A stretch of DNA of 64,000 nucleotides from the NCBI RefSeq assembly GCF_001761465.1, contig NZ_CP017479.1, positions 3,658,001 to 3,722,000 on the forward strand. Reading direction: 5' to 3'. Within the stretch, counting starts at the first letter, position 1; every line of letters begins with the position of its first letter. Shown here piece after piece: positions 1 to 64,000 of this stretch. The translations under genes were made by a program, and so were the position numbers. The stretch comes from Flavobacterium gilvum. Lineage in GTDB: Bacteria; Bacteroidota; Bacteroidia; Flavobacteriales; Flavobacteriaceae. Below the pieces are notes generated by a model. That model was given only the letters and a program-made list of their open reading frames with translations, did no database searches and had not been told where the DNA came from.

Positions 1-877
1 CAATAATACCCATTACTTTTTGCGAATCGTTTCCACCGTGCCCCAAACTAAATGCTGCAGAAGATAGCAATTGCATTTTTTTCAGCCACGCATTAGATTG
101 ATGTAAATTAAGACTACTAAATATCAACCCAAAACTACTGATTGTCAAAATAATAAAGGCAACCAAAAACCATTTGATATTATGCGCTTCAAAAGCAACA
201 CTCCAAAAATGAGAAGCAAATCTTGGTTTATCAATATCTACATAACCTACCATTTGGCTATAAACAAACCAAATAGTCAAAACCATTAATGATAAAGTAA
301 AAATCTTTGGGTAAATGCTTTTTCGAGAGGAATACAACAACCAAATCGAAATCAAATAAGACATTAAGGCTCCCAAAAAAGGGGCCAAAACGATAAATGC
401 AATAATAATAAGGACACCCGAGGGCATTCCGCCATCTTTTCCTGCTTTGTACCAACTCACAATATCATACCAATACTGCGTGTTACCATCGGCATCAAGG
501 TAACCGGAAAAACCATGAACAGCTATCGCATGAGCTAAAGCCGCCCCAGCAAATCCCCCAATTAATGTATGCGAAGAACTTGAAGGAATTCCAAGCCACC
601 ATGTTACTAAATTCCAAGCAATTGCAGCAATAACACCTGCCAAAATAACGACAAGGTTAATATCCATGGTATGAGCTGTTTTGGCAACCGTATCGGCCAC
701 TCCAAAACCAAAAACCCAATAGGCCAAAAAGTTAAAAAAAGCTGCCCAAAGTACCGCCTGAAATGGTGATAAAACCTTGGTTGCGACAACAGTAGCAATA
801 GCATTGGCCGCATCGTGAAAACCATTGATGTAATCAAAAATTAATGCTAAAACTATAATAATTATGAGTAAAGTCAT
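1..877 (-). CDS. pit: PiT-family inorganic phosphate transporter (3' end beyond left edge)
   Basis: This is an integral membrane phosphate transporter of the PiT (PF01384) family. Reading the minus strand from the ATG at 877 gives 292 open codons running off the window, so the C-terminus is missing. Two family signatures are visible: GFHDAANAIAT at about residues 19-29 and GHGGNDSQKVMGI at the truncated end, with several hydrophobic helices between them. A third feature, WWLGIPSSSSHTLIGG, matches the conserved serine-rich stretch of the family. The DUF47 gene lies 30 bp upstream on the same strand, an arrangement usual for PiT transporters. Family assignment is firm; whether the ion partner is Na+ or H+ cannot be read. 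Confidence 0.95.
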   Translation of the reverse strand, partial: MTLLIIIIVLALIFDYINGFHDAANAIATVVATKVLSPFQAVLWAAFFNFLAYWVFGFGVADTVAKTAHTMDINLVVILAGVIAAIAWNLVTWWLGIPSSSSHTLIGGFAGAALAHAIAVHGFSGYLDADGNTQYWYDIVSWYKAGKDGGMPSGVLIIIAFIVLAPFLGALMSYLISIWLLYSSRKSIYPKIFTLSLMVLTIWFVYSQMVGYVDIDKPRFASHFWSVAFEAHNIKWFLVAFIILTISSFGLIFSSLNLHQSNAWLKKMQLLSSAAFSLGHGGNDSQKVMGII

Positions 878-907
878 ATCAATATCTTCAAATGAATAAA
901 GTTTGGA

Positions 908-1552
908 TTAAGAATGTTTTACGGTGATAGACTCTAAAACGCTGGCAACACTCTTACATTTATCAGTTGCAGATTCCAAAACTGACAACACTTCTTTATA
1001 TTTAATGATATTTTTGGCATCAGTTTCGTTCTCGAAAATTTCAAAAACAGCTTTATTATATACCATATCCGACTTATTTTCAAGCTTGTTGATTTTGGCA
1101 CAAGCATTGGTAATTGTCTTCATATTGTTCAAATTTTTCAATTCTTTTACAGCAACAGCTATATTTTGACAAGCCTCAAGGTTGATTTCTGTCATTTTAC
1201 GAATTGATTTTGTAATCTTATCTACTTTGTACAATCTCATACGTGTTGCAGCACCGTGAAGATAATCGGCAACATAATCAATTGATGTAATAAGCGAGTG
1301 AATATCTTCCCTGTCAAAAGGAGTAATAAAGTTTTTACTTAATTCTAAATTGGTTTGACGTGTAATATCCTCACCTCTTTGTTCCAATTCGTCGATTTTA
1401 ATAAAAAGAACCTCTCTCTCTTTCAAAGGAAGATTAACAGCTTCGTGCAAATGTGAAGCCAATTCGATTAAATTACTTGATGCTTCTTCAAAAAGAGGAA
1501 AGAACTTTTTGTCTTTTGGTACCAAAAACTGGAAAATACTATTTAATGACAT
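908..1552 (-). CDS. DUF47 / PhoU-like phosphate transport regulator
   Basis: A 214-residue, mostly helical cytoplasmic protein of the DUF47 family (PhoU-related, PF01865). Members are normally encoded next to PiT transporters and are thought to modulate phosphate uptake. The sequence shows the N-terminal FLVPKDKKFFPLFEEAS start typical of the group and a central helix ending in DREDIHSLITSIDYVADYL, which resembles the metal-binding helices of PhoU. The gene sits immediately upstream of the transporter and is probably cotranscribed. A -7-like TAATTTTG lies on the minus strand at 1573-1580, about 20 bp before the ATG. Identity is confident; the exact regulatory role is inferred from the family. 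Confidence 0.9.
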   Translation of the reverse strand: MSLNSIFQFLVPKDKKFFPLFEEASSNLIELASHLHEAVNLPLKEREVLFIKIDELEQRGEDITRQTNLELSKNFITPFDREDIHSLITSIDYVADYLHGAATRMRLYKVDKITKSIRKMTEINLEACQNIAVAVKELKNLNNMKTITNACAKINKLENKSDMVYNKAVFEIFENETDAKNIIKYKEVLSVLESATDKCKSVASVLESITVKHS

Positions 1553-1612
1553 TTGTTTGTGTTTTAATAGTGCAAAATTACTTCATTATTTAAAGCCAAT
1601 GTTAAGCCAATG

Positions 1613-3115
1613 TTAACAATCTTCATCAATCTGAAAAGTGTTCAGGAAAATCACTGTTTTTTCTATATCATAATGAAGAATTCGGTCTTCTTTCACCAAA
1701 GGAACTTCTTCTCTGTAAGATTTTATAAACATTTCGATAAAATCACTTGATTGCAAAGGCCTACGGTATTCTATTGCCTGCGAAGCATTCATCAATTCGA
1801 TCGCCAAAATACGTTCCAGATTATCCAGTACACGCAAACATTTGGTAGCTCCATTGGCCCCCATACTCACATGATCTTCCTGACCATTACTCGAAACAAT
1901 ACTATCTACACTCGAAGGCGTTGCCAATTGTTTATTTTGACTTGCAATACTCGCAGCTGTGTATTGCGGAATCATGAATCCTGAATTCAAGCCGGGATTA
2001 TCAACCAAAAAAGCTGGAAGATTACGCAATCCCGAAATCAATTGATAGGTTCTACGCTCCGAAATACTTCCCAACTCTGCCAAAGCGATCGCCATAAAAT
2101 CCAATGCCAATGCCAAAGGTTGTCCGTGGAAATTCCCACCGGAAATAATTTGGTCGCTTTCGAAAAATATATTTGGATTATCGGTTACCGAATTAATTTC
2201 TGTTTTAAATACTTTTTTCACATAATCAATCGCATCTTTTGAAGCACCATGCACTTGCGGAATACAACGAAAAGAATAAGGATCTTGTACATGTGTTTTG
2301 GATTGTTCTATAATTTCACTGCCGTCCAGAAATTCTTTTACTCTTTTGGCTGTCGCAATTTGACCATGATGCGGACGTATATAATGTATCAACTCATTAA
2401 AAGGTTCAATTCTTCCATCAAAAGCTTCCAAAGATATAGTACCAATTAAATCAGCCAAATAAGAAAACTTGTTTGCCTTCATTACAATATGAGCACCATA
2501 AGCACTCATAAATTGGGTTCCGTTTAATAATGCCAAACCTTCCTTGGACTGCAACACAATTGGTTCCCAACCAAAATGCTTTAAAACTTCGGCCGAATTT
2601 TCTTTTTTTCCTTCAAACCAAACTTCTCCTTCGCCTAATAATGGCAATGCCAAATGTGCCAATGGAGCCAAATCTCCAGATGCGCCAAGCGATCCTTGAG
2701 TATAGATTACCGGTAATATATCATTATTATAAAAATCAACTAAACGCTCTACTGTTTTCAATTGCACTCCGGAATGACCATAGCTCAACGATTGAATTTT
2801 AAGCAACAGCATTAATTTCACAATTTCATTTGGCACTTCCTCCCCTGTTCCACAAGCATGGGATTTCACAAGGTTTTCTTGAAGTTTTGACAAATTTTCG
2901 TTAGAAATCTTAACATTACATAACGACCCAAAACCTGTATTGATTCCATAAATAGGTTCTGAATGAGAAGCCATTTTTGAATCCAAATATTTTCTGCACT
3001 TAATAACATTAGTCTTTACATTCTCCGAAAGCACTATTGATTTCTGGTGCGAAATAATCTCCTCCAAAACTTGAAAAGTGAGCAAGTCAGTACTTATATA
3101 ATGTACATTCTCCAT
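1613..3115 (-). CDS. hutH: Histidine ammonia-lyase
   Basis: This enzyme deaminates L-histidine to trans-urocanate, the first step of histidine catabolism. The MIO prosthetic-group triad Ala-Ser-Gly is present within GSLGASGDLAPLAH at about residues 145-147, and the active-site tyrosine loop YGINTGFG lies at about 56-63. I chose the ATG at 3115, giving 500 residues, the usual HutH length. The reading frame can be extended to a TTG at 3166, but that adds 17 residues unlike the family N-terminus. No other hut genes (hutU, hutI, hutG) are in the window. Tyrosine ammonia-lyases share the fold, but the 145-147 region and overall sequence favour HutH. Confidence 0.93.
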   Translation of the reverse strand: MENVHYISTDLLTFQVLEEIISHQKSIVLSENVKTNVIKCRKYLDSKMASHSEPIYGINTGFGSLCNVKISNENLSKLQENLVKSHACGTGEEVPNEIVKLMLLLKIQSLSYGHSGVQLKTVERLVDFYNNDILPVIYTQGSLGASGDLAPLAHLALPLLGEGEVWFEGKKENSAEVLKHFGWEPIVLQSKEGLALLNGTQFMSAYGAHIVMKANKFSYLADLIGTISLEAFDGRIEPFNELIHYIRPHHGQIATAKRVKEFLDGSEIIEQSKTHVQDPYSFRCIPQVHGASKDAIDYVKKVFKTEINSVTDNPNIFFESDQIISGGNFHGQPLALALDFMAIALAELGSISERRTYQLISGLRNLPAFLVDNPGLNSGFMIPQYTAASIASQNKQLATPSSVDSIVSSNGQEDHVSMGANGATKCLRVLDNLERILAIELMNASQAIEYRRPLQSSDFIEMFIKSYREEVPLVKEDRILHYDIEKTVIFLNTFQIDEDC

Positions 3116-3355
3116 TTTATCCGATTTTAAATGTTCAAAATTCAACAAATCAACATTAAAAAGCAATGTCTTTTAACAATAATTTAAAAATAAACCAAAA
3201 TAAAATTTTAAAACCAATCTCCAATTCTTACAATTTCTTCAAACGCAAAATCTCCTTTTATTAATTTGAAAGCTCAATTAACCATATCCGAACCAAAAAC
3301 TTCTATTATTTAAGCCTGAACCAATTTAAAAAGTTGGCTACAATTCTCATTAAAA

Positions 3356-3386
3356 CAAAGATAATCTCAAAAAACAAATAAATAAA
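3356..3386 (-). promoter_or_regulatory. Candidate promoter for hutH
   Basis: On the minus strand TATCTTTG (3356-3363) fits the Bacteroidota -7 form TAnnTTTG, with TTTA (3383-3386) at 19 bp spacing as a weak -33. It would give a 5' untranslated region of about 235 nt for hutH. Another promoter nearer the gene cannot be excluded. Confidence 0.35.
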
Positions 3387-3458
3387 TTACGCAATCTTAA
3401 ATTTGAGTCAAAATTGATTTTCAATTATTAAACTATTCATAAAAGAGAAAGATAAAGC

Positions 3459-3488
3459 TTTGTTTTTTGATAAAAAACTGTACTTTTG
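3459..3488 (+). promoter_or_regulatory. Promoter of the thr leader and thrABC operon
   Basis: TTTG at 3459-3462 and TACTTTTG at 3481-3488, separated by 18 bp, match both halves of the Bacteroidota housekeeping promoter (TTTG, about 19 bp, TAnnTTTG). Transcription would start around 3493-3495, just before the leader ORF ATG at 3500, leaving about 280 nt of leader RNA before thrA. Confidence 0.8.
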
Positions 3489-3499
3489 GAAAATCAAAA

Positions 3500-3598
3500 A
3501 TGAAAAATTTTAACAGTACATATCACCCTTCGATAACTGCCCAAATTTGGGTTGCTCTTGCTGTTACAACTACATCTACTACAATTACTACCCCTTAG
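3500..3598 (+). CDS. thrL: Threonine-operon leader peptide (32 aa)
   Basis: A short ORF from ATG 3500 to TAG 3596-3598 encodes a peptide starting MKNFNSTYHPS and ending VTTTSTTITTP. Seven of the nine residues 23-31 are Thr, with one Ser and one Ile. It lies a few bases behind a strong promoter and about 180 nt before thrA. This is the layout of a classical amino-acid operon leader, in which ribosome stalling at scarce Thr-tRNA controls the RNA fold downstream. A small hairpin, TACCCC/GGGGTA (3589-3603), encloses the stop codon. Mechanism is inferred; the Thr run and position are directly visible. The symbol is by analogy with E. coli thrL, with no homology claimed. Confidence 0.8.
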   Translation: MKNFNSTYHPSITAQIWVALAVTTTSTTITTP

Positions 3599-3755
3599 GG
3601 GTATACTTTATTACATATAATCCAATTTATTATTCTTTTTCGCAAAGAAAGAAAGTCATGGGTGTATAGAAACCTTTTGCATTTTATAAAATACAAAAAT
3701 CACTGCGGTTTCAAATACTGACAATCATATAAAATTAGTGATATTAAATCACTTT
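3589..3755 (+). promoter_or_regulatory. Putative attenuator region of thrABC leader RNA
   Basis: Visible elements are: hairpin TACCCC-TTA-GGGGTA (3589-3603) overlapping the leader stop codon; hairpin TTCTTT-TTCGC-AAAGAA near 3633-3651; GGGT at 3660-3663, which could instead pair with ACCC of the leader end; and hairpin AGTGAT-ATTAA-ATCACT near 3738-3754. None has a classic long U-tract, so whether control is by termination or by access to the thrA start site is unclear. Confidence 0.4.
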
Positions 3756-3774
3756 AAAACAAATATAAAATATC

Positions 3775-6222
3775 ATGAAAGTATTAAAGTTTGGCGGAAG
3801 TTCGGTGGCCAATGCAGAAAACATAAAATTAGTTTTAGATATAGTCATTAATAAAGCACAAGACGAAAAGCTTGTTGTTGTTGTTTCCGCCTTAAGTAAA
3901 GTAACCGATTTATTGCAATTGGCAGCTTCAAAAGCAACTTCCAACGATGAAAGTTTCAAAGATATTGTCACTGAAATTGAGAAAAAACATTTAGAAGCCC
4001 TCAAACAACTTATCCCGGTAAGCGAACAAAGTGGCTTATTAAGTCATATAAAACGTATCATCAACCATTTGGAAACATTGCTTGATGGGTGTTTTCTTTT
4101 GGGAGAATTATCTGCAAGAACTTTGGATACCATCCTAAGTTTTGGAGAATTATTATCTTCCTACATTATCGCCGAGGCTTTGAAACAAAAGCTAAAAAAC
4201 AGCAGCTACAAAGACAGCCGCGAATTGATTAAAACCAACAATCATTTTGGCAAAGCGGCCGTGAATTTTGACCATTCAAATCAATTGATTTCTGATTTTT
4301 TTGCATCAAATGAAAATCAGGTCGTTGTAATGCCTGGCTTTATTGCTACTTCAGAAGATGGAATCATAACGACTTTAGGCCGTGGTGGATCCGATTACAC
4401 TGCTGCAATCATAGCAGGAGCTCTAGATGCAACCGATTTGGAAATTTGGACTGATGTAAACGGAATGTTCACTGCTAATCCAAAAATTGTAAAACAAGCG
4501 CAGCCAATCGCCACAATCTCCTATCAGGAAGCAATGGAATTGTCTCATTTTGGTGCCAAAGTATTGTATCCGCCAACAATTCAGCCTGTTTTAAGAAAAA
4601 ATATTCCAATTTTTATCAAAAATACTTTCGAGCCGCAAGCCGAAGGAACAAAGATTTCTAATGATGTTTCGTCGCAAATAAATCCTGTAAAAGGAATTAG
4701 CCATATTGACAACATCACATTGATTACTTTGGAAGGCTCAGGAATGATAGGTGTTGCCGGATCATCTAAACGATTATTCGAAGTTTTATCACATGAAGGT
4801 ATCAACGTAATTTTTATTACTCAAGCTTCTTCAGAACACTCAATCTGTATTGGTATTTTGAACTCGGATGCCGACACTGCCGAACTTGCCATCAATAGAG
4901 CTTTTCAAATAGAAATTGCACAAAATAAAATAGATCCTTGCATTGTTGAACAAAAACTTTGCATCATTGCTTTGGTTGGTGAAAACATGAAAAACCACCA
5001 AGGTTTGAGCGGAAGAATGTTCAGCACTTTGGGAAAAAACAATGTCAACATCAGAGCTATTGCACAAGGAGCTTCTGAAAGAAATATTTCTGTTGTTATC
5101 AATGAAAGAGATGTCAAAAAAGCGTTAAACTCTTTGCACGAAAACTTCTTTGAAGAAAACATCAAACAATTAAATCTGTTTGTAATGGGTGTTGGAAATG
5201 TGGGTGAGAAATTCATTGAACAAATTCACCAACAAAAGAAATTTTTAAAAGAAAATTTAAAGATAAATCTAAGAGTTATCGCGGTTTCCAATTCCCGAAA
5301 AATGTATTTTGACGAAGAAGGAATGTCGCTAAAAGAATGGCAATCGCTTTTGGAAAAAGGAGAAACTGCCAATATGGAACAGTTTATTGCCAAGGTAAAA
5401 GAACTCAATTTACGTAACAGTATTTTTGTAGACATCACTGCCAATGCTGAAGTTTCTAAAACATACGAGTACTATTTAAAACAAAACGTAGCAGTTGTAA
5501 CCTGTAACAAAATTGCTTGTTCATCTGCTTATGATAATTATAAAAACCTAAAAAGTTTATCACGCAAATTCAATGCGCCTTTCTTGTTTGAAACCAATGT
5601 TGGAGCTGGATTACCTATCATTGATACTGTAAAAAACTTAATCGCTTCAGGCGACAAAGTACACAAAATACAAGCTGTTTTGTCAGGAAGTTTGAACTTT
5701 ATTTTTAATAATTTCAGTGAAAATTACAGTTTCCATGATGTCGTAAAAGAAGCAGGGGTTCAAGGATTTACTGAACCAGATCCAAAAATTGATTTGAGCG
5801 GAATTGACGTTGCAAGAAAAATTCTGATTTTGATTCGCGAAAGCGGTTATAAAATGGATATTGAAGATATTGAAAATAATTCTTTCCTTCCGGCAGCCTG
5901 TATGGAAACTAGCAATAATGATGCCTTTTTTGCTTCTTTAATAACTCATGCAAACCATTTCGAATCACTTTTGGCTGAAGCCAATCAAAAAGAAAGTCGT
6001 TTGAAATTTGTGGCACAATTTGAAGATGGAAAAGCGAGCGTAGGTTTGCAATTCATCCCAAAAGATCATCCATTTTACAATTTGGAAGGAAAAGACAATA
6101 TCGTTTTATTCTACACTGATCGTTACGTAGATCAACCATTATTGATAAAAGGTGCTGGTGCCGGTGCGGCTGTTACAGCCTCTGGAATTTTTGCCGATGT
6201 GATTAGAATAGGAAATGTGTAA
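3775..6222 (+). CDS. thrA: Bifunctional aspartate kinase / homoserine dehydrogenase I
   Basis: At 815 residues this is a full-length fusion enzyme. It phosphorylates aspartate and, after an aldehyde step made elsewhere, reduces aspartate semialdehyde to homoserine. The kinase domain starts at residue 1 with KFGGSS (5-10) and carries LGRGGSDYTA near 203. Two ACT-type regulatory segments follow at about 310-460. The homoserine dehydrogenase begins with the NAD(P) fold FVMGVGNVGEKF near 469 and contains NVGAGLPIIDT near 607 and GSLNFIF near 640. It heads the thrABC operon, 66 bp before thrB. Feedback control by threonine is usual for the ThrA type and fits the Thr-rich leader upstream. Confidence 0.97.
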   Translation: MKVLKFGGSSVANAENIKLVLDIVINKAQDEKLVVVVSALSKVTDLLQLAASKATSNDESFKDIVTEIEKKHLEALKQLIPVSEQSGLLSHIKRIINHLETLLDGCFLLGELSARTLDTILSFGELLSSYIIAEALKQKLKNSSYKDSRELIKTNNHFGKAAVNFDHSNQLISDFFASNENQVVVMPGFIATSEDGIITTLGRGGSDYTAAIIAGALDATDLEIWTDVNGMFTANPKIVKQAQPIATISYQEAMELSHFGAKVLYPPTIQPVLRKNIPIFIKNTFEPQAEGTKISNDVSSQINPVKGISHIDNITLITLEGSGMIGVAGSSKRLFEVLSHEGINVIFITQASSEHSICIGILNSDADTAELAINRAFQIEIAQNKIDPCIVEQKLCIIALVGENMKNHQGLSGRMFSTLGKNNVNIRAIAQGASERNISVVINERDVKKALNSLHENFFEENIKQLNLFVMGVGNVGEKFIEQIHQQKKFLKENLKINLRVIAVSNSRKMYFDEEGMSLKEWQSLLEKGETANMEQFIAKVKELNLRNSIFVDITANAEVSKTYEYYLKQNVAVVTCNKIACSSAYDNYKNLKSLSRKFNAPFLFETNVGAGLPIIDTVKNLIASGDKVHKIQAVLSGSLNFIFNNFSENYSFHDVVKEAGVQGFTEPDPKIDLSGIDVARKILILIRESGYKMDIEDIENNSFLPAACMETSNNDAFFASLITHANHFESLLAEANQKESRLKFVAQFEDGKASVGLQFIPKDHPFYNLEGKDNIVLFYTDRYVDQPLLIKGAGAGAAVTASGIFADVIRIGNV

Positions 6223-6250
6223 AAAAGTTGCTAAGATGCTAAGTCATCTC

Positions 6251-6282
6251 AGAATCTTAGAATCTCAGAAACTCAGAATCTA
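6251..6282 (+). repeat. 8-bp tandem repeat in thrA-thrB spacer
   Basis: Four consecutive units AGAATCTT, AGAATCTC, AGAAACTC and AGAATCTA fill half of the 66-bp spacer, ending six bases before the thrB ATG. The run could vary in copy number and so change thrB translation coupling. Confidence 0.75.
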
Positions 6283-6288
6283 AAAAAT

Positions 6289-7209
6289 ATGAATGAAATA
6301 AAAATATTCTGCCCCGCCACAATCGCGAATCTTTCGTGCGGTTTTGACGTCTTAGGCCTTTGCTTGGCTACTCAAGGTGATGAAATGATTATCCGAAAAT
6401 CAGATGTAAAAGGTGTTCGCATCACAAAAATTGTTGGAGCCGATTTGCCTATGGAAACCGAAAACAATGTTTCCGGTGTTGCTGCTTTGGCAATGTTGGA
6501 AGAAGTGGAAACCGAATTTGGTTTTGAAATCGAAATCTACAAACACATCAAAGCGGGAAGCGGAATCGGAAGTAGTGCTGCCAGTTCGGCGGGAGCTGTT
6601 TTTGGCATCAACGAATTATTGGGAAGGCCTTTTACAAGAAAAGAATTGGTGAAATTTGCTATGCAAGGTGAAAAATTAGCCAGCGGAAATGCTCATGCCG
6701 ACAATGTTGCCCCTGCCCTTTTGGGAGGTTTTACATTGGTCCGAAGTTCAAATCCTTTGGATATTATCAAAATTGACAGCCCATCCGAATTATACGCAAC
6801 GGTGGTTCATCCTCAAATTGAGTTAAAAACATCAGACGCGCGTTCGGTATTGAAACAAACAGTTTCCTTGAAAAGTGCCATCACACAATGGGGAAATGTA
6901 GGCGGATTGGTAGCCGGTCTTTACACTCAGGATTACGAATTAATAGGTCGTTCATTGCACGACGAAATCATCGAACCTATCCGTTCTATGCTGATTCCGG
7001 GATTTGATTTAATCAAGCAAACGGCTTATGAAAATGGAGCTTTAGGATCGGGAATTTCGGGTTCAGGGCCTTCTATTTTTGCTTTAAGCAAAGGAAAAGA
7101 AAACGCCGACAAAATCGCCAAAGCCATGAGTGCCGTTTACGAAGAAATGAATTTGCCTTACGAAATTCACGTTTCCAAAGTGAATGATGAAGGGATAACA
7201 ATAATTTAA
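6289..7209 (+). CDS. thrB: Homoserine kinase
   Basis: Phosphorylates homoserine to O-phosphohomoserine, the substrate of ThrC. The 306-residue protein is a GHMP kinase: the N-terminal strand has CPATIANLSCGFDVLG, the glycine/serine ATP-binding motif GSGIGSSAASSAG lies near residues 87-99, and the C-terminal GSGISGSGPSIFAL near 253-266 is the third GHMP motif. Length is standard. It is the middle gene of thrABC, starting at ATG 6289 after an AT-rich spacer with an 8-bp tandem repeat. Confidence 0.97.
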   Translation: MNEIKIFCPATIANLSCGFDVLGLCLATQGDEMIIRKSDVKGVRITKIVGADLPMETENNVSGVAALAMLEEVETEFGFEIEIYKHIKAGSGIGSSAASSAGAVFGINELLGRPFTRKELVKFAMQGEKLASGNAHADNVAPALLGGFTLVRSSNPLDIIKIDSPSELYATVVHPQIELKTSDARSVLKQTVSLKSAITQWGNVGGLVAGLYTQDYELIGRSLHDEIIEPIRSMLIPGFDLIKQTAYENGALGSGISGSGPSIFALSKGKENADKIAKAMSAVYEEMNLPYEIHVSKVNDEGITII

Positions 7210-7278
7210 GAATTTTGATTAATGATTTCAGATGTAAATCAAAAATCACAAATCGTTAATCTACAATCAAAAATCACA

Positions 7279-8568
7279 ATGAAATATTACAGTTTAAACC
7301 ATAATGCACCAAACGTTTCTTTTCAGGAAGCCGTAATACAAGGATTGGCAACCGATAAAGGATTGTATTTTCCTGAAACAATAACGCCTTTATCTCAGGA
7401 TTTCTTTAATAACATTGAAAATTTAAGCAACGAAGAAATTGCTTTTGAAGCTATTCAGCAGTTTGTGGGAGACGAAATTCCTACCGAAACTTTAAAACAA
7501 ATCATTGCAGAAACTTTGTGTTTTGAATTTCCAACTGAAAAAGTAGAAAAAGACATTTATGCATTAGAATTGTATCACGGTCCCACAATGGCCTTCAAAG
7601 ATGTAGGAGCCCGCTTTATGTCTCGTTGTTTAGGGTATTTCAACAAAGACAAAAAAGACAATAAAAATACTGTACTTGTTGCAACTTCCGGTGATACTGG
7701 AGGTGCAGTTGCTAGTGGTTTCTTAGGTGTTCAAGGTGTTGATGTCGTAATCCTTTACCCTTCCGGAAAAGTGAGCGACATTCAGGAAAGACAATTGACT
7801 ACTTTGGGACAAAACATTAGAGCGCTTGAAGTAAATGGCGTTTTTGACGATTGCCAGGATATGGTTAAAAAAGCCTTTTTGGACGAAAGCCTGAAACACA
7901 AAAACCTCACTTCGGCGAACTCAATAAATATAGCCCGTTGGTTGCCTCAAATGTTTTACTTTTTCTTTGCTTACAAACAATTAAAATCACAAAACAGACC
8001 TTTGGTTTTCTCTTGCCCAAGCGGGAATTTCGGGAATATCTGTGCCGGAATTATGGCCAAAAAACTTGGTTTGCCAATTGAGCATTTCGTGGCCGCCACC
8101 AACATTAATGATACAGTTCCAAGATTTCTGGAAAAAGGAAATTACGAACCTAAACCTTCCAAAGCGACTATTTCAAACGCAATGGACGTAGGAAATCCAA
8201 GTAATTTTATCCGAATTCAGGAATTATACAACAACGATTTGAATGAATTCAGCAAAGATTTTTCATCGTTTTCATATAACGACGAAGAAACTCTAGAAGC
8301 CATGAAAAACATTTACAAAACCGCTGGTTACATTGCAGAACCGCACGGTGCTGTGGGTTATTTAGGTTTGAAAAAAGAATTGAAAAAACACACCAATGCC
8401 ATTGGAGTTTTCCTAGAAACCGCGCATCCTATTAAATTTTTGGATGTTGTAGAACCTGCATTAAACATTCAGCTTCCTATTCCAACCCAAATTGAAAGTG
8501 TTTTGAATAAAGAAAAAGTAAGCGTAAAAATTTCAACTTATGATGAGTTGAAAGATTTTTTGAATTAA
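7279..8568 (+). CDS. thrC: Threonine synthase
   Basis: Converts O-phosphohomoserine to threonine with PLP, the last step of the pathway. The PLP lysine is in MAFKDVGARF (about K107), SGDTGGAVASGF binds the cofactor phosphate or substrate, and the C-terminal part has AEPHGAVGYLGL. I set the start at ATG 7279 (MKYYSLNHNAPNVSF), giving 429 residues as usual for the family. The frame is open back to ATG 7222, but those 19 residues come from a simple spacer repeat and do not resemble the family. Last gene of the operon; I see no clear terminator behind it. Confidence 0.97.
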   Translation: MKYYSLNHNAPNVSFQEAVIQGLATDKGLYFPETITPLSQDFFNNIENLSNEEIAFEAIQQFVGDEIPTETLKQIIAETLCFEFPTEKVEKDIYALELYHGPTMAFKDVGARFMSRCLGYFNKDKKDNKNTVLVATSGDTGGAVASGFLGVQGVDVVILYPSGKVSDIQERQLTTLGQNIRALEVNGVFDDCQDMVKKAFLDESLKHKNLTSANSINIARWLPQMFYFFFAYKQLKSQNRPLVFSCPSGNFGNICAGIMAKKLGLPIEHFVAATNINDTVPRFLEKGNYEPKPSKATISNAMDVGNPSNFIRIQELYNNDLNEFSKDFSSFSYNDEETLEAMKNIYKTAGYIAEPHGAVGYLGLKKELKKHTNAIGVFLETAHPIKFLDVVEPALNIQLPIPTQIESVLNKEKVSVKISTYDELKDFLN

Positions 8569-8643
8569 TTTTTTTTACCATATAAGGCATATAAGGACAT
8601 TTAAGTTTTGCTAGTGATAGAGAAATTTAAGTGGCTTTTTTTT

Positions 8644-8943
8644 GGGAGCTAATCCTGCTGTCCGCTGTATCTGTGTCCCCGAACCCCAAGCACACAGGAT
8701 GCGGCTTTCATTCTACCGTCTGGACACAAATATAATACACTTAAAATGGGACACAGATTTAACAGATTAGACAGATTGTCGCTGATTTTTTTTGCATATT
8801 ACCAAAAAGATAGAAGCAAAAAATAAATAATTCTTATTGTTGAAAATAGATTATCAAATTTCATCTGTTTAAATCCGTTAAATCTGTGTCATCGGTGTTC
8901 TATTTTTAGATGTGTCCACACGGTAGGCTTCCATCAGGGCTAC
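8644..8943 (+). repeat. GGAGC...GGGCTA dispersed repeat, copy 1 (interrupted)
   Basis: The left half GGGAGCTAATCCTGCTGTCC and the right end CTTCCATCAGGGCTA match two further copies at 13337-13402 and 29616-29757. In this copy the right arm is split by a 214-bp insertion (8713-8926). Confidence 0.75.
8713..8926. mobile_element. MITE-like element, 214 bp, with 16-bp terminal inverted repeats
   Basis: The ends CTACCGTCTGGACACA (8713-8728) and TGTGTCCACACGGTAG (8911-8926) are inverted repeats matching at 15 of 16 positions. The adjoining 9-mers, GCTTTCATT at 8704-8712 and GCTTCCATC at 8927-8935, agree at 7 of 9 and look like a decayed target duplication. A second, inner inverted repeat lies at 8750-8778 and 8862-8890 (GACACAGATTTAAC and its complement). 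No ORF of useful size is inside, so it would depend on a transposase supplied elsewhere. Removing it restores the dispersed repeat seen at other sites. Confidence 0.65.
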
Positions 8944-9030
8944 GACAACTTTCTTTTTTCAGCCATAAAAAAAACAACACCGAGCAAATAACAAATTCCT
9001 GTATATTTTACGATTTGAAACTATTTTTTA

Positions 9031-9052
9031 TATATTTGTGTAATCGATTGCA
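9031..9052 (+). promoter_or_regulatory. -7 element and LacI-type operator of the pectate lyase gene
   Basis: TATATTTG (9031-9038) is a TAnnTTTG -7 element; the -33 box is weak. Directly behind it lies the palindrome TGTAATCGATTGCA (9039-9052), covering the expected transcription start. The same layout precedes the polygalacturonase gene. The CG-centred palindrome is typical of LacI-family operators, and the position suggests repression. Confidence 0.65.
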
Positions 9053-9184
9053 TTTGAATTATTAATTAAAAAAAAGAACTTTTTTTTCACCATATACAAA
9101 AAACACACCAAAATTACGTGTTAAGTGCAATTTACCCGAATCCAAAAATAAGATAACGACGATATCATATCGAAATAAAATAAC

Positions 9185-10369
9185 ATGAAAATGAATTTCA
9201 AAAAATTACTGCTCTTCGCAACAGTGTTAGGTCTTACAGGTTTAAATCTACAAGCCCAATCCAATACCGAAAACGAAATCAGTACCAGACCGTTTCAAGA
9301 CGGTGTCAACCATTGGTATCACATCAAAGACGAAGGTAATATTGTGAATCCGGTGGAAAATCAACCCCAATATGCTGAATCAGATTACAGCAAAATTGCC
9401 GACAACATCATACTATTTCAACGTGACAACGGAGGATGGCCAAAAAATTACGACATGAGAGCTATTTTGACACCGGAGCAAATACAAAAACTGAAAGAAA
9501 CTAAAGGGATTTTACATACTACTTTTGATAACGCCACCACTTACACACACATCAATTATTTGGCTCAAGTATATACTCTGACCAAAAATGAGTCCTATAA
9601 AAAAGCCTGCCTGAAAGGAATTGATTTTATTTTAAATGCACAATATTCGAATGGAGGTTGGCCACAATATTTCCCTCTAGAAAAAGGGTACAGCCGACAC
9701 ATTACCTTTAATGACGGTGCTTATATGGGAATTATGAATTTATTGAAAAAAGTAGTAAATAATGATTCTAATTTTGCTTTTATAGATAGGAAAACAAAAT
9801 CCAAAGTTACAACAGCTTACCAAAAAGGTCTTGATTGTATCCTAAAAATGCAAGTTTTAGACAATGGAAAACTAACCGCGTGGTGCCAACAACACGATGA
9901 AATTACCTTATTGCCAGCTTGGGCAAGAGCTTTTGAACCGCCAAGCATTTGCAATGGCGAAAGTACCGAAATCGTACAGTTTTTAATGGATATTAACAAC
10001 CCAAACGACAAAATAATCAAAGCTGTAGAAAGTGCAATACAATGGTTTAACGCTTCTAAAATATACAATACCCGAATCGAAATTTTTGATGCACCAAAAT
10101 TTGAATCAAAATACACAACGGTAACCAAAGACAAAAAAGTGGTGAACGACACTACCGCGCCACCTATTTGGACACGTTATTATGAATTAACCACCGATCG
10201 TCCTCTATTTTGCAACAGAGACAGTAAGTATGTGTATTCATTGGCTGAAGTAGAAAGAGAACGTCGTGTAGGATATTCGTGGTACACTTATGATCCCAAA
10301 AAAGTATTGGATAAATATCCGGCTTGGCAAAAAAAATGGGCTCCACAGACCGCCGCTTTAAAACAGTAG
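9185..10369 (+). CDS. Pectate lyase, polysaccharide lyase family 10
   Basis: A secreted enzyme predicted to cleave polygalacturonate by beta-elimination. Residues 1-24 form a signal peptide (MKMNFKKLLLFATVLGLTG, ending near LQAQ). The mature 370-residue part matches the PL10 pectate lyase family (PF09492), with NGGWPKNYDM, TFDNATTYTHINYLAQVY, NGGWPQYFP, SRHITFNDGAYMGIMN and WARAFEPPSIC in order, the last two holding candidate catalytic and Ca2+-binding residues. No T9SS C-terminal sorting domain or carbohydrate-binding module is seen. Next to it is a GH28 polygalacturonase with the same operator, so the two likely respond together to pectin. Confidence 0.92.
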   Translation: MKMNFKKLLLFATVLGLTGLNLQAQSNTENEISTRPFQDGVNHWYHIKDEGNIVNPVENQPQYAESDYSKIADNIILFQRDNGGWPKNYDMRAILTPEQIQKLKETKGILHTTFDNATTYTHINYLAQVYTLTKNESYKKACLKGIDFILNAQYSNGGWPQYFPLEKGYSRHITFNDGAYMGIMNLLKKVVNNDSNFAFIDRKTKSKVTTAYQKGLDCILKMQVLDNGKLTAWCQQHDEITLLPAWARAFEPPSICNGESTEIVQFLMDINNPNDKIIKAVESAIQWFNASKIYNTRIEIFDAPKFESKYTTVTKDKKVVNDTTAPPIWTRYYELTTDRPLFCNRDSKYVYSLAEVERERRVGYSWYTYDPKKVLDKYPAWQKKWAPQTAALKQ

Positions 10370-10408
10370 CACCTTCTCACTTTAACATTTTTTTTAAGCA
10401 ATTTATAA

Positions 10409-10453
10409 TTTGAATGTGGGTGTTTTTTAAATACATTTGTGCAATCGATTACA
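10409..10453 (+). promoter_or_regulatory. Promoter and LacI-type operator of the polygalacturonase gene
   Basis: TTTG (10409-10412), a 19-bp spacer and TACATTTG (10432-10439) are a full-consensus Bacteroidota promoter. It is followed without a gap by the palindrome TGCAATCGATTACA (10440-10453), almost identical to the one before the pectate lyase gene. The operator overlaps the expected transcription start, as for a repressor. Confidence 0.8.
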
Positions 10454-10530
10454 TAAACTTATTTTCTTTCGGAATAATCAATTATTAAAAAACATCCATA
10501 ATCTCCACATCACACAATTAAAATTTAAGA

Positions 10531-12225
10531 ATGAAAAAAAACAAAATTAACCTTGTCTGTATTGCTTTGACAGTATTCATGACTATCTGCTCCAAAAATG
10601 TCCTAGCCCAGAATTCGAAAACAGAAGTGGCTTATCCGGGTGTCCAATTCAAAATGGCAAAAGTCAAAGAGCCTATCATTCCAAAAAACACAGTAAACAT
10701 TAAAGATTTTGGCGCTGTCAACGGAGGAACTGTTTTGAATACCAAAGCATTTGCCGATGCAATCAATGCCGTATCCAAAAAAGGAGGCGGAAAAGTGATT
10801 ATTCCTCCTGGAGTTTGGCTTACAGGTCCAATCATCTTAAAAAGCAACATCGAATTGCACGCTCAAGCGGGAGCATTAATTCAGTTCTCACCCAACAAAG
10901 ATTTATATCCAATCATCGAAACCAGCTTTGAAGGATTAAACACTTGGCGTTGTATCTCCCCTATTTACGGTAAAAACCTTGAAAATGTAGCATTTACAGG
11001 AAAAGGCGTTTATGACGGTTCGGGTCAGGTTTGGCGTATGGTAAAAAAAGGAAAACTAACCGAGAGTCAATGGAAAAGCTTTGTTGCTTCGGGAGGTGTT
11101 TTGAATGACAAAAAAGAAAGTTGGTATCCATCAGAGCAATATTTTAAAGCTGCCACAAGTGGAAATGCCGACCAAAATGTGCGTTTGGACTTAAAAACAA
11201 AAGAAGATTATCAAGCCATTCGCGATTTTCTTCGTCCGGTAATGGTAAGTATTCAAAACAGTAAAAGAGTATTATTTGACGGTCCTGTATTTCAGAATTC
11301 ACCGGCTTGGAATATTCACCCGCTGATGATTGAAGATTTGATTATCAGAAATGTATCGGTTCGTAACCCTTGGTATTCACAAAACGGTGACGGTCTGGAT
11401 GTAGAATCCTGCAAAAATGTCCTTGTAGAAAATTCAAGTTTTGATGTGGGAGACGATGCTATTTGTATCAAATCTGGAAAAGACAAAGATGGGCGTGATC
11501 GTGGCGTTCCTTGCGAAAACCTTGTTATCCGCAATAATATCGTTTATCATGGGCACGGAGGTGTAACCGTGGGAAGCGAAATGTCTGGAGGCGTAAAAAA
11601 CATGTATGTTGCAAATTGTACTTTTATGGGAACAGATGTTGGTTTGCGTTTCAAAAGCAACCGTGGTCGTGGAGGAATTGTAGATAACATCTACATCACG
11701 GATATTTTTATGACTGATATTCCGTCTCAGGCAATTTCATTCGACCTTTATTACGGCGGAAAATCCATTGCTGAAACTTTGGCCGAAGGAGGTAACAAAA
11801 TCAACACCACGGTAGTTCCTGTTGATGAAAAAACCCCTCAGTTCAAAAACATAATTATCAAAAACATCACTATCAACGGAGCTTATCAAGCTGTGTTCTT
11901 GCAAGGCTTACCAGAAATGAACCTTGAAAACATCGCTATTTCGAATTTGACCGTAAAAGCAGAGAGAGGTTTTTCAATCATCGATGCCAACGGAATCAAA
12001 ATCAGTAATGCTAAATTGGATATTGAAGCCCCAAACGTTTTTGAAATCTATAATGGCAAAAATTTATCCATCAAAAACACAGAATTCAATTCGACTTCTC
12101 CAAAAGCAGTAAGCATCAACGGAGAAGCCTGTAAAAATATCGAATTGGTTTCAACACAAAATTCGGATTTTTCAAAGAAAACTGTTATTGGCGATAATGT
12201 TCCGAAAGAAGCTGTGAAATTCTAA
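10531..12225 (+). CDS. Glycoside hydrolase family 28 protein (polygalacturonase)
   Basis: A secreted enzyme expected to hydrolyse polygalacturonate or oligogalacturonates. A signal peptide spans about residues 1-27. The entry to the beta-helix, NIKDFGAVNGGTVLNTKAF, begins near 56. The GH28 catalytic aspartates are in GDGLDVES (about 286-293) and VGDDAICIKSG (about 306-316), followed by GHGGVTVGSEMSGG (about 339-352, with the conserved His) and RFKSNRGRGG (about 373-382). At 564 residues it is longer than plant or fungal members but normal for Bacteroidota, several of which are exo-acting. It has its own promoter and operator and a strong terminator behind it. Confidence 0.93.
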   Translation: MKKNKINLVCIALTVFMTICSKNVLAQNSKTEVAYPGVQFKMAKVKEPIIPKNTVNIKDFGAVNGGTVLNTKAFADAINAVSKKGGGKVIIPPGVWLTGPIILKSNIELHAQAGALIQFSPNKDLYPIIETSFEGLNTWRCISPIYGKNLENVAFTGKGVYDGSGQVWRMVKKGKLTESQWKSFVASGGVLNDKKESWYPSEQYFKAATSGNADQNVRLDLKTKEDYQAIRDFLRPVMVSIQNSKRVLFDGPVFQNSPAWNIHPLMIEDLIIRNVSVRNPWYSQNGDGLDVESCKNVLVENSSFDVGDDAICIKSGKDKDGRDRGVPCENLVIRNNIVYHGHGGVTVGSEMSGGVKNMYVANCTFMGTDVGLRFKSNRGRGGIVDNIYITDIFMTDIPSQAISFDLYYGGKSIAETLAEGGNKINTTVVPVDEKTPQFKNIIIKNITINGAYQAVFLQGLPEMNLENIAISNLTVKAERGFSIIDANGIKISNAKLDIEAPNVFEIYNGKNLSIKNTEFNSTSPKAVSINGEACKNIELVSTQNSDFSKKTVIGDNVPKEAVKF

Positions 12226-12246
12226 AACCAAAATTATACGGTTTAA

Positions 12247-12300
12247 AACCCATTGAATACAGTTCTAAAACCACTGTATTCAATGGGTTTTTCTTTTATT
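12247..12300 (+). terminator. Rho-independent terminator after the polygalacturonase gene
   Basis: A perfect 16-bp stem, AACCCATTGAATACAG (12247-12262) with CTGTATTCAATGGGTT (12274-12289), is followed by TTTTCTTTTATTT. It closes the pectin-degradation group. Confidence 0.9.
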
Positions 12301-12425
12301 TCTATTCATAAAAAAATCAAAAAAAATTAGCATTTTGACACTGATGCAATAATAACACCCCTTTTCACCGTTACTATTAGAAAGCCTTTTCGCAGTCCTT
12401 TTTATTTCATCCTAAGAAACAAGCT

Positions 12426-13268
12426 ATGCAAAAGTTCATTCTGATACTCGCCCTCATTACCATTTTCTATTCGTGTAAACAACAGAATTCAGATACATTT
12501 GTGTTCAAAAAAAAAATTGAAAGAAAACAACCCAAAAGTATTTCGTTTCATTTCGAAAACACCAAACAATGGCTCAATCAAAATCCAAGCAGTATGGAAC
12601 TCAAAATCGTTCGAGCCGTCAACCGAACCGATAAAAACCATTTAACAAAAATGGATTCCATCCTAATTCCGGGAGATCTAAGCGGTGACATCGTGTTTTA
12701 TCTTCCATTCCCGCTGGAAGTTCCCTACCTACTTCCCGTCAATAAGATTATCTTTTTTTCCTATCCCACACAAACCTTTGCGGCATACGAAAACGGCGAA
12801 TTGATTTACGCTGGCCCCACCAATATGGGACGAAAAAACGACCCCACTCCCACCGGACTATTCTTTACCAACTGGAAAGCCGAAAGAACAACAAGCACGT
12901 TCAATGACGAATGGGATTTGCGTTGGAACTTCAATATTGCCAACAAAGTCGGCGTGGGTTGGCATCAATATGAATTGCCCGGCTATCCCGCCTCACATTC
13001 CTGCTTACGACTACAGGAAAAAGATGCCAAATACCTTTATACGTGGGCAGATCAGTGGATATTGAAAGACGATCAAAACATACTATTCAAAGGAACTCCC
13101 GTAATCATTTTTGGCAAATACGATTTTGACGCACCAAAACCCTGGCTTCAATTGGCAAACAATCCAAAAGCACTGAACATTTCCCCTTCCGAAATCGAAA
13201 ATATAACCAAACCTTATCTAGAAACTATTTTATTAGAACAGAGAAAAAAGGAAAAGAGTGCTCAATAA
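12426..13268 (+). CDS. L,D-transpeptidase (YkuD-type) lipoprotein
   Basis: The N-terminus (MQKFILILALITIFYSCKQQ) is a lipoprotein signal with the lipobox cysteine at about residue 17, so the protein is probably anchored in a membrane facing the periplasm. The C-terminal half is a YkuD domain: GPTNMGRKNDPTPTG near 133-147, then WHQYELPGYPASHSCLRL near 179-196, where the His and the SHSCLR cysteine match the H-(x)n-SH(G/S)CxR catalytic motif. Such enzymes make or cleave 3-3 peptidoglycan cross-links or attach proteins to peptidoglycan. The 280-residue length is normal. It is a single gene with no clear operon partner. Confidence 0.85.
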   Translation: MQKFILILALITIFYSCKQQNSDTFVFKKKIERKQPKSISFHFENTKQWLNQNPSSMELKIVRAVNRTDKNHLTKMDSILIPGDLSGDIVFYLPFPLEVPYLLPVNKIIFFSYPTQTFAAYENGELIYAGPTNMGRKNDPTPTGLFFTNWKAERTTSTFNDEWDLRWNFNIANKVGVGWHQYELPGYPASHSCLRLQEKDAKYLYTWADQWILKDDQNILFKGTPVIIFGKYDFDAPKPWLQLANNPKALNISPSEIENITKPYLETILLEQRKKEKSAQ

Positions 13269-13336
13269 ATTATCCGCTTCAAAATTACATTTATGTTTCC
13301 TCTTTTTTAGGAGCACATATTAAAGTGCTTTGATCA

Positions 13337-13402
13337 AGAGCAGTCCCGCTGTCATTTCAATCCACGCCCAAAAGCGTGGGATTTTCCCTTCCATCGGGGC
13401 TA
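13337..13402 (+). repeat. GGAGC...GGGCTA dispersed repeat, copy 2
   Basis: AGAGCAGTCCCGCTGTC at the left, a central hairpin CCACGC/GCGTGG (13362-13380) and CCCTTCCATCGGGGCTA at the right. Same ends as the copies at 8644-8943 and 29616-29757, with a different centre. Confidence 0.7.
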
Positions 13403-13559
13403 GGCAAGATATTAAGTTTTTCATAAGACATTCAAAAAAAATCCATCAAGACACTATCTTGTCTTTGCGAGGACTCATTAAAAAAAAAAAGCAATATGAA
13501 ATGACATTCAAATTGAATAGCTCATACCAATATTTCACTCAACACCTACGCCCAATATT

Positions 13560-13605
13560 GTCATTCCTCAGGACACGAGCGAAAGCGAACTGGCAAAGCA
13601 ATCTC
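13560..13605 (+). repeat. GTCATTCC dispersed repeat, copy A
   Basis: GTCATTCCTCAGGACACGAG at 13560-13579, continuing as GCGAAAGCGAACTGGCAAAG and then CAATCTC. An inverted copy is found at 60832-60884, and its outer part GGAATGAC recurs as ACGGAATGACAAG near 13635. Confidence 0.7.
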
Positions 13606-13805
13606 ATATTAGTTACGATCTTTACTAGGATTCCTACGGAATGACAAGTTTGCGGATTATTGGAATATTGAAAAAGTCATTGGCAAAGAAAAGGATGCTT
13701 ACTTTAGGTATTACTTACTTCTCCAACTAATAAACTTTACATTCCACTTGCATATTTCCTTTAATTATTTAACTTTATGATTCAATAAACACTAAAATCA
13801 TCAGA

Positions 13806-14459
13806 ATGAAAATAGCAATTTTGGGAACAGGAGCTGTTGGCACAACGATAGCCTCTAGATTGGTTGAAATAGGTCATCAGGTAATGATAGGCTCCCGAAG
13901 CAAGACTAATGAAAAAGCAATTGAATTTGTACAAAAATTTGATAGAAACATCAGTAACGGAACCTTTGAGGAAGCCGCAAATTTCGGAGACATCATTTTC
14001 AACTGCATCAAAGGAGAATTCGCAGTTGGCGCATTAAAATCTATCGAAAAAATTATTGATAACAAAATCCTTATCGATGTCTCTATCCCTGTTAATACAA
14101 AAAACGGAATGCCATTTACCTTAATTCCAGAACTTTGCAACACCAACTCATTGGGAGAAGAAATCCAAAAAAACTTACCAAATACCAAAGTGGTAAAAAC
14201 CCTAAACACCATGTGGAGTACCTTGATGATGACGCCATCAATGCTCAAGGATGGAGATCATACCAATTTCATTTGTGGCAATGATACAGAAGCCAAAGAA
14301 ACAGTGAAAATTTTACTGAAAGAAATTGGTTGGAAAGAAGAATCTATTATGGATTTAGGCGATATTACGGGTTCAAGAGGAATGGAAAGCGTACTCCATT
14401 TGTGGTGGAAAATCTGGGGATCCACAATAGGAACTTTCAGTATCAAAGTGGTCAATTAA
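13806..14459 (+). CDS. NAD(P)-binding oxidoreductase, F420-dependent-NADP-oxidoreductase-like
   Basis: A 217-residue protein with an N-terminal Rossmann motif, ILGTGAVGTTIASRL, at residues 4-18. GSRSKTNEKA follows at the second strand, whose Ser-Arg suggests preference for NADP(H). The whole chain fits the family named after F420-dependent NADP oxidoreductase (PF03807 type), although flavobacteria are not known to use F420. It contains NCIKGEFAVGAL and VKTLNTMWSTLM as in other Bacteroidota members. Substrate unknown. It stands alone between a repeat-rich spacer and a strong terminator. Confidence 0.75.
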   Translation: MKIAILGTGAVGTTIASRLVEIGHQVMIGSRSKTNEKAIEFVQKFDRNISNGTFEEAANFGDIIFNCIKGEFAVGALKSIEKIIDNKILIDVSIPVNTKNGMPFTLIPELCNTNSLGEEIQKNLPNTKVVKTLNTMWSTLMMTPSMLKDGDHTNFICGNDTEAKETVKILLKEIGWKEESIMDLGDITGSRGMESVLHLWWKIWGSTIGTFSIKVVN

Positions 14460-14486
14460 TAAAACCGTACTTAAAAATACATTTTC

Positions 14487-14528
14487 AAATGCCTTCAAAA
14501 ACAGAAACTTTTTGAAGGCATTTTTATT
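14487..14528 (+). terminator. Rho-independent terminator after the Rossmann oxidoreductase gene
   Basis: ATGCCTTCAAAAA pairs with TTTTTGAAGGCAT over a short loop, followed by TTTTTATTTG. Confidence 0.9.
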
Positions 14529-14595
14529 TGTCACCTATACAAAACTATGGTTCTTTCAACTTTTTAAAAAATCCAAAAACCTGTGCCATTACTCT

Positions 14596-14626
14596 TTTAA
14601 AAAATAACTATTTTTGCAGTCTAATT
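14596..14626 (+). promoter_or_regulatory. Promoter of aguB-aguA
   Basis: TTTA (14596-14599), 19 bp, TATTTTTG (14619-14626). The aguB ATG lies only 9 bases behind the -7 element, so the mRNA has almost no untranslated leader. Confidence 0.65.
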
Positions 14627-14635
14627 TTTTTTACC

Positions 14636-15523
14636 ATGTCAAAGAAGAAATACAAAATAGCAGTCATTCAATTAAACCTAAATGACGTTGCCGAAAATAA
14701 CCTAAAAAAATGTTTGAGTTGGGTGCGTGATGCCGCCGCTCAAGGAGCTGAGGTAATTTCGTTGCCTGAATTATACAGTAGTCATTATTTTTGTCAAAGT
14801 GAAGATGTCGATAATTTTGCTTTGGCGGAACCATTGTACAGCACTTCATTCATTGCTTTCAGTGCATTGGCAAAAGAATTGGGAGTGGTCATCATTGTTC
14901 CTTTCTTCGAAAAAAGAATGGCCGGAATTTACCACAACAGCGCATACATTATAGACACTGATGGTTCTGAAGCTGGTTTATACCGCAAAATGCACATCCC
15001 GGACGATCCACATTTCTACGAAAAATTCTATTTTACACCGGGAGATTTAGGTTTCAAAGCTTTCCCAACCGAAAAAGGAAAAATCGGGACATTAATTTGC
15101 TGGGATCAATGGTATCCAGAAGCAGCCCGATTAACTGCTTTACAAGGTGCTGATGTATTATTTTACCCAACAGCAATCGGTTGGCATCCATTAGAAAAAG
15201 AACAATATGGCGAAAACCAACACGGTGCCTGGATGAACGTAATGAAAGGTCATGCCGTTGCCAATGGTGTGTATGTCGCTGCGGCAAACCGTATCGGACT
15301 GGAACAATATATTGAAGGAACTGCTGGAATCCAGTTTTGGGGTTCATCATTTATCGCTGGCCCGCAAGGAGAGATTTTGGCGCAAGCCTCACATGATAAA
15401 GAAGAAATCCTTATTGCTGAAGTTGACCTGGATTTACAGGAAAACGTTCGCCAGAACTGGCCATTCTTCAGAGACAGAAGAATCGATGCTTTTGGGGATA
15501 TTACTAAAAGAGCCATTGATTAA
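14636..15523 (+). CDS. aguB: N-carbamoylputrescine amidase
   Basis: Hydrolyses N-carbamoylputrescine to putrescine, CO2 and ammonia. It belongs to the carbon-nitrogen hydrolase (nitrilase) superfamily, with the Glu-Lys-Cys triad visible in SLPELYSSHYF (Glu), LYRKMHIPDDP (Lys) and TLICWDQWYPEAARL (Cys). I chose ATG 14636 (MSKKKYKIAVIQLNL), giving 295 residues. The frame extends upstream to a TTG at 14528, but that overlaps the preceding terminator and this gene's promoter. The next gene starts 2 bp after the stop and encodes the enzyme for the preceding step, so the two form one operon for putrescine synthesis from agmatine. Confidence 0.95.
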   Translation: MSKKKYKIAVIQLNLNDVAENNLKKCLSWVRDAAAQGAEVISLPELYSSHYFCQSEDVDNFALAEPLYSTSFIAFSALAKELGVVIIVPFFEKRMAGIYHNSAYIIDTDGSEAGLYRKMHIPDDPHFYEKFYFTPGDLGFKAFPTEKGKIGTLICWDQWYPEAARLTALQGADVLFYPTAIGWHPLEKEQYGENQHGAWMNVMKGHAVANGVYVAAANRIGLEQYIEGTAGIQFWGSSFIAGPQGEILAQASHDKEEILIAEVDLDLQENVRQNWPFFRDRRIDAFGDITKRAID

Positions 15524-15525
15524 TC

Positions 15526-16566
15526 ATGAGTACAAACAATAGAAGATTCCCCGCAGAATGGGAAAAACAACAAGGAATTTTATTGTGTTTCCCTCACAAC
15601 GGAAAAGATTGGCCGGGGAAATACGAAGCGGTTCAGTGGGCCTTTGTTGAATTCATCAAAAAAGTAGCCACTTACGAACAGGTATTCCTGATTATTGCCG
15701 ATGAAAATCAACAAAACAAAGTCACCGAAATGCTCGAAATGGCTCATGTAACGATGAGCAATGTTTCTTTCATTATACATAAAACCAACCGAAGCTGGAT
15801 GCGAGATTCGGGTCCAATTATCGTTAAAAATGGCTCAAAAAGAGAAGCTTTAAATTTTAATTTTAATGGTTGGGCAAAATATAAAAACATCAATCTGGAC
15901 AAACACGTTCCAAATAAAGTTGGAGAATTCCTAAACATTCCTGTTACGCAAGTAATGTACAAAGGAAAACCGGTTATTGTTGAAGGTGGTGCTATTGATG
16001 TAAATGGTAAAGGAACGCTGCTTACCTCCGAAGAATGTTTGATGCATCCTGATATTCAGGTTCGAAATCCCGGTTTTACCAAAGAGGATTACGAAGCCGT
16101 TTTCAAAGAATATTTGGGAGTTACCAACGTAATTTGGCTTGGCGATGGAATTGAAGGCGATGATACTCACGGACATATCGATGATTTATGCCGATTTGTC
16201 AATGAAGACACCATTGTTACAATAGTCGAATTGGATCCAAGCAACAGCAACTTTAAACCATTGCAGGACAATCTAAAAAGGCTTCAAAATGCGAAACTTG
16301 AAGATGGCAAATCTCCTGTAATTGTAACATTGCCAATGCCGAAAACAATTGATTTTGATGGATTGCGTTTGCCCGCAAGTTATGCCAATTTCCTGATTTT
16401 GAACAATTGCGTTTTGGTTCCCACGTTTAATGATGCCAATGACAGAAAGGCTCTTAATATATTGTCTGAATGTTTTCCTGACCGTGAAATCATCGGAATT
16501 AGTGCGACCGATTTTATTTGGGGATTTGGGACGTTACATTGCTTGAGTCAGCAAATACCGGAGTAA
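15526..16566 (+). CDS. aguA: Agmatine deiminase
   Basis: Converts agmatine to N-carbamoylputrescine. The 346-residue protein is a porphyromonas-type peptidyl-arginine deiminase fold (PF04371). Visible are RSWMRDSGPI near 88-97, VEGGAIDVNGKGTLLTSEECLM near 150, WLGDGIEGDDTHGHIDDLCRF near 204 with the catalytic Asp and His, and the active-site cysteine in GFGTLHCLSQQ close to the C-terminus. Translationally coupled to aguB (2-bp gap). Arginine decarboxylase, which supplies agmatine, is not in the window. Confidence 0.95.
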   Translation: MSTNNRRFPAEWEKQQGILLCFPHNGKDWPGKYEAVQWAFVEFIKKVATYEQVFLIIADENQQNKVTEMLEMAHVTMSNVSFIIHKTNRSWMRDSGPIIVKNGSKREALNFNFNGWAKYKNINLDKHVPNKVGEFLNIPVTQVMYKGKPVIVEGGAIDVNGKGTLLTSEECLMHPDIQVRNPGFTKEDYEAVFKEYLGVTNVIWLGDGIEGDDTHGHIDDLCRFVNEDTIVTIVELDPSNSNFKPLQDNLKRLQNAKLEDGKSPVIVTLPMPKTIDFDGLRLPASYANFLILNNCVLVPTFNDANDRKALNILSECFPDREIIGISATDFIWGFGTLHCLSQQIPE

Positions 16567-16585
16567 AAAAACATACTTAAAAAGA

Positions 16586-16626
16586 AAAAGACTTGCGAAA
16601 ATTAATTTGCAAGTCTTTTTTTATTG
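16586..16626. terminator. Bidirectional terminator between aguA and the M1 peptidase gene
   Basis: AAAGACTTGC and GCAAGTCTTT form a stem with T-runs on both strands, serving the two convergent genes. Confidence 0.88.
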
Positions 16627-16641
16627 AATATTAACCTTTCC

Positions 16642-18909
16642 CTAATCTCTCGTAAAAGGTATTTTTTGATTGGAACTGATAATCATGTCAAATCCGCTTT
16701 TGGCTTCGTTAAATTCTAATGTTACACCTGCTTCTTTGGATTCAAATTTATCTTTACCTATTGGCGTAAGCGAAAATTTTGGATAGTTGGTAATTTCAGC
16801 AAAAAGCACACTGTTTTTTTCGGTAATTTCTATTTTCAGCGGAGCCGCTTTGGTAGAGAATTTACCCAAATAACCATCCAAAATAACATCCTTCTCAACA
16901 GTTCCACTACCCGATTTCCAAGTGTTATTGCTTTCGTTCACATCCGGCAAAACATGATCTGCATCGATAACTACGCTCTCGATTTCTTCGGTTGTATTCA
17001 CTTTGAATGACCAATCTACATTGCGTTGCCAAATTTCTACCGGCAATTTAACACGGGTTACTTTTCCGCTTTTCGTTTTTACATCCAAAACAACCGGCAT
17101 AGCCATTTTCTCAAAATTCTCAATTGTAATAACCGCTCCTTTACTCGGATCATTTTTCACATATTTAACGGAGTTAACACCTTGATCCAAACGCCAGTTA
17201 TTCACAAACCAAGCTCTCCAAAACCAACCTAAATCTTCTCCCGCCACATTTTCCATCGTTCTGAAAAAATCATCTGGTGCTGGATGCTTAAATGCCCAAC
17301 GCTCTGTATAGGTTCTAAAAGCCAAATCAAATCGCTCTGGTCCCAAAACTTGCTCTCTTAAAGCAATCAAAGCCGAACTTGGTTTAAAATAGCACAAAAG
17401 CCCAATATTTTTTTCCTTCATATTATCTGGTGAACTCATAACAGGCTCATTCTTTGGATCGGTAAAATATTCGGCATTTTGATGAAGATCCGTTGGCTTA
17501 CTTTTATATTCTCCGTTATTAAAATCAGTCGAGCTAATTGAGTTGATAAAAGTATTGAAACCTTCGTCCATCCATCCATATAAACGCTCATTGGAGCCTA
17601 CAATCATTGGGAACCATCCATGACCAAATTCATGGTCAGTTACTCCCCATAAATCTTCCCCTTTGGATTCCCAACCACAAAAAACAATTCCAGGATATTC
17701 CATTCCCCCCTCATTACCAGCTACATTGGTTGCCACAGGATAAGGATACTCAAACCATCTTTTGGAGTAATTCTCAATCGAAGTTTTAGTATATTCTGTA
17801 GAACGTCCCCAAGCTTCATTTCCAGCACTTTCGACAGGATAAGCAGATAATGCCAATGCTTTTGCACCACTTGGCAAATTGATTCTAGCACCATCCAAAA
17901 TAAATGCAGGCGAAGATGCCCAAGAAAGATCACGTGCATTTTTTATTTTAAAATGCCATGTTTTTTCAGCGGTTGTTCCAGCTTTTGATGCATTAGCGAC
18001 TACTTCTTCGGCGGTGCGAATCATAACTGTTTTTTCGCTTTGCTTAGCTTGAGTAATTCTTTTTTGTTCTTCGGCACTATAAACCGCAGTAGGATTCAAT
18101 AACTCCCCCGAGCAAACCACCACATGGTTCGCTGGCACAGTAATATTAGCGTCAAAATCACCATACTCCAAATAAAACTCTGAAGCTCCTAAATACGGAT
18201 TGGTGTTCCAACCTCTCAAATCATCATACACACACATACGTGGATACCACTGTGCTATTGTAAAAATCTTACCGTTTTTGGTATCCAAAACTCCCATTCT
18301 GTCTGAACCTTCTTTTGGGGAAATAAATGAAAAATCAATTTTAATTTTCACCACTCCGCCTTTAGCTTTCAAATCATCTGGTAAAAAAACCTGCATTCTA
18401 CTATCAGTGATAATGAATTTTGCCTCTTTTTCTGTTGATTTTCCTCCTTTGGAAGTAGTAACAACTTTAACTGATTGAATTTTATGTCCTCCGTCAAAAA
18501 TTTCGCCTCTCGCACCGTTACGACTTCCTGTCAACGGAATAAGAGCGTTTCCTCTGGAATCTGATTTGAATAAGTTTTGATCCAAATGCATCCATACAAA
18601 TGATAGCACATCGGTACTGTTGTTTGTATAAGTAAGTATCTCGGAACCAACAATTTCATTCGTTTTTTCGTTCAACTTGGCAGTTAATTTGTAATCGGCT
18701 CTGTTTTGCCAATATTCATGTCCGGGAGCTCCGCTGGCGGAACGTGTTGATGAACCATTGTTTGTGTAAAAAAAAGGGCCAAAGGCATCGTGATAATCGT
18801 ATTTTGAAACTGGTTTGGCAGAAGTTGTGCCTGCGTCCTGACTCCAAGATGCATTAAAAGCAATTAATAAAGCCAGTTGAAACAGGACTTTAAAACAATT
18901 ATTTCTCAT
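16642..18909 (-). CDS. M1-family metallopeptidase (secreted)
   Basis: A zinc aminopeptidase of the M1 family. After a signal peptide (about 1-23) the chain carries [11 protein letters not shown] near 398 (substrate-recognition motif, GxMEN type), the zinc motif HEFGH at 426-430 and the third zinc ligand E449 in WMDEGFNTF, exactly 18 residues after the second His. At 755 residues it has an extra C-terminal beta-rich part beyond the catalytic region. Probably periplasmic or outer-membrane associated. A possible minus-strand -7 element TATATTTG lies at 19076-19083, giving a long leader of about 160 nt. Peptide specificity unknown. Confidence 0.93.
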
Positions 18910-19159
18910 ATATAATATTTTATTGATTTTTAAAGGGGCAAATAACAGAATCGTATTTTGAGCTTGGAAAAACTATCCTGTTGCACTTATTTCATAAATT
19001 TTTGGTTTACAAAGCAAATTAATGGAAAAAAATTAAATTTTTTCTTAAAATTAAGAATTTGATTATTTTCCCCTACAAATATAATTAGTGTTTTTTCTTT
19101 CTTAAAACAAGATTTATAAAATATCTTTACAACTCATTTAACATCAAAATATTGTTCTC

Positions 19160-20008
19160 GTGATTACAACTATATCCAATTCTTTTCTGACTGCACAAAT
19201 CAAACATCTTGGAGCCGAATTAAGTTCCTTAAAAGACAATTCTAACAAAGAATACATTTGGAACGGAAATCCTGATTTTTGGGGGAAACACTCACCTGTT
19301 TTATTCCCAATTGTGGGTACGCTAAAAAACAATTCCTTCCAATATAAAGATGCTCAATATCAATTATCAAGACACGGTTTTGCTCGTGAAATGGAATTTG
19401 AATTAATTGACAAACAGGAAAACAAGTCAACTTTTTCATTAGTTTCATCTCCAAAAACCAAAGAAAAATATCCGTTTGATTTTGATTTACACCTCATTTA
19501 CACTTTGGAAAATAAATCTCTAAAAATTGAATATAAAGTATTCAACAACGGAGAAACCAAAATGCCATTTTCAATTGGAGCACATCCGGCATTTGATTTA
19601 CCCGGTGATTTTGAAAATTACAGTCTGACTTTTGAAAAAGAAGGAACTTTAAACTATTATATATTGGAAGATGGACTGATTTCGAATACTACAGATGAAT
19701 TGCATTTGGACAAAAACAAATTGCCCTTGAATTATGAATTATTCAAAAATGACGCATTGGTTTTCAAGAACATTGATTCCAAATCAATAACTATTCTGGA
19801 AAAATCCAAACCTTTTTTGAAAGTTAACTATACTGATTTTCCGGATTTGGGAATATGGACTCCAAACGCGCCTTTTATTTGTATTGAACCTTGGTTTGGT
19901 TATTCGGACACGGTTGATAAATCAGGGGATCTTTTTGATAAAGAAGGTATTCAACTATTAGAGCCAAAAGCAGTTTTTCATTCTGAATTCAGTATTGAAA
20001 TCCTATAA
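19160..20008 (+). CDS. Aldose 1-epimerase family protein
   Basis: A 282-residue protein of the galactose-mutarotase-like fold (PF01263, LacX/YihR-like branch), expected to interconvert alpha and beta anomers of a sugar or sugar phosphate. Recognisable parts are LGAELSSLKDN near 15-25, WGKHSPVLFPIVG near 39-51, SRHGFARE near 71-78 and IGAHPAFDLPGDF near 139-151, which carry the conserved His residues. It starts with GTG at 19160; no ATG gives a better match. The next gene begins 20 bp downstream. Confidence 0.85.
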   Translation: MITTISNSFLTAQIKHLGAELSSLKDNSNKEYIWNGNPDFWGKHSPVLFPIVGTLKNNSFQYKDAQYQLSRHGFAREMEFELIDKQENKSTFSLVSSPKTKEKYPFDFDLHLIYTLENKSLKIEYKVFNNGETKMPFSIGAHPAFDLPGDFENYSLTFEKEGTLNYYILEDGLISNTTDELHLDKNKLPLNYELFKNDALVFKNIDSKSITILEKSKPFLKVNYTDFPDLGIWTPNAPFICIEPWFGYSDTVDKSGDLFDKEGIQLLEPKAVFHSEFSIEIL

Positions 20009-20028
20009 ACAATAACAAATTAAACGTT

Positions 20029-20583
20029 ATGCTAGAAATTAACTTTTTGCCATTTCCCGTATTAAAAACAAAGCGTTTACTATTACGACAAGTCAATAAG
20101 AATGATGCAAACACAATTTTGTCTTTACGTTCCAATGATGAAGTAATGAAATACATTCCGAGACCTTATCTTAAAACCAAAGAAGATGCCCTTGAACTCA
20201 TTGCTATGTTTGATGACAAAATCGAAAATGGAATAGGTATCAATTGGGGAATTTGTTTTCCTGATGAACCCGAAAAAATAATAGGAATCATTGGCCATTA
20301 CAGACTAAAACCAGAACATTTCAGAGCCGAAGTCGGTTATATGATATTTCCGGAATATAATGGAAAAGGAATCGTATCTGAAGCGTTGCAAAAAGTAGTT
20401 GAATATGGTTTCAAAGAGATGAAATTACACTCACTTGAAGCAATTTTGGATCCTGAGAATAAAGGTTCAGAAAAGGTTTTATTAAAAAATGGTTTTGTAA
20501 AAGAAGGACATTTAATAGAAAATGAATATTATGAAGGACGCTTTTTGGACTCGATGATTTATTCACTTTTAAATAATTCTTAA
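20029..20583 (+). CDS. GNAT-family N-acetyltransferase (RimJ/RimL-like)
   Basis: A 184-residue acetyl-CoA-dependent transferase. The N-terminal TKRLLLRQVNKNDA is the typical opening of the RimJ/RimL branch, and the acetyl-CoA loop lies around EVGYMIFPEYNGKGIVSEAL (about residues 103-122). Targets in this branch include ribosomal-protein N-termini or small molecules; none can be assigned here. It follows the epimerase gene closely and may share its transcript. An 18-bp perfect inverted repeat directly behind the stop may act as terminator. Confidence 0.88.
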   Translation: MLEINFLPFPVLKTKRLLLRQVNKNDANTILSLRSNDEVMKYIPRPYLKTKEDALELIAMFDDKIENGIGINWGICFPDEPEKIIGIIGHYRLKPEHFRAEVGYMIFPEYNGKGIVSEALQKVVEYGFKEMKLHSLEAILDPENKGSEKVLLKNGFVKEGHLIENEYYEGRFLDSMIYSLLNNS

Positions 20584-20584
20584 T

Positions 20585-20650
20585 GTTTATGGTTTGTTGT
20601 TTTTGGTTTATAGTTTTTAGTCGAAAGACGATAAACAACAAACCATAAAC
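20585..20650. repeat. Perfect 18-bp inverted repeat between convergent genes
   Basis: GTTTATGGTTTGTTGTTT (20585-20602) and its exact complement (20633-20650) flank a 30-bp loop. It starts one base after the GNAT stop and ends at the stop of the VF530-family gene, so it may serve as a shared terminator, though it lacks clean T-tracts. Confidence 0.7.
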
Positions 20651-20886
20651 TATAAACTATTATTTATCTTTGGAAGTGTTTTTACATACAACTCCTCTAC
20701 TTGTTTTCGTGCCCAATCGGTTTTCCTTAAAAAGGTAAGACTTGACTTCACACTTGGGTTTTCGTTGAATGATTTTATTTTGATAAGTTCTCCCAAAGTG
20801 TCAAAACCATAGTAATCGACCAATGTTTCGACTATTTTTTGGAGTGTTATTCCGTGAAGCGGGTCTTTAGACTGATGTTTTTCCAT
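20650..20886 (-). CDS. VF530 family protein (DUF2132)
   Basis: A 78-residue protein with [20 protein letters not shown] at 8-27 and [20 protein letters not shown] at 51-70, the pattern of the small helical VF530/DUF2132 family. Members have a fold suggesting DNA binding; cellular role unknown. A minus-strand -7 element TAAATTTG at 20891-20898 lies four bases before the ATG, so the mRNA is probably leaderless. Confidence 0.88.
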
Positions 20887-20890
20887 GATA

Positions 20891-20898
20891 CAAATTTA
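20891..20898 (-). promoter_or_regulatory. -7 promoter element of the VF530-family gene
   Basis: TAAATTTG on the minus strand fits TAnnTTTG and ends four bases before the ATG at 20886. Expected transcription start coincides with the start codon. Confidence 0.55.
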
Positions 20899-20960
20899 TG
20901 GCATTTTCTCTAGGGCAGACAAAATTCATCAACGAATTTCAATTTTCACTAAATAAAACA

Positions 20961-21124
20961 TTAAACATATAAGTCATATAAGTTTTAAATTGAAACAAAA
21001 ACAAGTAAAATCAAAAAAAGTCCAAATAAGCAAGTCTCTTTTGTTTAACAAAAAATGTTTTTTACTTATTCGAACTTTTAATTTCTAACTAGCCAAAGTA
21101 TTTAAAAACTTATATGACTTATAT
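20961..21124. repeat. ATATAAGTCATATAAG palindromic repeat, copy split by the IS
   Basis: Left arm TTAAACATATAAGTCATATA (20961-20980) and right arm ending ACTTATATGACTTATAT (21108-21124) are inverted copies about 120 bp apart. The right arm continues beyond the insertion sequence as GGTAAAAAAATT at 22442. A second full copy lies at 56492-56662 and a lone arm near 8579-8598. Confidence 0.7.
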
Positions 21125-22432
21125 TAGTACTGATGCGTTAATATTTAACTGTTAAATAAGTTTATCTGTTCATTGACATTTTGATTTGATTGAATATCTG
21201 TTAGAAGCTCACTTAATGGGGTTTTGTCAAATACTGATATCCCCAGGATTTGTATTATTTCATATATCGATAAATCACTTTTTAAATCCTTTTTAATTTT
21301 TGCAATTATTAAATATGTAGAAATTGCTATCCATATGTGAATATTTACTGCGTTTTCGGAATGTCCCCATAAAGTTTTAATAGTCAAATTTTGTTTTATC
21401 CACTTGAAAAACACCTCAATTTGCCATCTATTGCGATATAAATTCGCTATTTCTAGAGCTGTTAATTCAAAATTATTGGTTAAAAAAGACAATTCTATTT
21501 CGCTTTCAAAGTCATAAAATTCTACTAGTCTCAATGATTCTGGATAGAGTTTTTTGGATTTGTATCCATTAAGTGTTATAGTTTTATCTCCTCTCAATCC
21601 TGTACTCTGGTCAATATTATAGTTTATCTCAACAATGGAATAATTCATTGATGTTTTTGATCTTGATATAAAAAATGCATCACTTACGTGAAATCTATAT
21701 AAAGCTTTAAAGTCAACATAAGCCTTGTCCATTATGTAAATAGCATCAGGATTTGGAATAAGAACATCTAGCGTGTTACTGTCATGGTATTTACCGTCAG
21801 TGATGAGTATAAAAGCCGGAATACTACCTCTTAAATCTAGTAATGTATGGACTTTAATTGCCCCTCTAGAGTATTTTCCAGGAGCCCAACTAAACAATTT
21901 TAAACTTAGAGATATAGTTGTAGAATCTAATGCAAATACCTCGTTATCGATATCAATGTTCAGAATTGATTCATCTGAGTATTTTGGCCTAACTTGATTG
22001 ATTAAGAAAAATCCAAAATCCTCAAATATTCTGTAATCTCTTCTTTCATTAGCTCTTGATAAAGTAGATTGATTTACATATTGCTTAATTCCAAGGTGGT
22101 ACAGTTTGTTTCGATGAGCTTTTAAACAGGTACAAATATCTCTTAAAGAATTCCTAGAGGTTAATTGACCAAAGAACAATTGTAAAAATTGATTCCAACA
22201 ATTAAAATCTCTAGTTCTGTAATCGCCATTGTATTTTATAACGGACTTTTCAAATTCATAACGATTAATAAAATTTAGAATTTGTGCAAAAACATATTTC
22301 CCTGAATTCATAGCTTAACAATAAGATTGCAAAGCTAACTTTCAATTCAAATCAAAAAATCAAAGAACGTATGTAATACGTTGGTATTAGTGTAATTATG
22401 AAATATTTTTAAAAATTAACGCATCACTAGTA
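21125..22432. mobile_element. IS4-family insertion sequence, 1308 bp, with 9-bp target duplication
   Basis: The ends TAGTACTGATGCGTTAAT (from 21125) and the complement of the right end, TACTAGTGATGCGTTAAT (to 22432), match at 16 of 18 positions. The 9-mer GACTTATAT directly precedes (21116-21124) and follows (22433-22441) the element and is identical on both sides, a fresh target duplication. One full-length transposase gene is inside, and the element appears intact. Confidence 0.88.
21145..22311 (-). CDS. IS4-family transposase (DUF4372 + DDE domain)
   Basis: A 388-residue transposase that fills almost the whole insertion sequence. The N-terminal 75 residues resemble DUF4372, the DNA-binding part common in this IS4 group. 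The DDE catalytic residues appear as D129 in ALDSTTISL, D195 in YIMDKAYVD, and E299 in LYRNRWQIEVFFKWIK, where Y292-R295-E299-K306 fits the IS4 signature Y(2)R(3)E(6)K exactly. No frameshift or stop interrupts it, so it may be active. It reads on the minus strand, opposite to smpB. Confidence 0.93.
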   Translation of the reverse strand: MNSGKYVFAQILNFINRYEFEKSVIKYNGDYRTRDFNCWNQFLQLFFGQLTSRNSLRDICTCLKAHRNKLYHLGIKQYVNQSTLSRANERRDYRIFEDFGFFLINQVRPKYSDESILNIDIDNEVFALDSTTISLSLKLFSWAPGKYSRGAIKVHTLLDLRGSIPAFILITDGKYHDSNTLDVLIPNPDAIYIMDKAYVDFKALYRFHVSDAFFISRSKTSMNYSIVEINYNIDQSTGLRGDKTITLNGYKSKKLYPESLRLVEFYDFESEIELSFLTNNFELTALEIANLYRNRWQIEVFFKWIKQNLTIKTLWGHSENAVNIHIWIAISTYLIIAKIKKDLKSDLSIYEIIQILGISVFDKTPLSELLTDIQSNQNVNEQINLFNS

Positions 22433-22540
22433 GACTTATATGGTAAAAAAATTAATAAGTAAAAATTAGTGAATTAGTGACAAAAAACATACGTAACAAG
22501 TATAGCTTTTCCCAAAAACAATTGTTCTTTCATTAATAAG

Positions 22541-22552
22541 TTCCTAAATTTG
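22541..22552 (+). promoter_or_regulatory. Promoter of smpB
   Basis: TAAATTTG (22545-22552) with TTGT 19 bp upstream. The ATG follows after seven bases, so the smpB mRNA is probably leaderless or nearly so. Confidence 0.6.
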
Positions 22553-22559
22553 CGCAACT

Positions 22560-23012
22560 ATGCAAAAAACAGTCAACATCCTAAATAAAAGAGCCCGATT
22601 TGATTACGAAATCCTTGAGACCTACACGGCTGGAATTGTTTTGGCCGGTACCGAAATAAAATCCATTCGATTGGGAAAAGCAAATATTACCGAAAGTTTT
22701 TGCGAATTCAGCAACAATGAACTTTTCGCCATCAATACCTATATTGAGGAATACAGTTTTGGGAACCAGTTCAACCACAAGTCACGAAGCGAAAGAAAAC
22801 TACTACTGAATAAGAGAGAATTAAAAGGATTGGCTCGAAGTGTACAGGCAAAAGGACTCACCATTGTCCCTCTAAAATTGTTTACCAACGAAAAAGGATT
22901 GGCTAAACTGCAAATAGGGCTTTGCAGAGGTAAAAAAACATACGACAAAAGAGAATCCCTTAAAGAACAGGATACTAAAAGAGATTTAGACAGGATCAAA
23001 AAAGCATATTAA
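22560..23012 (+). CDS. smpB: SsrA-binding protein SmpB
   Basis: Binds tmRNA and brings it to stalled ribosomes for trans-translation. The 150-residue protein has the family core AGIVLAGTEIKSIRLGKANI (residues 25-44) and the basic tail DTKRDLDRIKKAY, which enters the mRNA channel. Length and start are standard. It lies just beyond the insertion sequence; since its promoter is 104 bp from the IS right end, expression should be intact. The tmRNA gene itself is not in the window. Confidence 0.96.
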   Translation: MQKTVNILNKRARFDYEILETYTAGIVLAGTEIKSIRLGKANITESFCEFSNNELFAINTYIEEYSFGNQFNHKSRSERKLLLNKRELKGLARSVQAKGLTIVPLKLFTNEKGLAKLQIGLCRGKKTYDKRESLKEQDTKRDLDRIKKAY

Positions 23013-23105
23013 AACAATTTTGGTCAAAATTTTATTGCATTTCATAGTTTTTATTTTCAAATTATAATTACATTTACTTACATTATAACGAAAAACAAAC
23101 AACCT

Positions 23106-23780
23106 ATGAAAAAACTATTTATCTTCTTAATCTGTGTATGCTTAGCTAGTTGCGGTAGTAATACATCTATAGTATCGAGTTGGAGGGATCCTAATGCTAC
23201 TCTTGCCAAAGAAAACTTCAAAAAAGTATTAATTGTGGCATTGGCAAAAGACGAAAGCACCAGAAGAGCAACTGAAAACAGAATTGCATCTATTAATCCG
23301 TCAGTATTAAACCCCTCTTATAATTATTTAAATCAACAAAATCTTAATCTTACCCAAGAAGAAAAAATAAAAATTATCCAATCGGAAGGTTTTGATGGGG
23401 CAATTACTATGCGTTTCATTAAAGCAGACAAGGAAACCCAATATGTTCCAGGAACTACAAGCTATTACAGCGGAATGCATTATCCGGGCATGGGATATGG
23501 CTATGCAGGCGGATGGGGAGTTGGTTACGGTGCTGGATTTGGAGGATGGTATGGCGCTTATGCTCCTGCTTATTACTCACCAGGATACTATCAGGAAAAC
23601 ACCTATTACTATATCGAAACTAATATTTTTGACCTTAAAAACAACAAACTAGTTTGGAGTGCCACCACAAAATCACTAGATGTATCTCATGTTGATACAA
23701 CTATTGATGAGATTATGGAAGCTTGTGTACAACAAATGAAAGCTGATGGTTATATAGATCCAAAAACAAAATCAAAATAA
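23106..23780 (+). CDS. Lipoprotein of unknown function with Gly/Tyr-rich segment
   Basis: A 224-residue protein with lipoprotein signal MKKLFIFLICVCLASCGS (lipobox Cys at 16). The N-terminal half (about 20-115) contains SSWRDPNATLAKENFKKVLIVALAKDE, resembling conserved Bacteroidota lipoproteins that begin with an SSW(R/K)DP motif. A low-complexity stretch at about 119-165 is rich in Gly, Tyr, Ala and Pro. The C-terminal part (about 168-220) returns to ordinary sequence with VWSATTKSLDVSHVDTTIDEIM. Function unknown; I do not assign a named family. A hairpin terminator follows. Confidence 0.7.
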   Translation: MKKLFIFLICVCLASCGSNTSIVSSWRDPNATLAKENFKKVLIVALAKDESTRRATENRIASINPSVLNPSYNYLNQQNLNLTQEEKIKIIQSEGFDGAITMRFIKADKETQYVPGTTSYYSGMHYPGMGYGYAGGWGVGYGAGFGGWYGAYAPAYYSPGYYQENTYYYIETNIFDLKNNKLVWSATTKSLDVSHVDTTIDEIMEACVQQMKADGYIDPKTKSK

Positions 23781-23803
23781 TTTCCCTCAAAATTATCAAG
23801 TAT

Positions 23804-23836
23804 AAAAAAAGCAACTCAGATGAGTTGCTTTTTTTG
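23804..23836. terminator. Bidirectional terminator between lipoprotein gene and pcm
   Basis: AAAGCAACTC-AGAT-GAGTTGCTTT stem-loop with A-run before and T-run after, serving both convergent genes. Confidence 0.9.
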
Positions 23837-23854
23837 TTAATCAATAATTACTCT

Positions 23855-24496
23855 TTAATTCTTATCTTCCAATAAAGGAACAAATCGAAATTCTCCAAAC
23901 TCGTGTTTTTCAAATTGCGTTTCATTTACACGAATCAACAAAGTCATAATCTGAACATCTTCACCTAATGGAATCACGAGTCTTCCTCCTATTTTAAGCT
24001 GTGCCATTAAAGCTTGAGGAATTATCGGAGCGCCAGCCGTTACAATAACACTGTCAAACGGAGCGTGATTAGGCAATCCTTTGTAACCATCTCCAAAAGA
24101 AAGATGTTTTGGGCGTATTCCTAGTTTTGGCAATAAACTCGAGGTTTTCTTGAACAACTCATTTTGTCTTTCGATAGAATAAACCTGAGCTCCCATCAAA
24201 CACAAAACTGCGGTTTGATACCCGGAACCGGTACCAATTTCCAATACTTTATCTCCTTTATTAATTTCTAATAATTGCGACTGAAATGCAACTGTATAGG
24301 GTTGCGAAATAGTCTGTCCAGCAGCAATAGGAAAGGCTTTGTCCTGATAGGCGTAATCTTCAAAACTTGAATTCAAAAACAAATGGCGGGGGATTTTTTT
24401 TATAGCTTCCAAGACATTTTTATCAGTAATTCCCTTTTTATGCAAAACGGAAACCAATTGATTTCTAAGTCCTTGATGCTTGGCTGTATCTTTCAA
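23855..24496 (-). CDS. pcm: Protein-L-isoaspartate O-methyltransferase
   Basis: Methylates isoaspartyl residues in damaged proteins so that they can be repaired, using S-adenosylmethionine. The 213-residue chain has the SAM motif VLEIGTGSGYQTAVL near 81-95, preceded by AAGQTISQPYTVAFQ near 57-71, the conserved substrate-side motif of this enzyme. GGRLVIPLGE near 175-184 completes the fold. Length is standard. It is read alone toward the shared terminator. Confidence 0.95.
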   Translation of the reverse strand: MKDTAKHQGLRNQLVSVLHKKGITDKNVLEAIKKIPRHLFLNSSFEDYAYQDKAFPIAAGQTISQPYTVAFQSQLLEINKGDKVLEIGTGSGYQTAVLCLMGAQVYSIERQNELFKKTSSLLPKLGIRPKHLSFGDGYKGLPNHAPFDSVIVTAGAPIIPQALMAQLKIGGRLVIPLGEDVQIMTLLIRVNETQFEKHEFGEFRFVPLLEDKN

Positions 24497-24615
24497 AATT
24501 TAAGTTTTTTTTATAGAACAAAAATAGAAAACTAAATCAATTTTCAATCCAAATTTAAGTCTAATTCTTTCCTTCGAATAATATTGAAGACCACATTAAT
24601 TTAGCATTTTTATAA

Positions 24616-24646
24616 ATTGGATTTTCTTATTTTATTACTATTTTTG
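24616..24646 (+). promoter_or_regulatory. Promoter of the Gfo/Idh/MocA oxidoreductase gene
   Basis: ATTG (24616-24619), 19 bp, TATTTTTG (24639-24646); ATG 16 bp further on. Confidence 0.6.
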
Positions 24647-24662
24647 TGGAAACATCATTATT

Positions 24663-25628
24663 ATGCTTAAAATTGGAGTATTAGGTGCAGGACATCTAGG
24701 CAAGATACATTTGCGATTATTACAACAATCCAAAAAATACGAATTGGTTGGTTTTTATGATGAAAACCATGAGAACGGAGAAAAAGTTTCCAAGGAATTT
24801 GGATACAAACAATTTTCTACAATAGCTTCTCTAATTCATGCTGTAGACGTTATTGACATTGTCACCCCTACTCTCTCACATTATAAATGTGCCAAAGTAG
24901 CCATTAAATCTGGCAAACACGTTTTTATAGAAAAACCCATTTCTAATACTGTTGAAGAAGCCGAGGAAATCATTGCTCTTGCCAAAGAATTCAATGTAAA
25001 AGGCCAGGTGGGTCATGTTGAAAGATTCAATCCTGCATTCATCGCTACCAAAAATATGATTGAAAACCCGATGTTCATCGAGACGCATCGTTTGGCCGAA
25101 TTTAATCCTCGTGGAACAGACGTTCCTGTTGTTTTAGATTTAATGATTCACGATATTGATGCCATTATGAGCGTGGTTAAATCTAAAGTTAAGAAAATTG
25201 ATGCCAGTGGTGTTTCGGTGATAAGTGACACTCCGGATATTGCCAATGCCCGAATTGAATTTGAAAATGGTTGTGTGGCCAACTTGACTGCAAGCCGAAT
25301 TTCGTTGAAAAACATGCGTAAATCACGCTTTTTTCAAAAAGACGCCTATATCTCAGTAGATTTTCTGGAAAAGAAATGCGAGGTTGTAAAAATGAAAGAT
25401 GCACCGGAAATTCCAGGTGATTTTGACATGATTCTGCAAAATGCCGAAGGTGTAAAAAAACAAATTTACTTCTCGAATCCTGATGTTCATCAAAATAATG
25501 CTATCCTTGAAGAACTAGAAACATTTGCTGACGCAATCAGTAATGATACTATACCAGTTGTTACTTTGGAACAAGCTACTGACGCTTTGAGAGTAGCTTA
25601 CCAAATTATCGATTGTTTCAAAAAGTAA
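24663..25628 (+). CDS. Gfo/Idh/MocA family oxidoreductase
   Basis: A 321-residue NAD(P)-dependent dehydrogenase. Residues 1-120 form the Rossmann domain with LGAGHLGKIHLRLL (7-20) and EKPISNTVEEAEEII (94-108), where EKP is the family's catalytic-lysine motif. The C-terminal alpha/beta domain follows, with DLMIHDIDAIM near 159. Substrates in the family are mostly sugars or sugar derivatives; none can be read here. It is followed after a 19-bp inverted repeat by hbd. Confidence 0.9.
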   Translation: MLKIGVLGAGHLGKIHLRLLQQSKKYELVGFYDENHENGEKVSKEFGYKQFSTIASLIHAVDVIDIVTPTLSHYKCAKVAIKSGKHVFIEKPISNTVEEAEEIIALAKEFNVKGQVGHVERFNPAFIATKNMIENPMFIETHRLAEFNPRGTDVPVVLDLMIHDIDAIMSVVKSKVKKIDASGVSVISDTPDIANARIEFENGCVANLTASRISLKNMRKSRFFQKDAYISVDFLEKKCEVVKMKDAPEIPGDFDMILQNAEGVKKQIYFSNPDVHQNNAILEELETFADAISNDTIPVVTLEQATDALRVAYQIIDCFKK

Positions 25629-25643
25629 TTCAAAATTTAGTTT

Positions 25644-25690
25644 AAAGTTTAAGGTTTAAAGTCACAGCGTAACTTTAAACCTTAAACTTT
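25644..25690. repeat. Perfect 19-bp inverted repeat (AAAGTTTAAGG type), copy 1
   Basis: AAAGTTTAAGGTTTAAAGT (25644-25662) and its exact complement (25672-25690) with a 9-bp loop, in the spacer before hbd. A related, degenerate copy is at 53929-53980. It may weaken read-through between the two genes, although the region behind it is not U-rich. Confidence 0.7.
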
Positions 25691-25712
25691 TTAACTTTAA
25701 ACAAATAAAGAA

Positions 25713-26600
25713 ATGAAAATAATAGCCGTAATCGGAGCAGGAACTATGGGGAACGGAATTGCCCATACTTTTGCCCAAAGTGGTTTTACAGTAAAACTTA
25801 TTGATATTTCCGAAAAATCATTGGATAAAGGAATGACAACAATATTTACTAACCTTGACCGAATGGTTGCAAAAGGAACCATAACCGAAGAAGACAAAAT
25901 CAAAACAATTACCAATATTATTACTTACACCGACATAAAAGACGGCGTTGTTGGAGCAGATTTGGTTGTCGAAGCCGCTACGGAAAATGTGGAATTAAAA
26001 CTGAATATTTTCAAACAATTGAACGAAGCCTGTTCGCACAATACCATTTTAGCAACAAATACCTCTTCGATTTCGATTACTCAGATTGGAGCTGTTGTAG
26101 CGCATCCGGAACGTGTTATTGGAATGCATTTCATGAATCCAGTGCCGATTATGAAACTGGTGGAAATCATTCGTGGGTACAACACAAGCGATGAAGTAAC
26201 CAACATCATCATGAAATTATCCGAAAAACTTGGAAAAACACCTGTAGAAGTAAACGATTATCCAGGTTTTGTTGCCAATAGAATTTTGATGCCAATGATT
26301 AACGAAGCGATTGAAACCTTATACAATAAAGTTGCGGGCGTTTACGAAATCGACACTGTTATGAAACTAGGAATGGGACACCCGATGGGTCCTTTACAAC
26401 TAGCCGATTTTATTGGTCTTGACGTATGTATTGCTATTTTGAATGTTATGTACGACGGTTTCAAAAATCCAAAATACGCTCCCTGCCCGCTATTGGTAAA
26501 TATGGTTAGAGCTGGAAAATTGGGAGTGAAATCCGGCGAAGGTTTTTATGATTATAGCGAAAGTAAAAAAGCAGAGAAGATTTCGAAACAGTTTGTTTAA
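25713..26600 (+). CDS. hbd: 3-hydroxybutyryl-CoA dehydrogenase
   Basis: Oxidises or reduces 3-hydroxyacyl-CoA (short chain) with NAD(P). The 295-residue protein has the N-terminal nucleotide motif IGAGTMGNGIAHTFAQSGF (6-24), the signature MHFMNPVPIMKLVEIIRG near 137-154 with the catalytic His, and the C-terminal domain with LGMGHPMGPLQLADFIGLD near 220. Length fits single-domain bacterial enzymes rather than the fused FadB type. Together with the neighbouring YggS gene (15 bp downstream) it may form a small operon. Confidence 0.93.
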   Translation: MKIIAVIGAGTMGNGIAHTFAQSGFTVKLIDISEKSLDKGMTTIFTNLDRMVAKGTITEEDKIKTITNIITYTDIKDGVVGADLVVEAATENVELKLNIFKQLNEACSHNTILATNTSSISITQIGAVVAHPERVIGMHFMNPVPIMKLVEIIRGYNTSDEVTNIIMKLSEKLGKTPVEVNDYPGFVANRILMPMINEAIETLYNKVAGVYEIDTVMKLGMGHPMGPLQLADFIGLDVCIAILNVMYDGFKNPKYAPCPLLVNMVRAGKLGVKSGEGFYDYSESKKAEKISKQFV

Positions 26601-26615
26601 TTATCAATTAATATC

Positions 26616-27272
26616 ATGTCCATTCAGCAAAACCTTTCCGATATAAAATCAACACTTCCGGAGCACGTTACTTTGGTTGCTGTTTCAAAAACCAAACCCG
26701 TTTCCGACTTAATGCAGGCTTATGATGCAGGTCAACGCATTTTTGGCGAAAACAAAATTCAGGAAATGGTCGATAAATGGGAACAAATGCCCAAGGATAT
26801 TGAATGGCACATGATTGGTCACGTTCAGACGAACAAAGTCAAATACATGGCACCTTTCGTGAGTTTGATTCACGGCGTGGACAGTTTGAAATTATTGGAA
26901 GAAATCAACAAACAAGCCCTGAAAAACAATCGAATTATTGATTGTTTACTCCAAATACACATAGCTGAAGAAGAAACAAAATTTGGTCTTGATGAAAAGG
27001 AACTAGCATCACTCCTGTCCTCTACTTCTTTCAACGAAATGAAAAACATTCGAATTGTTGGTTTGATGGGAATGGCAACCTTTACAGATAATCAAAACCA
27101 AATCAAGAAGGAATTCCTGCATTTGAAATCGATTTTTAGTACAGACGCGATTAATCGCATCTCTACAATGAAAATCCTTTCTATGGGCATGTCAGGCGAT
27201 TATCAATTAGCAATTTCGTGTGGCAGTACAATGGTTCGGATTGGAAGTAGTATCTTTGGAGGGAGAATTTGA
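26616..27272 (+). CDS. YggS family PLP-binding homeostasis protein
   Basis: A 218-residue single-domain PLP barrel protein (PF01168), thought to keep pyridoxal phosphate levels balanced and without known catalytic activity. The PLP lysine is in LVAVSKTKPV near residue 26. Other family marks are FGENKIQEMVDKW near 46, WHMIGHVQTNKVKYM near 68-82 and SMGMSGDYQLAI near 190-201. Commonly found beside other housekeeping genes; no functional tie with hbd is evident. Confidence 0.93.
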   Translation: MSIQQNLSDIKSTLPEHVTLVAVSKTKPVSDLMQAYDAGQRIFGENKIQEMVDKWEQMPKDIEWHMIGHVQTNKVKYMAPFVSLIHGVDSLKLLEEINKQALKNNRIIDCLLQIHIAEEETKFGLDEKELASLLSSTSFNEMKNIRIVGLMGMATFTDNQNQIKKEFLHLKSIFSTDAINRISTMKILSMGMSGDYQLAISCGSTMVRIGSSIFGGRI

Positions 27273-27376
27273 TTTATGATAGCAGATTAACGATTTTTGA
27301 TTTCAGATTTTGATATTAAAAACTGTAACCAAAATTGATTACTGAAAACAAATTATTAAAAACTGATTATTGAATT

Positions 27377-28738
27377 TTGTACGCAATACTCGACATAGAA
27401 ACCACAGGAGGACAATTCAACGAAGAAGGAATAACGGAGATTGCTATCTATAAATATGATGGTCAAGAAATCGTAGATCAATTTATCAGTTTAATCAATC
27501 CAGAAATCCCCATTCAGCCGTTTGTGGTAAAACTGACAGGCATAAACAATGCCATGTTGCGTTCTGCCCCAAAATTTTTTGAAGTAGCAAAACGCATCAT
27601 CGAAATAACAGAAAACTGCGTTCTGGTAGCCCACAATGCTGCTTTTGATTATCGAATTCTTCGCACTGAATTTCGTCGCCTCGGCTATGATTTCAGGATA
27701 AAAACCCTTTGTACTGTAGAATTATCCCAACGCCTTTTACCAGAACAACCTTCTCATAGCTTAGGCAAACTGGTTCGGGCTTTAGGAATCCCAATGGCGG
27801 ACAGACACAGAGCCAGCGGTGATGCTATGGCAACAGTCAAACTTTTTAAAATGCTCTTGGACAAAGACCTCGAAAAAACCATCACCAAAGAGCTTATCAA
27901 ATTTGAAGTCATCAAAGGCGTTGCGCCAAGGTTATTGGACATAATCGAAAGTCTTCCTTCCAGAACAGGAATTTACTATATCCATCGTGAAGACGGAACA
28001 ATTATATTTATTGGCCAAAGCAAAAACATCAAAAAAAGAGTCAACCAGCATTTTACAGGCATAACCAAAACTTCCAAAAAAATTCAAGTCGAAGCTTTCA
28101 CCGTAACTTTCGAGGAAACCGGAAGTGAACTGATTGCGCAGCTAAAAGAATCAGAAGAAATAAAGAAAAACCGCCCCATTTATAACCGTATGCCACGAAA
28201 AAAAGCGTTGTCTTGGGCAATTTATTCCGAAAAAGATTCTAATGGTTATCTGAATTTAAAACTTCAAAAAGCAGACGGTCGCAAAAAAGAAATTATCGCA
28301 TTTACCAATGAGCACGAAGGCAAAACTGCCCTCCATCACATTACAGAAAATTATCAGTTGTGCCCAAAACTCAATGGAATTTCCCATTCAAAAACTCCCT
28401 GTGCACAAACTGAAAACAATAAATGCGACGGTGCCTGCATAGAACAAATCTCCACTGAAGAATACAATTCAAGGGTTCAGGTTTTCATTGACAAAAACCT
28501 TTTCGACAATAAAAATATGATTATAATCGATAAAGGCCGAAAAACAGGTGAACACTCAGCCATATTAATCGAAAAAGGAATATACAAGGGATATGCATTT
28601 TATGACTTGAACTATCAAATCAATACAATAGAAATTTTGAGAAACATCATTGTCCCGATGCAAAACAATCGCGATACCAAAAACAGCATTCAAAACTATA
28701 TACGAAAAGCAAAAGGAATCAAAATCATGAATTTTTGA
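27377..28738 (+). CDS. DnaQ-like 3'-5' exonuclease fused to GIY-YIG nuclease domain
   Basis: A 453-residue fusion. Residues 1-170 are a DEDDh exonuclease with DIETTGG (D6, E8), HNAAFDYRIL near 87-96 and HRASGDAMATV near 145-155. Residues about 190-285 are a UvrC/Cho-type GIY-YIG domain: TGIYYIH near 198, then IFIGQSKNIKKRVNQHF near 210, where FIG replaces the usual YIG. The C-terminal 170 residues include a four-cysteine stretch, CPKLNGISHSKTPC...CDGAC. The start is TTG 27377, which begins MYAILDIETTGG as in homologues. Probably acts in DNA repair. Close spacing suggests cotranscription with the channel gene. Confidence 0.88.
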   Translation: MYAILDIETTGGQFNEEGITEIAIYKYDGQEIVDQFISLINPEIPIQPFVVKLTGINNAMLRSAPKFFEVAKRIIEITENCVLVAHNAAFDYRILRTEFRRLGYDFRIKTLCTVELSQRLLPEQPSHSLGKLVRALGIPMADRHRASGDAMATVKLFKMLLDKDLEKTITKELIKFEVIKGVAPRLLDIIESLPSRTGIYYIHREDGTIIFIGQSKNIKKRVNQHFTGITKTSKKIQVEAFTVTFEETGSELIAQLKESEEIKKNRPIYNRMPRKKALSWAIYSEKDSNGYLNLKLQKADGRKKEIIAFTNEHEGKTALHHITENYQLCPKLNGISHSKTPCAQTENNKCDGACIEQISTEEYNSRVQVFIDKNLFDNKNMIIIDKGRKTGEHSAILIEKGIYKGYAFYDLNYQINTIEILRNIIVPMQNNRDTKNSIQNYIRKAKGIKIMNF

Positions 28739-28751
28739 TTTATCTTTGATT

Positions 28752-29612
28752 ATGCGTAAACCAAAAACAAAATTCAACCTCTTGAGGCAAAAAATCCATA
28801 TCATAATTTATGGATCCGATACGCGTGCAGGAAGGTTATTTGACTTGATTCTGCTAGGATTAATCCTCCTGAGCATCATTTTGGTAATGCTCGAAACCGT
28901 AAAAGAATTTGATGCAAAATACCATCACATCTTAGTTATTTTCGAATGGATTATAACTATTTTATTCTCCATCGAATACCTCCTGAGAACCTTTACCACA
29001 AACACACCTCGAAGATACATTTTCAGTTTCCTCGGAATCATTGATCTCATCGCCATTTTACCCATGTATTTATCTTTATTCTCAGCCGGAACAAAGGTAC
29101 TATTGATGATAAGAGCGTTACGATTATTGCGGTTATTCAAAATACTGAACCACCCGCAATTTATGGGACAATCGCAACAATTAGTAAGGGCGTTGAATTC
29201 CAGCAGGAGAAAAATCGCAATCTTCCTCTATTTCATCATCATCAGCGTCATCCTCATCGGCTCGCTAATGTATGTTGTCGAAGGCGAAAAAAACGGATTT
29301 ACCAGCATACCCATAAGCATCTATTGGGCAATCGTAACCCTAACCACCGTAGGTTATGGCGATATTTCGCCTGCAACTCCTTTGGGACAATTCATCGCAT
29401 CCATCGTCATGATTTTGGGTTATGGAGTCATTGCCGTTCCAACAGGAATTGTAACAGCCGAATTTGCAAAAGCAAACAGCAATCAAAACAAAACTGACGA
29501 AGTCAATCCAACCAAACCCGAAGAAAATAACTGCGGAAATTGCGGTGCCGAAAATCATTATAAAAATGCTCATTTTTGCTACAACTGCGGATACCCATTT
29601 TCATCAGGTTAA
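28752..29612 (+). CDS. Voltage-gated K+ channel-like ion transporter with zinc-ribbon tail
   Basis: A 286-residue inner-membrane protein of the six-helix ion_trans type. S1-S3 hydrophobic segments are followed by an S4 with regularly spaced arginines (MIRALRLLRLFKIL near 117), then S5, the pore with TLTTVGYGDISP near 198, a K+ selectivity filter, and S6. The last 60 residues are hydrophilic and end in a zinc ribbon with two CxxC pairs, CGNCG and CYNCGYP. I used ATG 28752; a TTG six bases upstream is in frame. A dispersed repeat starts right after the stop. Confidence 0.9.
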   Translation: MRKPKTKFNLLRQKIHIIIYGSDTRAGRLFDLILLGLILLSIILVMLETVKEFDAKYHHILVIFEWIITILFSIEYLLRTFTTNTPRRYIFSFLGIIDLIAILPMYLSLFSAGTKVLLMIRALRLLRLFKILNHPQFMGQSQQLVRALNSSRRKIAIFLYFIIISVILIGSLMYVVEGEKNGFTSIPISIYWAIVTLTTVGYGDISPATPLGQFIASIVMILGYGVIAVPTGIVTAEFAKANSNQNKTDEVNPTKPEENNCGNCGAENHYKNAHFCYNCGYPFSSG

Positions 29613-29615
29613 TCA

Positions 29616-29757
29616 GGAGCCAATCCAGCTGTACATTGCAACTCCTCATTATTTCAGCAGTTTTTCCAAGACATAAAAGGAGCTTCTTTCAGTCGCTCTT
29701 TTATATCAAGAAAAACAAGCAGTAATAATTCCGGGGTTTTCGTTCCCATCTGGGCTA
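29616..29757 (+). repeat. GGAGC...GGGCTA dispersed repeat, copy 3
   Basis: GGAGCCAATCCAGCTGTAC at the left and CGTTCCCATCTGGGCTA at the right, with an inner hairpin ATAAAAGGAGC/GCTCTTTTAT near 29675-29704. It fills the spacer between the channel gene and miaA. Confidence 0.7.
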
Positions 29758-29779
29758 AAAAAACAAATATTATCTTCAA

Positions 29780-30706
29780 ATGAAATACCTAATCACCATC
29801 GTCGGGCCAACAGCTATAGGAAAAACGTCCTTAAGCATCAAACTGGCGAATTATTATAAATGCGAAATTGTTTCCTGTGACAGTCGGCAGTTTTTCAAAG
29901 AAATGGCTATTGGAACTGCTGTCCCAAATCCTGAGGAATTAGCATCGGCGCCACACCATTTCATCCAAAATAAATCCATTTTTGACAATTACACTGTGGG
30001 TGATTTCGAAAAAGAAGCCCTCGCAAAAATCGAGGAATTATTTAAAAAAAATGATTACGTAGTACTTGTTGGCGGTTCAGGATTGTATGTAGATGCCATC
30101 TTGAAAGGCTTTGATGATTTTCCAGCAATAGATTCTGCTGTTCGGGAAAAAGTAAATTCAAATTATGAAAATGAGGGAATTGAATTTCTGCAACAACAGC
30201 TTGAAACACTCGATCCTGTCTATTTTCAAAAAATAACTTCCGAAAATCCAGAAACTTTACAAAACCCGCAACGAATGATGCGTTTTGTAGAAGTCTGTCT
30301 GGGAACCGGAAAACCGTATTCCTCTTTTTTAAACCAAAAGAAAAACAATCGAAATTTCACACCAATCATCATTGGTCTAGAAGCAGACCGAGAAATCATT
30401 TACAACAGAATCAACCAACGCGTCGATATTATGATAAATGACGGCCTTCTTGAAGAAGCAAAAGCTTTATATCCTCATAAAGATTTGAATGCGCTACAAA
30501 CAGTTGGTTATCGCGAATTATTCTGTTATTTTGATGGTGAATTTACACTGCCTTTTGCCATCGAAGAAATCAAAAAAAATACTCGACGATTTTCAAAACG
30601 CCAACTCACTTGGTTCAAACGCAAAGAAAACACACAATGGTTCGATTATTTAGCAGATCAGAATAAAATTATCAGCCATATAAATAAACAAATTCATAAT
30701 TCATAA
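29780..30706 (+). CDS. miaA: tRNA dimethylallyltransferase
   Basis: Adds a dimethylallyl group to A37 of tRNAs that read codons starting with U. The 308-residue protein opens with the P-loop GPTAIGKTSLSI (9-20), followed by SCDSRQFFKEMAIGTAVP near 34-51 (tRNA anticodon recognition) and QTVGYRELFCYFDG near 238. KKNTRRFSKRQLTWFKR near 262-278 is the basic C-terminal motif. The last codons (IHNS and stop) lie inside a 7-bp tandem repeat that continues downstream, so repeat slippage could alter the C-terminus. Confidence 0.96.
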   Translation: MKYLITIVGPTAIGKTSLSIKLANYYKCEIVSCDSRQFFKEMAIGTAVPNPEELASAPHHFIQNKSIFDNYTVGDFEKEALAKIEELFKKNDYVVLVGGSGLYVDAILKGFDDFPAIDSAVREKVNSNYENEGIEFLQQQLETLDPVYFQKITSENPETLQNPQRMMRFVEVCLGTGKPYSSFLNQKKNNRNFTPIIIGLEADREIIYNRINQRVDIMINDGLLEEAKALYPHKDLNALQTVGYRELFCYFDGEFTLPFAIEEIKKNTRRFSKRQLTWFKRKENTQWFDYLADQNKIISHINKQIHNS

Positions 30707-30733
30707 TTCATAATTCATAATTCATAATTCATA
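30692..30733 (+). repeat. 7-bp tandem repeat ATTCATA x6 spanning the miaA stop codon
   Basis: Six perfect units, 42 bp, begin inside the last miaA codons and end ten bases before the next gene. Because the unit is not a multiple of three, gain or loss of a copy before the stop would change the reading frame, though every frame of the repeat meets a TAA within the array. Confidence 0.95.
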
Positions 30734-30742
30734 ATTATTTCC

Positions 30743-31483
30743 ATGCCAATATCCGAAAATTTCACTTCCATACTAAGCAAAGAATGGGAAATCAATTTTA
30801 CCCAGTGCACACCAAATGGTTTTTTAAAAATTACCGACTTATGCAATTTGCTTCAATTGACAGCTGCAGCACATTCCGAAGTGGGCGGCATCAGTTTTAC
30901 TGATATGCAAGAATTTGACCAAGCTTGGGTTTTAAGCAGAATGAGAGTAGAAATTACAGAATTGCCAAAATGGAGAGACACCGTAACAGTAAAAACCTGG
31001 ATTAATTCCCTCGAAAATTCACGTTCGGTTCGTGCGCTCGAAATGTATCTCAACGGCCGAAAAATAGTAGGATCTGAAACTTTTTGGGCGGTTTTTAATA
31101 CTCAGGCTCGCAGACCGGAACCTTTGGCTTTGCCTTATGAACATTTTGAATTATATCCAGATAACAGAGCCACAGAAATGGGTTTCTCCAAAATAAATTT
31201 ACCACAGGAAAAAGAAATAGTTTTTGAAAGAACCGTTTCCCTATCCGATTTAGACATTGTTAATCACGCCAATAATGTAAAATACCTAGAATGGTGCCTT
31301 GATCTTGTAGACGAAAATAAAATACTGTCACAGCAAATACATAGTTTTGAAATGAACTTTTTAAAGGAGCTTTCGCTAAAAGACAAAGTTATTATCCATG
31401 AATGCATCAACGAAAATGATGTTGTTTTTAGCATTACTAAAGAGGATAAAACCTGTTTTGCTTTGCAACTCAATTGGAAATAA
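30743..31483 (+). CDS. Acyl-[ACP] thioesterase
   Basis: Releases fatty acids from acyl carrier protein. The 246-residue protein has two tandem hot-dog folds (PF01643): the first with GFLKITDLCNLLQLTAAAHSEVGG near 25-48 and AWVLSRMRVEI near 61-71; the second around residue 165 with SLSDLDIVNHANNVKYLEW, where the NHANN motif carries catalytic residues. Translation starts at ATG 30743, shortly after the heptamer array. Bidirectional terminator follows. Confidence 0.9.
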   Translation: MPISENFTSILSKEWEINFTQCTPNGFLKITDLCNLLQLTAAAHSEVGGISFTDMQEFDQAWVLSRMRVEITELPKWRDTVTVKTWINSLENSRSVRALEMYLNGRKIVGSETFWAVFNTQARRPEPLALPYEHFELYPDNRATEMGFSKINLPQEKEIVFERTVSLSDLDIVNHANNVKYLEWCLDLVDENKILSQQIHSFEMNFLKELSLKDKVIIHECINENDVVFSITKEDKTCFALQLNWK

Positions 31484-31513
31484 AAAAAGCTTCGAAATTT
31501 CGAAGCTTTTTTG
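31483..31513. terminator. Bidirectional terminator between thioesterase gene and rprY
   Basis: Palindrome AAAAAAGCTTCGAAATTTCG continues into AAGCTTTTTT, giving a hairpin with A-tract and T-tract on either side for two convergent genes. Confidence 0.92.
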
Positions 31514-31528
31514 TAATTTTTAGAAAGA

Positions 31529-32236
31529 CTATTTGCCTTTTACGACTAATCTGAATCCTTCTCCGTGAATATTCAAAATTTCAACATCTTCGTCTTGTTT
31601 CAAATACTTTCTTAGTTTGGCGATGTAAACATCCATACTTCTGGAAGTAAAATAATTATCATCTCTCCATATCTTTGTCAAAGCCAATTCTCTTGGCATT
31701 AAATCATTTTCATGCAGAATCAACATTTTAAGAAGCTCATTTTCCTTTGGAGACAACTTAATAGGTTCGTCATTATTAAAAGTCAGAAAACGAAGTTTTG
31801 AATTAAGATGAAACTTACCAACATTAAATTCATACTGAACTGCTTCTGTTTTTACATCAGATGCTTTTCTTTGAATAATTGCTTTTATTTTCATCAATAA
31901 AACCTCAGAATCAAAAGGTTTGTTCAAATAATCATCAGCACCGGCTTTGTATCCTTTCAACACATCCTCTTTCATAGATTTTGCAGTTAGGAAAATAATA
32001 GGCACATCATTATTTTTCTCTCTTATTTCTTTGGCCAAAGTATACCCATCTTTGTATGGCATCATTACATCAAGAATGCATAAATCATAGGAATCCTTTT
32101 TAAATTTCTCAAAACCTTCCATACCATTTTTTGCCAAAACAACATCAAAATCATTTAGCGATAAATAGTCTTTTAGAACTGCTCCAAAATTAAGATCATC
32201 TTCTACTAATAATATTTTTTTATTTGCATTTTCCAT
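31529..32236 (-). CDS. rprY: OmpR-family response regulator (RprY-like)
   Basis: A 235-residue two-component regulator. Receiver domain residues: acidic pair in VEDD near 11-14, phosphoacceptor D56 in CILDVMMP, T84 and K106 (LNKPF). The C-terminal winged-helix domain (about 135-233) binds DNA. It is encoded 3 bp downstream of its sensor kinase and ends at a strong terminator. The RprX/RprY name follows the Bacteroides/Porphyromonas system of this architecture; the stimulus here is unknown. Confidence 0.88.
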   Translation of the reverse strand: MENANKKILLVEDDLNFGAVLKDYLSLNDFDVVLAKNGMEGFEKFKKDSYDLCILDVMMPYKDGYTLAKEIREKNNDVPIIFLTAKSMKEDVLKGYKAGADDYLNKPFDSEVLLMKIKAIIQRKASDVKTEAVQYEFNVGKFHLNSKLRFLTFNNDEPIKLSPKENELLKMLILHENDLMPRELALTKIWRDDNYFTSRSMDVYIAKLRKYLKQDEDVEILNIHGEGFRLVVKGK

Positions 32237-32239
32237 ACT

Positions 32240-33823
32240 TTAATTTATTAAAGGTAATTTTATAATAAAGGTACTTCCTTTACCCTTTTCACTTTCTACA
32301 TATATTTGACCGTTATGGTCGTCTACAATTCTTTTTACATAAGCAAGACCCAAACCATGGCCTTTCACATTATGAATGTCACCGGTATGTTCTCTGTAAA
32401 ATTTTTCAAAAATTCTTTTCTGAGCAATTTTACTCATACCCACTCCATTGTCTTTTATTTTTATGAGAACCATATCTTTGATATTTTCTGTATAAATATC
32501 AATTTTTGGTATCCCCGGAGTGTATTTTATTGCATTTTCCAAAATATTGACTATCACATTTGTAAAGTGAACATCATTCAACAAAACCGTTTTCCTGATA
32601 GCTCCAAAATGAATATCAATAGTTCCCTCTCTGTCTTCTAAAATCAAATTAACATGCTCAATTGCGTCATTTATAACAACCTCTATATCACTCGATTCCT
32701 TAATAATATTTAATTCTTTCTTTTCTAATTTAGAAATCCTCAACACGTTTTCAACCTGTGCATGCATTCGCTTATTTTCGTCCCGAATCATATCGAGATA
32801 TTTAAAAACCTTTTCCTTATCGTCAATAATCTTAGGGTTTCGGATGGCATCCAAAGCCAAATTTATTGTGGCAATAGGTGTTTTAAACTCATGCGTCATA
32901 TTATTGATGAAATCAGTTTTAATCTCTGAAATCTGTCTCTGACGAATCAACTGATTTAAAGCACTTGTATAGGCAATAATAATAATCAGCGTAAAAATGA
33001 TAGACAATATCGTAATACTCACCAATTCAGACAATAAGAACTTCTTTTTATGCGGAAAAGTAACCAATAACTTATACTTTTCAATTCCTTCATTATCGCT
33101 AAAAATAGGAATGGAATAGGTTGCGTCTTTATCGTATTTAAAATTTACAGATTTTACCTTAGTCTGAATACCATTACTCAAAATTCCAAACTCAAACTTG
33201 GTTTTTACACCATATTCTTCCAATTCCTTCTTTATAATTTCTCTTAAAGCTTCCTTTGTAATTCTTTCCTGAAGCGGCATTGCAGAGGCAATGTCTTTAA
33301 AAAAAATTTCAAATTGGGCATTATCCAATATGTCCAAATTACCAGCCTTTGATATTATTTTATCCGGAATCAAACTTTGTTGTATTCCCGAATTATCTAG
33401 GCTGTTTTTATTATAAACTTCTGTAACCCGTTTAGAATTAAAGCTTTTAAAACTCTCGGTTGTAAATTTTTTATCAAAAAGTCCAGACGAAATTTTAAAA
33501 TCTTCAGATATAATACTATTCGAATAAATGATAGTTTGCTTTGTTAATGGATTTTTTTGAACATAGTAAAACTCCAGCAAATCGTCTCTTTTTGGAATTT
33601 TACCTGTACTATCTTTATAATGATTGTATTTATCATAAAAACTATATGCTTCACGATCATGCAGTCTTTCGGCAACTTTACCTAACACCTGTTTTACATG
33701 AAAACCAAATTGTTCATCATTATTCTCAAATGAAGTATTAAACCAATAGACTTGCACAAGAATAATCCCAATTAGAGACAAACTCATCAACAGCACTAGT
33801 AATCTAAAAAATAATTTATTCAT
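32240..33823 (-). CDS. rprX: Sensor histidine kinase (RprX-like)
   Basis: A 527-residue inner-membrane kinase with one helix at 5-28, a periplasmic sensor region of about 230 residues, and a second helix at about 265-288. The HisKA domain has the phosphorylated His at H311 in MTHEFKTPIATI; the ATPase domain shows the N box (VNILENAIKYTP) and the G boxes (DNGVGMS, GHGLGLAYV). Partner regulator rprY follows at once. A minus-strand -7 element TAATTTTG (33829-33836) lies five bases before the ATG, suggesting a leaderless mRNA. Confidence 0.9.
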   Translation of the reverse strand: MNKLFFRLLVLLMSLSLIGIILVQVYWFNTSFENNDEQFGFHVKQVLGKVAERLHDREAYSFYDKYNHYKDSTGKIPKRDDLLEFYYVQKNPLTKQTIIYSNSIISEDFKISSGLFDKKFTTESFKSFNSKRVTEVYNKNSLDNSGIQQSLIPDKIISKAGNLDILDNAQFEIFFKDIASAMPLQERITKEALREIIKKELEEYGVKTKFEFGILSNGIQTKVKSVNFKYDKDATYSIPIFSDNEGIEKYKLLVTFPHKKKFLLSELVSITILSIIFTLIIIIAYTSALNQLIRQRQISEIKTDFINNMTHEFKTPIATINLALDAIRNPKIIDDKEKVFKYLDMIRDENKRMHAQVENVLRISKLEKKELNIIKESSDIEVVINDAIEHVNLILEDREGTIDIHFGAIRKTVLLNDVHFTNVIVNILENAIKYTPGIPKIDIYTENIKDMVLIKIKDNGVGMSKIAQKRIFEKFYREHTGDIHNVKGHGLGLAYVKRIVDDHNGQIYVESEKGKGSTFIIKLPLIN

Positions 33824-33828
33824 TCAAG

Positions 33829-33836
33829 CAAAATTA
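33829..33836 (-). promoter_or_regulatory. -7 promoter element of rprX-rprY
   Basis: TAATTTTG on the minus strand matches TAnnTTTG, with five bases to the ATG at 33823. The -33 region is weak. It separates the two-component operon from coaE upstream. Confidence 0.5.
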
Positions 33837-33882
33837 GTATTTTAACAATATAGTGAAAAAAGCATTAACCAAAGATTAACAT

Positions 33883-34479
33883 TTAAGAGTTGATTTGTTT
33901 AATTCTTAAAAAATTAAGAATTTTAACAATTTCTATCTTTATTGCCTCGATACTAGTATTTTTAATAACAAAATCACTTTTTGATGATTTTTCCTCATCT
34001 TTCCACTGATTTTTAATTCTTTCCAAAACTTTTTCGCGCGTTGTTTTATCTCTTTCAATAACCCTTTGAATTCTCAATTCAAGAGGTGCTTCTACATTTA
34101 TAACAAAATCACATTGCTTATAGCTGCCACTTTCAAACAAAATTGCGCTTTCATAAATAACAAGTGGATGGTTTTTATGCTCCACTAACCATTCCTTAAA
34201 ATGTTGCTTCACTGCAGGATGTACAATACCGTTTAGTTTTGCTAATTTATCAGAATTATTAAAAACAATTTCTGATAATTTCTCCCTTATCAATACACCA
34301 TTCTCAAATATCGTATTCCCGAATTCTGTTTTAATCTGATCCAAGACTGCATCGGTTTGCATTATTGTTTTTGCCTCCGAATCCGTTATGTAAACCGGAA
34401 TTCCAAGAGCTAAAAACTCATTGGCAACGGTAGTTTTACCGCTTCCAATTCCTCCTGTCAAACCAATAATTTTAGTCAT
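33883..34479 (-). CDS. coaE: Dephospho-CoA kinase
   Basis: Phosphorylates the ribose 3'-hydroxyl of dephospho-CoA, the last step of coenzyme A synthesis. The 198-residue protein has the P-loop GLTGGIGSGKTTVANEF (6-22), DSEAKTIM near 33-40 (substrate binding), HPAVKQHFKEW near 85-95 and the lid region RVIERDKTTREKVLERI near 133-149. It begins one base after the glycosyltransferase stop, so the two are translationally linked. Confidence 0.95.
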   Translation of the reverse strand: MTKIIGLTGGIGSGKTTVANEFLALGIPVYITDSEAKTIMQTDAVLDQIKTEFGNTIFENGVLIREKLSEIVFNNSDKLAKLNGIVHPAVKQHFKEWLVEHKNHPLVIYESAILFESGSYKQCDFVINVEAPLELRIQRVIERDKTTREKVLERIKNQWKDEEKSSKSDFVIKNTSIEAIKIEIVKILNFLRIKQINS

Positions 34480-34480
34480 A

Positions 34481-35479
34481 TTACAATTTAAAAAACAATT
34501 CTGGAAAAGCTTGTTTTGGGTCTTGTTTTAAAATTATCACTTTAATATAAGACTTCAAAAACCCAAGCCCGTACCCATAAAATTGTTTCCAAACCGCAAT
34601 TATGGATAAATATCCTATTTTAATACTCTTATTCTGAATAGAAGATATCAAAAACAATGCCAAAAAATACACAAAATAAAATTTAAGCAGAATATCTTGA
34701 TTAAAAATCAACAATAATAAAGATACAAAAAATCCTATTATAAAAAAAGTAGGAAAGAAAAAAGTTAATTTATTATATTCTGGATACCAGCTATTTAGTA
34801 TTGGTCTGGCTTTCCCAAATTTGGTTACTTGTACCGAAAATTTATCCCAATCTATTCTCCTTTTATGATAAACAAATGCGTTCGAAAAAAGTCGAGTTTC
34901 AAAACCTAAGTTCCACAAACGGATAGACAAATCAGGATCTTCACCGGGATGAATGTTACCAAAACCCTTTGAAATCTGAAATGCTTTGCGTGAAATTCCC
35001 ATATTAAAGCTTCTTGGCTGGAACTTTCCAATTTTCTCAGATCCCCCTCTAATTCCTCCAGTGGTTAGAAACGAAGTCATCGTGAAATTTATAGCTTTCT
35101 GAATGTCTGAAAAACTGTCCAATGCTTTATCCGGGCCTCCAAAACAATCCACATAATTTTCCTTTAGTGCTTTTTCAACCTCGATTAAATAATTGCTTGG
35201 AATAATACAATCGGAGTCGAAAATAATATAATAATCACCTCTGGCTTTATCCATTCCAAAGTTTCTGGAATCTCCTGGTCCAGAATTTGCTTTGTAGTAA
35301 TATGAAATATCCAACCTGTCTCCATACTTTGCAGCAACATCCTGACATCGAATTGTAGAACCATCCTCGACCAGAACTATTTCAAAAATTTCGTTATAGG
35401 TTGATTTTGTTAAACTTTCTAATAATTCATCTACTTCATCTGGACGATTATAAACAGGAATGATCAATGAAAACAACAT
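34481..35479 (-). CDS. Glycosyltransferase family 2 (membrane-associated)
   Basis: A 332-residue GT2 enzyme. The nucleotide-sugar domain starts with SLIIPVYNRPDEVDELL (4-20), VLVEDGSTIRC near 35-45 and IIFDSDCIIP near 89-98, the DxD-type metal motif. Two or three hydrophobic segments near 245-310 (FFPTFFIIGFFVSLLLLIF) anchor it in the membrane. The acceptor, perhaps a lipid or surface glycan, is unknown. A TACCTTTG -7 element at 35518-35525 on the minus strand lies 38 bp upstream. Cotranscribed with coaE. Confidence 0.87.
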   Translation of the reverse strand: MLFSLIIPVYNRPDEVDELLESLTKSTYNEIFEIVLVEDGSTIRCQDVAAKYGDRLDISYYYKANSGPGDSRNFGMDKARGDYYIIFDSDCIIPSNYLIEVEKALKENYVDCFGGPDKALDSFSDIQKAINFTMTSFLTTGGIRGGSEKIGKFQPRSFNMGISRKAFQISKGFGNIHPGEDPDLSIRLWNLGFETRLFSNAFVYHKRRIDWDKFSVQVTKFGKARPILNSWYPEYNKLTFFFPTFFIIGFFVSLLLLIFNQDILLKFYFVYFLALFLISSIQNKSIKIGYLSIIAVWKQFYGYGLGFLKSYIKVIILKQDPKQAFPELFFKL

Positions 35480-35517
35480 AATAGTAATTGGGTTATTATT
35501 TTTTTATTAATTTTTGG

Positions 35518-35525
35518 CAAAGGTA
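35518..35525 (-). promoter_or_regulatory. -7 promoter element of the GT2-coaE operon
   Basis: TACCTTTG on the minus strand matches TAnnTTTG; the -33 match is weak. Confidence 0.5.
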
Positions 35526-35542
35526 CTTCTTTATCAACAAAA

Positions 35543-35566
35543 AAACCATCATAAAAATGATGGTTT
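35543..35566 (-). terminator. Terminator after fabI
   Basis: AAACCATCAT-AAAA-ATGATGGTTT stem-loop; on the minus strand it is followed by TTTTTTTGTTG. Confidence 0.9.
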
Positions 35567-35591
35567 TACACATATAAGTCCCTTAATTCCA

Positions 35592-36398
35592 CTATTCAAA
35601 CATTTCCATTACTTCTTGGCTAACTCCCATATTTGAGAATCCTCCATCATGCAGTAAATTTTGTAAAGTCACCTTTCTAGTCAAATCAGAAAACATAACA
35701 ATAATATAATCTGCACATTCTGCTGCAGTTGCATTTCCCAAAGGCGACATCTTATCTGCGAAAGCAATAAAACCGCCAAATCCCTTAACGCCTTGCCCAG
35801 CTCTAGTGGCCGTTGGAGATTGAGAAATGGTATTGACTCTCACTTTTTTATCCCTTCCAAAGAAATACCCAAAACTACGGGCAACCGATTCAAGAAATGC
35901 CTTATTATCTGCCATATCATTATAATCTGGAAATACCCTTTGGGCAGCCATATAAGAAAGTGCAATGATACTTCCCCATTCATTCATGGCATCTTTTTTA
36001 TACAAAACCTGCATTAGTTTATGAAAAGAAACCGCTGAAACATTCCAACCTTTTTCTGTGAACTCATAGTTTTGATTTGTATAATGATTCCCTTTCCTTA
36101 CATTGACAGACATTCCGATAGAATGCAGGACGAAATCAATTTTTCCTCCCAAAATTTCTACCGCTTTATCCACTAATAATTCCAAATCAGAAACCGATGT
36201 TGCATCGGCAGGAATAATTTGGCATCCAATTTTATCAGCCAAGGCATCAATATTTCCCAATCGCATGGCTGCAGGAGCATTAGTCAATACGAATATTCCG
36301 CCCTCAGCATGAACTCGTTCGGCTGTTTTCCAAGCAATTGAATTTTCATCCAATGCACCAAAAATAATTCCTCTTTTTCCTTTTAATAAATTATACAT
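35592..36398 (-). CDS. fabI: Enoyl-[ACP] reductase FabI
   Basis: NAD(P)H-dependent reduction of the enoyl-ACP double bond, the last step of each fatty-acid elongation cycle. The 268-residue SDR protein has the FabI N-terminal motif GALDENSIAWKTA (14-26) in place of GxxxGxG, and the catalytic Tyr-x6-Lys in FPDYNDMADNKAFLE near 160. HSIGMS near 90-95 lines the active site. It stands between two strong terminators, so it has its own transcript. A second enoyl reductase gene, fabV, lies 100 bp upstream. Confidence 0.94.
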   Translation of the reverse strand: MYNLLKGKRGIIFGALDENSIAWKTAERVHAEGGIFVLTNAPAAMRLGNIDALADKIGCQIIPADATSVSDLELLVDKAVEILGGKIDFVLHSIGMSVNVRKGNHYTNQNYEFTEKGWNVSAVSFHKLMQVLYKKDAMNEWGSIIALSYMAAQRVFPDYNDMADNKAFLESVARSFGYFFGRDKKVRVNTISQSPTATRAGQGVKGFGGFIAFADKMSPLGNATAAECADYIIVMFSDLTRKVTLQNLLHDGGFSNMGVSQEVMEMFE

Positions 36399-36428
36399 AT
36401 AAATACTTTTAAATTATACCATAAAAAA

Positions 36429-36472
36429 AACACCTTATTCTCATGATTGAAACCATCAAGAAATAAGGTGTT
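36429..36472 (-). terminator. Terminator after fabV
   Basis: AACACCTTATT (36429-36439) and AATAAGGTGTT (36461-36471) form an 11-bp stem; on the minus strand the tail reads TTTTTTTTAT. It separates fabV from fabI. Confidence 0.88.
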
Positions 36473-36498
36473 CTAATATTATTAAATTTATCTTCTAA

Positions 36499-37689
36499 TT
36501 ATCCAATACTAGGAATAGCAACCACTTCGTTGGTATCAGCTTTGTAATCAACTCCGTCAAATCCAAATCCGAACAAATTATAGAAATCAGTTCTATATCC
36601 TTCCAAATCGCCTATTTCAGCAAGGTTTTCAGTTGTAGCTTCCAACCAAAGTTTAGCAACCTGAGCCTGAACATCTTCACGCATTTCCCAATCATCAATA
36701 CGGATTCTTCCTTTTTCATCTATTTGAATTGGTTCACCAGTGTACAATCTTTGTTGGTACAAACGCTGAATCTGCTCAATACATCCTTCGTGAATTCCTT
36801 TTTCTTTCATTATTTTATACAATAAAGAAATATATAATGGAATAACTGGAATTGCAGAACTCGCCTGTGTCACCAATGCTTTGTTTACAGAAACATAAGC
36901 TTTACCATTAATATCAGCCAAGCTATCTGTAATTGTAAATGCAGTCGCTTCAAGATGATCTTTGGCACGGCCAATTGTTCCTTTTCTATAAACAGCCTCA
37001 GTCAATGATGGCCCAATATATGAATAAGCAACAGTTGTTGCACCTGGAGCCAATAGATTTTCAGCTTTCAAAGCATCAATCCACATTGCCCAATCCTCAC
37101 CACCCATTACGGCAACGGTATTAACAATATCCTCCTCATTACAAGGTTCTATAGAAACATCTGTTACTTTCCCTGTATGGAAATCAACAGTTTTATTTGA
37201 AAAAGTATTTCCGATAGGTTTCAAAACCGAACGGTGTAAAACCCCCGTGTTTGGATTTAAACGCACCGGAGAAGCAAGGCTGTATATAATCAAATCAACC
37301 TGACCCAAATCAGCTTTGATAAGTTCTAATGTTTGTCTTTTTACCTCATTAGAAAAAGCGTCACCGTTGATACTTTTTGCATACAAACCAGCTTTTTTAG
37401 CCTCATTTTCGAAGGCGGCTGAATTATACCAACCCGGAGAAGCCGTTTTTCCTTCTTCAGGTTCTTTTTCAAAAAAAACGCCAATTGTAGCGGCGTCTGA
37501 ACCAAAAGCGCTAGTGATTCTTGAAGCCAAACCAAAACCAGTTGAAGCTCCAATAACCAAAACTTTTTTGGCTCCTTCAATAGGTCCTTTTGATTTTACA
37601 TATTCAATTTGATTTTTTACACTTTGTTCACAACCTTTGGGCTGGGCCGTCAAACAAATAAATCCTCTCATTCTTGGTTCAATAATCAT
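36499..37689 (-). CDS. fabV: Trans-2-enoyl-CoA/ACP reductase FabV
   Basis: A 396-residue NADH-dependent enoyl reductase of the FabV/TER family. The nucleotide motif VLVIGASTGFGLASR lies at about 44-58, earlier residues form the extra N-terminal beta part of the family (MIIEPRMRGFICLTAQPKGC), and the active-site Tyr-x8-Lys is visible as YRKGTIGRAK near 234-243. GFDGVDYKADTNE is the conserved C-terminus. FabV enzymes are insensitive to triclosan. Having FabI next door suggests two roles, for example fatty-acid synthesis against butyryl-CoA-type reduction. Confidence 0.95.
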   Translation of the reverse strand: MIIEPRMRGFICLTAQPKGCEQSVKNQIEYVKSKGPIEGAKKVLVIGASTGFGLASRITSAFGSDAATIGVFFEKEPEEGKTASPGWYNSAAFENEAKKAGLYAKSINGDAFSNEVKRQTLELIKADLGQVDLIIYSLASPVRLNPNTGVLHRSVLKPIGNTFSNKTVDFHTGKVTDVSIEPCNEEDIVNTVAVMGGEDWAMWIDALKAENLLAPGATTVAYSYIGPSLTEAVYRKGTIGRAKDHLEATAFTITDSLADINGKAYVSVNKALVTQASSAIPVIPLYISLLYKIMKEKGIHEGCIEQIQRLYQQRLYTGEPIQIDEKGRIRIDDWEMREDVQAQVAKLWLEATTENLAEIGDLEGYRTDFYNLFGFGFDGVDYKADTNEVVAIPSIG

Positions 37690-37742
37690 CTTAATCTGTG
37701 CGTTAATTTATATTTTATCTTTTTATCTTAAAATTTGATGGG

Positions 37743-37773
37743 CAAATATAGTCCAATTATTTAGTTCAACAAG
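37743..37773 (-). promoter_or_regulatory. Promoter of fabV
   Basis: On the minus strand CTTG (37770-37773), 19 bp, TATATTTG (37743-37750). Transcription would start about 50 nt before the ATG, inside the spacer behind recN. Confidence 0.6.
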
Positions 37774-39413
37774 GCTTTTGCGTGATTTAAGGCCGAATCA
37801 GAAATAACAGTTCCCGAAAGCATTTGAGCAATTTCGACAACTCGTTCGTCTTTTGTCAGTAATTTTAATTCTGATTGAGTATCATCACCTACTGTCGATT
37901 TAAAAACTTTATAATGTTCCGTTCCTTTTGCAGCAATTTGCGGTAAATGGGTTATGGCAAAAATTTGCATCTGAGCGCTCATTCCTTTCATAATCTCCCC
38001 CATTCTATTGGCTATTTCACCGGAAACTCCCGTGTCTATCTCATCAAAAATTAATGTTGGTAATTTTGAATATTGTGCCAGAATAGCTTTTACAGCCAAC
38101 ATAATTCTGGACATTTCTCCTCCTGAAGCTACTTTTTTCAGCAATCCAAAATCCGTTCCTTTATTAACCGAAATCAAAAATTTCAACTCATCATTTCCAT
38201 TTTCAAAATAAGCCGAAGCTTTGTTTATTTCCATATTAAAACGGACATCAGGCATTCCCAAAGTCTCCAAAATTGCGATTAATTTTTGTGACAAAAGAGG
38301 AATTGCTTCTATTCTGTTTTTATGAATTGTATCACAAATCTGATCCAATTCTTTGATATTATCCTCAACCAATTGTGTCAATTTCGCAATCTCTTCATCG
38401 ATATTTCCTAATTCCAATACCGAATTTTCAAGTTTTCTTTGAATCTCCAGCAACTCTTCAACAGTATTCACCTGATGCTTTTTTTGCAAATTATAAATCA
38501 ACTGCAATTTTTGGCTAATCAAATTTAACTGCTCAGGATCATTAATTAATTTTTCTGAACAACGGTTAAGCTCTGTTGTTATATCTTCAAACTCAATTTT
38601 CAAGCTTGATATTCTTTCAAAAAGTAAATTATAATCTGTTGAAAAATGGGCAATTTTCTGAATACTGTTTTTTATTTCATTCAAATTATGAAGCACACCT
38701 ATTTGTTCTTCATTTGCTAAAACCAATGATTTATCAAGCGATTCTTTTATAATCTCAACATTATTCAGTTGTTCATAATTTTCCTCAAGAAATTCCAGTT
38801 CTCCCGATTTTAACTTTGCAGAAACTAATTCTTCTAGAAGAAAGGCATTGTATTCCTGCTCTTTCGACGCTTCGGATTTCTTTTTAACTAAGGAATTTAA
38901 TTTGGTTTTATTCGATTTATAGTTTTTCAAAACCCCTTGATACGTCTCAATTACATTCAAATTGTTTGCAATTGCATCTATTATTTTGAACTGCACTTCC
39001 TCATCAGACAATTCTTGAGTTTGCTGTTGCGAATGAATATCTATTAAATAAAGACTCAACTCCTGCAATTCCTGCAAATTCACAGGACTGTCATTGACAA
39101 ATGCTCTTGATTTCCCAGAAGGCAAAATTTCTCTTCGAATTATTGTTTCCGGCTCATAATCCAAATCATTTTCTTCAAAAAAAGGCAATAAATTATATTT
39201 TGAAATATCAAAATGGGCTTCAATCACACATTTTTCTTCTTTATTTTTAAGCGAAGTCAAATCGGCTCTTTTTCCTAAAGCCAAACCCAAAGCTCCTAAT
39301 ATTATCGATTTCCCAGCTCCGGTTTCTCCTGTAATTATCGAAAAACCTTTAGAAAAATCAATTGATAATTTTTCGATTAAGGCATAGTTTTTTATCGCTA
39401 GTGAGGTTATCAT
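37761..39413 (-). CDS. recN: DNA repair protein RecN
   Basis: An SMC-like ATPase acting early in repair of double-strand breaks. At 550 residues it has the Walker A GETGAGKS (29-36), long coiled-coil arms at about 155-370, the signature VASGGEMSRIMLA near 440-452 and Walker B in LPTLIFDEIDTGVSG near 464-478. Last gene of the bamD-rpoZ-coaBC-DUF4835-recN series, 52 bp after the DUF4835 stop. Confidence 0.96.
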   Translation of the reverse strand: MITSLAIKNYALIEKLSIDFSKGFSIITGETGAGKSIILGALGLALGKRADLTSLKNKEEKCVIEAHFDISKYNLLPFFEENDLDYEPETIIRREILPSGKSRAFVNDSPVNLQELQELSLYLIDIHSQQQTQELSDEEVQFKIIDAIANNLNVIETYQGVLKNYKSNKTKLNSLVKKKSEASKEQEYNAFLLEELVSAKLKSGELEFLEENYEQLNNVEIIKESLDKSLVLANEEQIGVLHNLNEIKNSIQKIAHFSTDYNLLFERISSLKIEFEDITTELNRCSEKLINDPEQLNLISQKLQLIYNLQKKHQVNTVEELLEIQRKLENSVLELGNIDEEIAKLTQLVEDNIKELDQICDTIHKNRIEAIPLLSQKLIAILETLGMPDVRFNMEINKASAYFENGNDELKFLISVNKGTDFGLLKKVASGGEMSRIMLAVKAILAQYSKLPTLIFDEIDTGVSGEIANRMGEIMKGMSAQMQIFAITHLPQIAAKGTEHYKVFKSTVGDDTQSELKLLTKDERVVEIAQMLSGTVISDSALNHAKALLN

Positions 39414-39465
39414 TTTTGGACTTTAAGTAAGTAGGTTGTATTAAATAGAATTAATTAAAACGAGG

Positions 39466-40347
39466 CTAATATTTTAACAATTGCCATTTACCGGAGTTTG
39501 AAGAAGATGTTTTATTCAAACTATCTACCAAATCATTTATAGTAATACTTGGGCCGCCAGTAAAAACAGATACGATTTCATCTGATTTTGAATCCATGAA
39601 AATGCGTAGTAAATAAGAATTAGGTTTAGTACCGTTCAATTTTGCCAAATTCAACAATGATCCTTTAATCATTTCTTTGGCTTTCTTTTGATCCTGACTC
39701 ATGGCATCCAACCCCATATAATACTGAAAACTTGATTGTCTGATATCATAGTAAGTTGACGACATTAAATCATTAATTAGAATATATCGGCTCATAGTAC
39801 CATCTGATTGATTCCAACCCTTGTAACCTCCTTGTTGGGCAAGATTAGCGATACTAATAGCTTCTTTAAAATAACGATCCCCAAACATCGGAACAAAAGT
39901 ATCTGCATCCATTCCCAAAATAATATAACAATAATAAGACAACACGGAAATCAAATTCGAATCGTAACTATTAGGGTTGTATCTCAAATTCTCAAATTCG
40001 GTATAATTAAAGGTAAAATCTTTATCATTAATATTTAAAACCGGAGAAGAATATGTCGAATTAAAAATATTTCTTGAAGATTGTACCTGAATATTAGCAA
40101 CAAACTGGTCTGAACTATAACTCGAAAGAGTAATATACATCGAACAATCCACTTTTTCTTTTTGCGAAAGCGATTGCCCTGTCCAATCAGTTTTATTAAC
40201 AAATTCATTAATAGCAGTTTCCAGTGTTTTAAAAACCTGTTGATTGGCATTACTTATTTTTTGCGTGTTTAAAGTCACGGTACAATTCAGCTGCTGCGCT
40301 TGCACGAAGCCACAACTTAGAATAAAGAGCCAAACAAATCTAATCAT
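39466..40347 (-). CDS. porD: DUF4835 family protein (PorD-like)
   Basis: A 293-residue exported protein: signal peptide 1-17 (MIRFVWLFILSCGFVQA), then QLNCTVTLNTQKIS, the typical start of the mature DUF4835 family. Members are annotated as PorD, linked to the type IX secretion system of Bacteroidota, without known activity. The start overlaps the end of coaBC by 8 bp, so the genes are translationally coupled. The PorD role is taken from the family name and is uncertain; the family match and the gene order are solid. Confidence 0.8.
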   Translation of the reverse strand: MIRFVWLFILSCGFVQAQQLNCTVTLNTQKISNANQQVFKTLETAINEFVNKTDWTGQSLSQKEKVDCSMYITLSSYSSDQFVANIQVQSSRNIFNSTYSSPVLNINDKDFTFNYTEFENLRYNPNSYDSNLISVLSYYCYIILGMDADTFVPMFGDRYFKEAISIANLAQQGGYKGWNQSDGTMSRYILINDLMSSTYYDIRQSSFQYYMGLDAMSQDQKKAKEMIKGSLLNLAKLNGTKPNSYLLRIFMDSKSDEIVSVFTGGPSITINDLVDSLNKTSSSNSGKWQLLKY

Positions 40348-41551
40348 AAAAATGAGCTATTACTTTGTTTAAAATATCATCTGCCACAGCCTTTTTGGAT
40401 TTCAAATCCATTGGCTCGATTTTAAATTCCCTATCAATAAAAGTAACTTTATTGGTATTTTTACCAAATCCAGCTCCTTCGTCTTGAAGCGAATTAAGAA
40501 CTATCAAATCTAAGTTTTTTTTCTGAATTTTGGCCTTAGCATTCTCAATTTCATTTTCGGTTTCCAAAGCAAAACCTATCAAAAACTGATCTTTCTTAAT
40601 TTCCCCCAATGAAGCCAAAATATCTTTGGTTTTCTCCAAATGAATTACAAAATCATCAGAAGCCTTTTTAATCTTTTGCGAAGCGATATTCTTTGGTCTG
40701 TAATCTGCAACGGCAGCGGCGGCGATAGCCACATCGACATCTTGGTAATACTGATGACAAGCATCATACATTTCCTGCGCAGAAACGACCGGAATAACCT
40801 GAACCAAAGGATGTTTTATTTTACAATGAGTAGGCCCCGAAATCAACACAACCGATGCACCAAGATTGGCAGCACTTTCAGCAATATCAAATCCCATTTT
40901 ACCTGAAGAATGATTTCCAACAAAACGCACAGGATCAATTGCCTCATAAGTTGGCCCCGCTGTAATTAATATTTTTTTGCCTTTTAAAGGTAATTTACTT
41001 TCGAGATCTGCTTCTAGGAACGAAATAATATTTTCCGGTTCTGCCATACGTCCTTCTCCCGACAAACCACTTGCTAATTCACCATTTTCAGCCGGAATCA
41101 TTATATTTCCAAATGCTTTCAACGTGTTAAAACTTTCAACGGTTGACGGATGAATATACATATCCAAATCCATTGCAGGTGCAAAATAAACAGGACATTT
41201 TGCCGAAAGATAACACGCAATCAAAAGATTATCGCATAAACCGTTTGCCATTTTAGACAAAGTATTGGCTGTTGCCGGAGCAATAATCATTAAATCTGCC
41301 CAAAGACCTAACTCTACATGACTGTTCCATTCCTCATTTTTTTCATCTTTATTATAAAATTCTGAAAAAACGGGATTTTTGGATAATGTAGATAAAGTAA
41401 GTGGAGTTATAAAATCCTTAGAAGCAGGTGTCATTATCACTTGGACATGTGCACCTGCTTTTATGAAGAGTCTAACTAATGAGGCCGTTTTATACGCAGC
41501 AATTCCGCCAGAAATTCCCAGCAAAATCTTTTTTCCGCTTAAAACTGACAT
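40340..41551 (-). CDS. coaBC: Bifunctional phosphopantothenoylcysteine decarboxylase / phosphopantothenate-cysteine ligase
   Basis: Couples cysteine to 4'-phosphopantothenate and decarboxylates the product, two steps of CoA synthesis. Residues 1-180 are the FMN-dependent CoaC part with GISGGIAAYKTASLVR (13-28) and APAMDLDMYIHP near 129-140 (the PxMNxxMW motif in a Bacteroidota variant with Asp and Tyr). Residues about 188-403 form CoaB, starting LKGKKILITAGPTYEAIDPVRF. The window also carries coaE, but in a separate operon. Confidence 0.95.
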   Translation of the reverse strand: MSVLSGKKILLGISGGIAAYKTASLVRLFIKAGAHVQVIMTPASKDFITPLTLSTLSKNPVFSEFYNKDEKNEEWNSHVELGLWADLMIIAPATANTLSKMANGLCDNLLIACYLSAKCPVYFAPAMDLDMYIHPSTVESFNTLKAFGNIMIPAENGELASGLSGEGRMAEPENIISFLEADLESKLPLKGKKILITAGPTYEAIDPVRFVGNHSSGKMGFDIAESAANLGASVVLISGPTHCKIKHPLVQVIPVVSAQEMYDACHQYYQDVDVAIAAAAVADYRPKNIASQKIKKASDDFVIHLEKTKDILASLGEIKKDQFLIGFALETENEIENAKAKIQKKNLDLIVLNSLQDEGAGFGKNTNKVTFIDREFKIEPMDLKSKKAVADDILNKVIAHFYD

Positions 41552-41559
41552 TAGCTATA

Positions 41560-41877
41560 TTATTTATTTGCTTCTCTGTGGTAAATTTTACCATCTAACC
41601 ATTCTTGAACCGCTAAAGCGTGTGGTTTTGGAAGTTTTTCATAGAATTTAGATACTTCTATTTGTTCTTTATTTTCAAAAACTTCTTCTAAACTGTCATT
41701 GTAAGTAGCAAATTCTTCTAATTTCTCAGTTAATTCTTTTTTAATTTCAGAATTAATTTGATTTGCTCTTTTAGCCATAATTGTTATCGCCTCATACACA
41801 TTCCCAGTAGGTTCTTCAATAACTGTTTTATTGTAAGTTATTGTGTTTACCGGAGCATTTGTCTTTTTTAAATCCAT
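41560..41877 (-). CDS. rpoZ: RNA polymerase omega subunit (Bacteroidota type)
   Basis: A 105-residue protein starting MDLKKTNAPVNTITYNK, with GNVYEAITIMAKRANQINSE near 24-43, matching the omega fold VYEAIxIxAKRANQI. It is longer at the C-terminus than the proteobacterial omega, as usual in this phylum. I chose ATG 41877; the frame continues upstream into the bamD end without sequence support. It lies between bamD (4-bp gap) and coaBC (8-bp gap). Confidence 0.85.
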   Translation of the reverse strand: MDLKKTNAPVNTITYNKTVIEEPTGNVYEAITIMAKRANQINSEIKKELTEKLEEFATYNDSLEEVFENKEQIEVSKFYEKLPKPHALAVQEWLDGKIYHREANK

Positions 41878-41881
41878 GACT

Positions 41882-42682
41882 TTATTTATTTGTGTTATAT
41901 TTTTGCAATTCAACTTCAATTTGAGCCAACATTTCGTCAGCTTTTTTCTTATATTCTGTATCTGGCTTGTACTTCATCAAATTATTATAACTCGTTTTTG
42001 CTGTATTTAAACGCTCTTCCATTTTTGATGGAACACTATTTATCGCCAACAAATAAGCAGAATCCAGTTTATAATATAATGCTTTTTCTTTATATACGGT
42101 TCCAGGATAATCTGCAATAAAATTATCAAAAGCAATGATAGCAGATTTATAGTTGGAAATTCTATTGTATTCTAACGCGTTTTCATAAACCTTGCGCTCT
42201 ATCTTTTCGTTTAATTTTTTTGAAATTTCATTAGCCTGAGCTACATATTTAGAATTAGGGAAACGATCAATAAAACCTTGAATTTTCTCTATTGCTTTGA
42301 AGGTATCTGTCTGGTCAATACTGTAAACTGGTGATAATTTAGAATAACTTTCAGCTCCCAAAAAGGCACATTCTTCGGCTTTTTCACTTCTTGGATACCC
42401 AGAATTAAAACTATCAAACTGATAACCTGCCAAATAATACTGTTTTGTTTTATAATACGATTGGGCAAACATATAGAATAATTTTTCTCCCTGAGGTTTT
42501 CCTCTATACGATGGTGCCAATTGTTCAAAAAGACGAATCGCTTTTGAATATTTTCCCGATTCGTAAAATTTGGAAGCCAAATCATATTTTACTGCTGGAT
42601 CTTCGGTTTTCAATGCCGCCTGATAATCACTACAAGAACCTAAAAAAAGAACAACAAACAGTACTGATATTATTTTTTTCAT
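41882..42682 (-). CDS. bamD: Outer membrane protein assembly factor BamD
   Basis: A 266-residue lipoprotein: signal MKKIISVLFVVLFLGSCSD with lipobox Cys at 17. TPR-like repeats follow from about 33 (KYDLASKFYESGKYSKAIRLFEQL), with YRGKPQGEKLFYMFAQSYYKTKQYYLAGYQFDSF near 62-95, the hallmark of BamD. It supports BamA in inserting outer-membrane barrels. First gene of the five-gene series ending in recN; its promoter overlaps the dapA-side terminator. Confidence 0.93.
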   Translation of the reverse strand: MKKIISVLFVVLFLGSCSDYQAALKTEDPAVKYDLASKFYESGKYSKAIRLFEQLAPSYRGKPQGEKLFYMFAQSYYKTKQYYLAGYQFDSFNSGYPRSEKAEECAFLGAESYSKLSPVYSIDQTDTFKAIEKIQGFIDRFPNSKYVAQANEISKKLNEKIERKVYENALEYNRISNYKSAIIAFDNFIADYPGTVYKEKALYYKLDSAYLLAINSVPSKMEERLNTAKTSYNNLMKYKPDTEYKKKADEMLAQIEVELQKYNTNK

Positions 42683-42720
42683 TTTTGAACACTGATTTTA
42701 TTTTTATTCCAAACAACAAA

Positions 42721-42746
42721 GCCACCAAAGTCAGGTGGCAAATTTA
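42721..42746 (-). promoter_or_regulatory. bamD -7 promoter element overlapping the dapA terminator hairpin
   Basis: On the minus strand TAAATTTG (42739-42746) is a TAnnTTTG -7 element for bamD. It abuts and shares one base with the hairpin GCCACC-(7)-GGTGGC (42721-42739), which is followed by TTTGTTGTTT and would terminate the dapA transcript. Confidence 0.55.
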
Positions 42747-42799
42747 GTTATTAATTTAGCTAATACAAAATATTTCTTTATTTAAAAAAATAAGCGCTT

Positions 42800-43687
42800 T
42801 TATGAGTTTTTAACCATTTTCTTTACAAAAAGTTCCAATCGTTCCGCCAAAGATTCATTTACAGAAACCAATGGTAAACGTACTACATTCTCTGCAATAC
42901 CAAGAATCCTGAACACTTCTTTGATACCTGACGGATTTCCTTGTTCAAAAATCATATCAATACTATCAGCCAACAAATACTGTAATTTAAAGGCATCATC
43001 TACCTTTCTGTTTAGTCCCAATCGAATCATCTCTGAAAATTCTTTTGGAAAACCCTGTCCAATTACCGAAATCACACCCGCTCCACCTGCTAAAACAATC
43101 GGTAAAGCAATCATATCGTCACCAGAAATAACCAAGAAATCTTTTGGCTTATTTTTCAACAATTGCATTGCTTGAACCAAATCACCAGCAGCTTCTTTTA
43201 TTGCAACGACATTTTCAAAATCATTTGCTAGCCTGATAACTGTTGAAGGCAACATATTACTTGATGTTCTTCCAGGAACATTATATAAAATCACAGGAAT
43301 CGGAGACGCTTCGGCTACAGCTTTAAAGTGCTGATAAATTCCTTCTTGACTAGGCTTATTATAATATGGAGAAACAGATAAAACAGCAACAAAAGCAGAC
43401 AAGTCTCTTGTACGTAATTCTTCAACAATTTTTGAAGTATTATTTCCTCCAACACCAAGAACCAACGGTAATCTACCTGCATTTACTTCAATCACTGTTG
43501 CGATTACCAATTCTTTTTCTTCTTCCGTCAAGGTTGCATTTTCTGCAGTAGTTCCCAAAACAACAAGATACTCAACACCGCCGTCTATGGAAAAATTTAC
43601 AATTCTTCTCAAAGCTTCAATATCAATTGTAAAATCGTCTTTAAACGGTGTGATCAAGGCAACACCTGTCCCTATTAATGATTGCAT
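42800..43687 (-). CDS. dapA: 4-hydroxy-tetrahydrodipicolinate synthase
   Basis: Condenses pyruvate with aspartate semialdehyde, the first committed step of lysine and meso-diaminopimelate synthesis. The Schiff-base lysine is K164 ([11 protein letters not shown]), with Y135 and R140 in [10 protein letters not shown] and the pyruvate-binding GTTAEN at 45-50. Length 295 is standard. It shares its substrate branch point with thrA elsewhere in the window. It follows an unknown flavobacterial gene after 8 bp, probably in one operon. Confidence 0.96.
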
Positions 43688-43695
43688 AATTTAAT

Positions 43696-44214
43696 TTATA
43701 TTTTATTTAATATTTTTAAGTAGCGAAACAACTCGCTAACAAATTCTTTATAATCTGTAAATTGAATATTTATCAAAAAATGATTCAATCGTTTGTCTAC
43801 ACTTGAAAAACCTGCTTTGAATTTTGCCTTCGTTTTATGTGTTAAAAACAACAAAATAGGCTCTTCTTCACTATAATAATTAATCAGCAAATCAAATTCA
43901 TCCTGAAGAAATTCATTTACTGACTGTTTTATAAAATCACTTTTAAAATTCAAATCCTTATAGCCGAATGTTGGATTCAAAAATTGCTCTTTATCACTTA
44001 AACTTTTTCTAAAAGCGATAATTTTTAAATTATTTTCCAAAATCCCTTTGGAAATAATTTCTTGTTTCAATGCGGCTGTTTCCAAAAAATTGCTTTCGTC
44101 AACAATCAAACCAATCTTTATAACAGATGAGTGCAATGACTCCTCCTTGACATTACAAAGGTTTTTTTTTAAAGTTTTTTTTAAGACAAAGCTCTTTATA
44201 TAATCTAAAAACAT
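43696..44214 (-). CDS. Conserved flavobacterial protein, DUF6913-like
   Basis: A 172-residue soluble protein without signal peptide. It has KIGLIVDESNFLETAALKQEII near 33-54 and a central FDLLINYYSEEEPILLFLTHKTKAKFKAGF stretch near 106-135, features I associate with the family called DUF6913, usually found beside dapA in flavobacteria. No catalytic motif is obvious and its function is unknown. A minus-strand TAAATTTG -7 element at 44233-44240 lies 18 bp before the ATG. The family name is moderately sure. Confidence 0.65.
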   Translation of the reverse strand: MFLDYIKSFVLKKTLKKNLCNVKEESLHSSVIKIGLIVDESNFLETAALKQEIISKGILENNLKIIAFRKSLSDKEQFLNPTFGYKDLNFKSDFIKQSVNEFLQDEFDLLINYYSEEEPILLFLTHKTKAKFKAGFSSVDKRLNHFLINIQFTDYKEFVSELFRYLKILNKI

Positions 44215-44261
44215 ACTATTTTTACAAGATTACAAATTTAATTATTTAAGTCACATTAAAG

Positions 44262-45041
44262 ATGGCAAAACTAAAAAACTATAATGGATTTTTAAAACTT
44301 TTTGTTACATTCTTAACAGCAGTTTTTATTATTTCCTGCAGCGCCAAAAATTACACAGTTACAAAAATAGAAGGCAAACGCATTCCAATCACTGAAAAAG
44401 AAAATCAAAACCTTGAAATTGAAAATTTTATAAAGCCTTATAGAGATAAAATAAATAACGATCTTGACAAAGTTCTCGCATACAATCCGGAAACATTAGA
44501 CAAAAGCAAAGGAAAATGGCAAACAAATATTGGCAATTTCATGGCTGATGTTACTTTACTAAGGGGAAACCAGGTTTTCAATAAAAGAGAAAACAAGAAT
44601 ATTGACATCTGCTTAATGAATCATGGCGGCATACGTTCGATACTTCCAAAAGGCAATATCACCGCCAGAAACGCTTACGAAATAATGCCTTTTGAAAATA
44701 GCCTTGTAGTTATTTCTCTAAAAGGAGAACAAATACAAGAAATGGTAAATTTCATTATTGCAGACAAAAAGCCACATCCGCTTTCCGGAATGACTTTTGC
44801 AATCGACAAAAATAACCAAGCCAAAAACATACTTATTCAAGGAAAGCCATTAAACAACAATACTGTTTATTACGTAGGCACAAACGATTACCTGGCAAAT
44901 GGAGGTGATAATATGAATTTCTTCAAAAAAGGGATTCAAAAATTTGATTTGGATTACAAACTGAGAAACATATTGATTGATTATTTTACAGATGTTGACA
45001 CTATAAGTGTTAAAAACGACACCCGAATATTAGAAGAATAA
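44262..45041 (+). CDS. 5'-nucleotidase C-terminal domain lipoprotein
   Basis: A 259-residue lipoprotein (Cys 27 in FIISCSAKN) made only of the 5'-nucleotidase C-terminal domain (PF02872), with NHGGIRSILPKGNITARNAYEIMPFEN near 123-149 and YLANGGDNMNFF near 212. This domain binds the nucleotide base; the metal-dependent catalytic part is encoded by the next gene. Usually both domains lie in one protein, metallophosphatase first. Here they are split and the order is reversed, 76 bp apart. They probably work as partners. Confidence 0.88.
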   Translation: MAKLKNYNGFLKLFVTFLTAVFIISCSAKNYTVTKIEGKRIPITEKENQNLEIENFIKPYRDKINNDLDKVLAYNPETLDKSKGKWQTNIGNFMADVTLLRGNQVFNKRENKNIDICLMNHGGIRSILPKGNITARNAYEIMPFENSLVVISLKGEQIQEMVNFIIADKKPHPLSGMTFAIDKNNQAKNILIQGKPLNNNTVYYVGTNDYLANGGDNMNFFKKGIQKFDLDYKLRNILIDYFTDVDTISVKNDTRILEE

Positions 45042-45117
45042 CCCATTATTAATTTATTCAAATAAAATATCCAATAGTTATTTCAGATAATTGGGCATTA
45101 CATAAAAAAACATCAAA

Positions 45118-46014
45118 ATGAACAGAAGAGATTTTATAGAAAAAACGGCCTCGGGTACAGCGTTATTGAGTTTAGGCCTTTCGCTTAGCAGTTTTGAATC
45201 AAATGCAGTTGAGCATTTAACCATTTTACATACGAATGATGTACACAGCTACATCGATCCTTTTCCGGCGGATCACCCCAAAAACCCAAACATGGGAGGC
45301 GTAGCGAGAAGAGCTGCCATTATTGAAAAAATTCGAACCGAAAATCCAAATGTATTACTTTTGGATGCTGGGGATATTTTTCAGGGAACTCCTTATTTTA
45401 ATTATTATGGTGGAGAGTTGGAGTTCAAATTGATGAGCATGATGAAATACGATGCTTCTACGATAGGTAATCACGATTTTGATAACGGATTAGAAGGCAT
45501 AGTGTCGCAAATGCCGCATGCTACTTTTGAATTTATTTCATCTAATTATGATTTCAAAAACACCATAATGGATAGTTACGTAAAACCATATCGTATTTTT
45601 AATAAAAAAGGAATTAAAGTAGGCGTTTTTGGGCTTGGTGTTGAATTGGCGGGATTGGTTGATAAAAAAAACTACAAAGAAACAGTCTACAACGACCCTG
45701 TTGAAACTGCCCAAGAAATGGTCAAAATCCTGAAACATGAAAACAAATGTGATTTAGTTATCTGCTTGTCCCATATAGGATACAGTTACAGCACAGAACC
45801 TGATAGAATCTGTGATTTAAAATTGGCGGCAGCTACCAAAGACATTGATTTAATTATTGGTGGTCATACCCATACTTTTTTGGACAAACCCACCATTGTA
45901 AAAAACTTGGATCAAAAAGAAGTTTTGATAAATCAAGTGGGTTGTTATGGATTAAATTTGGGGAGAATTGATTTTTATTTTGATTCTAATAAACAAAAAT
46001 CAGCTCAGGGAAAA

Positions 46015-46029
<15 letters not shown>
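45118..46029 (+). CDS. Metallophosphatase (5'-nucleotidase / UDP-sugar hydrolase catalytic part)
   Basis: A 303-residue calcineurin-like metallophosphatase. Metal ligands appear as LHTNDVHSY (residues 37-45), DAGDIFQGT near 83-91, GNHDFDNG near 117-124 and GGHTHTF near 250-256. The N-terminus MNRRDFIEKTASGTALL has a twin-arginine pair followed by a hydrophobic stretch, so export by Tat is likely. No C-terminal nucleotide-binding domain follows; the preceding gene supplies it. The 3' end overlaps by 15 bp with a convergent membrane-protein gene. Confidence 0.9.
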
Positions 46030-48718
<2,689 letters not shown>

Positions 48719-48778
48719 CTATTTTAGTGTATTAAATAATCCACTAAAATAACCAATTTAAAGTTAAAAAATTAAAAT

Positions 48779-49252
48779 TTATGCTTCAAGAATCGAATTA
48801 ATTTGATTGTACAATTGACCATCGCTCAAGAAAGAACCTTGTTGAATCAACTGAAAAATAGAAAAATTACGCTCTTCTGTAAATTCTTTTTTTCCAACTT
48901 TCATTTCGATGGTATCAGTAAACATATTATCACTTAACCAATGCAATCCATCTTTGCTCAAAAAATCAATTTCTGGAACCAACGATTTCAACACAATCGA
49001 TTTAATATGCGTGTCAAAACAATGAAATAGAAAAATATGATTTTTTGAAAAAAATTCCAAATAAGTTGCTTTCGTAAGAACACCTTCCCAAATCAAATCT
49101 GAAAAAACATCCAATTCCTGTTCTGCAACCTCTGGTTTTTCGGATTTAATTTTATCCCACTCCGCTTTATCAATTGCCTGAGTAGCCAAAAAATTAGTAA
49201 ACTCCTGTGTTAGTTCTTCAAACTGTTCTTTTGTGAGTCTGGCGTATTTCAT
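48779..49252 (-). CDS. Conserved flavobacterial protein, DUF6495-like
   Basis: A 157-residue, acidic, mostly helical cytoplasmic protein starting MKYARLTKEQFEELTQEFTN and ending SDGQLYNQINSILEA. I associate it with DUF6495, a flavobacterial family of unknown role often near ligA and the rpsF-rplI genes. No cofactor or catalytic motif can be named. It lies between ligA (75-bp gap) and a 22-bp tandem repeat. Confidence 0.6.
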   Translation of the reverse strand: MKYARLTKEQFEELTQEFTNFLATQAIDKAEWDKIKSEKPEVAEQELDVFSDLIWEGVLTKATYLEFFSKNHIFLFHCFDTHIKSIVLKSLVPEIDFLSKDGLHWLSDNMFTDTIEMKVGKKEFTEERNFSIFQLIQQGSFLSDGQLYNQINSILEA

Positions 49253-49315
49253 TTATGCTGAATTTATTTCAGCATCCTATATCCAATAAGATGCTATTAT
49301 ATATTAGAATTAAAA

Positions 49316-49380
49316 AATCTGAAACAAGTTCTTCAAGAATCTGAAATAAATTCTTCAAGAATCTGAAATAAATTCAGATT
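49316..49380. repeat. 22-bp tandem repeat, three units
   Basis: Units AATCTGAAACAAGTTCTTCAAG (49316-49337), AATCTGAAATAAATTCTTCA... (49338-49359) and a degenerate third unit (49360-49380). It fills the spacer behind the rplI terminator, before the DUF6495-like gene on the minus strand. Confidence 0.85.
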
Positions 49381-49387
49381 AAACAAA

Positions 49388-49430
49388 AAAAATCCCGATC
49401 TCGTTTTTTAGAACGAGACGGGATTTTAAA
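49388..49430 (-). terminator. Terminator of the rpsF-rpsR-rplI operon
   Basis: Minus-strand stem ATCCCGTCTCGTT with AACGAGATCGGGAT (one mismatch) over a short loop, followed by TTTTTTTTGTTT. Confidence 0.88.
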
Positions 49431-49445
49431 ATATGAATTTAGAAA

Positions 49446-49889
49446 TTATGCTTTTTCAGCAACGATTTCATAAGCTAATTCTACAACCACATCTCTGTGA
49501 AGTCTTACGTTTGCAGTATATTTACCTGTACGCTTAACAATTCCAGAAGTGATAAATTTTCTGTCAATTTCATGACCTGCGCTAGCTAAAGCTTGAGCAA
49601 TGTCAATGTTAGTGATTGAACCAAATAATTTTTCACCACCAGCTTTTGCAGATAATTTAATTTCGATAGCTTTCAAAGCTTCAGCCAATGCTTTAGCATC
49701 TGCTACAACTTTAGCCTCTTTGTGAGCTCTTTGTTTTAGGTTTTCAGCTAAAACTTTTTTAGCAGAAGAAGTTGCCAATACAGCAAATCCTTGAGGAATC
49801 AAAAAGTTACGACCGTAACCAGGTTTAACAGATACTACATCATCTTTAAAACCTAAGTTTTGTACGTCTTGTTTTAAAATAAGTTCCAT
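49446..49889 (-). CDS. rplI: 50S ribosomal protein L9
   Basis: A 147-residue ribosomal protein binding 23S rRNA. The N-terminal signature LKQDVQNLGFKDDVVSVKPGYGRNFLIPQGFA (residues 4-35) is typical, followed by the long connecting helix and the C-terminal domain with GSITNIDIAQAL near 90. Last gene of the ribosomal operon. Confidence 0.97.
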   Translation of the reverse strand: MELILKQDVQNLGFKDDVVSVKPGYGRNFLIPQGFAVLATSSAKKVLAENLKQRAHKEAKVVADAKALAEALKAIEIKLSAKAGGEKLFGSITNIDIAQALASAGHEIDRKFITSGIVKRTGKYTANVRLHRDVVVELAYEIVAEKA

Positions 49890-49955
49890 GTTGTTGTCCT
49901 TATATTTAGAAGTTAGGTTTCATATTGCAGAAAACCAACAACTGTTAATTTTTAA

Positions 49956-50252
49956 TTATTTTAATAAATCGGCCACGTATGGCATTAAAGCTAAGTGACG
50001 AGCTCTTTTTACAGCTACAGACACTTTTCTTTGGTATTTTAATGAAGTTCCTGTTAAACGACGAGGAAGAATTTTTCCTTGCTCATTAACGAATTTCAAT
50101 AAGAAATCAGCATCTTTATAATCTACATATTTGATACCTGATTTTTTGAAACGACAATACTTTTTAGTTTTGTTAGTTTCTATGTTTAAAGGCGTTAGAT
50201 ATCTGATATCTCCGTCTTTTTTTCCTGAAGCAGATTGTTGTAATGTTGCCAT
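49956..50252 (-). CDS. rpsR: 30S ribosomal protein S18
   Basis: A 98-residue S18 with YRFKKSG-like [16 protein letters not shown] near 31-46, [20 protein letters not shown] near 50-69 and [12 protein letters not shown] near 83-94. It lies 5 bp after rpsF and 66 bp before rplI. The extra N-terminal 25 residues are usual in Bacteroidota. Confidence 0.97.
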
Positions 50253-50257
50253 GATAA

Positions 50258-50599
50258 TTAAGCTTTTTGAGATTTAAGTTTTGCTCTTCTTCTTTCAGCC
50301 CAAGAGATAGCATGTTTGTCAAGACTTACAGTTAAGAAACGCATAACTCTTTCGTCACGTCTAAATTCAGTTTCAAAAGCTACAAGAACTTCTCCAGCAA
50401 CTTTGAATTCGAATAAATGGTAAAAACCACTTTTTTTGTTTTGAATTTCGTAAGCCATTTTTTTAAGGCCCCAATCTTCTTTCGATACCATTTCTGCTCC
50501 TCTGCTAGTAAGAAAATCTTCAAATTTGCTTACTGTTTCCTTTACCTGAACCTCAGATAAAACGGGATTTAAAATGAAAACAGTTTCATAATGATTCAT
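50258..50599 (-). CDS. rpsF: 30S ribosomal protein S6
   Basis: A 113-residue S6, starting [16 protein letters not shown] with the family motif HYExxFIL and [23 protein letters not shown] near 43-65. First gene of rpsF-rpsR-rplI. Unlike many bacteria there is no ssb gene between rpsF and rpsR, as usual for this phylum. Confidence 0.97.
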
Positions 50600-50629
50600 A
50601 AAAATTTTATTTATTTGTTAAATTGGGTG

Positions 50630-50660
50630 CAAAAGTAATCTTTTTTTTTGATCCCGCAAG
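50630..50660 (-). promoter_or_regulatory. Promoter of rpsF-rpsR-rplI
   Basis: On the minus strand CTTG (50657-50660), 19 bp, TACTTTTG (50630-50637). A start of transcription near 50624 gives an untranslated leader of about 25 nt. Confidence 0.7.
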
Positions 50661-50764
50661 CACAAAAACACTATAATCGACAAACAGCAAAAAAAAATAC
50701 CATTTTGTTTTAAGAGTTGCAAAAAAAAACTATTTTTACTTGACCAAATCAAAAATTTGATATT

Positions 50765-51460
50765 ATGAAGCTAAATTGTGTAGTCGTAGATGACAGTTCT
50801 ATACAAAGGATGATTATTGCAAAGTTAGTAAATAACCACACCAATTTAAACTTGATTGGTGACTTTTCTAATGCAATTGAAGCCAAAAGTTGTATGACAG
50901 TTCATACGGTAGACTTAATATTCCTCGATATTGAGATGCCTGTTATTAGTGGTTTTGATTTCCTTGACGGTTTAAAAACCAAGCCCCAGATTATCTTCAT
51001 TACTTCAAAAGCGGAGTACGCAATGAAAGCTTTTGATTATGATGCAACAGATTATCTCCAAAAGCCAATCTCTATTGAGCGTTTTAATGCTTCTGTGAGA
51101 AGGGCTATTGATCACTACCTCCTTAAAAGAGAAAACAAAGAAGACGAAGGAGAACATATTTTTATCAAAAGTAATTTGAAAAAATTAAAAATTTTCACTT
51201 CGAAAATTAAGTGGATTGAAGCTTTTGGTGATTATGTAAAAGTTGTTACTGAAGACGACAGCAATCTTGTTCTTTCTACAATGAAATCATTTGAGAACGA
51301 TTTATCAAAAGAAAAATTCATTAGGGTTCACAAATCTTACATTGTTAATATTGACAAAATAGATCGTTTCAATAGTAAATTTGCTGAAATTGGAGTAACA
51401 AAAATTCCTTTGAGCCGAAACAAAAAAGAAGATCTAGTAAAAGCACTTGCCTATTCATAA
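50765..51460 (+). CDS. LytTR-type response regulator
   Basis: A 231-residue regulator. The receiver domain has VVDDSSIQR (7-15), phosphoacceptor D55 in LIFLDIEMP, T/S near 78 (ITSKAEY) and K100 (YLQKPI). The LytTR DNA-binding domain covers about 135-230 with KIKWIEAFGDYVKVVT near 144 and RVHKSYIVNIDKID near 189. No sensor kinase gene is adjacent, so its partner must be encoded elsewhere. Convergent with priA, 8 bp apart. Confidence 0.92.
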   Translation: MKLNCVVVDDSSIQRMIIAKLVNNHTNLNLIGDFSNAIEAKSCMTVHTVDLIFLDIEMPVISGFDFLDGLKTKPQIIFITSKAEYAMKAFDYDATDYLQKPISIERFNASVRRAIDHYLLKRENKEDEGEHIFIKSNLKKLKIFTSKIKWIEAFGDYVKVVTEDDSNLVLSTMKSFENDLSKEKFIRVHKSYIVNIDKIDRFNSKFAEIGVTKIPLSRNKKEDLVKALAYS

Positions 51461-51468
51461 ACTTTACT

Positions 51469-53919
51469 TTAATAAAAATCGACGTTTACAGTGACTCTTA
51501 TAGCTCTGTATTGTGAAACAGATTCAAAACTATTCAGTATCTTCTGGATAGTTTTTTTTGTACCACCAATTGAGGTATTTTGAGGTATCTTAATCATTAT
51601 CGTTCGAATATATTCATTTCGAATTCTACTGATTGCAGGTTCTTCGGGGCCCAAAACCGGCATAGCCAAATTTTGTTTCATCACTTGATACAGCCACATC
51701 GAACCTTCTTTTAATTTTTCAAAATCACGATGCTTTAATGTCAATTTTATCAACCTATAATAAGGAGGGTAATAATAAATTTTCCTGTCATATAATTGCT
51801 CTTTATACATCCCTAGAAAATCATTATTTGTAACCTGCTGTATCGTATTATGATTCGGGTTATAAGTCTGAATGACCACTTTCCCTTGTTTTTCAGAACG
51901 ACCGGAACGACCAGAAACCTGTGTCATCATCTGATAACTTCTTTCAAAAGCTCTAAAATCAGGATGATACAGCATATTATCTGCATTCATAATCCCCACC
52001 AAACTCACATTGTCAAAATCCAATCCCTTGGCTAACATTTGTGTTCCCACCAAAATATCGATTTCTCTATTTTTAAAACTGTCTATGATTTTTTCAAAAC
52101 CAAATTTTCCTCGAGTTGTATCCTGATCCATACGACCAATTTTGGAATTTGGAAACAATTCAACCAACTCCTGCTGAATTTGCTCTGTTCCAAAACCTTT
52201 GGTAATTAAATCAACACTTGAACAAGCATGGCAATTAGTGGGTTTTGCCATTGAATAACCGCAATAATGACAACGAAGCTGATTTTTATGCTTATGATAC
52301 GTCAAACTGACATCACATTGCTGACATTGAGGCACATGACCACAAGTTATACATTCCACAATCGGAGAATAACCACGCCGATTTTGAAACAAAATAACTT
52401 GTTCGCCCAAAGACAACGCACTTGTAATATTATCAATCAAAACATCACTGAAATGCCCTGACATTTTTTTTCGAAAATATTTATCTTTCAAATCAACCAA
52501 TTCAATTTCAGGCATTCGAACCTTCCCATATCTTTCGGTGATTTCGACTAAACCGTATTTTCCAGATTGCGCATTAAAAAAAGTTTCTATACTCGGCGTT
52601 GCCGAACCAAGCAATACTTTGGCTTTATGGCTATTTGCCAAAACTATCGAAGCGTCTCTTGCGTGATAACGTGGCGCTGGATCAACTTGCTTGAAGGTCT
52701 GTTCATGCTCTTCGTCAATTACAATCAATCCCAAATTTGAAAAAGGTAAAAACAAAGCCGATCTCGCTCCAATGACAATCTGAGCTTTTGGCGATTTATC
52801 AATCACTTGCCGCCAAACCTCTACCCTTTCGTTATTGGTATATTTTGAATGAAAAACAGCCACTTTATTACCAAAATATTCACGCAACCTTCCTACTAAT
52901 TGAGTAGTTAGAGCAATTTCCGGCAATAAATACAACACTTGATTTCCTGTGGCAATATATTCTTCAATTAATTTGATATATATTTCTGTTTTCCCACTTG
53001 CAGTAACGCCGTGTAAAAGACAGACTTCTTTTTGGTCAAAATTTTGTTTTATATTTTCAAAAGCAGCTTGTTGCGCATCACTCAACTGCAACTCTTCTTC
53101 TTTAATTTTTCCTGTAAAATTAACCCGATCGACTTGAAGATGGTACTCTTCAAAAATTTTCTTGTCGATTAATGTTTTTACAACAGTTGATGTAGAATTG
53201 GAAGTTTCAATAAGTTTTTTTACAGTAATTGGCCTTTTCTCAGAAGCACTTAATTGAAAATAACTTAGGACAACTTCTTTTTGTTTATTGGCATTCTTGA
53301 GTGTATCGAGCAATTCATTCAAGCCTGAATCCGATTCGTATTTGGAATGCAATCGTACATACCGAACAAGTTTTGGCGTATAGTTTTCTAGCATTTCTTC
53401 CTGAAGTGCCAAAATATTTTTGTCAACTAATTTTTGAATAACAGGGAAAATGTTTTTTTTATCCAAAATAGCCATCACATCCTGTATTTTCAGGGAACTT
53501 TGATGTTGCAACGCTTCAAAAATCAAGAATTCTTCATCAGACAGCTGACTTTCATCTACAAAACCACTTTGTTTTTGCGAAATAATAGTTTCGCTTTCCA
53601 GCAAAAGTGCCGATGGCATCGCTCCCCGATATACATCGCCAATAGCGCACATATAATAGGACGCAATCCATTGCCAATGAGTAATTTGAATTTCGTTCAC
53701 TAAGGGTTTTTCATCCAGAATCTGATGAATTTCTTTAGCTTCATATAAGGTTGGCTCATTTTGATGCAGTTCAATTGCCAAAGCCGTGTAGATTTTACTT
53801 TTGCCGAAAGGCACCGCCAAACGCATTCCTTTTTTAATGTAATTGTACTCGGCTTCCGAAACACTGTAAGTAAATGTTTTGGCAAGGGAAAGCGGTAAAA
53901 TGACTTCTACAAAATGCAT
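51469..53919 (-). CDS. priA: Primosomal protein N' (replication restart helicase PriA)
   Basis: An 816-residue helicase that reloads the replisome at stalled forks. The N-terminal DNA-binding domain opens FVEVILPLSLAKTFTYSV. Helicase motifs include Walker A GVTASGKTEIY near 304-314, DEEH near 405, and motif VI QVSGRSGRSEKQGKVVIQT near 680. Two zinc-binding cysteine clusters lie between, CITCGHVPQCQQCDVSLTYH and CHYCGY...CHACSS near 525-565. Length is normal. Convergent with the LytTR gene. Confidence 0.96.
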   Translation of the reverse strand: MHFVEVILPLSLAKTFTYSVSEAEYNYIKKGMRLAVPFGKSKIYTALAIELHQNEPTLYEAKEIHQILDEKPLVNEIQITHWQWIASYYMCAIGDVYRGAMPSALLLESETIISQKQSGFVDESQLSDEEFLIFEALQHQSSLKIQDVMAILDKKNIFPVIQKLVDKNILALQEEMLENYTPKLVRYVRLHSKYESDSGLNELLDTLKNANKQKEVVLSYFQLSASEKRPITVKKLIETSNSTSTVVKTLIDKKIFEEYHLQVDRVNFTGKIKEEELQLSDAQQAAFENIKQNFDQKEVCLLHGVTASGKTEIYIKLIEEYIATGNQVLYLLPEIALTTQLVGRLREYFGNKVAVFHSKYTNNERVEVWRQVIDKSPKAQIVIGARSALFLPFSNLGLIVIDEEHEQTFKQVDPAPRYHARDASIVLANSHKAKVLLGSATPSIETFFNAQSGKYGLVEITERYGKVRMPEIELVDLKDKYFRKKMSGHFSDVLIDNITSALSLGEQVILFQNRRGYSPIVECITCGHVPQCQQCDVSLTYHKHKNQLRCHYCGYSMAKPTNCHACSSVDLITKGFGTEQIQQELVELFPNSKIGRMDQDTTRGKFGFEKIIDSFKNREIDILVGTQMLAKGLDFDNVSLVGIMNADNMLYHPDFRAFERSYQMMTQVSGRSGRSEKQGKVVIQTYNPNHNTIQQVTNNDFLGMYKEQLYDRKIYYYPPYYRLIKLTLKHRDFEKLKEGSMWLYQVMKQNLAMPVLGPEEPAISRIRNEYIRTIMIKIPQNTSIGGTKKTIQKILNSFESVSQYRAIRVTVNVDFY

Positions 53920-53928
53920 TATTTATTG

Positions 53929-53980
53929 TTTAAGGTTTAAAGTTTAAAAGTTTAAGATTAAACAACTTTAAACTTCAAAC
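53929..53980. repeat. AAAGTTTAAGG-type inverted repeat, copy 2 (degenerate)
   Basis: GTTTAAGGTTTAAAGTTT and the downstream CAACTTTAAACTTCAAAC are imperfect inverted copies (14 of 18) in the priA upstream spacer; same family as 25644-25690. Confidence 0.55.
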
Positions 53981-53988
53981 AAAAGAAA

Positions 53989-54423
53989 CTAATTTTTAAT
54001 ACGGTACCAATATTGTGTTCTTCCAAATAATGAAACTCCAATAAATCCTCTTACTTTTAACTTATCATTTCCATCCAAAGTGATAAAACATTTGTATAGC
54101 TTTCCGTTTTTAGGATCCAATATTTGTCCATCATTATATTCCTTGCCATCTTTTTTCAGTCCTTTTATAACCGTAATTCCTAAAATAGGCTTATTTTTAT
54201 CGTCTCCGGAACATTCTTCACAAACTTTGTTTCTTTTTTCAGCCTCAAAAATTTCGATTACTTTGCCGTATATCCTTCCTGACTTTTCATAGATTTCTAC
54301 TACCGATTTTGGTTTACCGGTTTCATCATCAATTGTTTTCCATTTCCCAATTACACTTTGACTTTGAGCATTGAAAATCATTGCAAAAAATACAACTAAA
54401 CTGAATACGATACTTTTTTTCAT
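53989..54423 (-). CDS. DUF2147 family secreted protein
   Basis: A 144-residue exported protein with signal peptide MKKSIVFSLVVFFAMIFNAQSQ and a mature part starting VIGKWKTIDDETGKPKSVVEIYE, then GKVIEIFEAEKRNKVCEECSGDDKNKPILG near 52-80 with two cysteines, and a C-terminal RGFIGVSLFGRTQYWYR: the DUF2147 pattern (lipocalin-like beta fold). I chose ATG 54423; the upstream in-frame start adds 21 residues before the signal peptide. Function unknown. Confidence 0.87.
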   Translation of the reverse strand: MKKSIVFSLVVFFAMIFNAQSQSVIGKWKTIDDETGKPKSVVEIYEKSGRIYGKVIEIFEAEKRNKVCEECSGDDKNKPILGITVIKGLKKDGKEYNDGQILDPKNGKLYKCFITLDGNDKLKVRGFIGVSLFGRTQYWYRIKN

Positions 54424-54512
54424 TTTTTCAAATTTATATTTGTTTTTCAAAACTACTGAACAATCAATCTTTATTTTTATTGGCAAGAATAAAAAAATCC
54501 ATTCAGATAATT

Positions 54513-55454
54513 TTATACTACCTCAATATTACTGGCTCTTTTTATCATTTTCAATTTATGAATGGTCGCATTCAACTCAAATCCAAGCAATAAAATCATA
54601 CAGTTAATCCAAATATAAAACATCATAATTAACAACGTTCCAATCGAGCCATATAATTCATTGTATTTTGAAAATCGCAACACCCAAATCCCAAAAAAAT
54701 AGGATGAAATAACTATTAAAACAGTCGTAAAAACGGAACCAACACTTATAAATGGCGGTTTATGCGATTGCTTTGTTCCATATCGCAACAAGATTGAACA
54801 TGTAATCAAAATCATTAAAACCACAAAAAGATACCTTCCTAAAATAATCGTTGGAATTTGATCACTTAACACATCTTGAATTGCTGTACTTTGTATGATC
54901 ACCTCAAAAACAACAATAGTTGCAACAGTCAACAACAGAATAACAGAAAGCGATAATGAAATACCCAAAGCCACTAAATATTGACTAACAAAACCTCTTT
55001 TTTCTGAAACATGCTTGGAAGTTTCAAAACTCCCAAGAATTGCATTAATACCATTTGCCATCAGGAAAATGGAAAGAAAAAACCCAGTAGAAACCAATCC
55101 CGTATGACTATTATTAAGTATATCATTTATAATATTGGCGATTGCATCAAAGGTATTTGGTGGCACGCCTTCCTTAACAAATTGCAGAAAATCATCCTGA
55201 AAGCCCTCAATCGGGATGTACGGAATTAAATTCAGAATAAACAAAGCGAAAGGAAATAATGCCATAAAAAAACTGAAAGCTACTGCACTGGCATGATAGG
55301 AAAATGCTCCATCAATAATTCCTTCAAAATACAATTTTAATAAATCATAGAAAGAAAATCCTCCCAAACCAGGCAATTTAATCTTTTTCAAGAAATGCAA
55401 CAGGCTTTTTACAACTGGAATTCTTTGGATTGTTTCCTCAATTTTAAATGTCAT
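54513..55454 (-). CDS. YihY/BrkB family membrane protein
   Basis: A 313-residue inner-membrane protein with about six hydrophobic segments, YHASAVAFSFFMALFPFALFILNLIPY near 53-79 being the first and most conserved, and VGSVFTTVLIVISSYFFGIWVLRFSKYNELYGSIGTLLIMMFYIW near 235-280 the last pair. It matches the YihY/BrkB family (formerly thought to be RNase BN). Function is unsettled. It begins 4 bp after nadC, so both share a transcript. Confidence 0.9.
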   Translation of the reverse strand: MTFKIEETIQRIPVVKSLLHFLKKIKLPGLGGFSFYDLLKLYFEGIIDGAFSYHASAVAFSFFMALFPFALFILNLIPYIPIEGFQDDFLQFVKEGVPPNTFDAIANIINDILNNSHTGLVSTGFFLSIFLMANGINAILGSFETSKHVSEKRGFVSQYLVALGISLSLSVILLLTVATIVVFEVIIQSTAIQDVLSDQIPTIILGRYLFVVLMILITCSILLRYGTKQSHKPPFISVGSVFTTVLIVISSYFFGIWVLRFSKYNELYGSIGTLLIMMFYIWINCMILLLGFELNATIHKLKMIKRASNIEVV

Positions 55455-55458
55455 AATC

Positions 55459-56316
55459 CTAAATTGCTTTTAGACTTAAATCCATATTATAAACTGAGTG
55501 CGTTAATGCTCCAGACGAAATATAATCAACGCCACATTCTGCATAATTACGCATCGTATTTTCATTGATATTGCCTGAAGATTCTGTTTGGCACTTATCT
55601 CCTATCAAAGCTACTGCGGTTCTGGTATCTTCATAATTAAAGTTATCAATCAGAATCCTTTGAACGCCATCGCTTTTCAAAATTTCTTCGATTTCGGCAA
55701 GATTTCTCGCTTCAACAATAATCTTTAGATCCAAATTATTTTCTTTCAAAAATGCTTTTGTTTTGGCTATCGCCGATGTTATTCCGCCAGCAAAATCAAT
55801 ATGATTATCTTTCAGCATCACCATATCGTACAATGCAAAACGGTGATTTTCTCCACCTCCAATAGTTACCGCCCATTTTTCGGCAACACGAAATCCCGGA
55901 GTTGTTTTTCGGGTATCCAATATCTTTGTGTTTGTCCCTTTTAATAATTGAACAAAACTATTTGTTTTGGTTGCAATGGCACTCATACGCTGCATTGTGT
56001 TTAAGACCACCCGTTCAGATTTTAAAATAGATTGTGAACTTCCTGAAACATGAAAAACAACATCCCCTTTTTTTACAGGAGTTCCGTCTGCAATAAAAGT
56101 TTCTACCTTCATAGTAGAATCAACATATTCGAATATCATTTTGGCCAAAGCCACTCCGGCAATAATACCATCTTCTTTTACCAATAATTTTGCTTTACCC
56201 ATCGCATCCGCTGGAATACATGCTAATGAACTATAATCGCCAACCCCTACATCTTCCCTAATTGCATTAGCAATCATTACATTTAATTCGTTTTGAAATT
56301 GAGCTTCGGTAATCAT
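55459..56316 (-). CDS. nadC: Nicotinate-nucleotide pyrophosphorylase (carboxylating)
   Basis: Makes nicotinate mononucleotide from quinolinate and PRPP in NAD synthesis. The 285-residue enzyme shows REDVGVGDYSS near 19-29, the substrate-binding ERVVLNTMQRMSAIAT near 101-116, DTRKTTPGFRVAEKWAVTIGGGENHRFALYDMVMLKDNH near 133-171 and SSGALTHS near 267. Length is standard. nadA and nadB are not in the window. Confidence 0.96.
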   Translation of the reverse strand: MITEAQFQNELNVMIANAIREDVGVGDYSSLACIPADAMGKAKLLVKEDGIIAGVALAKMIFEYVDSTMKVETFIADGTPVKKGDVVFHVSGSSQSILKSERVVLNTMQRMSAIATKTNSFVQLLKGTNTKILDTRKTTPGFRVAEKWAVTIGGGENHRFALYDMVMLKDNHIDFAGGITSAIAKTKAFLKENNLDLKIIVEARNLAEIEEILKSDGVQRILIDNFNYEDTRTAVALIGDKCQTESSGNINENTMRNYAECGVDYISSGALTHSVYNMDLSLKAI

Positions 56317-56418
56317 TTTTTTCTTCTTTAAATATTATGCTAAAGTAGGATTTATTTTGTGTATTAAAAAACTAGTCCGTTTGAAAAGTTTTGATTTTTA
56401 AATCAACTAATACAAAAT

Positions 56419-56460
56419 AAAACCTGCAAATATCTTTATTTTTTGCAGGTTTCTATTTAA
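56419..56460 (-). terminator. Terminator behind the M28 peptidase gene
   Basis: AAACCTGCAAA and TTTGCAGGTTT form an 11-bp stem; minus-strand tail TTTTATTTTG. It would stop transcripts from the M28 peptidase gene before they reach nadC. Confidence 0.75.
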
Positions 56461-56491
56461 TGATATATTCTAAAATATAAAGTATTTAATT

Positions 56492-56662
56492 TTAAACATA
56501 TAAGTCATATAAGTTTAAAAAAAGTTAGTTTGTCAAATTAATGGTAAAAAGGGAATATAAGTAAAAAGCGCTCTTCATAAGGTTAAGAGACCTTACTTAA
56601 ATGAACTATTTCTTTTACTCGATTTTATTTATATTAAAAACTTATACGACTTATATGTTTAA
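56492..56662. repeat. ATATAAGTCATATAAG palindromic repeat, intact copy
   Basis: Left arm TTAAACATATAAGTCATATA and right arm ACGACTTATATGTTTAA are near-perfect inverted copies of about 29 bp, 171 bp from end to end. Same arms as at 20961-21124, with an unrelated centre. No ORF inside. Confidence 0.75.
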
Positions 56663-56729
56663 CAATGTATTTGACTAAATACTGTTATTTCCAGAATTAA
56701 GCTTTTTTTATTTATCGAATAATGAAAAA

Positions 56730-58106
56730 CTATTCAATTCCGTTCTGGTCTATCATATAAATTAATGCAGCCATTGTTCCTGCACCAAGTTGTAGCTCTC
56801 TTTTGTTAACCGCATCAAATGTATCATTTGCAGCATGATGGTAATCAAAATAACGTTGCGAATCTGGTTTCAAACCAGCTTTCACAATTTTTTCAGAAGT
56901 CAATGGACCTATATCCGTGCCGGAGTGTCCTTTTACAAAGCTGTGTATTAAATAGGGCTCAAAGAGATATTTCCAACTATTTATTTTATTAAAACTAGAA
57001 TCGTCACATTCAAAAGAAAATCCTCTTGGCGCAAATCCACCCGAATCACTTTCCAAAGCAAAAATGTGGTTTTCTTTGTTTTTTACAGCCAATTCTCCGT
57101 ATTTATTTCCGCCTCTATTTCCATTTTCTTCGTTCATAAAAAGAACCACTCGGAGTGTGTTTTTAGGTTTATAATTCAGATTTCTGAAAATATTCATTAC
57201 CTCCATGCTTTGAACAACTCCTGCTCCATCATCATGTGAACCATCGGCCAAATCCCATGAATCTAGGTGTCCTCCTACAACCATTATCTTTTCAGGATGT
57301 TCAGTTCCTTTTAGCTCTCCCACAACATTATATGACAATACATCGTCAAATTGCTGGCAGCTTTGTTTAAAATAGAATTTCAATTTTGGATTACTTTTTA
57401 AAGTCTTACTTAACAATTCGGCACCATTTGTACTGATAGCAGCTGTTGGAATGTATTTGTCTTTTGGGAGTTCACCATAACTTTGCGCTCCAGCGTGCGG
57501 ATAATCATCCAGTCGTAAATTCATTGAACGCACAATAGTTCCAACCGCCCCCATTTTGGAAGCTTCCCTGGCACCAGCTCCGCGTTGATCTACTGCACCA
57601 GAATAAGCATCAAAGGATTCGATAACCCCATCATACATTGGTCTGTTATAGAATACAATTTTCCCCTTTATTTTATCTTCACCCAAAGCTTTCAATTCAT
57701 CAAAATTATGCACTTCGACCACTTCGGCAGTTAAACCGGTTTTTGGAGTTGCAACCGATCCTCCCAATGCACAAATTGGCACAATAATTTTCTTTTTGTC
57801 ATCGAGAATATAAGCGGTTTCTTTTTCACCACGAACCCATTTTGGCACCATTACTTCCTGCAAATACACTTTGTCAAAACCCAATTTTTCCATTTGGCTT
57901 TTAGTATATTGAACCGCTTTTTCAGCTCCTGCAGAACCAGATAAACGGGATCCGATATCATTTGATAAATGATCCAACCAAGAATAACATTTCGAATTGG
58001 TTAATGCAGAGTTATAAATTTGTTTAAAAAATTGCTCGTCTTTATTTTGGGCAAAAACAACAATACTATTTACAAAAAGTAAAGAAAGAAGAAGGTTTTT
58101 TTTCAT
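56730..58106 (-). CDS. M28-family metallopeptidase (secreted)
   Basis: A 458-residue exported zinc peptidase with signal peptide 1-19. A protease-associated insert lies at about 130-250. Zinc ligands are visible in VVGGHLDSWDLADGSHDDGAG near 276-296 (His and bridging Asp) and MNEENGNRGG near 324-333 (Glu pair), then ESDSGGFAPRGF near 352. Expected to remove amino acids from peptides. A palindrome TTAAATCGATTTAA lies at 58128-58141, upstream of the ATG. Confidence 0.9.
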   Translation of the reverse strand: MKKNLLLSLLFVNSIVVFAQNKDEQFFKQIYNSALTNSKCYSWLDHLSNDIGSRLSGSAGAEKAVQYTKSQMEKLGFDKVYLQEVMVPKWVRGEKETAYILDDKKKIIVPICALGGSVATPKTGLTAEVVEVHNFDELKALGEDKIKGKIVFYNRPMYDGVIESFDAYSGAVDQRGAGAREASKMGAVGTIVRSMNLRLDDYPHAGAQSYGELPKDKYIPTAAISTNGAELLSKTLKSNPKLKFYFKQSCQQFDDVLSYNVVGELKGTEHPEKIMVVGGHLDSWDLADGSHDDGAGVVQSMEVMNIFRNLNYKPKNTLRVVLFMNEENGNRGGNKYGELAVKNKENHIFALESDSGGFAPRGFSFECDDSSFNKINSWKYLFEPYLIHSFVKGHSGTDIGPLTSEKIVKAGLKPDSQRYFDYHHAANDTFDAVNKRELQLGAGTMAALIYMIDQNGIE

Positions 58107-58189
58107 TTTGGGCTAATCTTGGTTTATTAAATCGATTTAAGTTGGTGCAATTTCGAAATTCTAAATCAATTTTAATGTTAAAAACAAAA

Positions 58190-58222
58190 AAATCCTGCAA
58201 CCTTTAAAAGTTCACAGGATTT
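58190..58222 (-). terminator. Terminator behind the GH97 gene
   Basis: AAATCCTG and CAGGATTT stem; the minus-strand tail reads TTTTTTTGTTTTT. Confidence 0.75.
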
Positions 58223-58322
58223 AACCTAAAATCAGTATTAAGATTTTATTGCTTTTTTTATACAGATTTGCTTTGCCTGTTTGCTATCGCTCGGGCAATG
58301 ACATTAAATTAAGCTTTGCATT

Positions 58323-58390
58323 TTCTCGCTAAGGCGCCAAGACGCAAAGTTTGAAGCCTATTTCTTTGCGTCTTAGCGACTTTACGAGAA
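58323..58390. repeat. Long palindrome TTCTCGCTAAGG...
   Basis: Arms TTCTCGCTAAGGCGCCAAGA (58323-, 27 bp) and its near-complement ending CGACTTTACGAGAA (58364-58390) surround a 14-bp loop. The inner part GACGCAAAG/CTTTGCGTC is perfect. GC-richer than its surroundings. Confidence 0.75.
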
Positions 58391-58480
58391 CTATATTTAG
58401 AAAAATCATTAACTCAATGACATTGAACAGTTGGGTATGTAATTTGTCTCTAATTCTAGGTGTAATAAAACTTGAAATCC

Positions 58481-60580
58481 TTACTTAATTGGTTCAAAAC
58501 TTATGGCTGTTCCTCCTCCTGGAGCCAAAACCAAATTCAGTTTTGATTTATTGTTAACTTCAACAGTTCTTATTTTGTAAGCCATTGGATTTTTTTTCCA
58601 ATCGGCATCTTTGGCATCTTCATAAATAATTGCTTTATACTTTTGACCTTTGGTCAGAAAATCCAAAACAATGGTAGTCTTTCTGTAATTTTCGTCTGTA
58701 ATTGCTCCTAAAAACCAAGTTTCCTTTCCTTTAGTTTTTCTGGCAATGGTTAAATAATCACCAGGTTCAGCCTCCAGAATTTTGGTATCGTCCCAATCAA
58801 CGGCAACATCCTTGATGAATTGAAAAGCATCCATGCGTTTTTCATAATTTTCAGGTAAATCAGCAGCCATTTGCAAAGGAGAATACATTGTTACATACAA
58901 TGCCAATTGTTTTGCCAACGTAGTATGTACCTGTTCCTTTTTATTTTTGTCGTAATAACTCATTTTAATTTCAAAAATGCCCGGCGTATAATCCATCGGT
59001 CCGCCAAGCAGTCTTGTAAATGGCAAAATAGTTTCGTGACTAGGCGGATTTCCAATACTCCAACCGCTGAATTCATTACCGCGCGCTGCTTCGGCAGCTA
59101 TGTAATTTGGATACGTACGGCTATAACCTGTTGGGCGGGACGATTCATGAGAATTAAGCATTAGTTTGTAATCGGCGGCGCGTTTGGCTACAAAGTTAAA
59201 ATGGTTCACCATCGCTTGTCCATCGTGAAACTCACCACGAGGAATAATTTTGCCCACATAACCCGTTTTTACTGCCGGATAATCATACTTTTTCATCAAA
59301 TCGAAAGCACGATCAAGATGGCGCTCATAATTACCAACAGAACCCGAAGTTTCATGATGCATAATCATTTTTACGTTTTTTTCTTTGGCGTAAGCCGAAA
59401 TTGCTTTGATGTCAAAATCAGGATAAGGCGTAGTGAAATCAAAAACTTCTTCTTTCCAATTGCCATTCCAATCTTCCCAACCAACATTCCATCCTTCTAC
59501 CAAAACGCCATCAAAGCCATTTTTTGCAGCAAAATCAATATATTTCTTGGTGTTTTCTGTTGTTGCTCCGTGTTTACCAGTTGGAGCTAAACTTTGTGTT
59601 AACACGTTTTGGGCAACTTGTGAACCCGTATAATCCCAAGTGGAAACCCCAACGTGCATTTCCCACCAAATTCCAATGTATTTCATTGGTTTTATATAAG
59701 AAACATCATCGAGTTTACAGGGTTCATTCAAATTCAGAATCATATGTGAGCCAACAACATCCCTTGCATCATTGCTTATCATAATAGTCCTCCATGGCGA
59801 TACGCAGGGAGCTTGCAAATAGGCTTTATCGCCAATTGCATTTGGAACCAAAACTGACGTTAATTTGAACTTTGATCCGTCAACATTCAAATGCATTACT
59901 GGATAATTGACAACTGCTGCTTCAAAAATATTGACATACAAACCTGTTGACGATTTCATCATCAGCGGTGACTGTACGGCATATTTCCCAGGAATTGATT
60001 TTACTCCAATTCCATTATTCAAATCTAATTTAGTATTGTCAACTTCTGAAAGTTTGGTTTCATTATAGGCATATTCATTGCTGTCAAAATCACCAGGAAT
60101 CCAGAAAGCTTTGTAATCTTCGGTCAGATTGAATTGTGTTTCTTCATCCGAAATAATGAAATAATTCAGGTTTTCCTGTTTAGGAAAATCGTATCTGAAT
60201 CCAATACCTTCGTCAAAAACCCTGAAAATGATATTCATTTTTACTTTGGTTTCTTTTTGAACCAAAGCAACTGTAAGTTCGTTATAATGATTTAGAATTG
60301 ATGATTTTTCACCCAAAACCGGTTTCCAAGATTCATTGAATTCGGAAGTTTTGGTTGACAGAATTTCAAAATCAGAATTAAGGGCTTTTTTTTCCTTTAG
60401 TTTTATTCCTAAAGAACTTTCCTCAATAACAGTTTTTCCATTATAATCAACCGAATAGGATGGTTTCCCATTTTCCAGTAATTTAAAATTGAGCGAAATT
60501 TTATTAGATGGCGATTTCACGTTTTGTGCATTAATTGAACATAAAATAAAAACGAAAAAAATTGAAAATATATGCTTCAT
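58481..60580 (-). CDS. Glycoside hydrolase family 97 protein (alpha-glucosidase-like)
   Basis: A 699-residue exported enzyme with signal peptide 1-18. The N-terminal GH97_N beta domain (about 22-280) is followed by the catalytic barrel (about 300-575) with YIGIWWEMHVG near 301, GFDGVLVEGWNVGWEDW near 353, MIMHHETSGSVGNYE near 404 and LMLNSHESSRPTGYSRTYPN near 474, then GH97_C. The Glu residues in these motifs place it with the inverting, SusB-like branch, which acts on alpha-glucosides. Neighbours GH43 and GH3 read the same way. Confidence 0.92.
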   Translation of the reverse strand: MKHIFSIFFVFILCSINAQNVKSPSNKISLNFKLLENGKPSYSVDYNGKTVIEESSLGIKLKEKKALNSDFEILSTKTSEFNESWKPVLGEKSSILNHYNELTVALVQKETKVKMNIIFRVFDEGIGFRYDFPKQENLNYFIISDEETQFNLTEDYKAFWIPGDFDSNEYAYNETKLSEVDNTKLDLNNGIGVKSIPGKYAVQSPLMMKSSTGLYVNIFEAAVVNYPVMHLNVDGSKFKLTSVLVPNAIGDKAYLQAPCVSPWRTIMISNDARDVVGSHMILNLNEPCKLDDVSYIKPMKYIGIWWEMHVGVSTWDYTGSQVAQNVLTQSLAPTGKHGATTENTKKYIDFAAKNGFDGVLVEGWNVGWEDWNGNWKEEVFDFTTPYPDFDIKAISAYAKEKNVKMIMHHETSGSVGNYERHLDRAFDLMKKYDYPAVKTGYVGKIIPRGEFHDGQAMVNHFNFVAKRAADYKLMLNSHESSRPTGYSRTYPNYIAAEAARGNEFSGWSIGNPPSHETILPFTRLLGGPMDYTPGIFEIKMSYYDKNKKEQVHTTLAKQLALYVTMYSPLQMAADLPENYEKRMDAFQFIKDVAVDWDDTKILEAEPGDYLTIARKTKGKETWFLGAITDENYRKTTIVLDFLTKGQKYKAIIYEDAKDADWKKNPMAYKIRTVEVNNKSKLNLVLAPGGGTAISFEPIK

Positions 60581-60988
60581 TTGTTGCTTTTTAGGTTGCT
60601 TTAAACCAAAAATAATTATTAATCTATTTAGTATTTAATTTAAAAAATACTACAAGGTTGTAGTTTCAATAAGTCTTTTTTTTGATAAGAATAAACTTAT
60701 ATGAATTATTAAGTCGCGGTCGAACAATCTCGTTTCTTTCCAATAATCCTCAAACTTGTCATTCTAACGGAGGAAGAATCTCCGTTACAAAATCAGCTAA
60801 GATTGTGGACTTTGATTGAGGAGCTACTTGTGGAGATTGCTTCGCCAGTTCGCTATCGCTCGTGTCCTCGTACCTCGGAATGACAAGATTGTGGAAGTCG
60901 ATTGCGGAATACCATCTAGAACATCACCATATTACTCGTAATAAGAAGCTTATGAACCAACTACACAATAATCTAATTTAATCTCTCA
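60581..60988. other. Gene-free stretch between GH97 and GH43 genes
   Basis: Carries a TATTTTTG -7 element on the minus strand (60607-60614), 26 bp before the GH97 ATG, and a GTCATTCC repeat copy (60832-60884 and flanks). No reading frame of interest. Confidence 0.6.
60832..60884 (-). repeat. GTCATTCC dispersed repeat, copy B
   Basis: On the minus strand GTCATTCCGAGGTACGAGGA continues with CACGAGCGATAGCGAACTGG and CGAAGCAATCTCC, matching copy A at 13560-13605. A further GTCATTCTAACGGAGGAAG half is found near 60757. Confidence 0.7.
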
Positions 60989-62911
60989 TCATTTTGACTT
61001 AACATTCTTCATCGTTTTTGGGCCAATTCCATTTTCATTAAAAGCTTCAATAGCAAAATAATAATCAGTTCCTTTATCCAAGCCTCGAAAATCATACGAA
61101 TCGCCATCATAAACCATTATGTTATTGTATAATTTATCAGGAGCAATTCCGTAGTAAATTGTATAACCAACGGCATCAGGAAGTTTATTCCAACTAATCA
61201 TCGCGTTTCTTGAATCGGATGGATTTCTATTCACTTTGAAACCTGTTACCGCCTTTGGTTTTTCGGACAATCCGTTTCCAAACACACGAAAGTCAGAAAC
61301 CGAAAATAATCCTGAAGCATTATGAATATTCACCATTTTTACATAACGCGCTTCAATTGGCTTCATTAATTCCAAATAATCGTGAGGAGCATCTTTGTCA
61401 TTCTTGGATTTATCAACAACCAATGTCCAATTTTGATTATCATTTGAAGTAAAAATTTTATACTGATAATAAATATCCATTGCCTTGTTGTATTGCGTTG
61501 CTTTATGATCGGCATAGTTAATTTGGAGGGCATTTATCCTCATTTTTCTGCCCAAATCAATCTGGAACCATTCACCTGGTTTATCAGTTTTGGCTGACCA
61601 ATACGATTGAATGTTTTCATCGGTCAAATTTTCGGCACTATAGCAAATTTTTTCAAAAACTTTTTTTCCGCCCGTGTCCACTCTATGCGTTTGCACTTCC
61701 ATGCAATCTTCGGTAGAAGATACTGTTGCTGGCTTTTTGTATGAAAGCAACATCCATCCCGAGAAAGCACCATTGGTTTGGTCACGCTTTTGAGTCGGCA
61801 ACAAAGTGGGATAATCACCATAAGCAGTTATTGAATACATAATATCATCTTTGTCAAATCCGGCGGGAAACATATCGATACGGCGCTCAAATCGATCTTT
61901 TACCGAAATTTTACAGGTTCCTGTATTCCAATAATTACCGTAGTTATCAGCAAAAGTATTCCCATGCCCAGCTCCTATAACAAATCCTCCCGGTTTATAC
62001 GACATCGGGTTGTGTTTTTGATACGTAAAAGGTCCTAATGGACTGTCGCCTACGTGAACTCCATTGGCGTAGCCTTTAAATTCAGTTGCCGGAGCACCAT
62101 ATTGCATATAATATTTTCCGTTATGTTTGGTCATCCAAGCCCCTTCAATAAAATTGCCCCAAGGTGCAGGTTCCATGTCATTGTTTGGACCAAAACGCTC
62201 CCAACCATGATTTGTCGGATCTAAATTTACGACAGATTTTGCCTGTCCATAAGGTTTTTGAATATCTTCAACCTCTGTGGCGGCATATAATTTTGCATAA
62301 TCCTCCTGATTTCCTTTCGGGAGCCATGTATTATAATCAACTTCGACACCTACAAGCGGTAATTTCCCGCTTGAACCGTAATACATATACACTTTTTTGT
62401 CATCATCCTGAAAAATAGCAGGATCCCAAGTGGGCAACATCGCCGTATTTACATGTCTTGTCCATCTCCCTAATTTGGGATTGGCTGTTTTCCAGATGGG
62501 ATGATCTTTCTTCCAGGTTGAACCCACATAAAACAAAGTGTCATTTACCACCCACGCAGCAGGTGCACATTGATCATCATCTCCGGGAAGTCGTTGAAAA
62601 CTACCATAAACAAAATTCCAGTCCGACATATCTTTACTCCAAAAGAAACCCGCCTGATTGGTCGCAAACAGGTAATATTCGCCTTTGTAGTTAATAATTA
62701 CGGGATCGGCACTGGAACGACGTGAATCAGGAATTCCGTTATGGTTTTGGGTTGTATAATTGTATCCGATATTTATTGGATTACAATATGTTGAAGCAGG
62801 TCTGTTTGGGTCAAACCATTCCGTTTTTCCATTGCTACTGCTATTTTGAGCTGTGACAACTTGAATACTCAATGTAAAAAGAAACATCACTATTAAATTC
62901 AATCTTCTCAT
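60989..62911 (-). CDS. Family 43 glycoside hydrolase with discoidin and fibronectin III domains
   Basis: A 640-residue exported enzyme with signal peptide 1-21. The GH43 five-bladed propeller (about 40-400) has SADPVIINYKGEYYLFAT near 67 (base Asp), TWDPAIFQDDDKKVYMYYG near 161 (pKa-modulating Asp) and FIEGAWMTKHNGKYYMQYGAP near 254 (acid Glu). An F5/8 type C (discoidin) domain at about 420-550 and a fibronectin III domain at about 555-637 follow, probably binding glycan or spacing the enzyme. Such enzymes act on arabinan or xylan side chains; the exact substrate is unknown. Confidence 0.9.
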   Translation of the reverse strand: MRRLNLIVMFLFTLSIQVVTAQNSSSNGKTEWFDPNRPASTYCNPINIGYNYTTQNHNGIPDSRRSSADPVIINYKGEYYLFATNQAGFFWSKDMSDWNFVYGSFQRLPGDDDQCAPAAWVVNDTLFYVGSTWKKDHPIWKTANPKLGRWTRHVNTAMLPTWDPAIFQDDDKKVYMYYGSSGKLPLVGVEVDYNTWLPKGNQEDYAKLYAATEVEDIQKPYGQAKSVVNLDPTNHGWERFGPNNDMEPAPWGNFIEGAWMTKHNGKYYMQYGAPATEFKGYANGVHVGDSPLGPFTYQKHNPMSYKPGGFVIGAGHGNTFADNYGNYWNTGTCKISVKDRFERRIDMFPAGFDKDDIMYSITAYGDYPTLLPTQKRDQTNGAFSGWMLLSYKKPATVSSTEDCMEVQTHRVDTGGKKVFEKICYSAENLTDENIQSYWSAKTDKPGEWFQIDLGRKMRINALQINYADHKATQYNKAMDIYYQYKIFTSNDNQNWTLVVDKSKNDKDAPHDYLELMKPIEARYVKMVNIHNASGLFSVSDFRVFGNGLSEKPKAVTGFKVNRNPSDSRNAMISWNKLPDAVGYTIYYGIAPDKLYNNIMVYDGDSYDFRGLDKGTDYYFAIEAFNENGIGPKTMKNVKSK

Positions 62912-62955
62912 TTTCTAAACTTTTAATAGATTAATTGAAAGTTGTTTATTAAAAA

Positions 62956-62989
62956 ATGCCCCTCGTTTAACCTAAAAAACGAAGGGCAT
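62956..62989 (-). terminator. Terminator after the GH3 gene
   Basis: TGCCCCTCGTTT and AAACGAAGGGCA form a stem with one mismatch; the minus-strand tail reads TTTTTTAAT. The GH43 gene therefore probably has its own promoter. Confidence 0.85.
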
Positions 62990-63009
62990 ACTAACCAAAC
63001 TAACTAAAC

Positions 63010-64000
63010 TTACTTAACTAAATTAAAACTAACTTTATTTTGTGCGTCTGAGTTTCCGCCTACGAAAACTTCAAATAATCCAGGTTCAGCTTCAAATTTC
63101 AAATCAGAGTTGTAAAATTTCAAATCTTCTACACTGATTTCGAATGTAACAGTTTGTTTTTCTCCCTTTTTAAGGGCAATTTTTTGAAAACCTTTTAATT
63201 CTCTAACGGGTCTGGTTACAGAACCAACCACGTCTCTGATGTACATTTGGACAACTTCTTTTCCGTCGTAATTACCTGTATTTGCTACATCGACACTTAC
63301 AGTTACTTTTCCGCCGAAATTCATTTTATCAGATGAAATTTTAAGATTTGAATAGGAAAAATTGGTATAACTCAATCCAAAACCGAAAGGAAACAAAGGT
63401 TCATTTCTTTCATCGATATAATTGGATCTGAATTTTTCAAATTTTCCTTCTTTGTTAACCAAAGGTCTTCCTGTATTTTTAGAGGCATAATAAATAGGCA
63501 CTTGTCCTAGGCTTCTTGGAAACGTAGCAGTTAATTTTCCCGAAGGATTAACATCTCCAAATAATACATCTGCAATTGCGTATCCAGCTTCAGTACCAGC
63601 AAACCATACATTCAATATGGCTGGCACAGTTTCATTTTCTTCTTTTATAACCAATGGACGGCCATCAAAAAGAACTAAAACTACCGGTTTTCCTGTTTTT
63701 AATAATGCATTCAATAAGTCTTTTTGCGCTTGCGGAATTTCAAGATTGGTACGGCTGCTGCTCTCCCCGCTCATTTCGGCAGATTCTCCCAGCGCCGCCA
63801 CAATAACATCGGCTTGATTGGCAACTTTTAAGGCTTCGTTCAATAATTCTTCTTTGGAACGATTGTCTCTATGCAGGGTTTTTCCAAACATGGTGGCATT
63901 GGTCTCAAAAGTTTCATCATAATCAAGATTGCTTCCTTTGGCATAAAGTACTTTAGTCGATTTGCCGGCTACTTCTTTGATACCTGCCAATAATGATATT
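63010..64000 (-). CDS. Glycoside hydrolase family 3 (beta-glucosidase-like), C-terminal part; start beyond right edge
   Basis: The open frame runs off the right edge, leaving 330 residues. They form the GH3 C-terminal alpha/beta sandwich (DVIVAALGESAEMSGESSSRTNLEIP, the acid/base-bearing loop region, then VLVLFDGRPLVIKEENETVPAILNVWFAGTEAGYAIADVLFGDVNPSGKLTATFPRSLGQVPIYY) and the fibronectin-III-like end domain from about 215 (GKEVVQMYIRDVVGSVTRPVRELKGFQKI). The catalytic nucleophile domain is outside the window. A TTG at 63990 is an internal codon, not the start. Confidence 0.95.
   Translation of the reverse strand, partial: ISLLAGIKEVAGKSTKVLYAKGSNLDYDETFETNATMFGKTLHRDNRSKEELLNEALKVANQADVIVAALGESAEMSGESSSRTNLEIPQAQKDLLNALLKTGKPVVLVLFDGRPLVIKEENETVPAILNVWFAGTEAGYAIADVLFGDVNPSGKLTATFPRSLGQVPIYYASKNTGRPLVNKEGKFEKFRSNYIDERNEPLFPFGFGLSYTNFSYSNLKISSDKMNFGGKVTVSVDVANTGNYDGKEVVQMYIRDVVGSVTRPVRELKGFQKIALKKGEKQTVTFEISVEDLKFYNSDLKFEAEPGLFEVFVGGNSDAQNKVSFNLVK

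Follow-up and report, generated by a model that had tools for sequence, protein, structure and literature searches.

A predicted threonine-codon leader and a conserved hairpin–CATAT arrangement upstream of thrABC in Flavobacterium

The thr locus and its leader ORF

We analyzed a window of 64,000 nucleotides from Flavobacterium gilvum (the whole stretch of DNA presented, numbered from its first letter), in which a predicted promoter, a short threonine-rich ORF and several predicted RNA folds precede thrA, thrB and thrC (Table 1). The thrA start lies 176 nt past the leader stop. The thrC reading frame is open from 7222, with ATG 7279 the likelier start.

Table 1 Features of the thr locus in the window
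Feature	Position	Strand	Basis or detail
Predicted sigma-A promoter (Bacteroidota type)	3459..3488	+	sequence match
Predicted leader peptide ORF, 32 aa	3500..3598	+	translation MKNFNSTYHPSITAQIWVALAVTTTSTTITTP, then stop
ORF-internal RNA domain, P00 (3511-3518/3559-3566) enclosing hairpin P0 (3539-3543/3548-3552)	3511..3566	+	predicted fold
Hairpin P1, UACCCC-UUA-GGGGUA (DNA TACCCC(TTA)GGGGTA)	3589..3603	+	predicted stem, conserved
Conserved CATATAATCC	3614..3623	+	recurs in relatives
Hairpin P3, U-rich 5' arm, purine-rich 3' arm, no following U-tract	3629..3656	+	predicted fold
thrA, bifunctional aspartate kinase/homoserine dehydrogenase I	3775..6222	+	NF006959, 1058 bits (cut-off 726)
thrB, homoserine kinase	6289..7209	+	NF002288, 413 bits (cut-off 194)
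thrC, threonine synthase	7279..8568	+	TIGR00260, 310.6 bits (cut-off 167.1), scanned from 7264

An earlier note on this DNA had described a consensus promoter followed by a 32-codon ORF with seven Thr codons within codons 23-31 and by thrA, and the sequence bears this out. The predicted promoter elements are TTTG (3459-3462) and, after 18 nt, TActTTTG (3481-3488), which ends 11 nt before the leader ATG at 3500; because the promoter is so close, the 5' UTR of the leader transcript is probably very short. TAnnTTTG, the consensus as quoted in passages of PMC9723704, precedes the leader start by 6-12 nt in all but one of 39 Flavobacterium leaders (38 of 39). Within the ORF, codons 23, 24, 25, 27, 28, 30 and 31 encode Thr and codon 29 encodes Ile. 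Among the 7,096 stop-to-stop frames of the window, at least seven Thr in nine codons occurred in one, the leader frame.

Relatives support the earlier proposal of a translation-sensing Thr leader before thrA, and both the short ORF and its Thr run, whose loss among relatives had been named as a check, proved to be conserved. A Thr-rich ORF lies upstream of thrA in 39 of the 41 same-genus loci read, and 72 of 80 named thrA loci carry a leader by score; two Flavobacterium loci (L031 and L040) have thrA without a leader, and none was seen ahead of any of nine loci of a diverged thrA paralogue. Searches of the 32-aa peptide against Pfam and NCBIfam profiles returned 0 families, short repetitive peptides being hard for profiles. 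Judged by content and conservation, the ORF is very probably a Thr (and Ile) sensing leader peptide of thrABC.

Leaders were scored as Thr + 0.7 Ile in 12 codons, and a locus was left out when its best short ORF scored below 5. This removed 14 of 48 loci from other family members and 21 of 40 wider loci from the terminator and P1/AUAU counts; a leader with P1 is visible in some of them (for example L055, L062, L066, L067 and L078), and others have no visible leader. In the named set, seven of 80 loci scored low (L225, L232, L239, L250, L263, L264 and L267), of which L225, L263 and L264 have P1 nonetheless, and the leader start was not found in L269. P1 was sought around the stop codon over a wider stretch for the named set than for the 92-leader set, and the named and unnamed sets are not independent because species may be common to both.

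Conserved folds and the CATAT motif

P1 encloses the end of the leader ORF. Its 5' arm holds the last Thr codon (ACC). Of the stop codon TAG (3596-3598), the T and A fall in the loop and the G opens the 3' arm. The placement of the stop codon in the hairpin therefore holds for the window, but it is not a conserved feature: the stop lies past the 3' arm in L011, L013 and L034-L039 and far downstream in L020 and L033, while P1 stays. In F. johnsoniae CI04 (L225) the stop codon is lost and P1 kept, and the leader ribosome would therefore read through P1 and P3. Across 30 genus sequences, 98.9% of P1 cells are paired, with four of the six pairs invariant, and P1 was the sole structure that RNAalifold found in the post-stop region. 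The stem takes CAACCC/GGGTTG and ACGGG/CCCGT forms in other families. All 39 genus leaders use ACC as the last Thr codon, compared with 29 of the 371 other Thr codons there; other taxa (n = 48) have ACC in 43 cases, ACG in 4 and ACT in 1. Of the loci with ACG, L113 and L117 have the ACGGG/CCCGT stem. By a rule restricting the hairpin to the vicinity of the stop, P1 was present in 79 of 92 leaders.

Downstream of P1, the ATAT of the window begins 13 nt past the last G of the hairpin. Of the 79 leaders with P1, 75 have AUAU at a distance of 8-14 nt after the hairpin, compared with 9.3 expected, and AUAU follows P1 in 67 of 72 named leaders. The pattern ACCCC-N3-4-GGGGT-N7-11-CATAT has 36 occurrences across 61 genus genomes. 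By coordinates, 35 of these lie immediately before thrA, and the remaining one, at another place, has no leader; the reversed pattern had zero occurrences in these genomes. The P1-to-AUAU spacing, a computed geometry, is about that of a hairpin-stabilized polymerase pause, the pausing itself being putative. To our knowledge, CATAT corresponds to no known pause consensus. In 44 diverse leaders, T at positions 2-9 after P1 averaged close to its background frequency of 0.38, a statement about composition only, which bears on the question of a NusG TTNTTT pause, whose T-rich motif lies at -11 to -6 relative to the 3' end of the paused RNA.

Two other readings of the motif were rejected. As an arm of an outer helix, P4, around P3, CATAT pairs in 85.8% of cells, but shuffles do equally well and no pair is changed on both sides, so P4 pairing does not explain its conservation. 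As an element common to other operons, CATATMRTCC has 22 occurrences in the window's genome; inspection by eye of the 110 nt preceding 20 of the 21 sites besides the thr leader revealed neither a P1-like hairpin nor a codon run.

The P00/P0 domain lies directly upstream of the Thr run. Covarying stems, for which an alignment of relatives had been suggested, were found in the 30 genus sequences for P00 and P0 (helices 1 and 2), and the joint covariation of P00, P0 and P1 was reached by 0 of 500 shuffles. Leader ORFs (n = 91) also fold better than controls with synonymous codons, with a mean z of -1.40 and 54 values below -1. The P3 region also folds better than shuffles, with a mean z of -1.82 in 30 genus leaders and -1.36 in 88 leaders; the window's own z is -0.9.

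Termination and candidate mechanisms

Textbook attenuation by a leader ribosome, described mainly in Proteobacteria, turns on a choice between two competing folds and ends in a U-tract terminator. Under a strict rule, chosen after the results of a looser script had been seen, we found such a terminator in 0 of 39 genus thr leaders compared with all 29 his leaders of the same genus that contain a His run. The first script was too loose: P1, ORF hairpins and upstream matches made 37 of the 39 genus thr leaders positive, and it flagged 65 of the 127 thr loci overall, as well as 28 of 30 his loci. The earlier note's statement that no U-tract terminator is obvious thus stands under the strict rule, but the looser rule lists P1 itself, with 5 T in the next eight bases, so P1 may be a weak intrinsic terminator. 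Elsewhere, the P1-like hairpins of L064, L253 and L268 qualify even under the strict rule. The reading of P1 as a plain intrinsic terminator was rejected even though that of the window passes the loose rule, since T is not enriched after P1 in the 44 diverse leaders. P1 and a terminator are nearly mutually exclusive (of 92 leaders, 78 have P1 only, 5 a terminator only, 1 both, with P1 itself as the terminator, and 8 neither), and a canonical terminator replaces P1-CATAT in some families.

The classical 2:3 antiterminator pairing, sought between GGGG plus 5 nt and the 60 nt that follow, did not exceed shuffles in 88 leaders (mean z = 0.14) and so gained no support. The idea that ribosome position sets which fold forms is unsupported in this classical sense, and the suggestion that the mechanism may differ from that of E. 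coli thr is strengthened by the conservation of the leader without a canonical terminator.

The reading we favor, which taken as a whole we would place just short of probable, joins the leader identity to gating by a single hairpin, with no terminator/antiterminator pair. RNA polymerase would transcribe P1 and halt ~11 nt on, at the conserved CATAT, where P1 in the exit channel would hold it and favor release, perhaps with NusA, NusG or Rho involved. The leader ORF is presumably translated. With threonine plentiful, its ribosome would clear the Thr codons, reach the stop in or beside P1 and depart, whereupon P1 would form and the transcript would be released prematurely. With threonine short, the ribosome would stall on Thr codons that border and extend into the P1 5' arm, and by blocking P1 would let the polymerase continue into thrA, this direction of response being the presumed one. 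According to sections of PMC12288461, a pause can last about ten times longer when a hairpin sits 11-12 nt upstream of the RNA 3' end. The shortness of P1 is a point against the hairpin-pause model, and P3 and P00/P0, though conserved, have no certain role in it.

Four-segment attenuation seems to us fairly unlikely. Here P1 would be the 1:2 pairing, GGGGUAUA with a U-rich segment the 2:3 pairing and P3 or a longer P4-P3 hairpin a weak 3:4 terminator, or P1 itself would be the weak terminator, and the Bacteroidota polymerase would still obey it. The stop codon would then fall between segments 1 and 2, as it does in the E. coli trp leader. The better-than-shuffled folding of the P3 region fits this arrangement, as does a 9-pair GGGGUAUA/UAUACUUUU helix that appears in an unguided scan of the genus alignment, and the weak-terminator form can point to P1 passing the loose rule. 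However, no cell of that helix is changed on both sides, leaving it without compensatory change, the 2:3 pairing is shuffle-like, P3 has no U-tract, unlike the his leaders of the same genus, and the composition after P1 speaks against the weak-terminator form. Parts of PMC1183508 set out both the I:II, II:III, III:IV pairing scheme and Thr codon use in the E. coli thr leader.

We consider Rho-dependent attenuation improbable. Once the ribosome leaves, Rho would load on a C-rich, G-poor stretch after P1 and stop the polymerase paused at CATAT, unless a stalled ribosome or an alternative fold prevented it. Leader-peptide systems using Rho exist elsewhere, the UTR from 34 nt after P1 has C 0.18 and G 0.05 (44 diverse leaders) and the strict rule finds no intrinsic terminator; yet the Flavobacterium stretch is short and contains P3, and a ribosome stalled far upstream would expose it too. 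Control at the level of translation, with the leader ribosome altering folding at the thrA start or feeding ribosomes to it while transcription is not ended, strikes us as equally improbable. It too accords with the strict-rule result, P3 lies near the thrA start in species with a short UTR, and passages of PMC6847099 report that initiation in F. johnsoniae is tuned by mRNA structure. Against it, P1 and thrA lie between 60 and 263 nt apart, several species carrying additional sequence, and this spread is easier to reconcile with control of transcription than with control where thrA begins; a genus scan covering up to 80 nt after P1 found no conserved pairing with the thrA start. That the ORF arose by chance or is non-regulatory is very hard to credit: its conservation and the joint covariation of P00, P0 and P1 both speak against this.

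Single-hairpin gating may extend across Bacteroidota, a possible but doubtful generalization in which attenuation would need neither terminator nor antiterminator, the leader ribosome directly opening or freeing one hairpin that spans the last Thr codon and (mostly) the stop codon and acts on the polymerase at CATAT. The P1-CATAT arrangement occurs in at least two Bacteroidota classes (families f1, f2, f4 and f8 in the window's class, f21 outside it). Many Bacteroidota seem to retain the Thr-codon sensor and alter its output. Because his leaders keep the textbook output, thr and his offer a clean natural comparison of two outputs behind one sensor type, and the system makes the coupling of polymerase pausing, termination and translation testable in bacteria that hardly use Shine-Dalgarno sequences.

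Comparison with known systems

Rfam 15 (4,227 models) gave no match in the window at gathering score, and the five sub-threshold matches within 3400-3900 were to unrelated families, at 19 bits or less. The Bacteroid-trp RNA, linked to trp by its name, functions as a trp leader and did not match the window at gathering score. Portions of Weinberg et al. (2010, PMC2864571) present it (RF01692) as a cis-regulatory motif of Bacteroidetes. Leader-peptide attenuation in flavobacteria generally is already published: PMC9723704 reports 'strong clues' for it upstream of amino-acid biosynthesis operons of F. psychrophilum. The words thrA and threonine are absent from the main text of that paper, and its attenuation passages describe no terminator-free mechanism. 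No paper on a Bacteroidota thr leader was among the matches listed, and older computational attenuator surveys may contain one; the portions seen of PMC7366714, PMC4833913, PMC6429828 and PMC6336406 hold nothing that changes the leader reading. The hairpin-stabilized pause, as described in part of PMC12288461, places its duplex 11-12 nt upstream of the RNA 3' end, and CATAT lies about as far from P1.

Closer to the window, the his and ilv leaders of the same genome resemble the thr leader in placing a short ORF with a cognate-codon run before a biosynthetic operon, but they carry canonical terminators with a GC hairpin and a U-tract, whereas the same rule detects none for the thr leader. The thr leaders of family f3, from the same class, likewise have a Thr/Ile-rich ORF before thrA; unlike the window, all four that were read (L112, L116, L123 and L127) have canonical terminators and none has P1.

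The leader of the E. coli thr operon is the thrL attenuator. Like the leader in the window, it is a short ORF with a Thr/Ile run directly before thrABC, followed by RNA hairpins. The window leader, from another phylum, differs in having no GC hairpin with a U-tract (strict rule) and no supported antiterminator pairing, and instead has a conserved CATAT after the stop hairpin and probably a very short 5' UTR.

Conservation of the leader upstream of thrA

In the window genome (4.40 Mb, one contig), the thrABC operon is preceded by a 32-codon leader ORF that ends in VTTTSTTITTP and a stop codon, and whose ATG lies 11 nt 3' of a promoter-like TAnnTTTG. Only 1 of the 7096 stop-to-stop frames in the window contains at least seven Thr in nine codons, namely the leader frame.

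Features of the thr locus (window positions)
Feature	Position	Strand	Remark
Aromatic amino acid lyase	1613-3109	-	PF00221, histidine ammonia-lyase-like; divergent from thr operon
Promoter-like pair TTTG / TAnnTTTG	3459-3462, 3481-3488		predicted from sequence
Leader ORF	3500-3598	+	
P00 stem and P0 hairpin	3511-3566		within leader ORF
TACATATCACCC	3517-3528		within leader ORF
P1 hairpin	3589-3603		leader end
ACATATAATCC	3613-3623		post-P1 motif
P3 hairpin	3629-3656		no U-tract
GG(A/G)U(A/G)(U/C)AUA	3660-3668		seen again 3' of P3 in most genus leaders
AUCRCU/AGYGAU pairing	3699-3704 + 3737-3742		between P3 and thrA; also in close relatives L004 and L005
thrA	3775-6222	+	then thrB, thrC
thrB	6289-7209	+	
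thrC	7279-8568	+	

Relatives' loci were defined by thrA alone. A thrA relative was present in 60 of 61 same-genus genomes, and 42 loci were at least 57% identical to the window thrA. Upstream sequence was read for 41 of these (G021 left out), revealing a Thr-rich leader in 39; the two loci without one (L031 and L040) indicate that the leader can be lost. Nine loci read for a diverged thrA paralogue (~36% identical) had no such leader. Within the family, thrA was detected at E ≤ 1e-100 in 96 of 130 genomes, and 34 of 48 loci read from other genera passed the leader score; for the phylum, the figures were 108 of 148 genomes (E ≤ 1e-80) and 19 of 40 loci read outside the family. A second, organism-named set gave 72 passes among 80 loci, including Flavobacterium, Kordia, Lutibacter, Polaribacter, Arenibacter, Flagellimonas, Niastella, Longitalea and Solitalea. 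Among the named records scanned, which may lack those very near the window, Flavobacterium aquicola has the thrA closest to that of the window (92% identity). One contig (L238), which bears the label of a Candidatus Nitrotoga MAG, carries a thrA 70% identical to that of the window and a Flavobacterium-type leader with P1, and is probably a mislabelled or mixed bin. Between P3 and thrA, four loci (L024 and L026-L028) contain extra sequence with CAGTTTTCAGTTTCAGTTCACAG-like stretches, which may be a dispersed Flavobacterium repeat.

The P1 hairpin and the CATAT motif

P1 (UACCCC-UUA-GGGGUA) takes in the final Thr codon of the ORF together with its stop codon. Its stem differs between lineages through compensated changes: TACCCT/AGGGTA in L014, CAACCC/GGGTTG in L101, L102 and the Niastella and Longitalea loci, and ACGGG/CCCGT in L113 and L117. 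All 39 genus leaders use ACC as their last Thr codon (29 of 371 for the other Thr codons there), and in other taxa this codon is ACC in 43, ACG in 4 and ACT in 1 (n = 48), with the ACGGG/CCCGT stem found in two of the four ACG loci. This codon bias, together with the matching stem changes, argues that the nucleotides are under selection and not the peptide alone. The position of the stop codon varies: in most genus leaders it lies in the P1 loop; in L011, L013, L034-L039 and most other Flavobacteriaceae leaders with P1 it follows the 3' arm; and in L020 and L033 it is far downstream. In Flavobacterium johnsoniae CI04 (L225), the loop is UUC instead of UUA, giving a cUUCGg-like loop, and the stop near P1 is lost, so that the ORF reads on through P1 and P3 for a total of 61 codons. 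Judged from these sequences, the conserved unit is the Thr run plus P1, with a mobile stop codon.

Behind P1, AUAU starts 8-14 nt past the last G/C of the hairpin in 36 of 37 genus leaders, 29 of 31 other family leaders and 10 of 11 leaders beyond the family (6.0, 2.6 and 0.7 expected from mononucleotide shuffles), as well as in 67 of 72 named leaders. The intervening bases are variable, with no T enrichment in 44 diverse leaders. Across 61 genus genomes, the pattern ACCCC-N3-4-GGGGT-N7-11-CATAT occurs at 36 places, 35 of them just 5' of thrA by coordinates; the remaining one (L273) adjoins a terminator and has no leader. The reversed control pattern occurs at 0 places in the same genomes. The window's leader ORF contains a repeat of the post-P1 motif ACATATAATCC in the form TACATATCACCC, and a similar ACATA motif is found within the leader ORF of many relatives.

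Terminators and other RNA structure

A strict terminator rule required an outer G-C pair, three or more G-C pairs in all, and six or more T in the eight bases that follow, with three or more T in the first four. By this rule, terminators were found in 0 of 39 genus thr leaders, in 1 of 34 from other genera of the family (L064, whose terminator is P1) and in 5 of 19 beyond the family, all five lacking P1. As a positive control, the same script identified terminators in 29 of 29 his leaders of the genus (30 loci, one without a His run left out). Altogether, 92 leaders comprised 78 with P1 only, 5 with a terminator only, 1 with both and 8 with neither; five of these eight (L020, L033, L068, L090 and L095) do carry an ACCC/GGG hairpin, which was missed by the stop-near P1 rule. 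Three of 72 named leaders passed the terminator rule, two through a P1-like hairpin (L253 and L268) and one elsewhere (L213). A less strict version of the script picked out 37 of the 39 genus leaders, and the window P1 is terminator-like under a looser public-style rule.

Classical attenuation would have the GGGG segment of P1 pair with downstream sequence as an antiterminator. A GGGGUAUA/UAUACUUUU helix of this kind can be drawn in the genus, but such pairing received no support across 88 leaders (mean z 0.14). Just 5' of the Thr run, P00 and P0, taken jointly with P1, are paired in 93.5% of cells (30 genus sequences), with eight pairs changed on both sides, above every one of 500 shuffles; seven of the eight lie in P00 and P0, and P1 is nearly invariant within the genus. 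Folding of the leader ORF also beats random synonymous versions (mean z -1.40, 91 leaders), and the P3 region, 3' of CATAT, folds better than shuffles (mean z -1.82 for the genus, n = 30; -1.36 overall, n = 88; -0.9 for the window itself). Around P3, pairing of GG(A/G)U(A/G)(U/C)AUA with CATATAATCC is possible, but covariation gives no support. The AUCRCU/AGYGAU pairing apparently includes a compensatory change and appears clade-specific.

Proposed mechanism and known systems

The predicted sensor is clear: Thr codons and some Ile codons ahead of Thr genes. On the output side, two parts are conserved: a hairpin over the last Thr codon and, ~11 nt behind it, a site. A pause can be stabilized by an RNA duplex that lies 11-12 nt behind the 3' end of the transcript (PMC12288461). 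On the simplest reading, the ribosome would compete directly with P1. A ribosome parked on the Thr codons would block P1; once it is gone, P1 would form, and polymerase would be held and released at CATAT, with P1 alone, P3 or Rho as candidates for the cause of release. The distance from P1 to thrA varies from 60 to 263 nt, which speaks for an effect on transcription.

By comparison, the his leader of the window genome (L161, G000:C1 near 2817557-2818021, minus strand; MLSIQLHHHHSHNCSQAMC) and its ilv leader (L162, near 2745570, plus strand; MKHITNVLLVLSVIVVITYEKGLV) are textbook attenuators with a GC hairpin and T-tract. For Flavobacterium psychrophilum, one sentence in PMC9723704 refers to leader-peptide attenuation in general, with thr not named there, and Rfam includes a trp motif of Bacteroidetes (PMC2864571). 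Among the literature matches listed, from a search of main texts, mostly of openly available papers, none describes a thr leader in Bacteroidota or an output of the P1-CATAT type.
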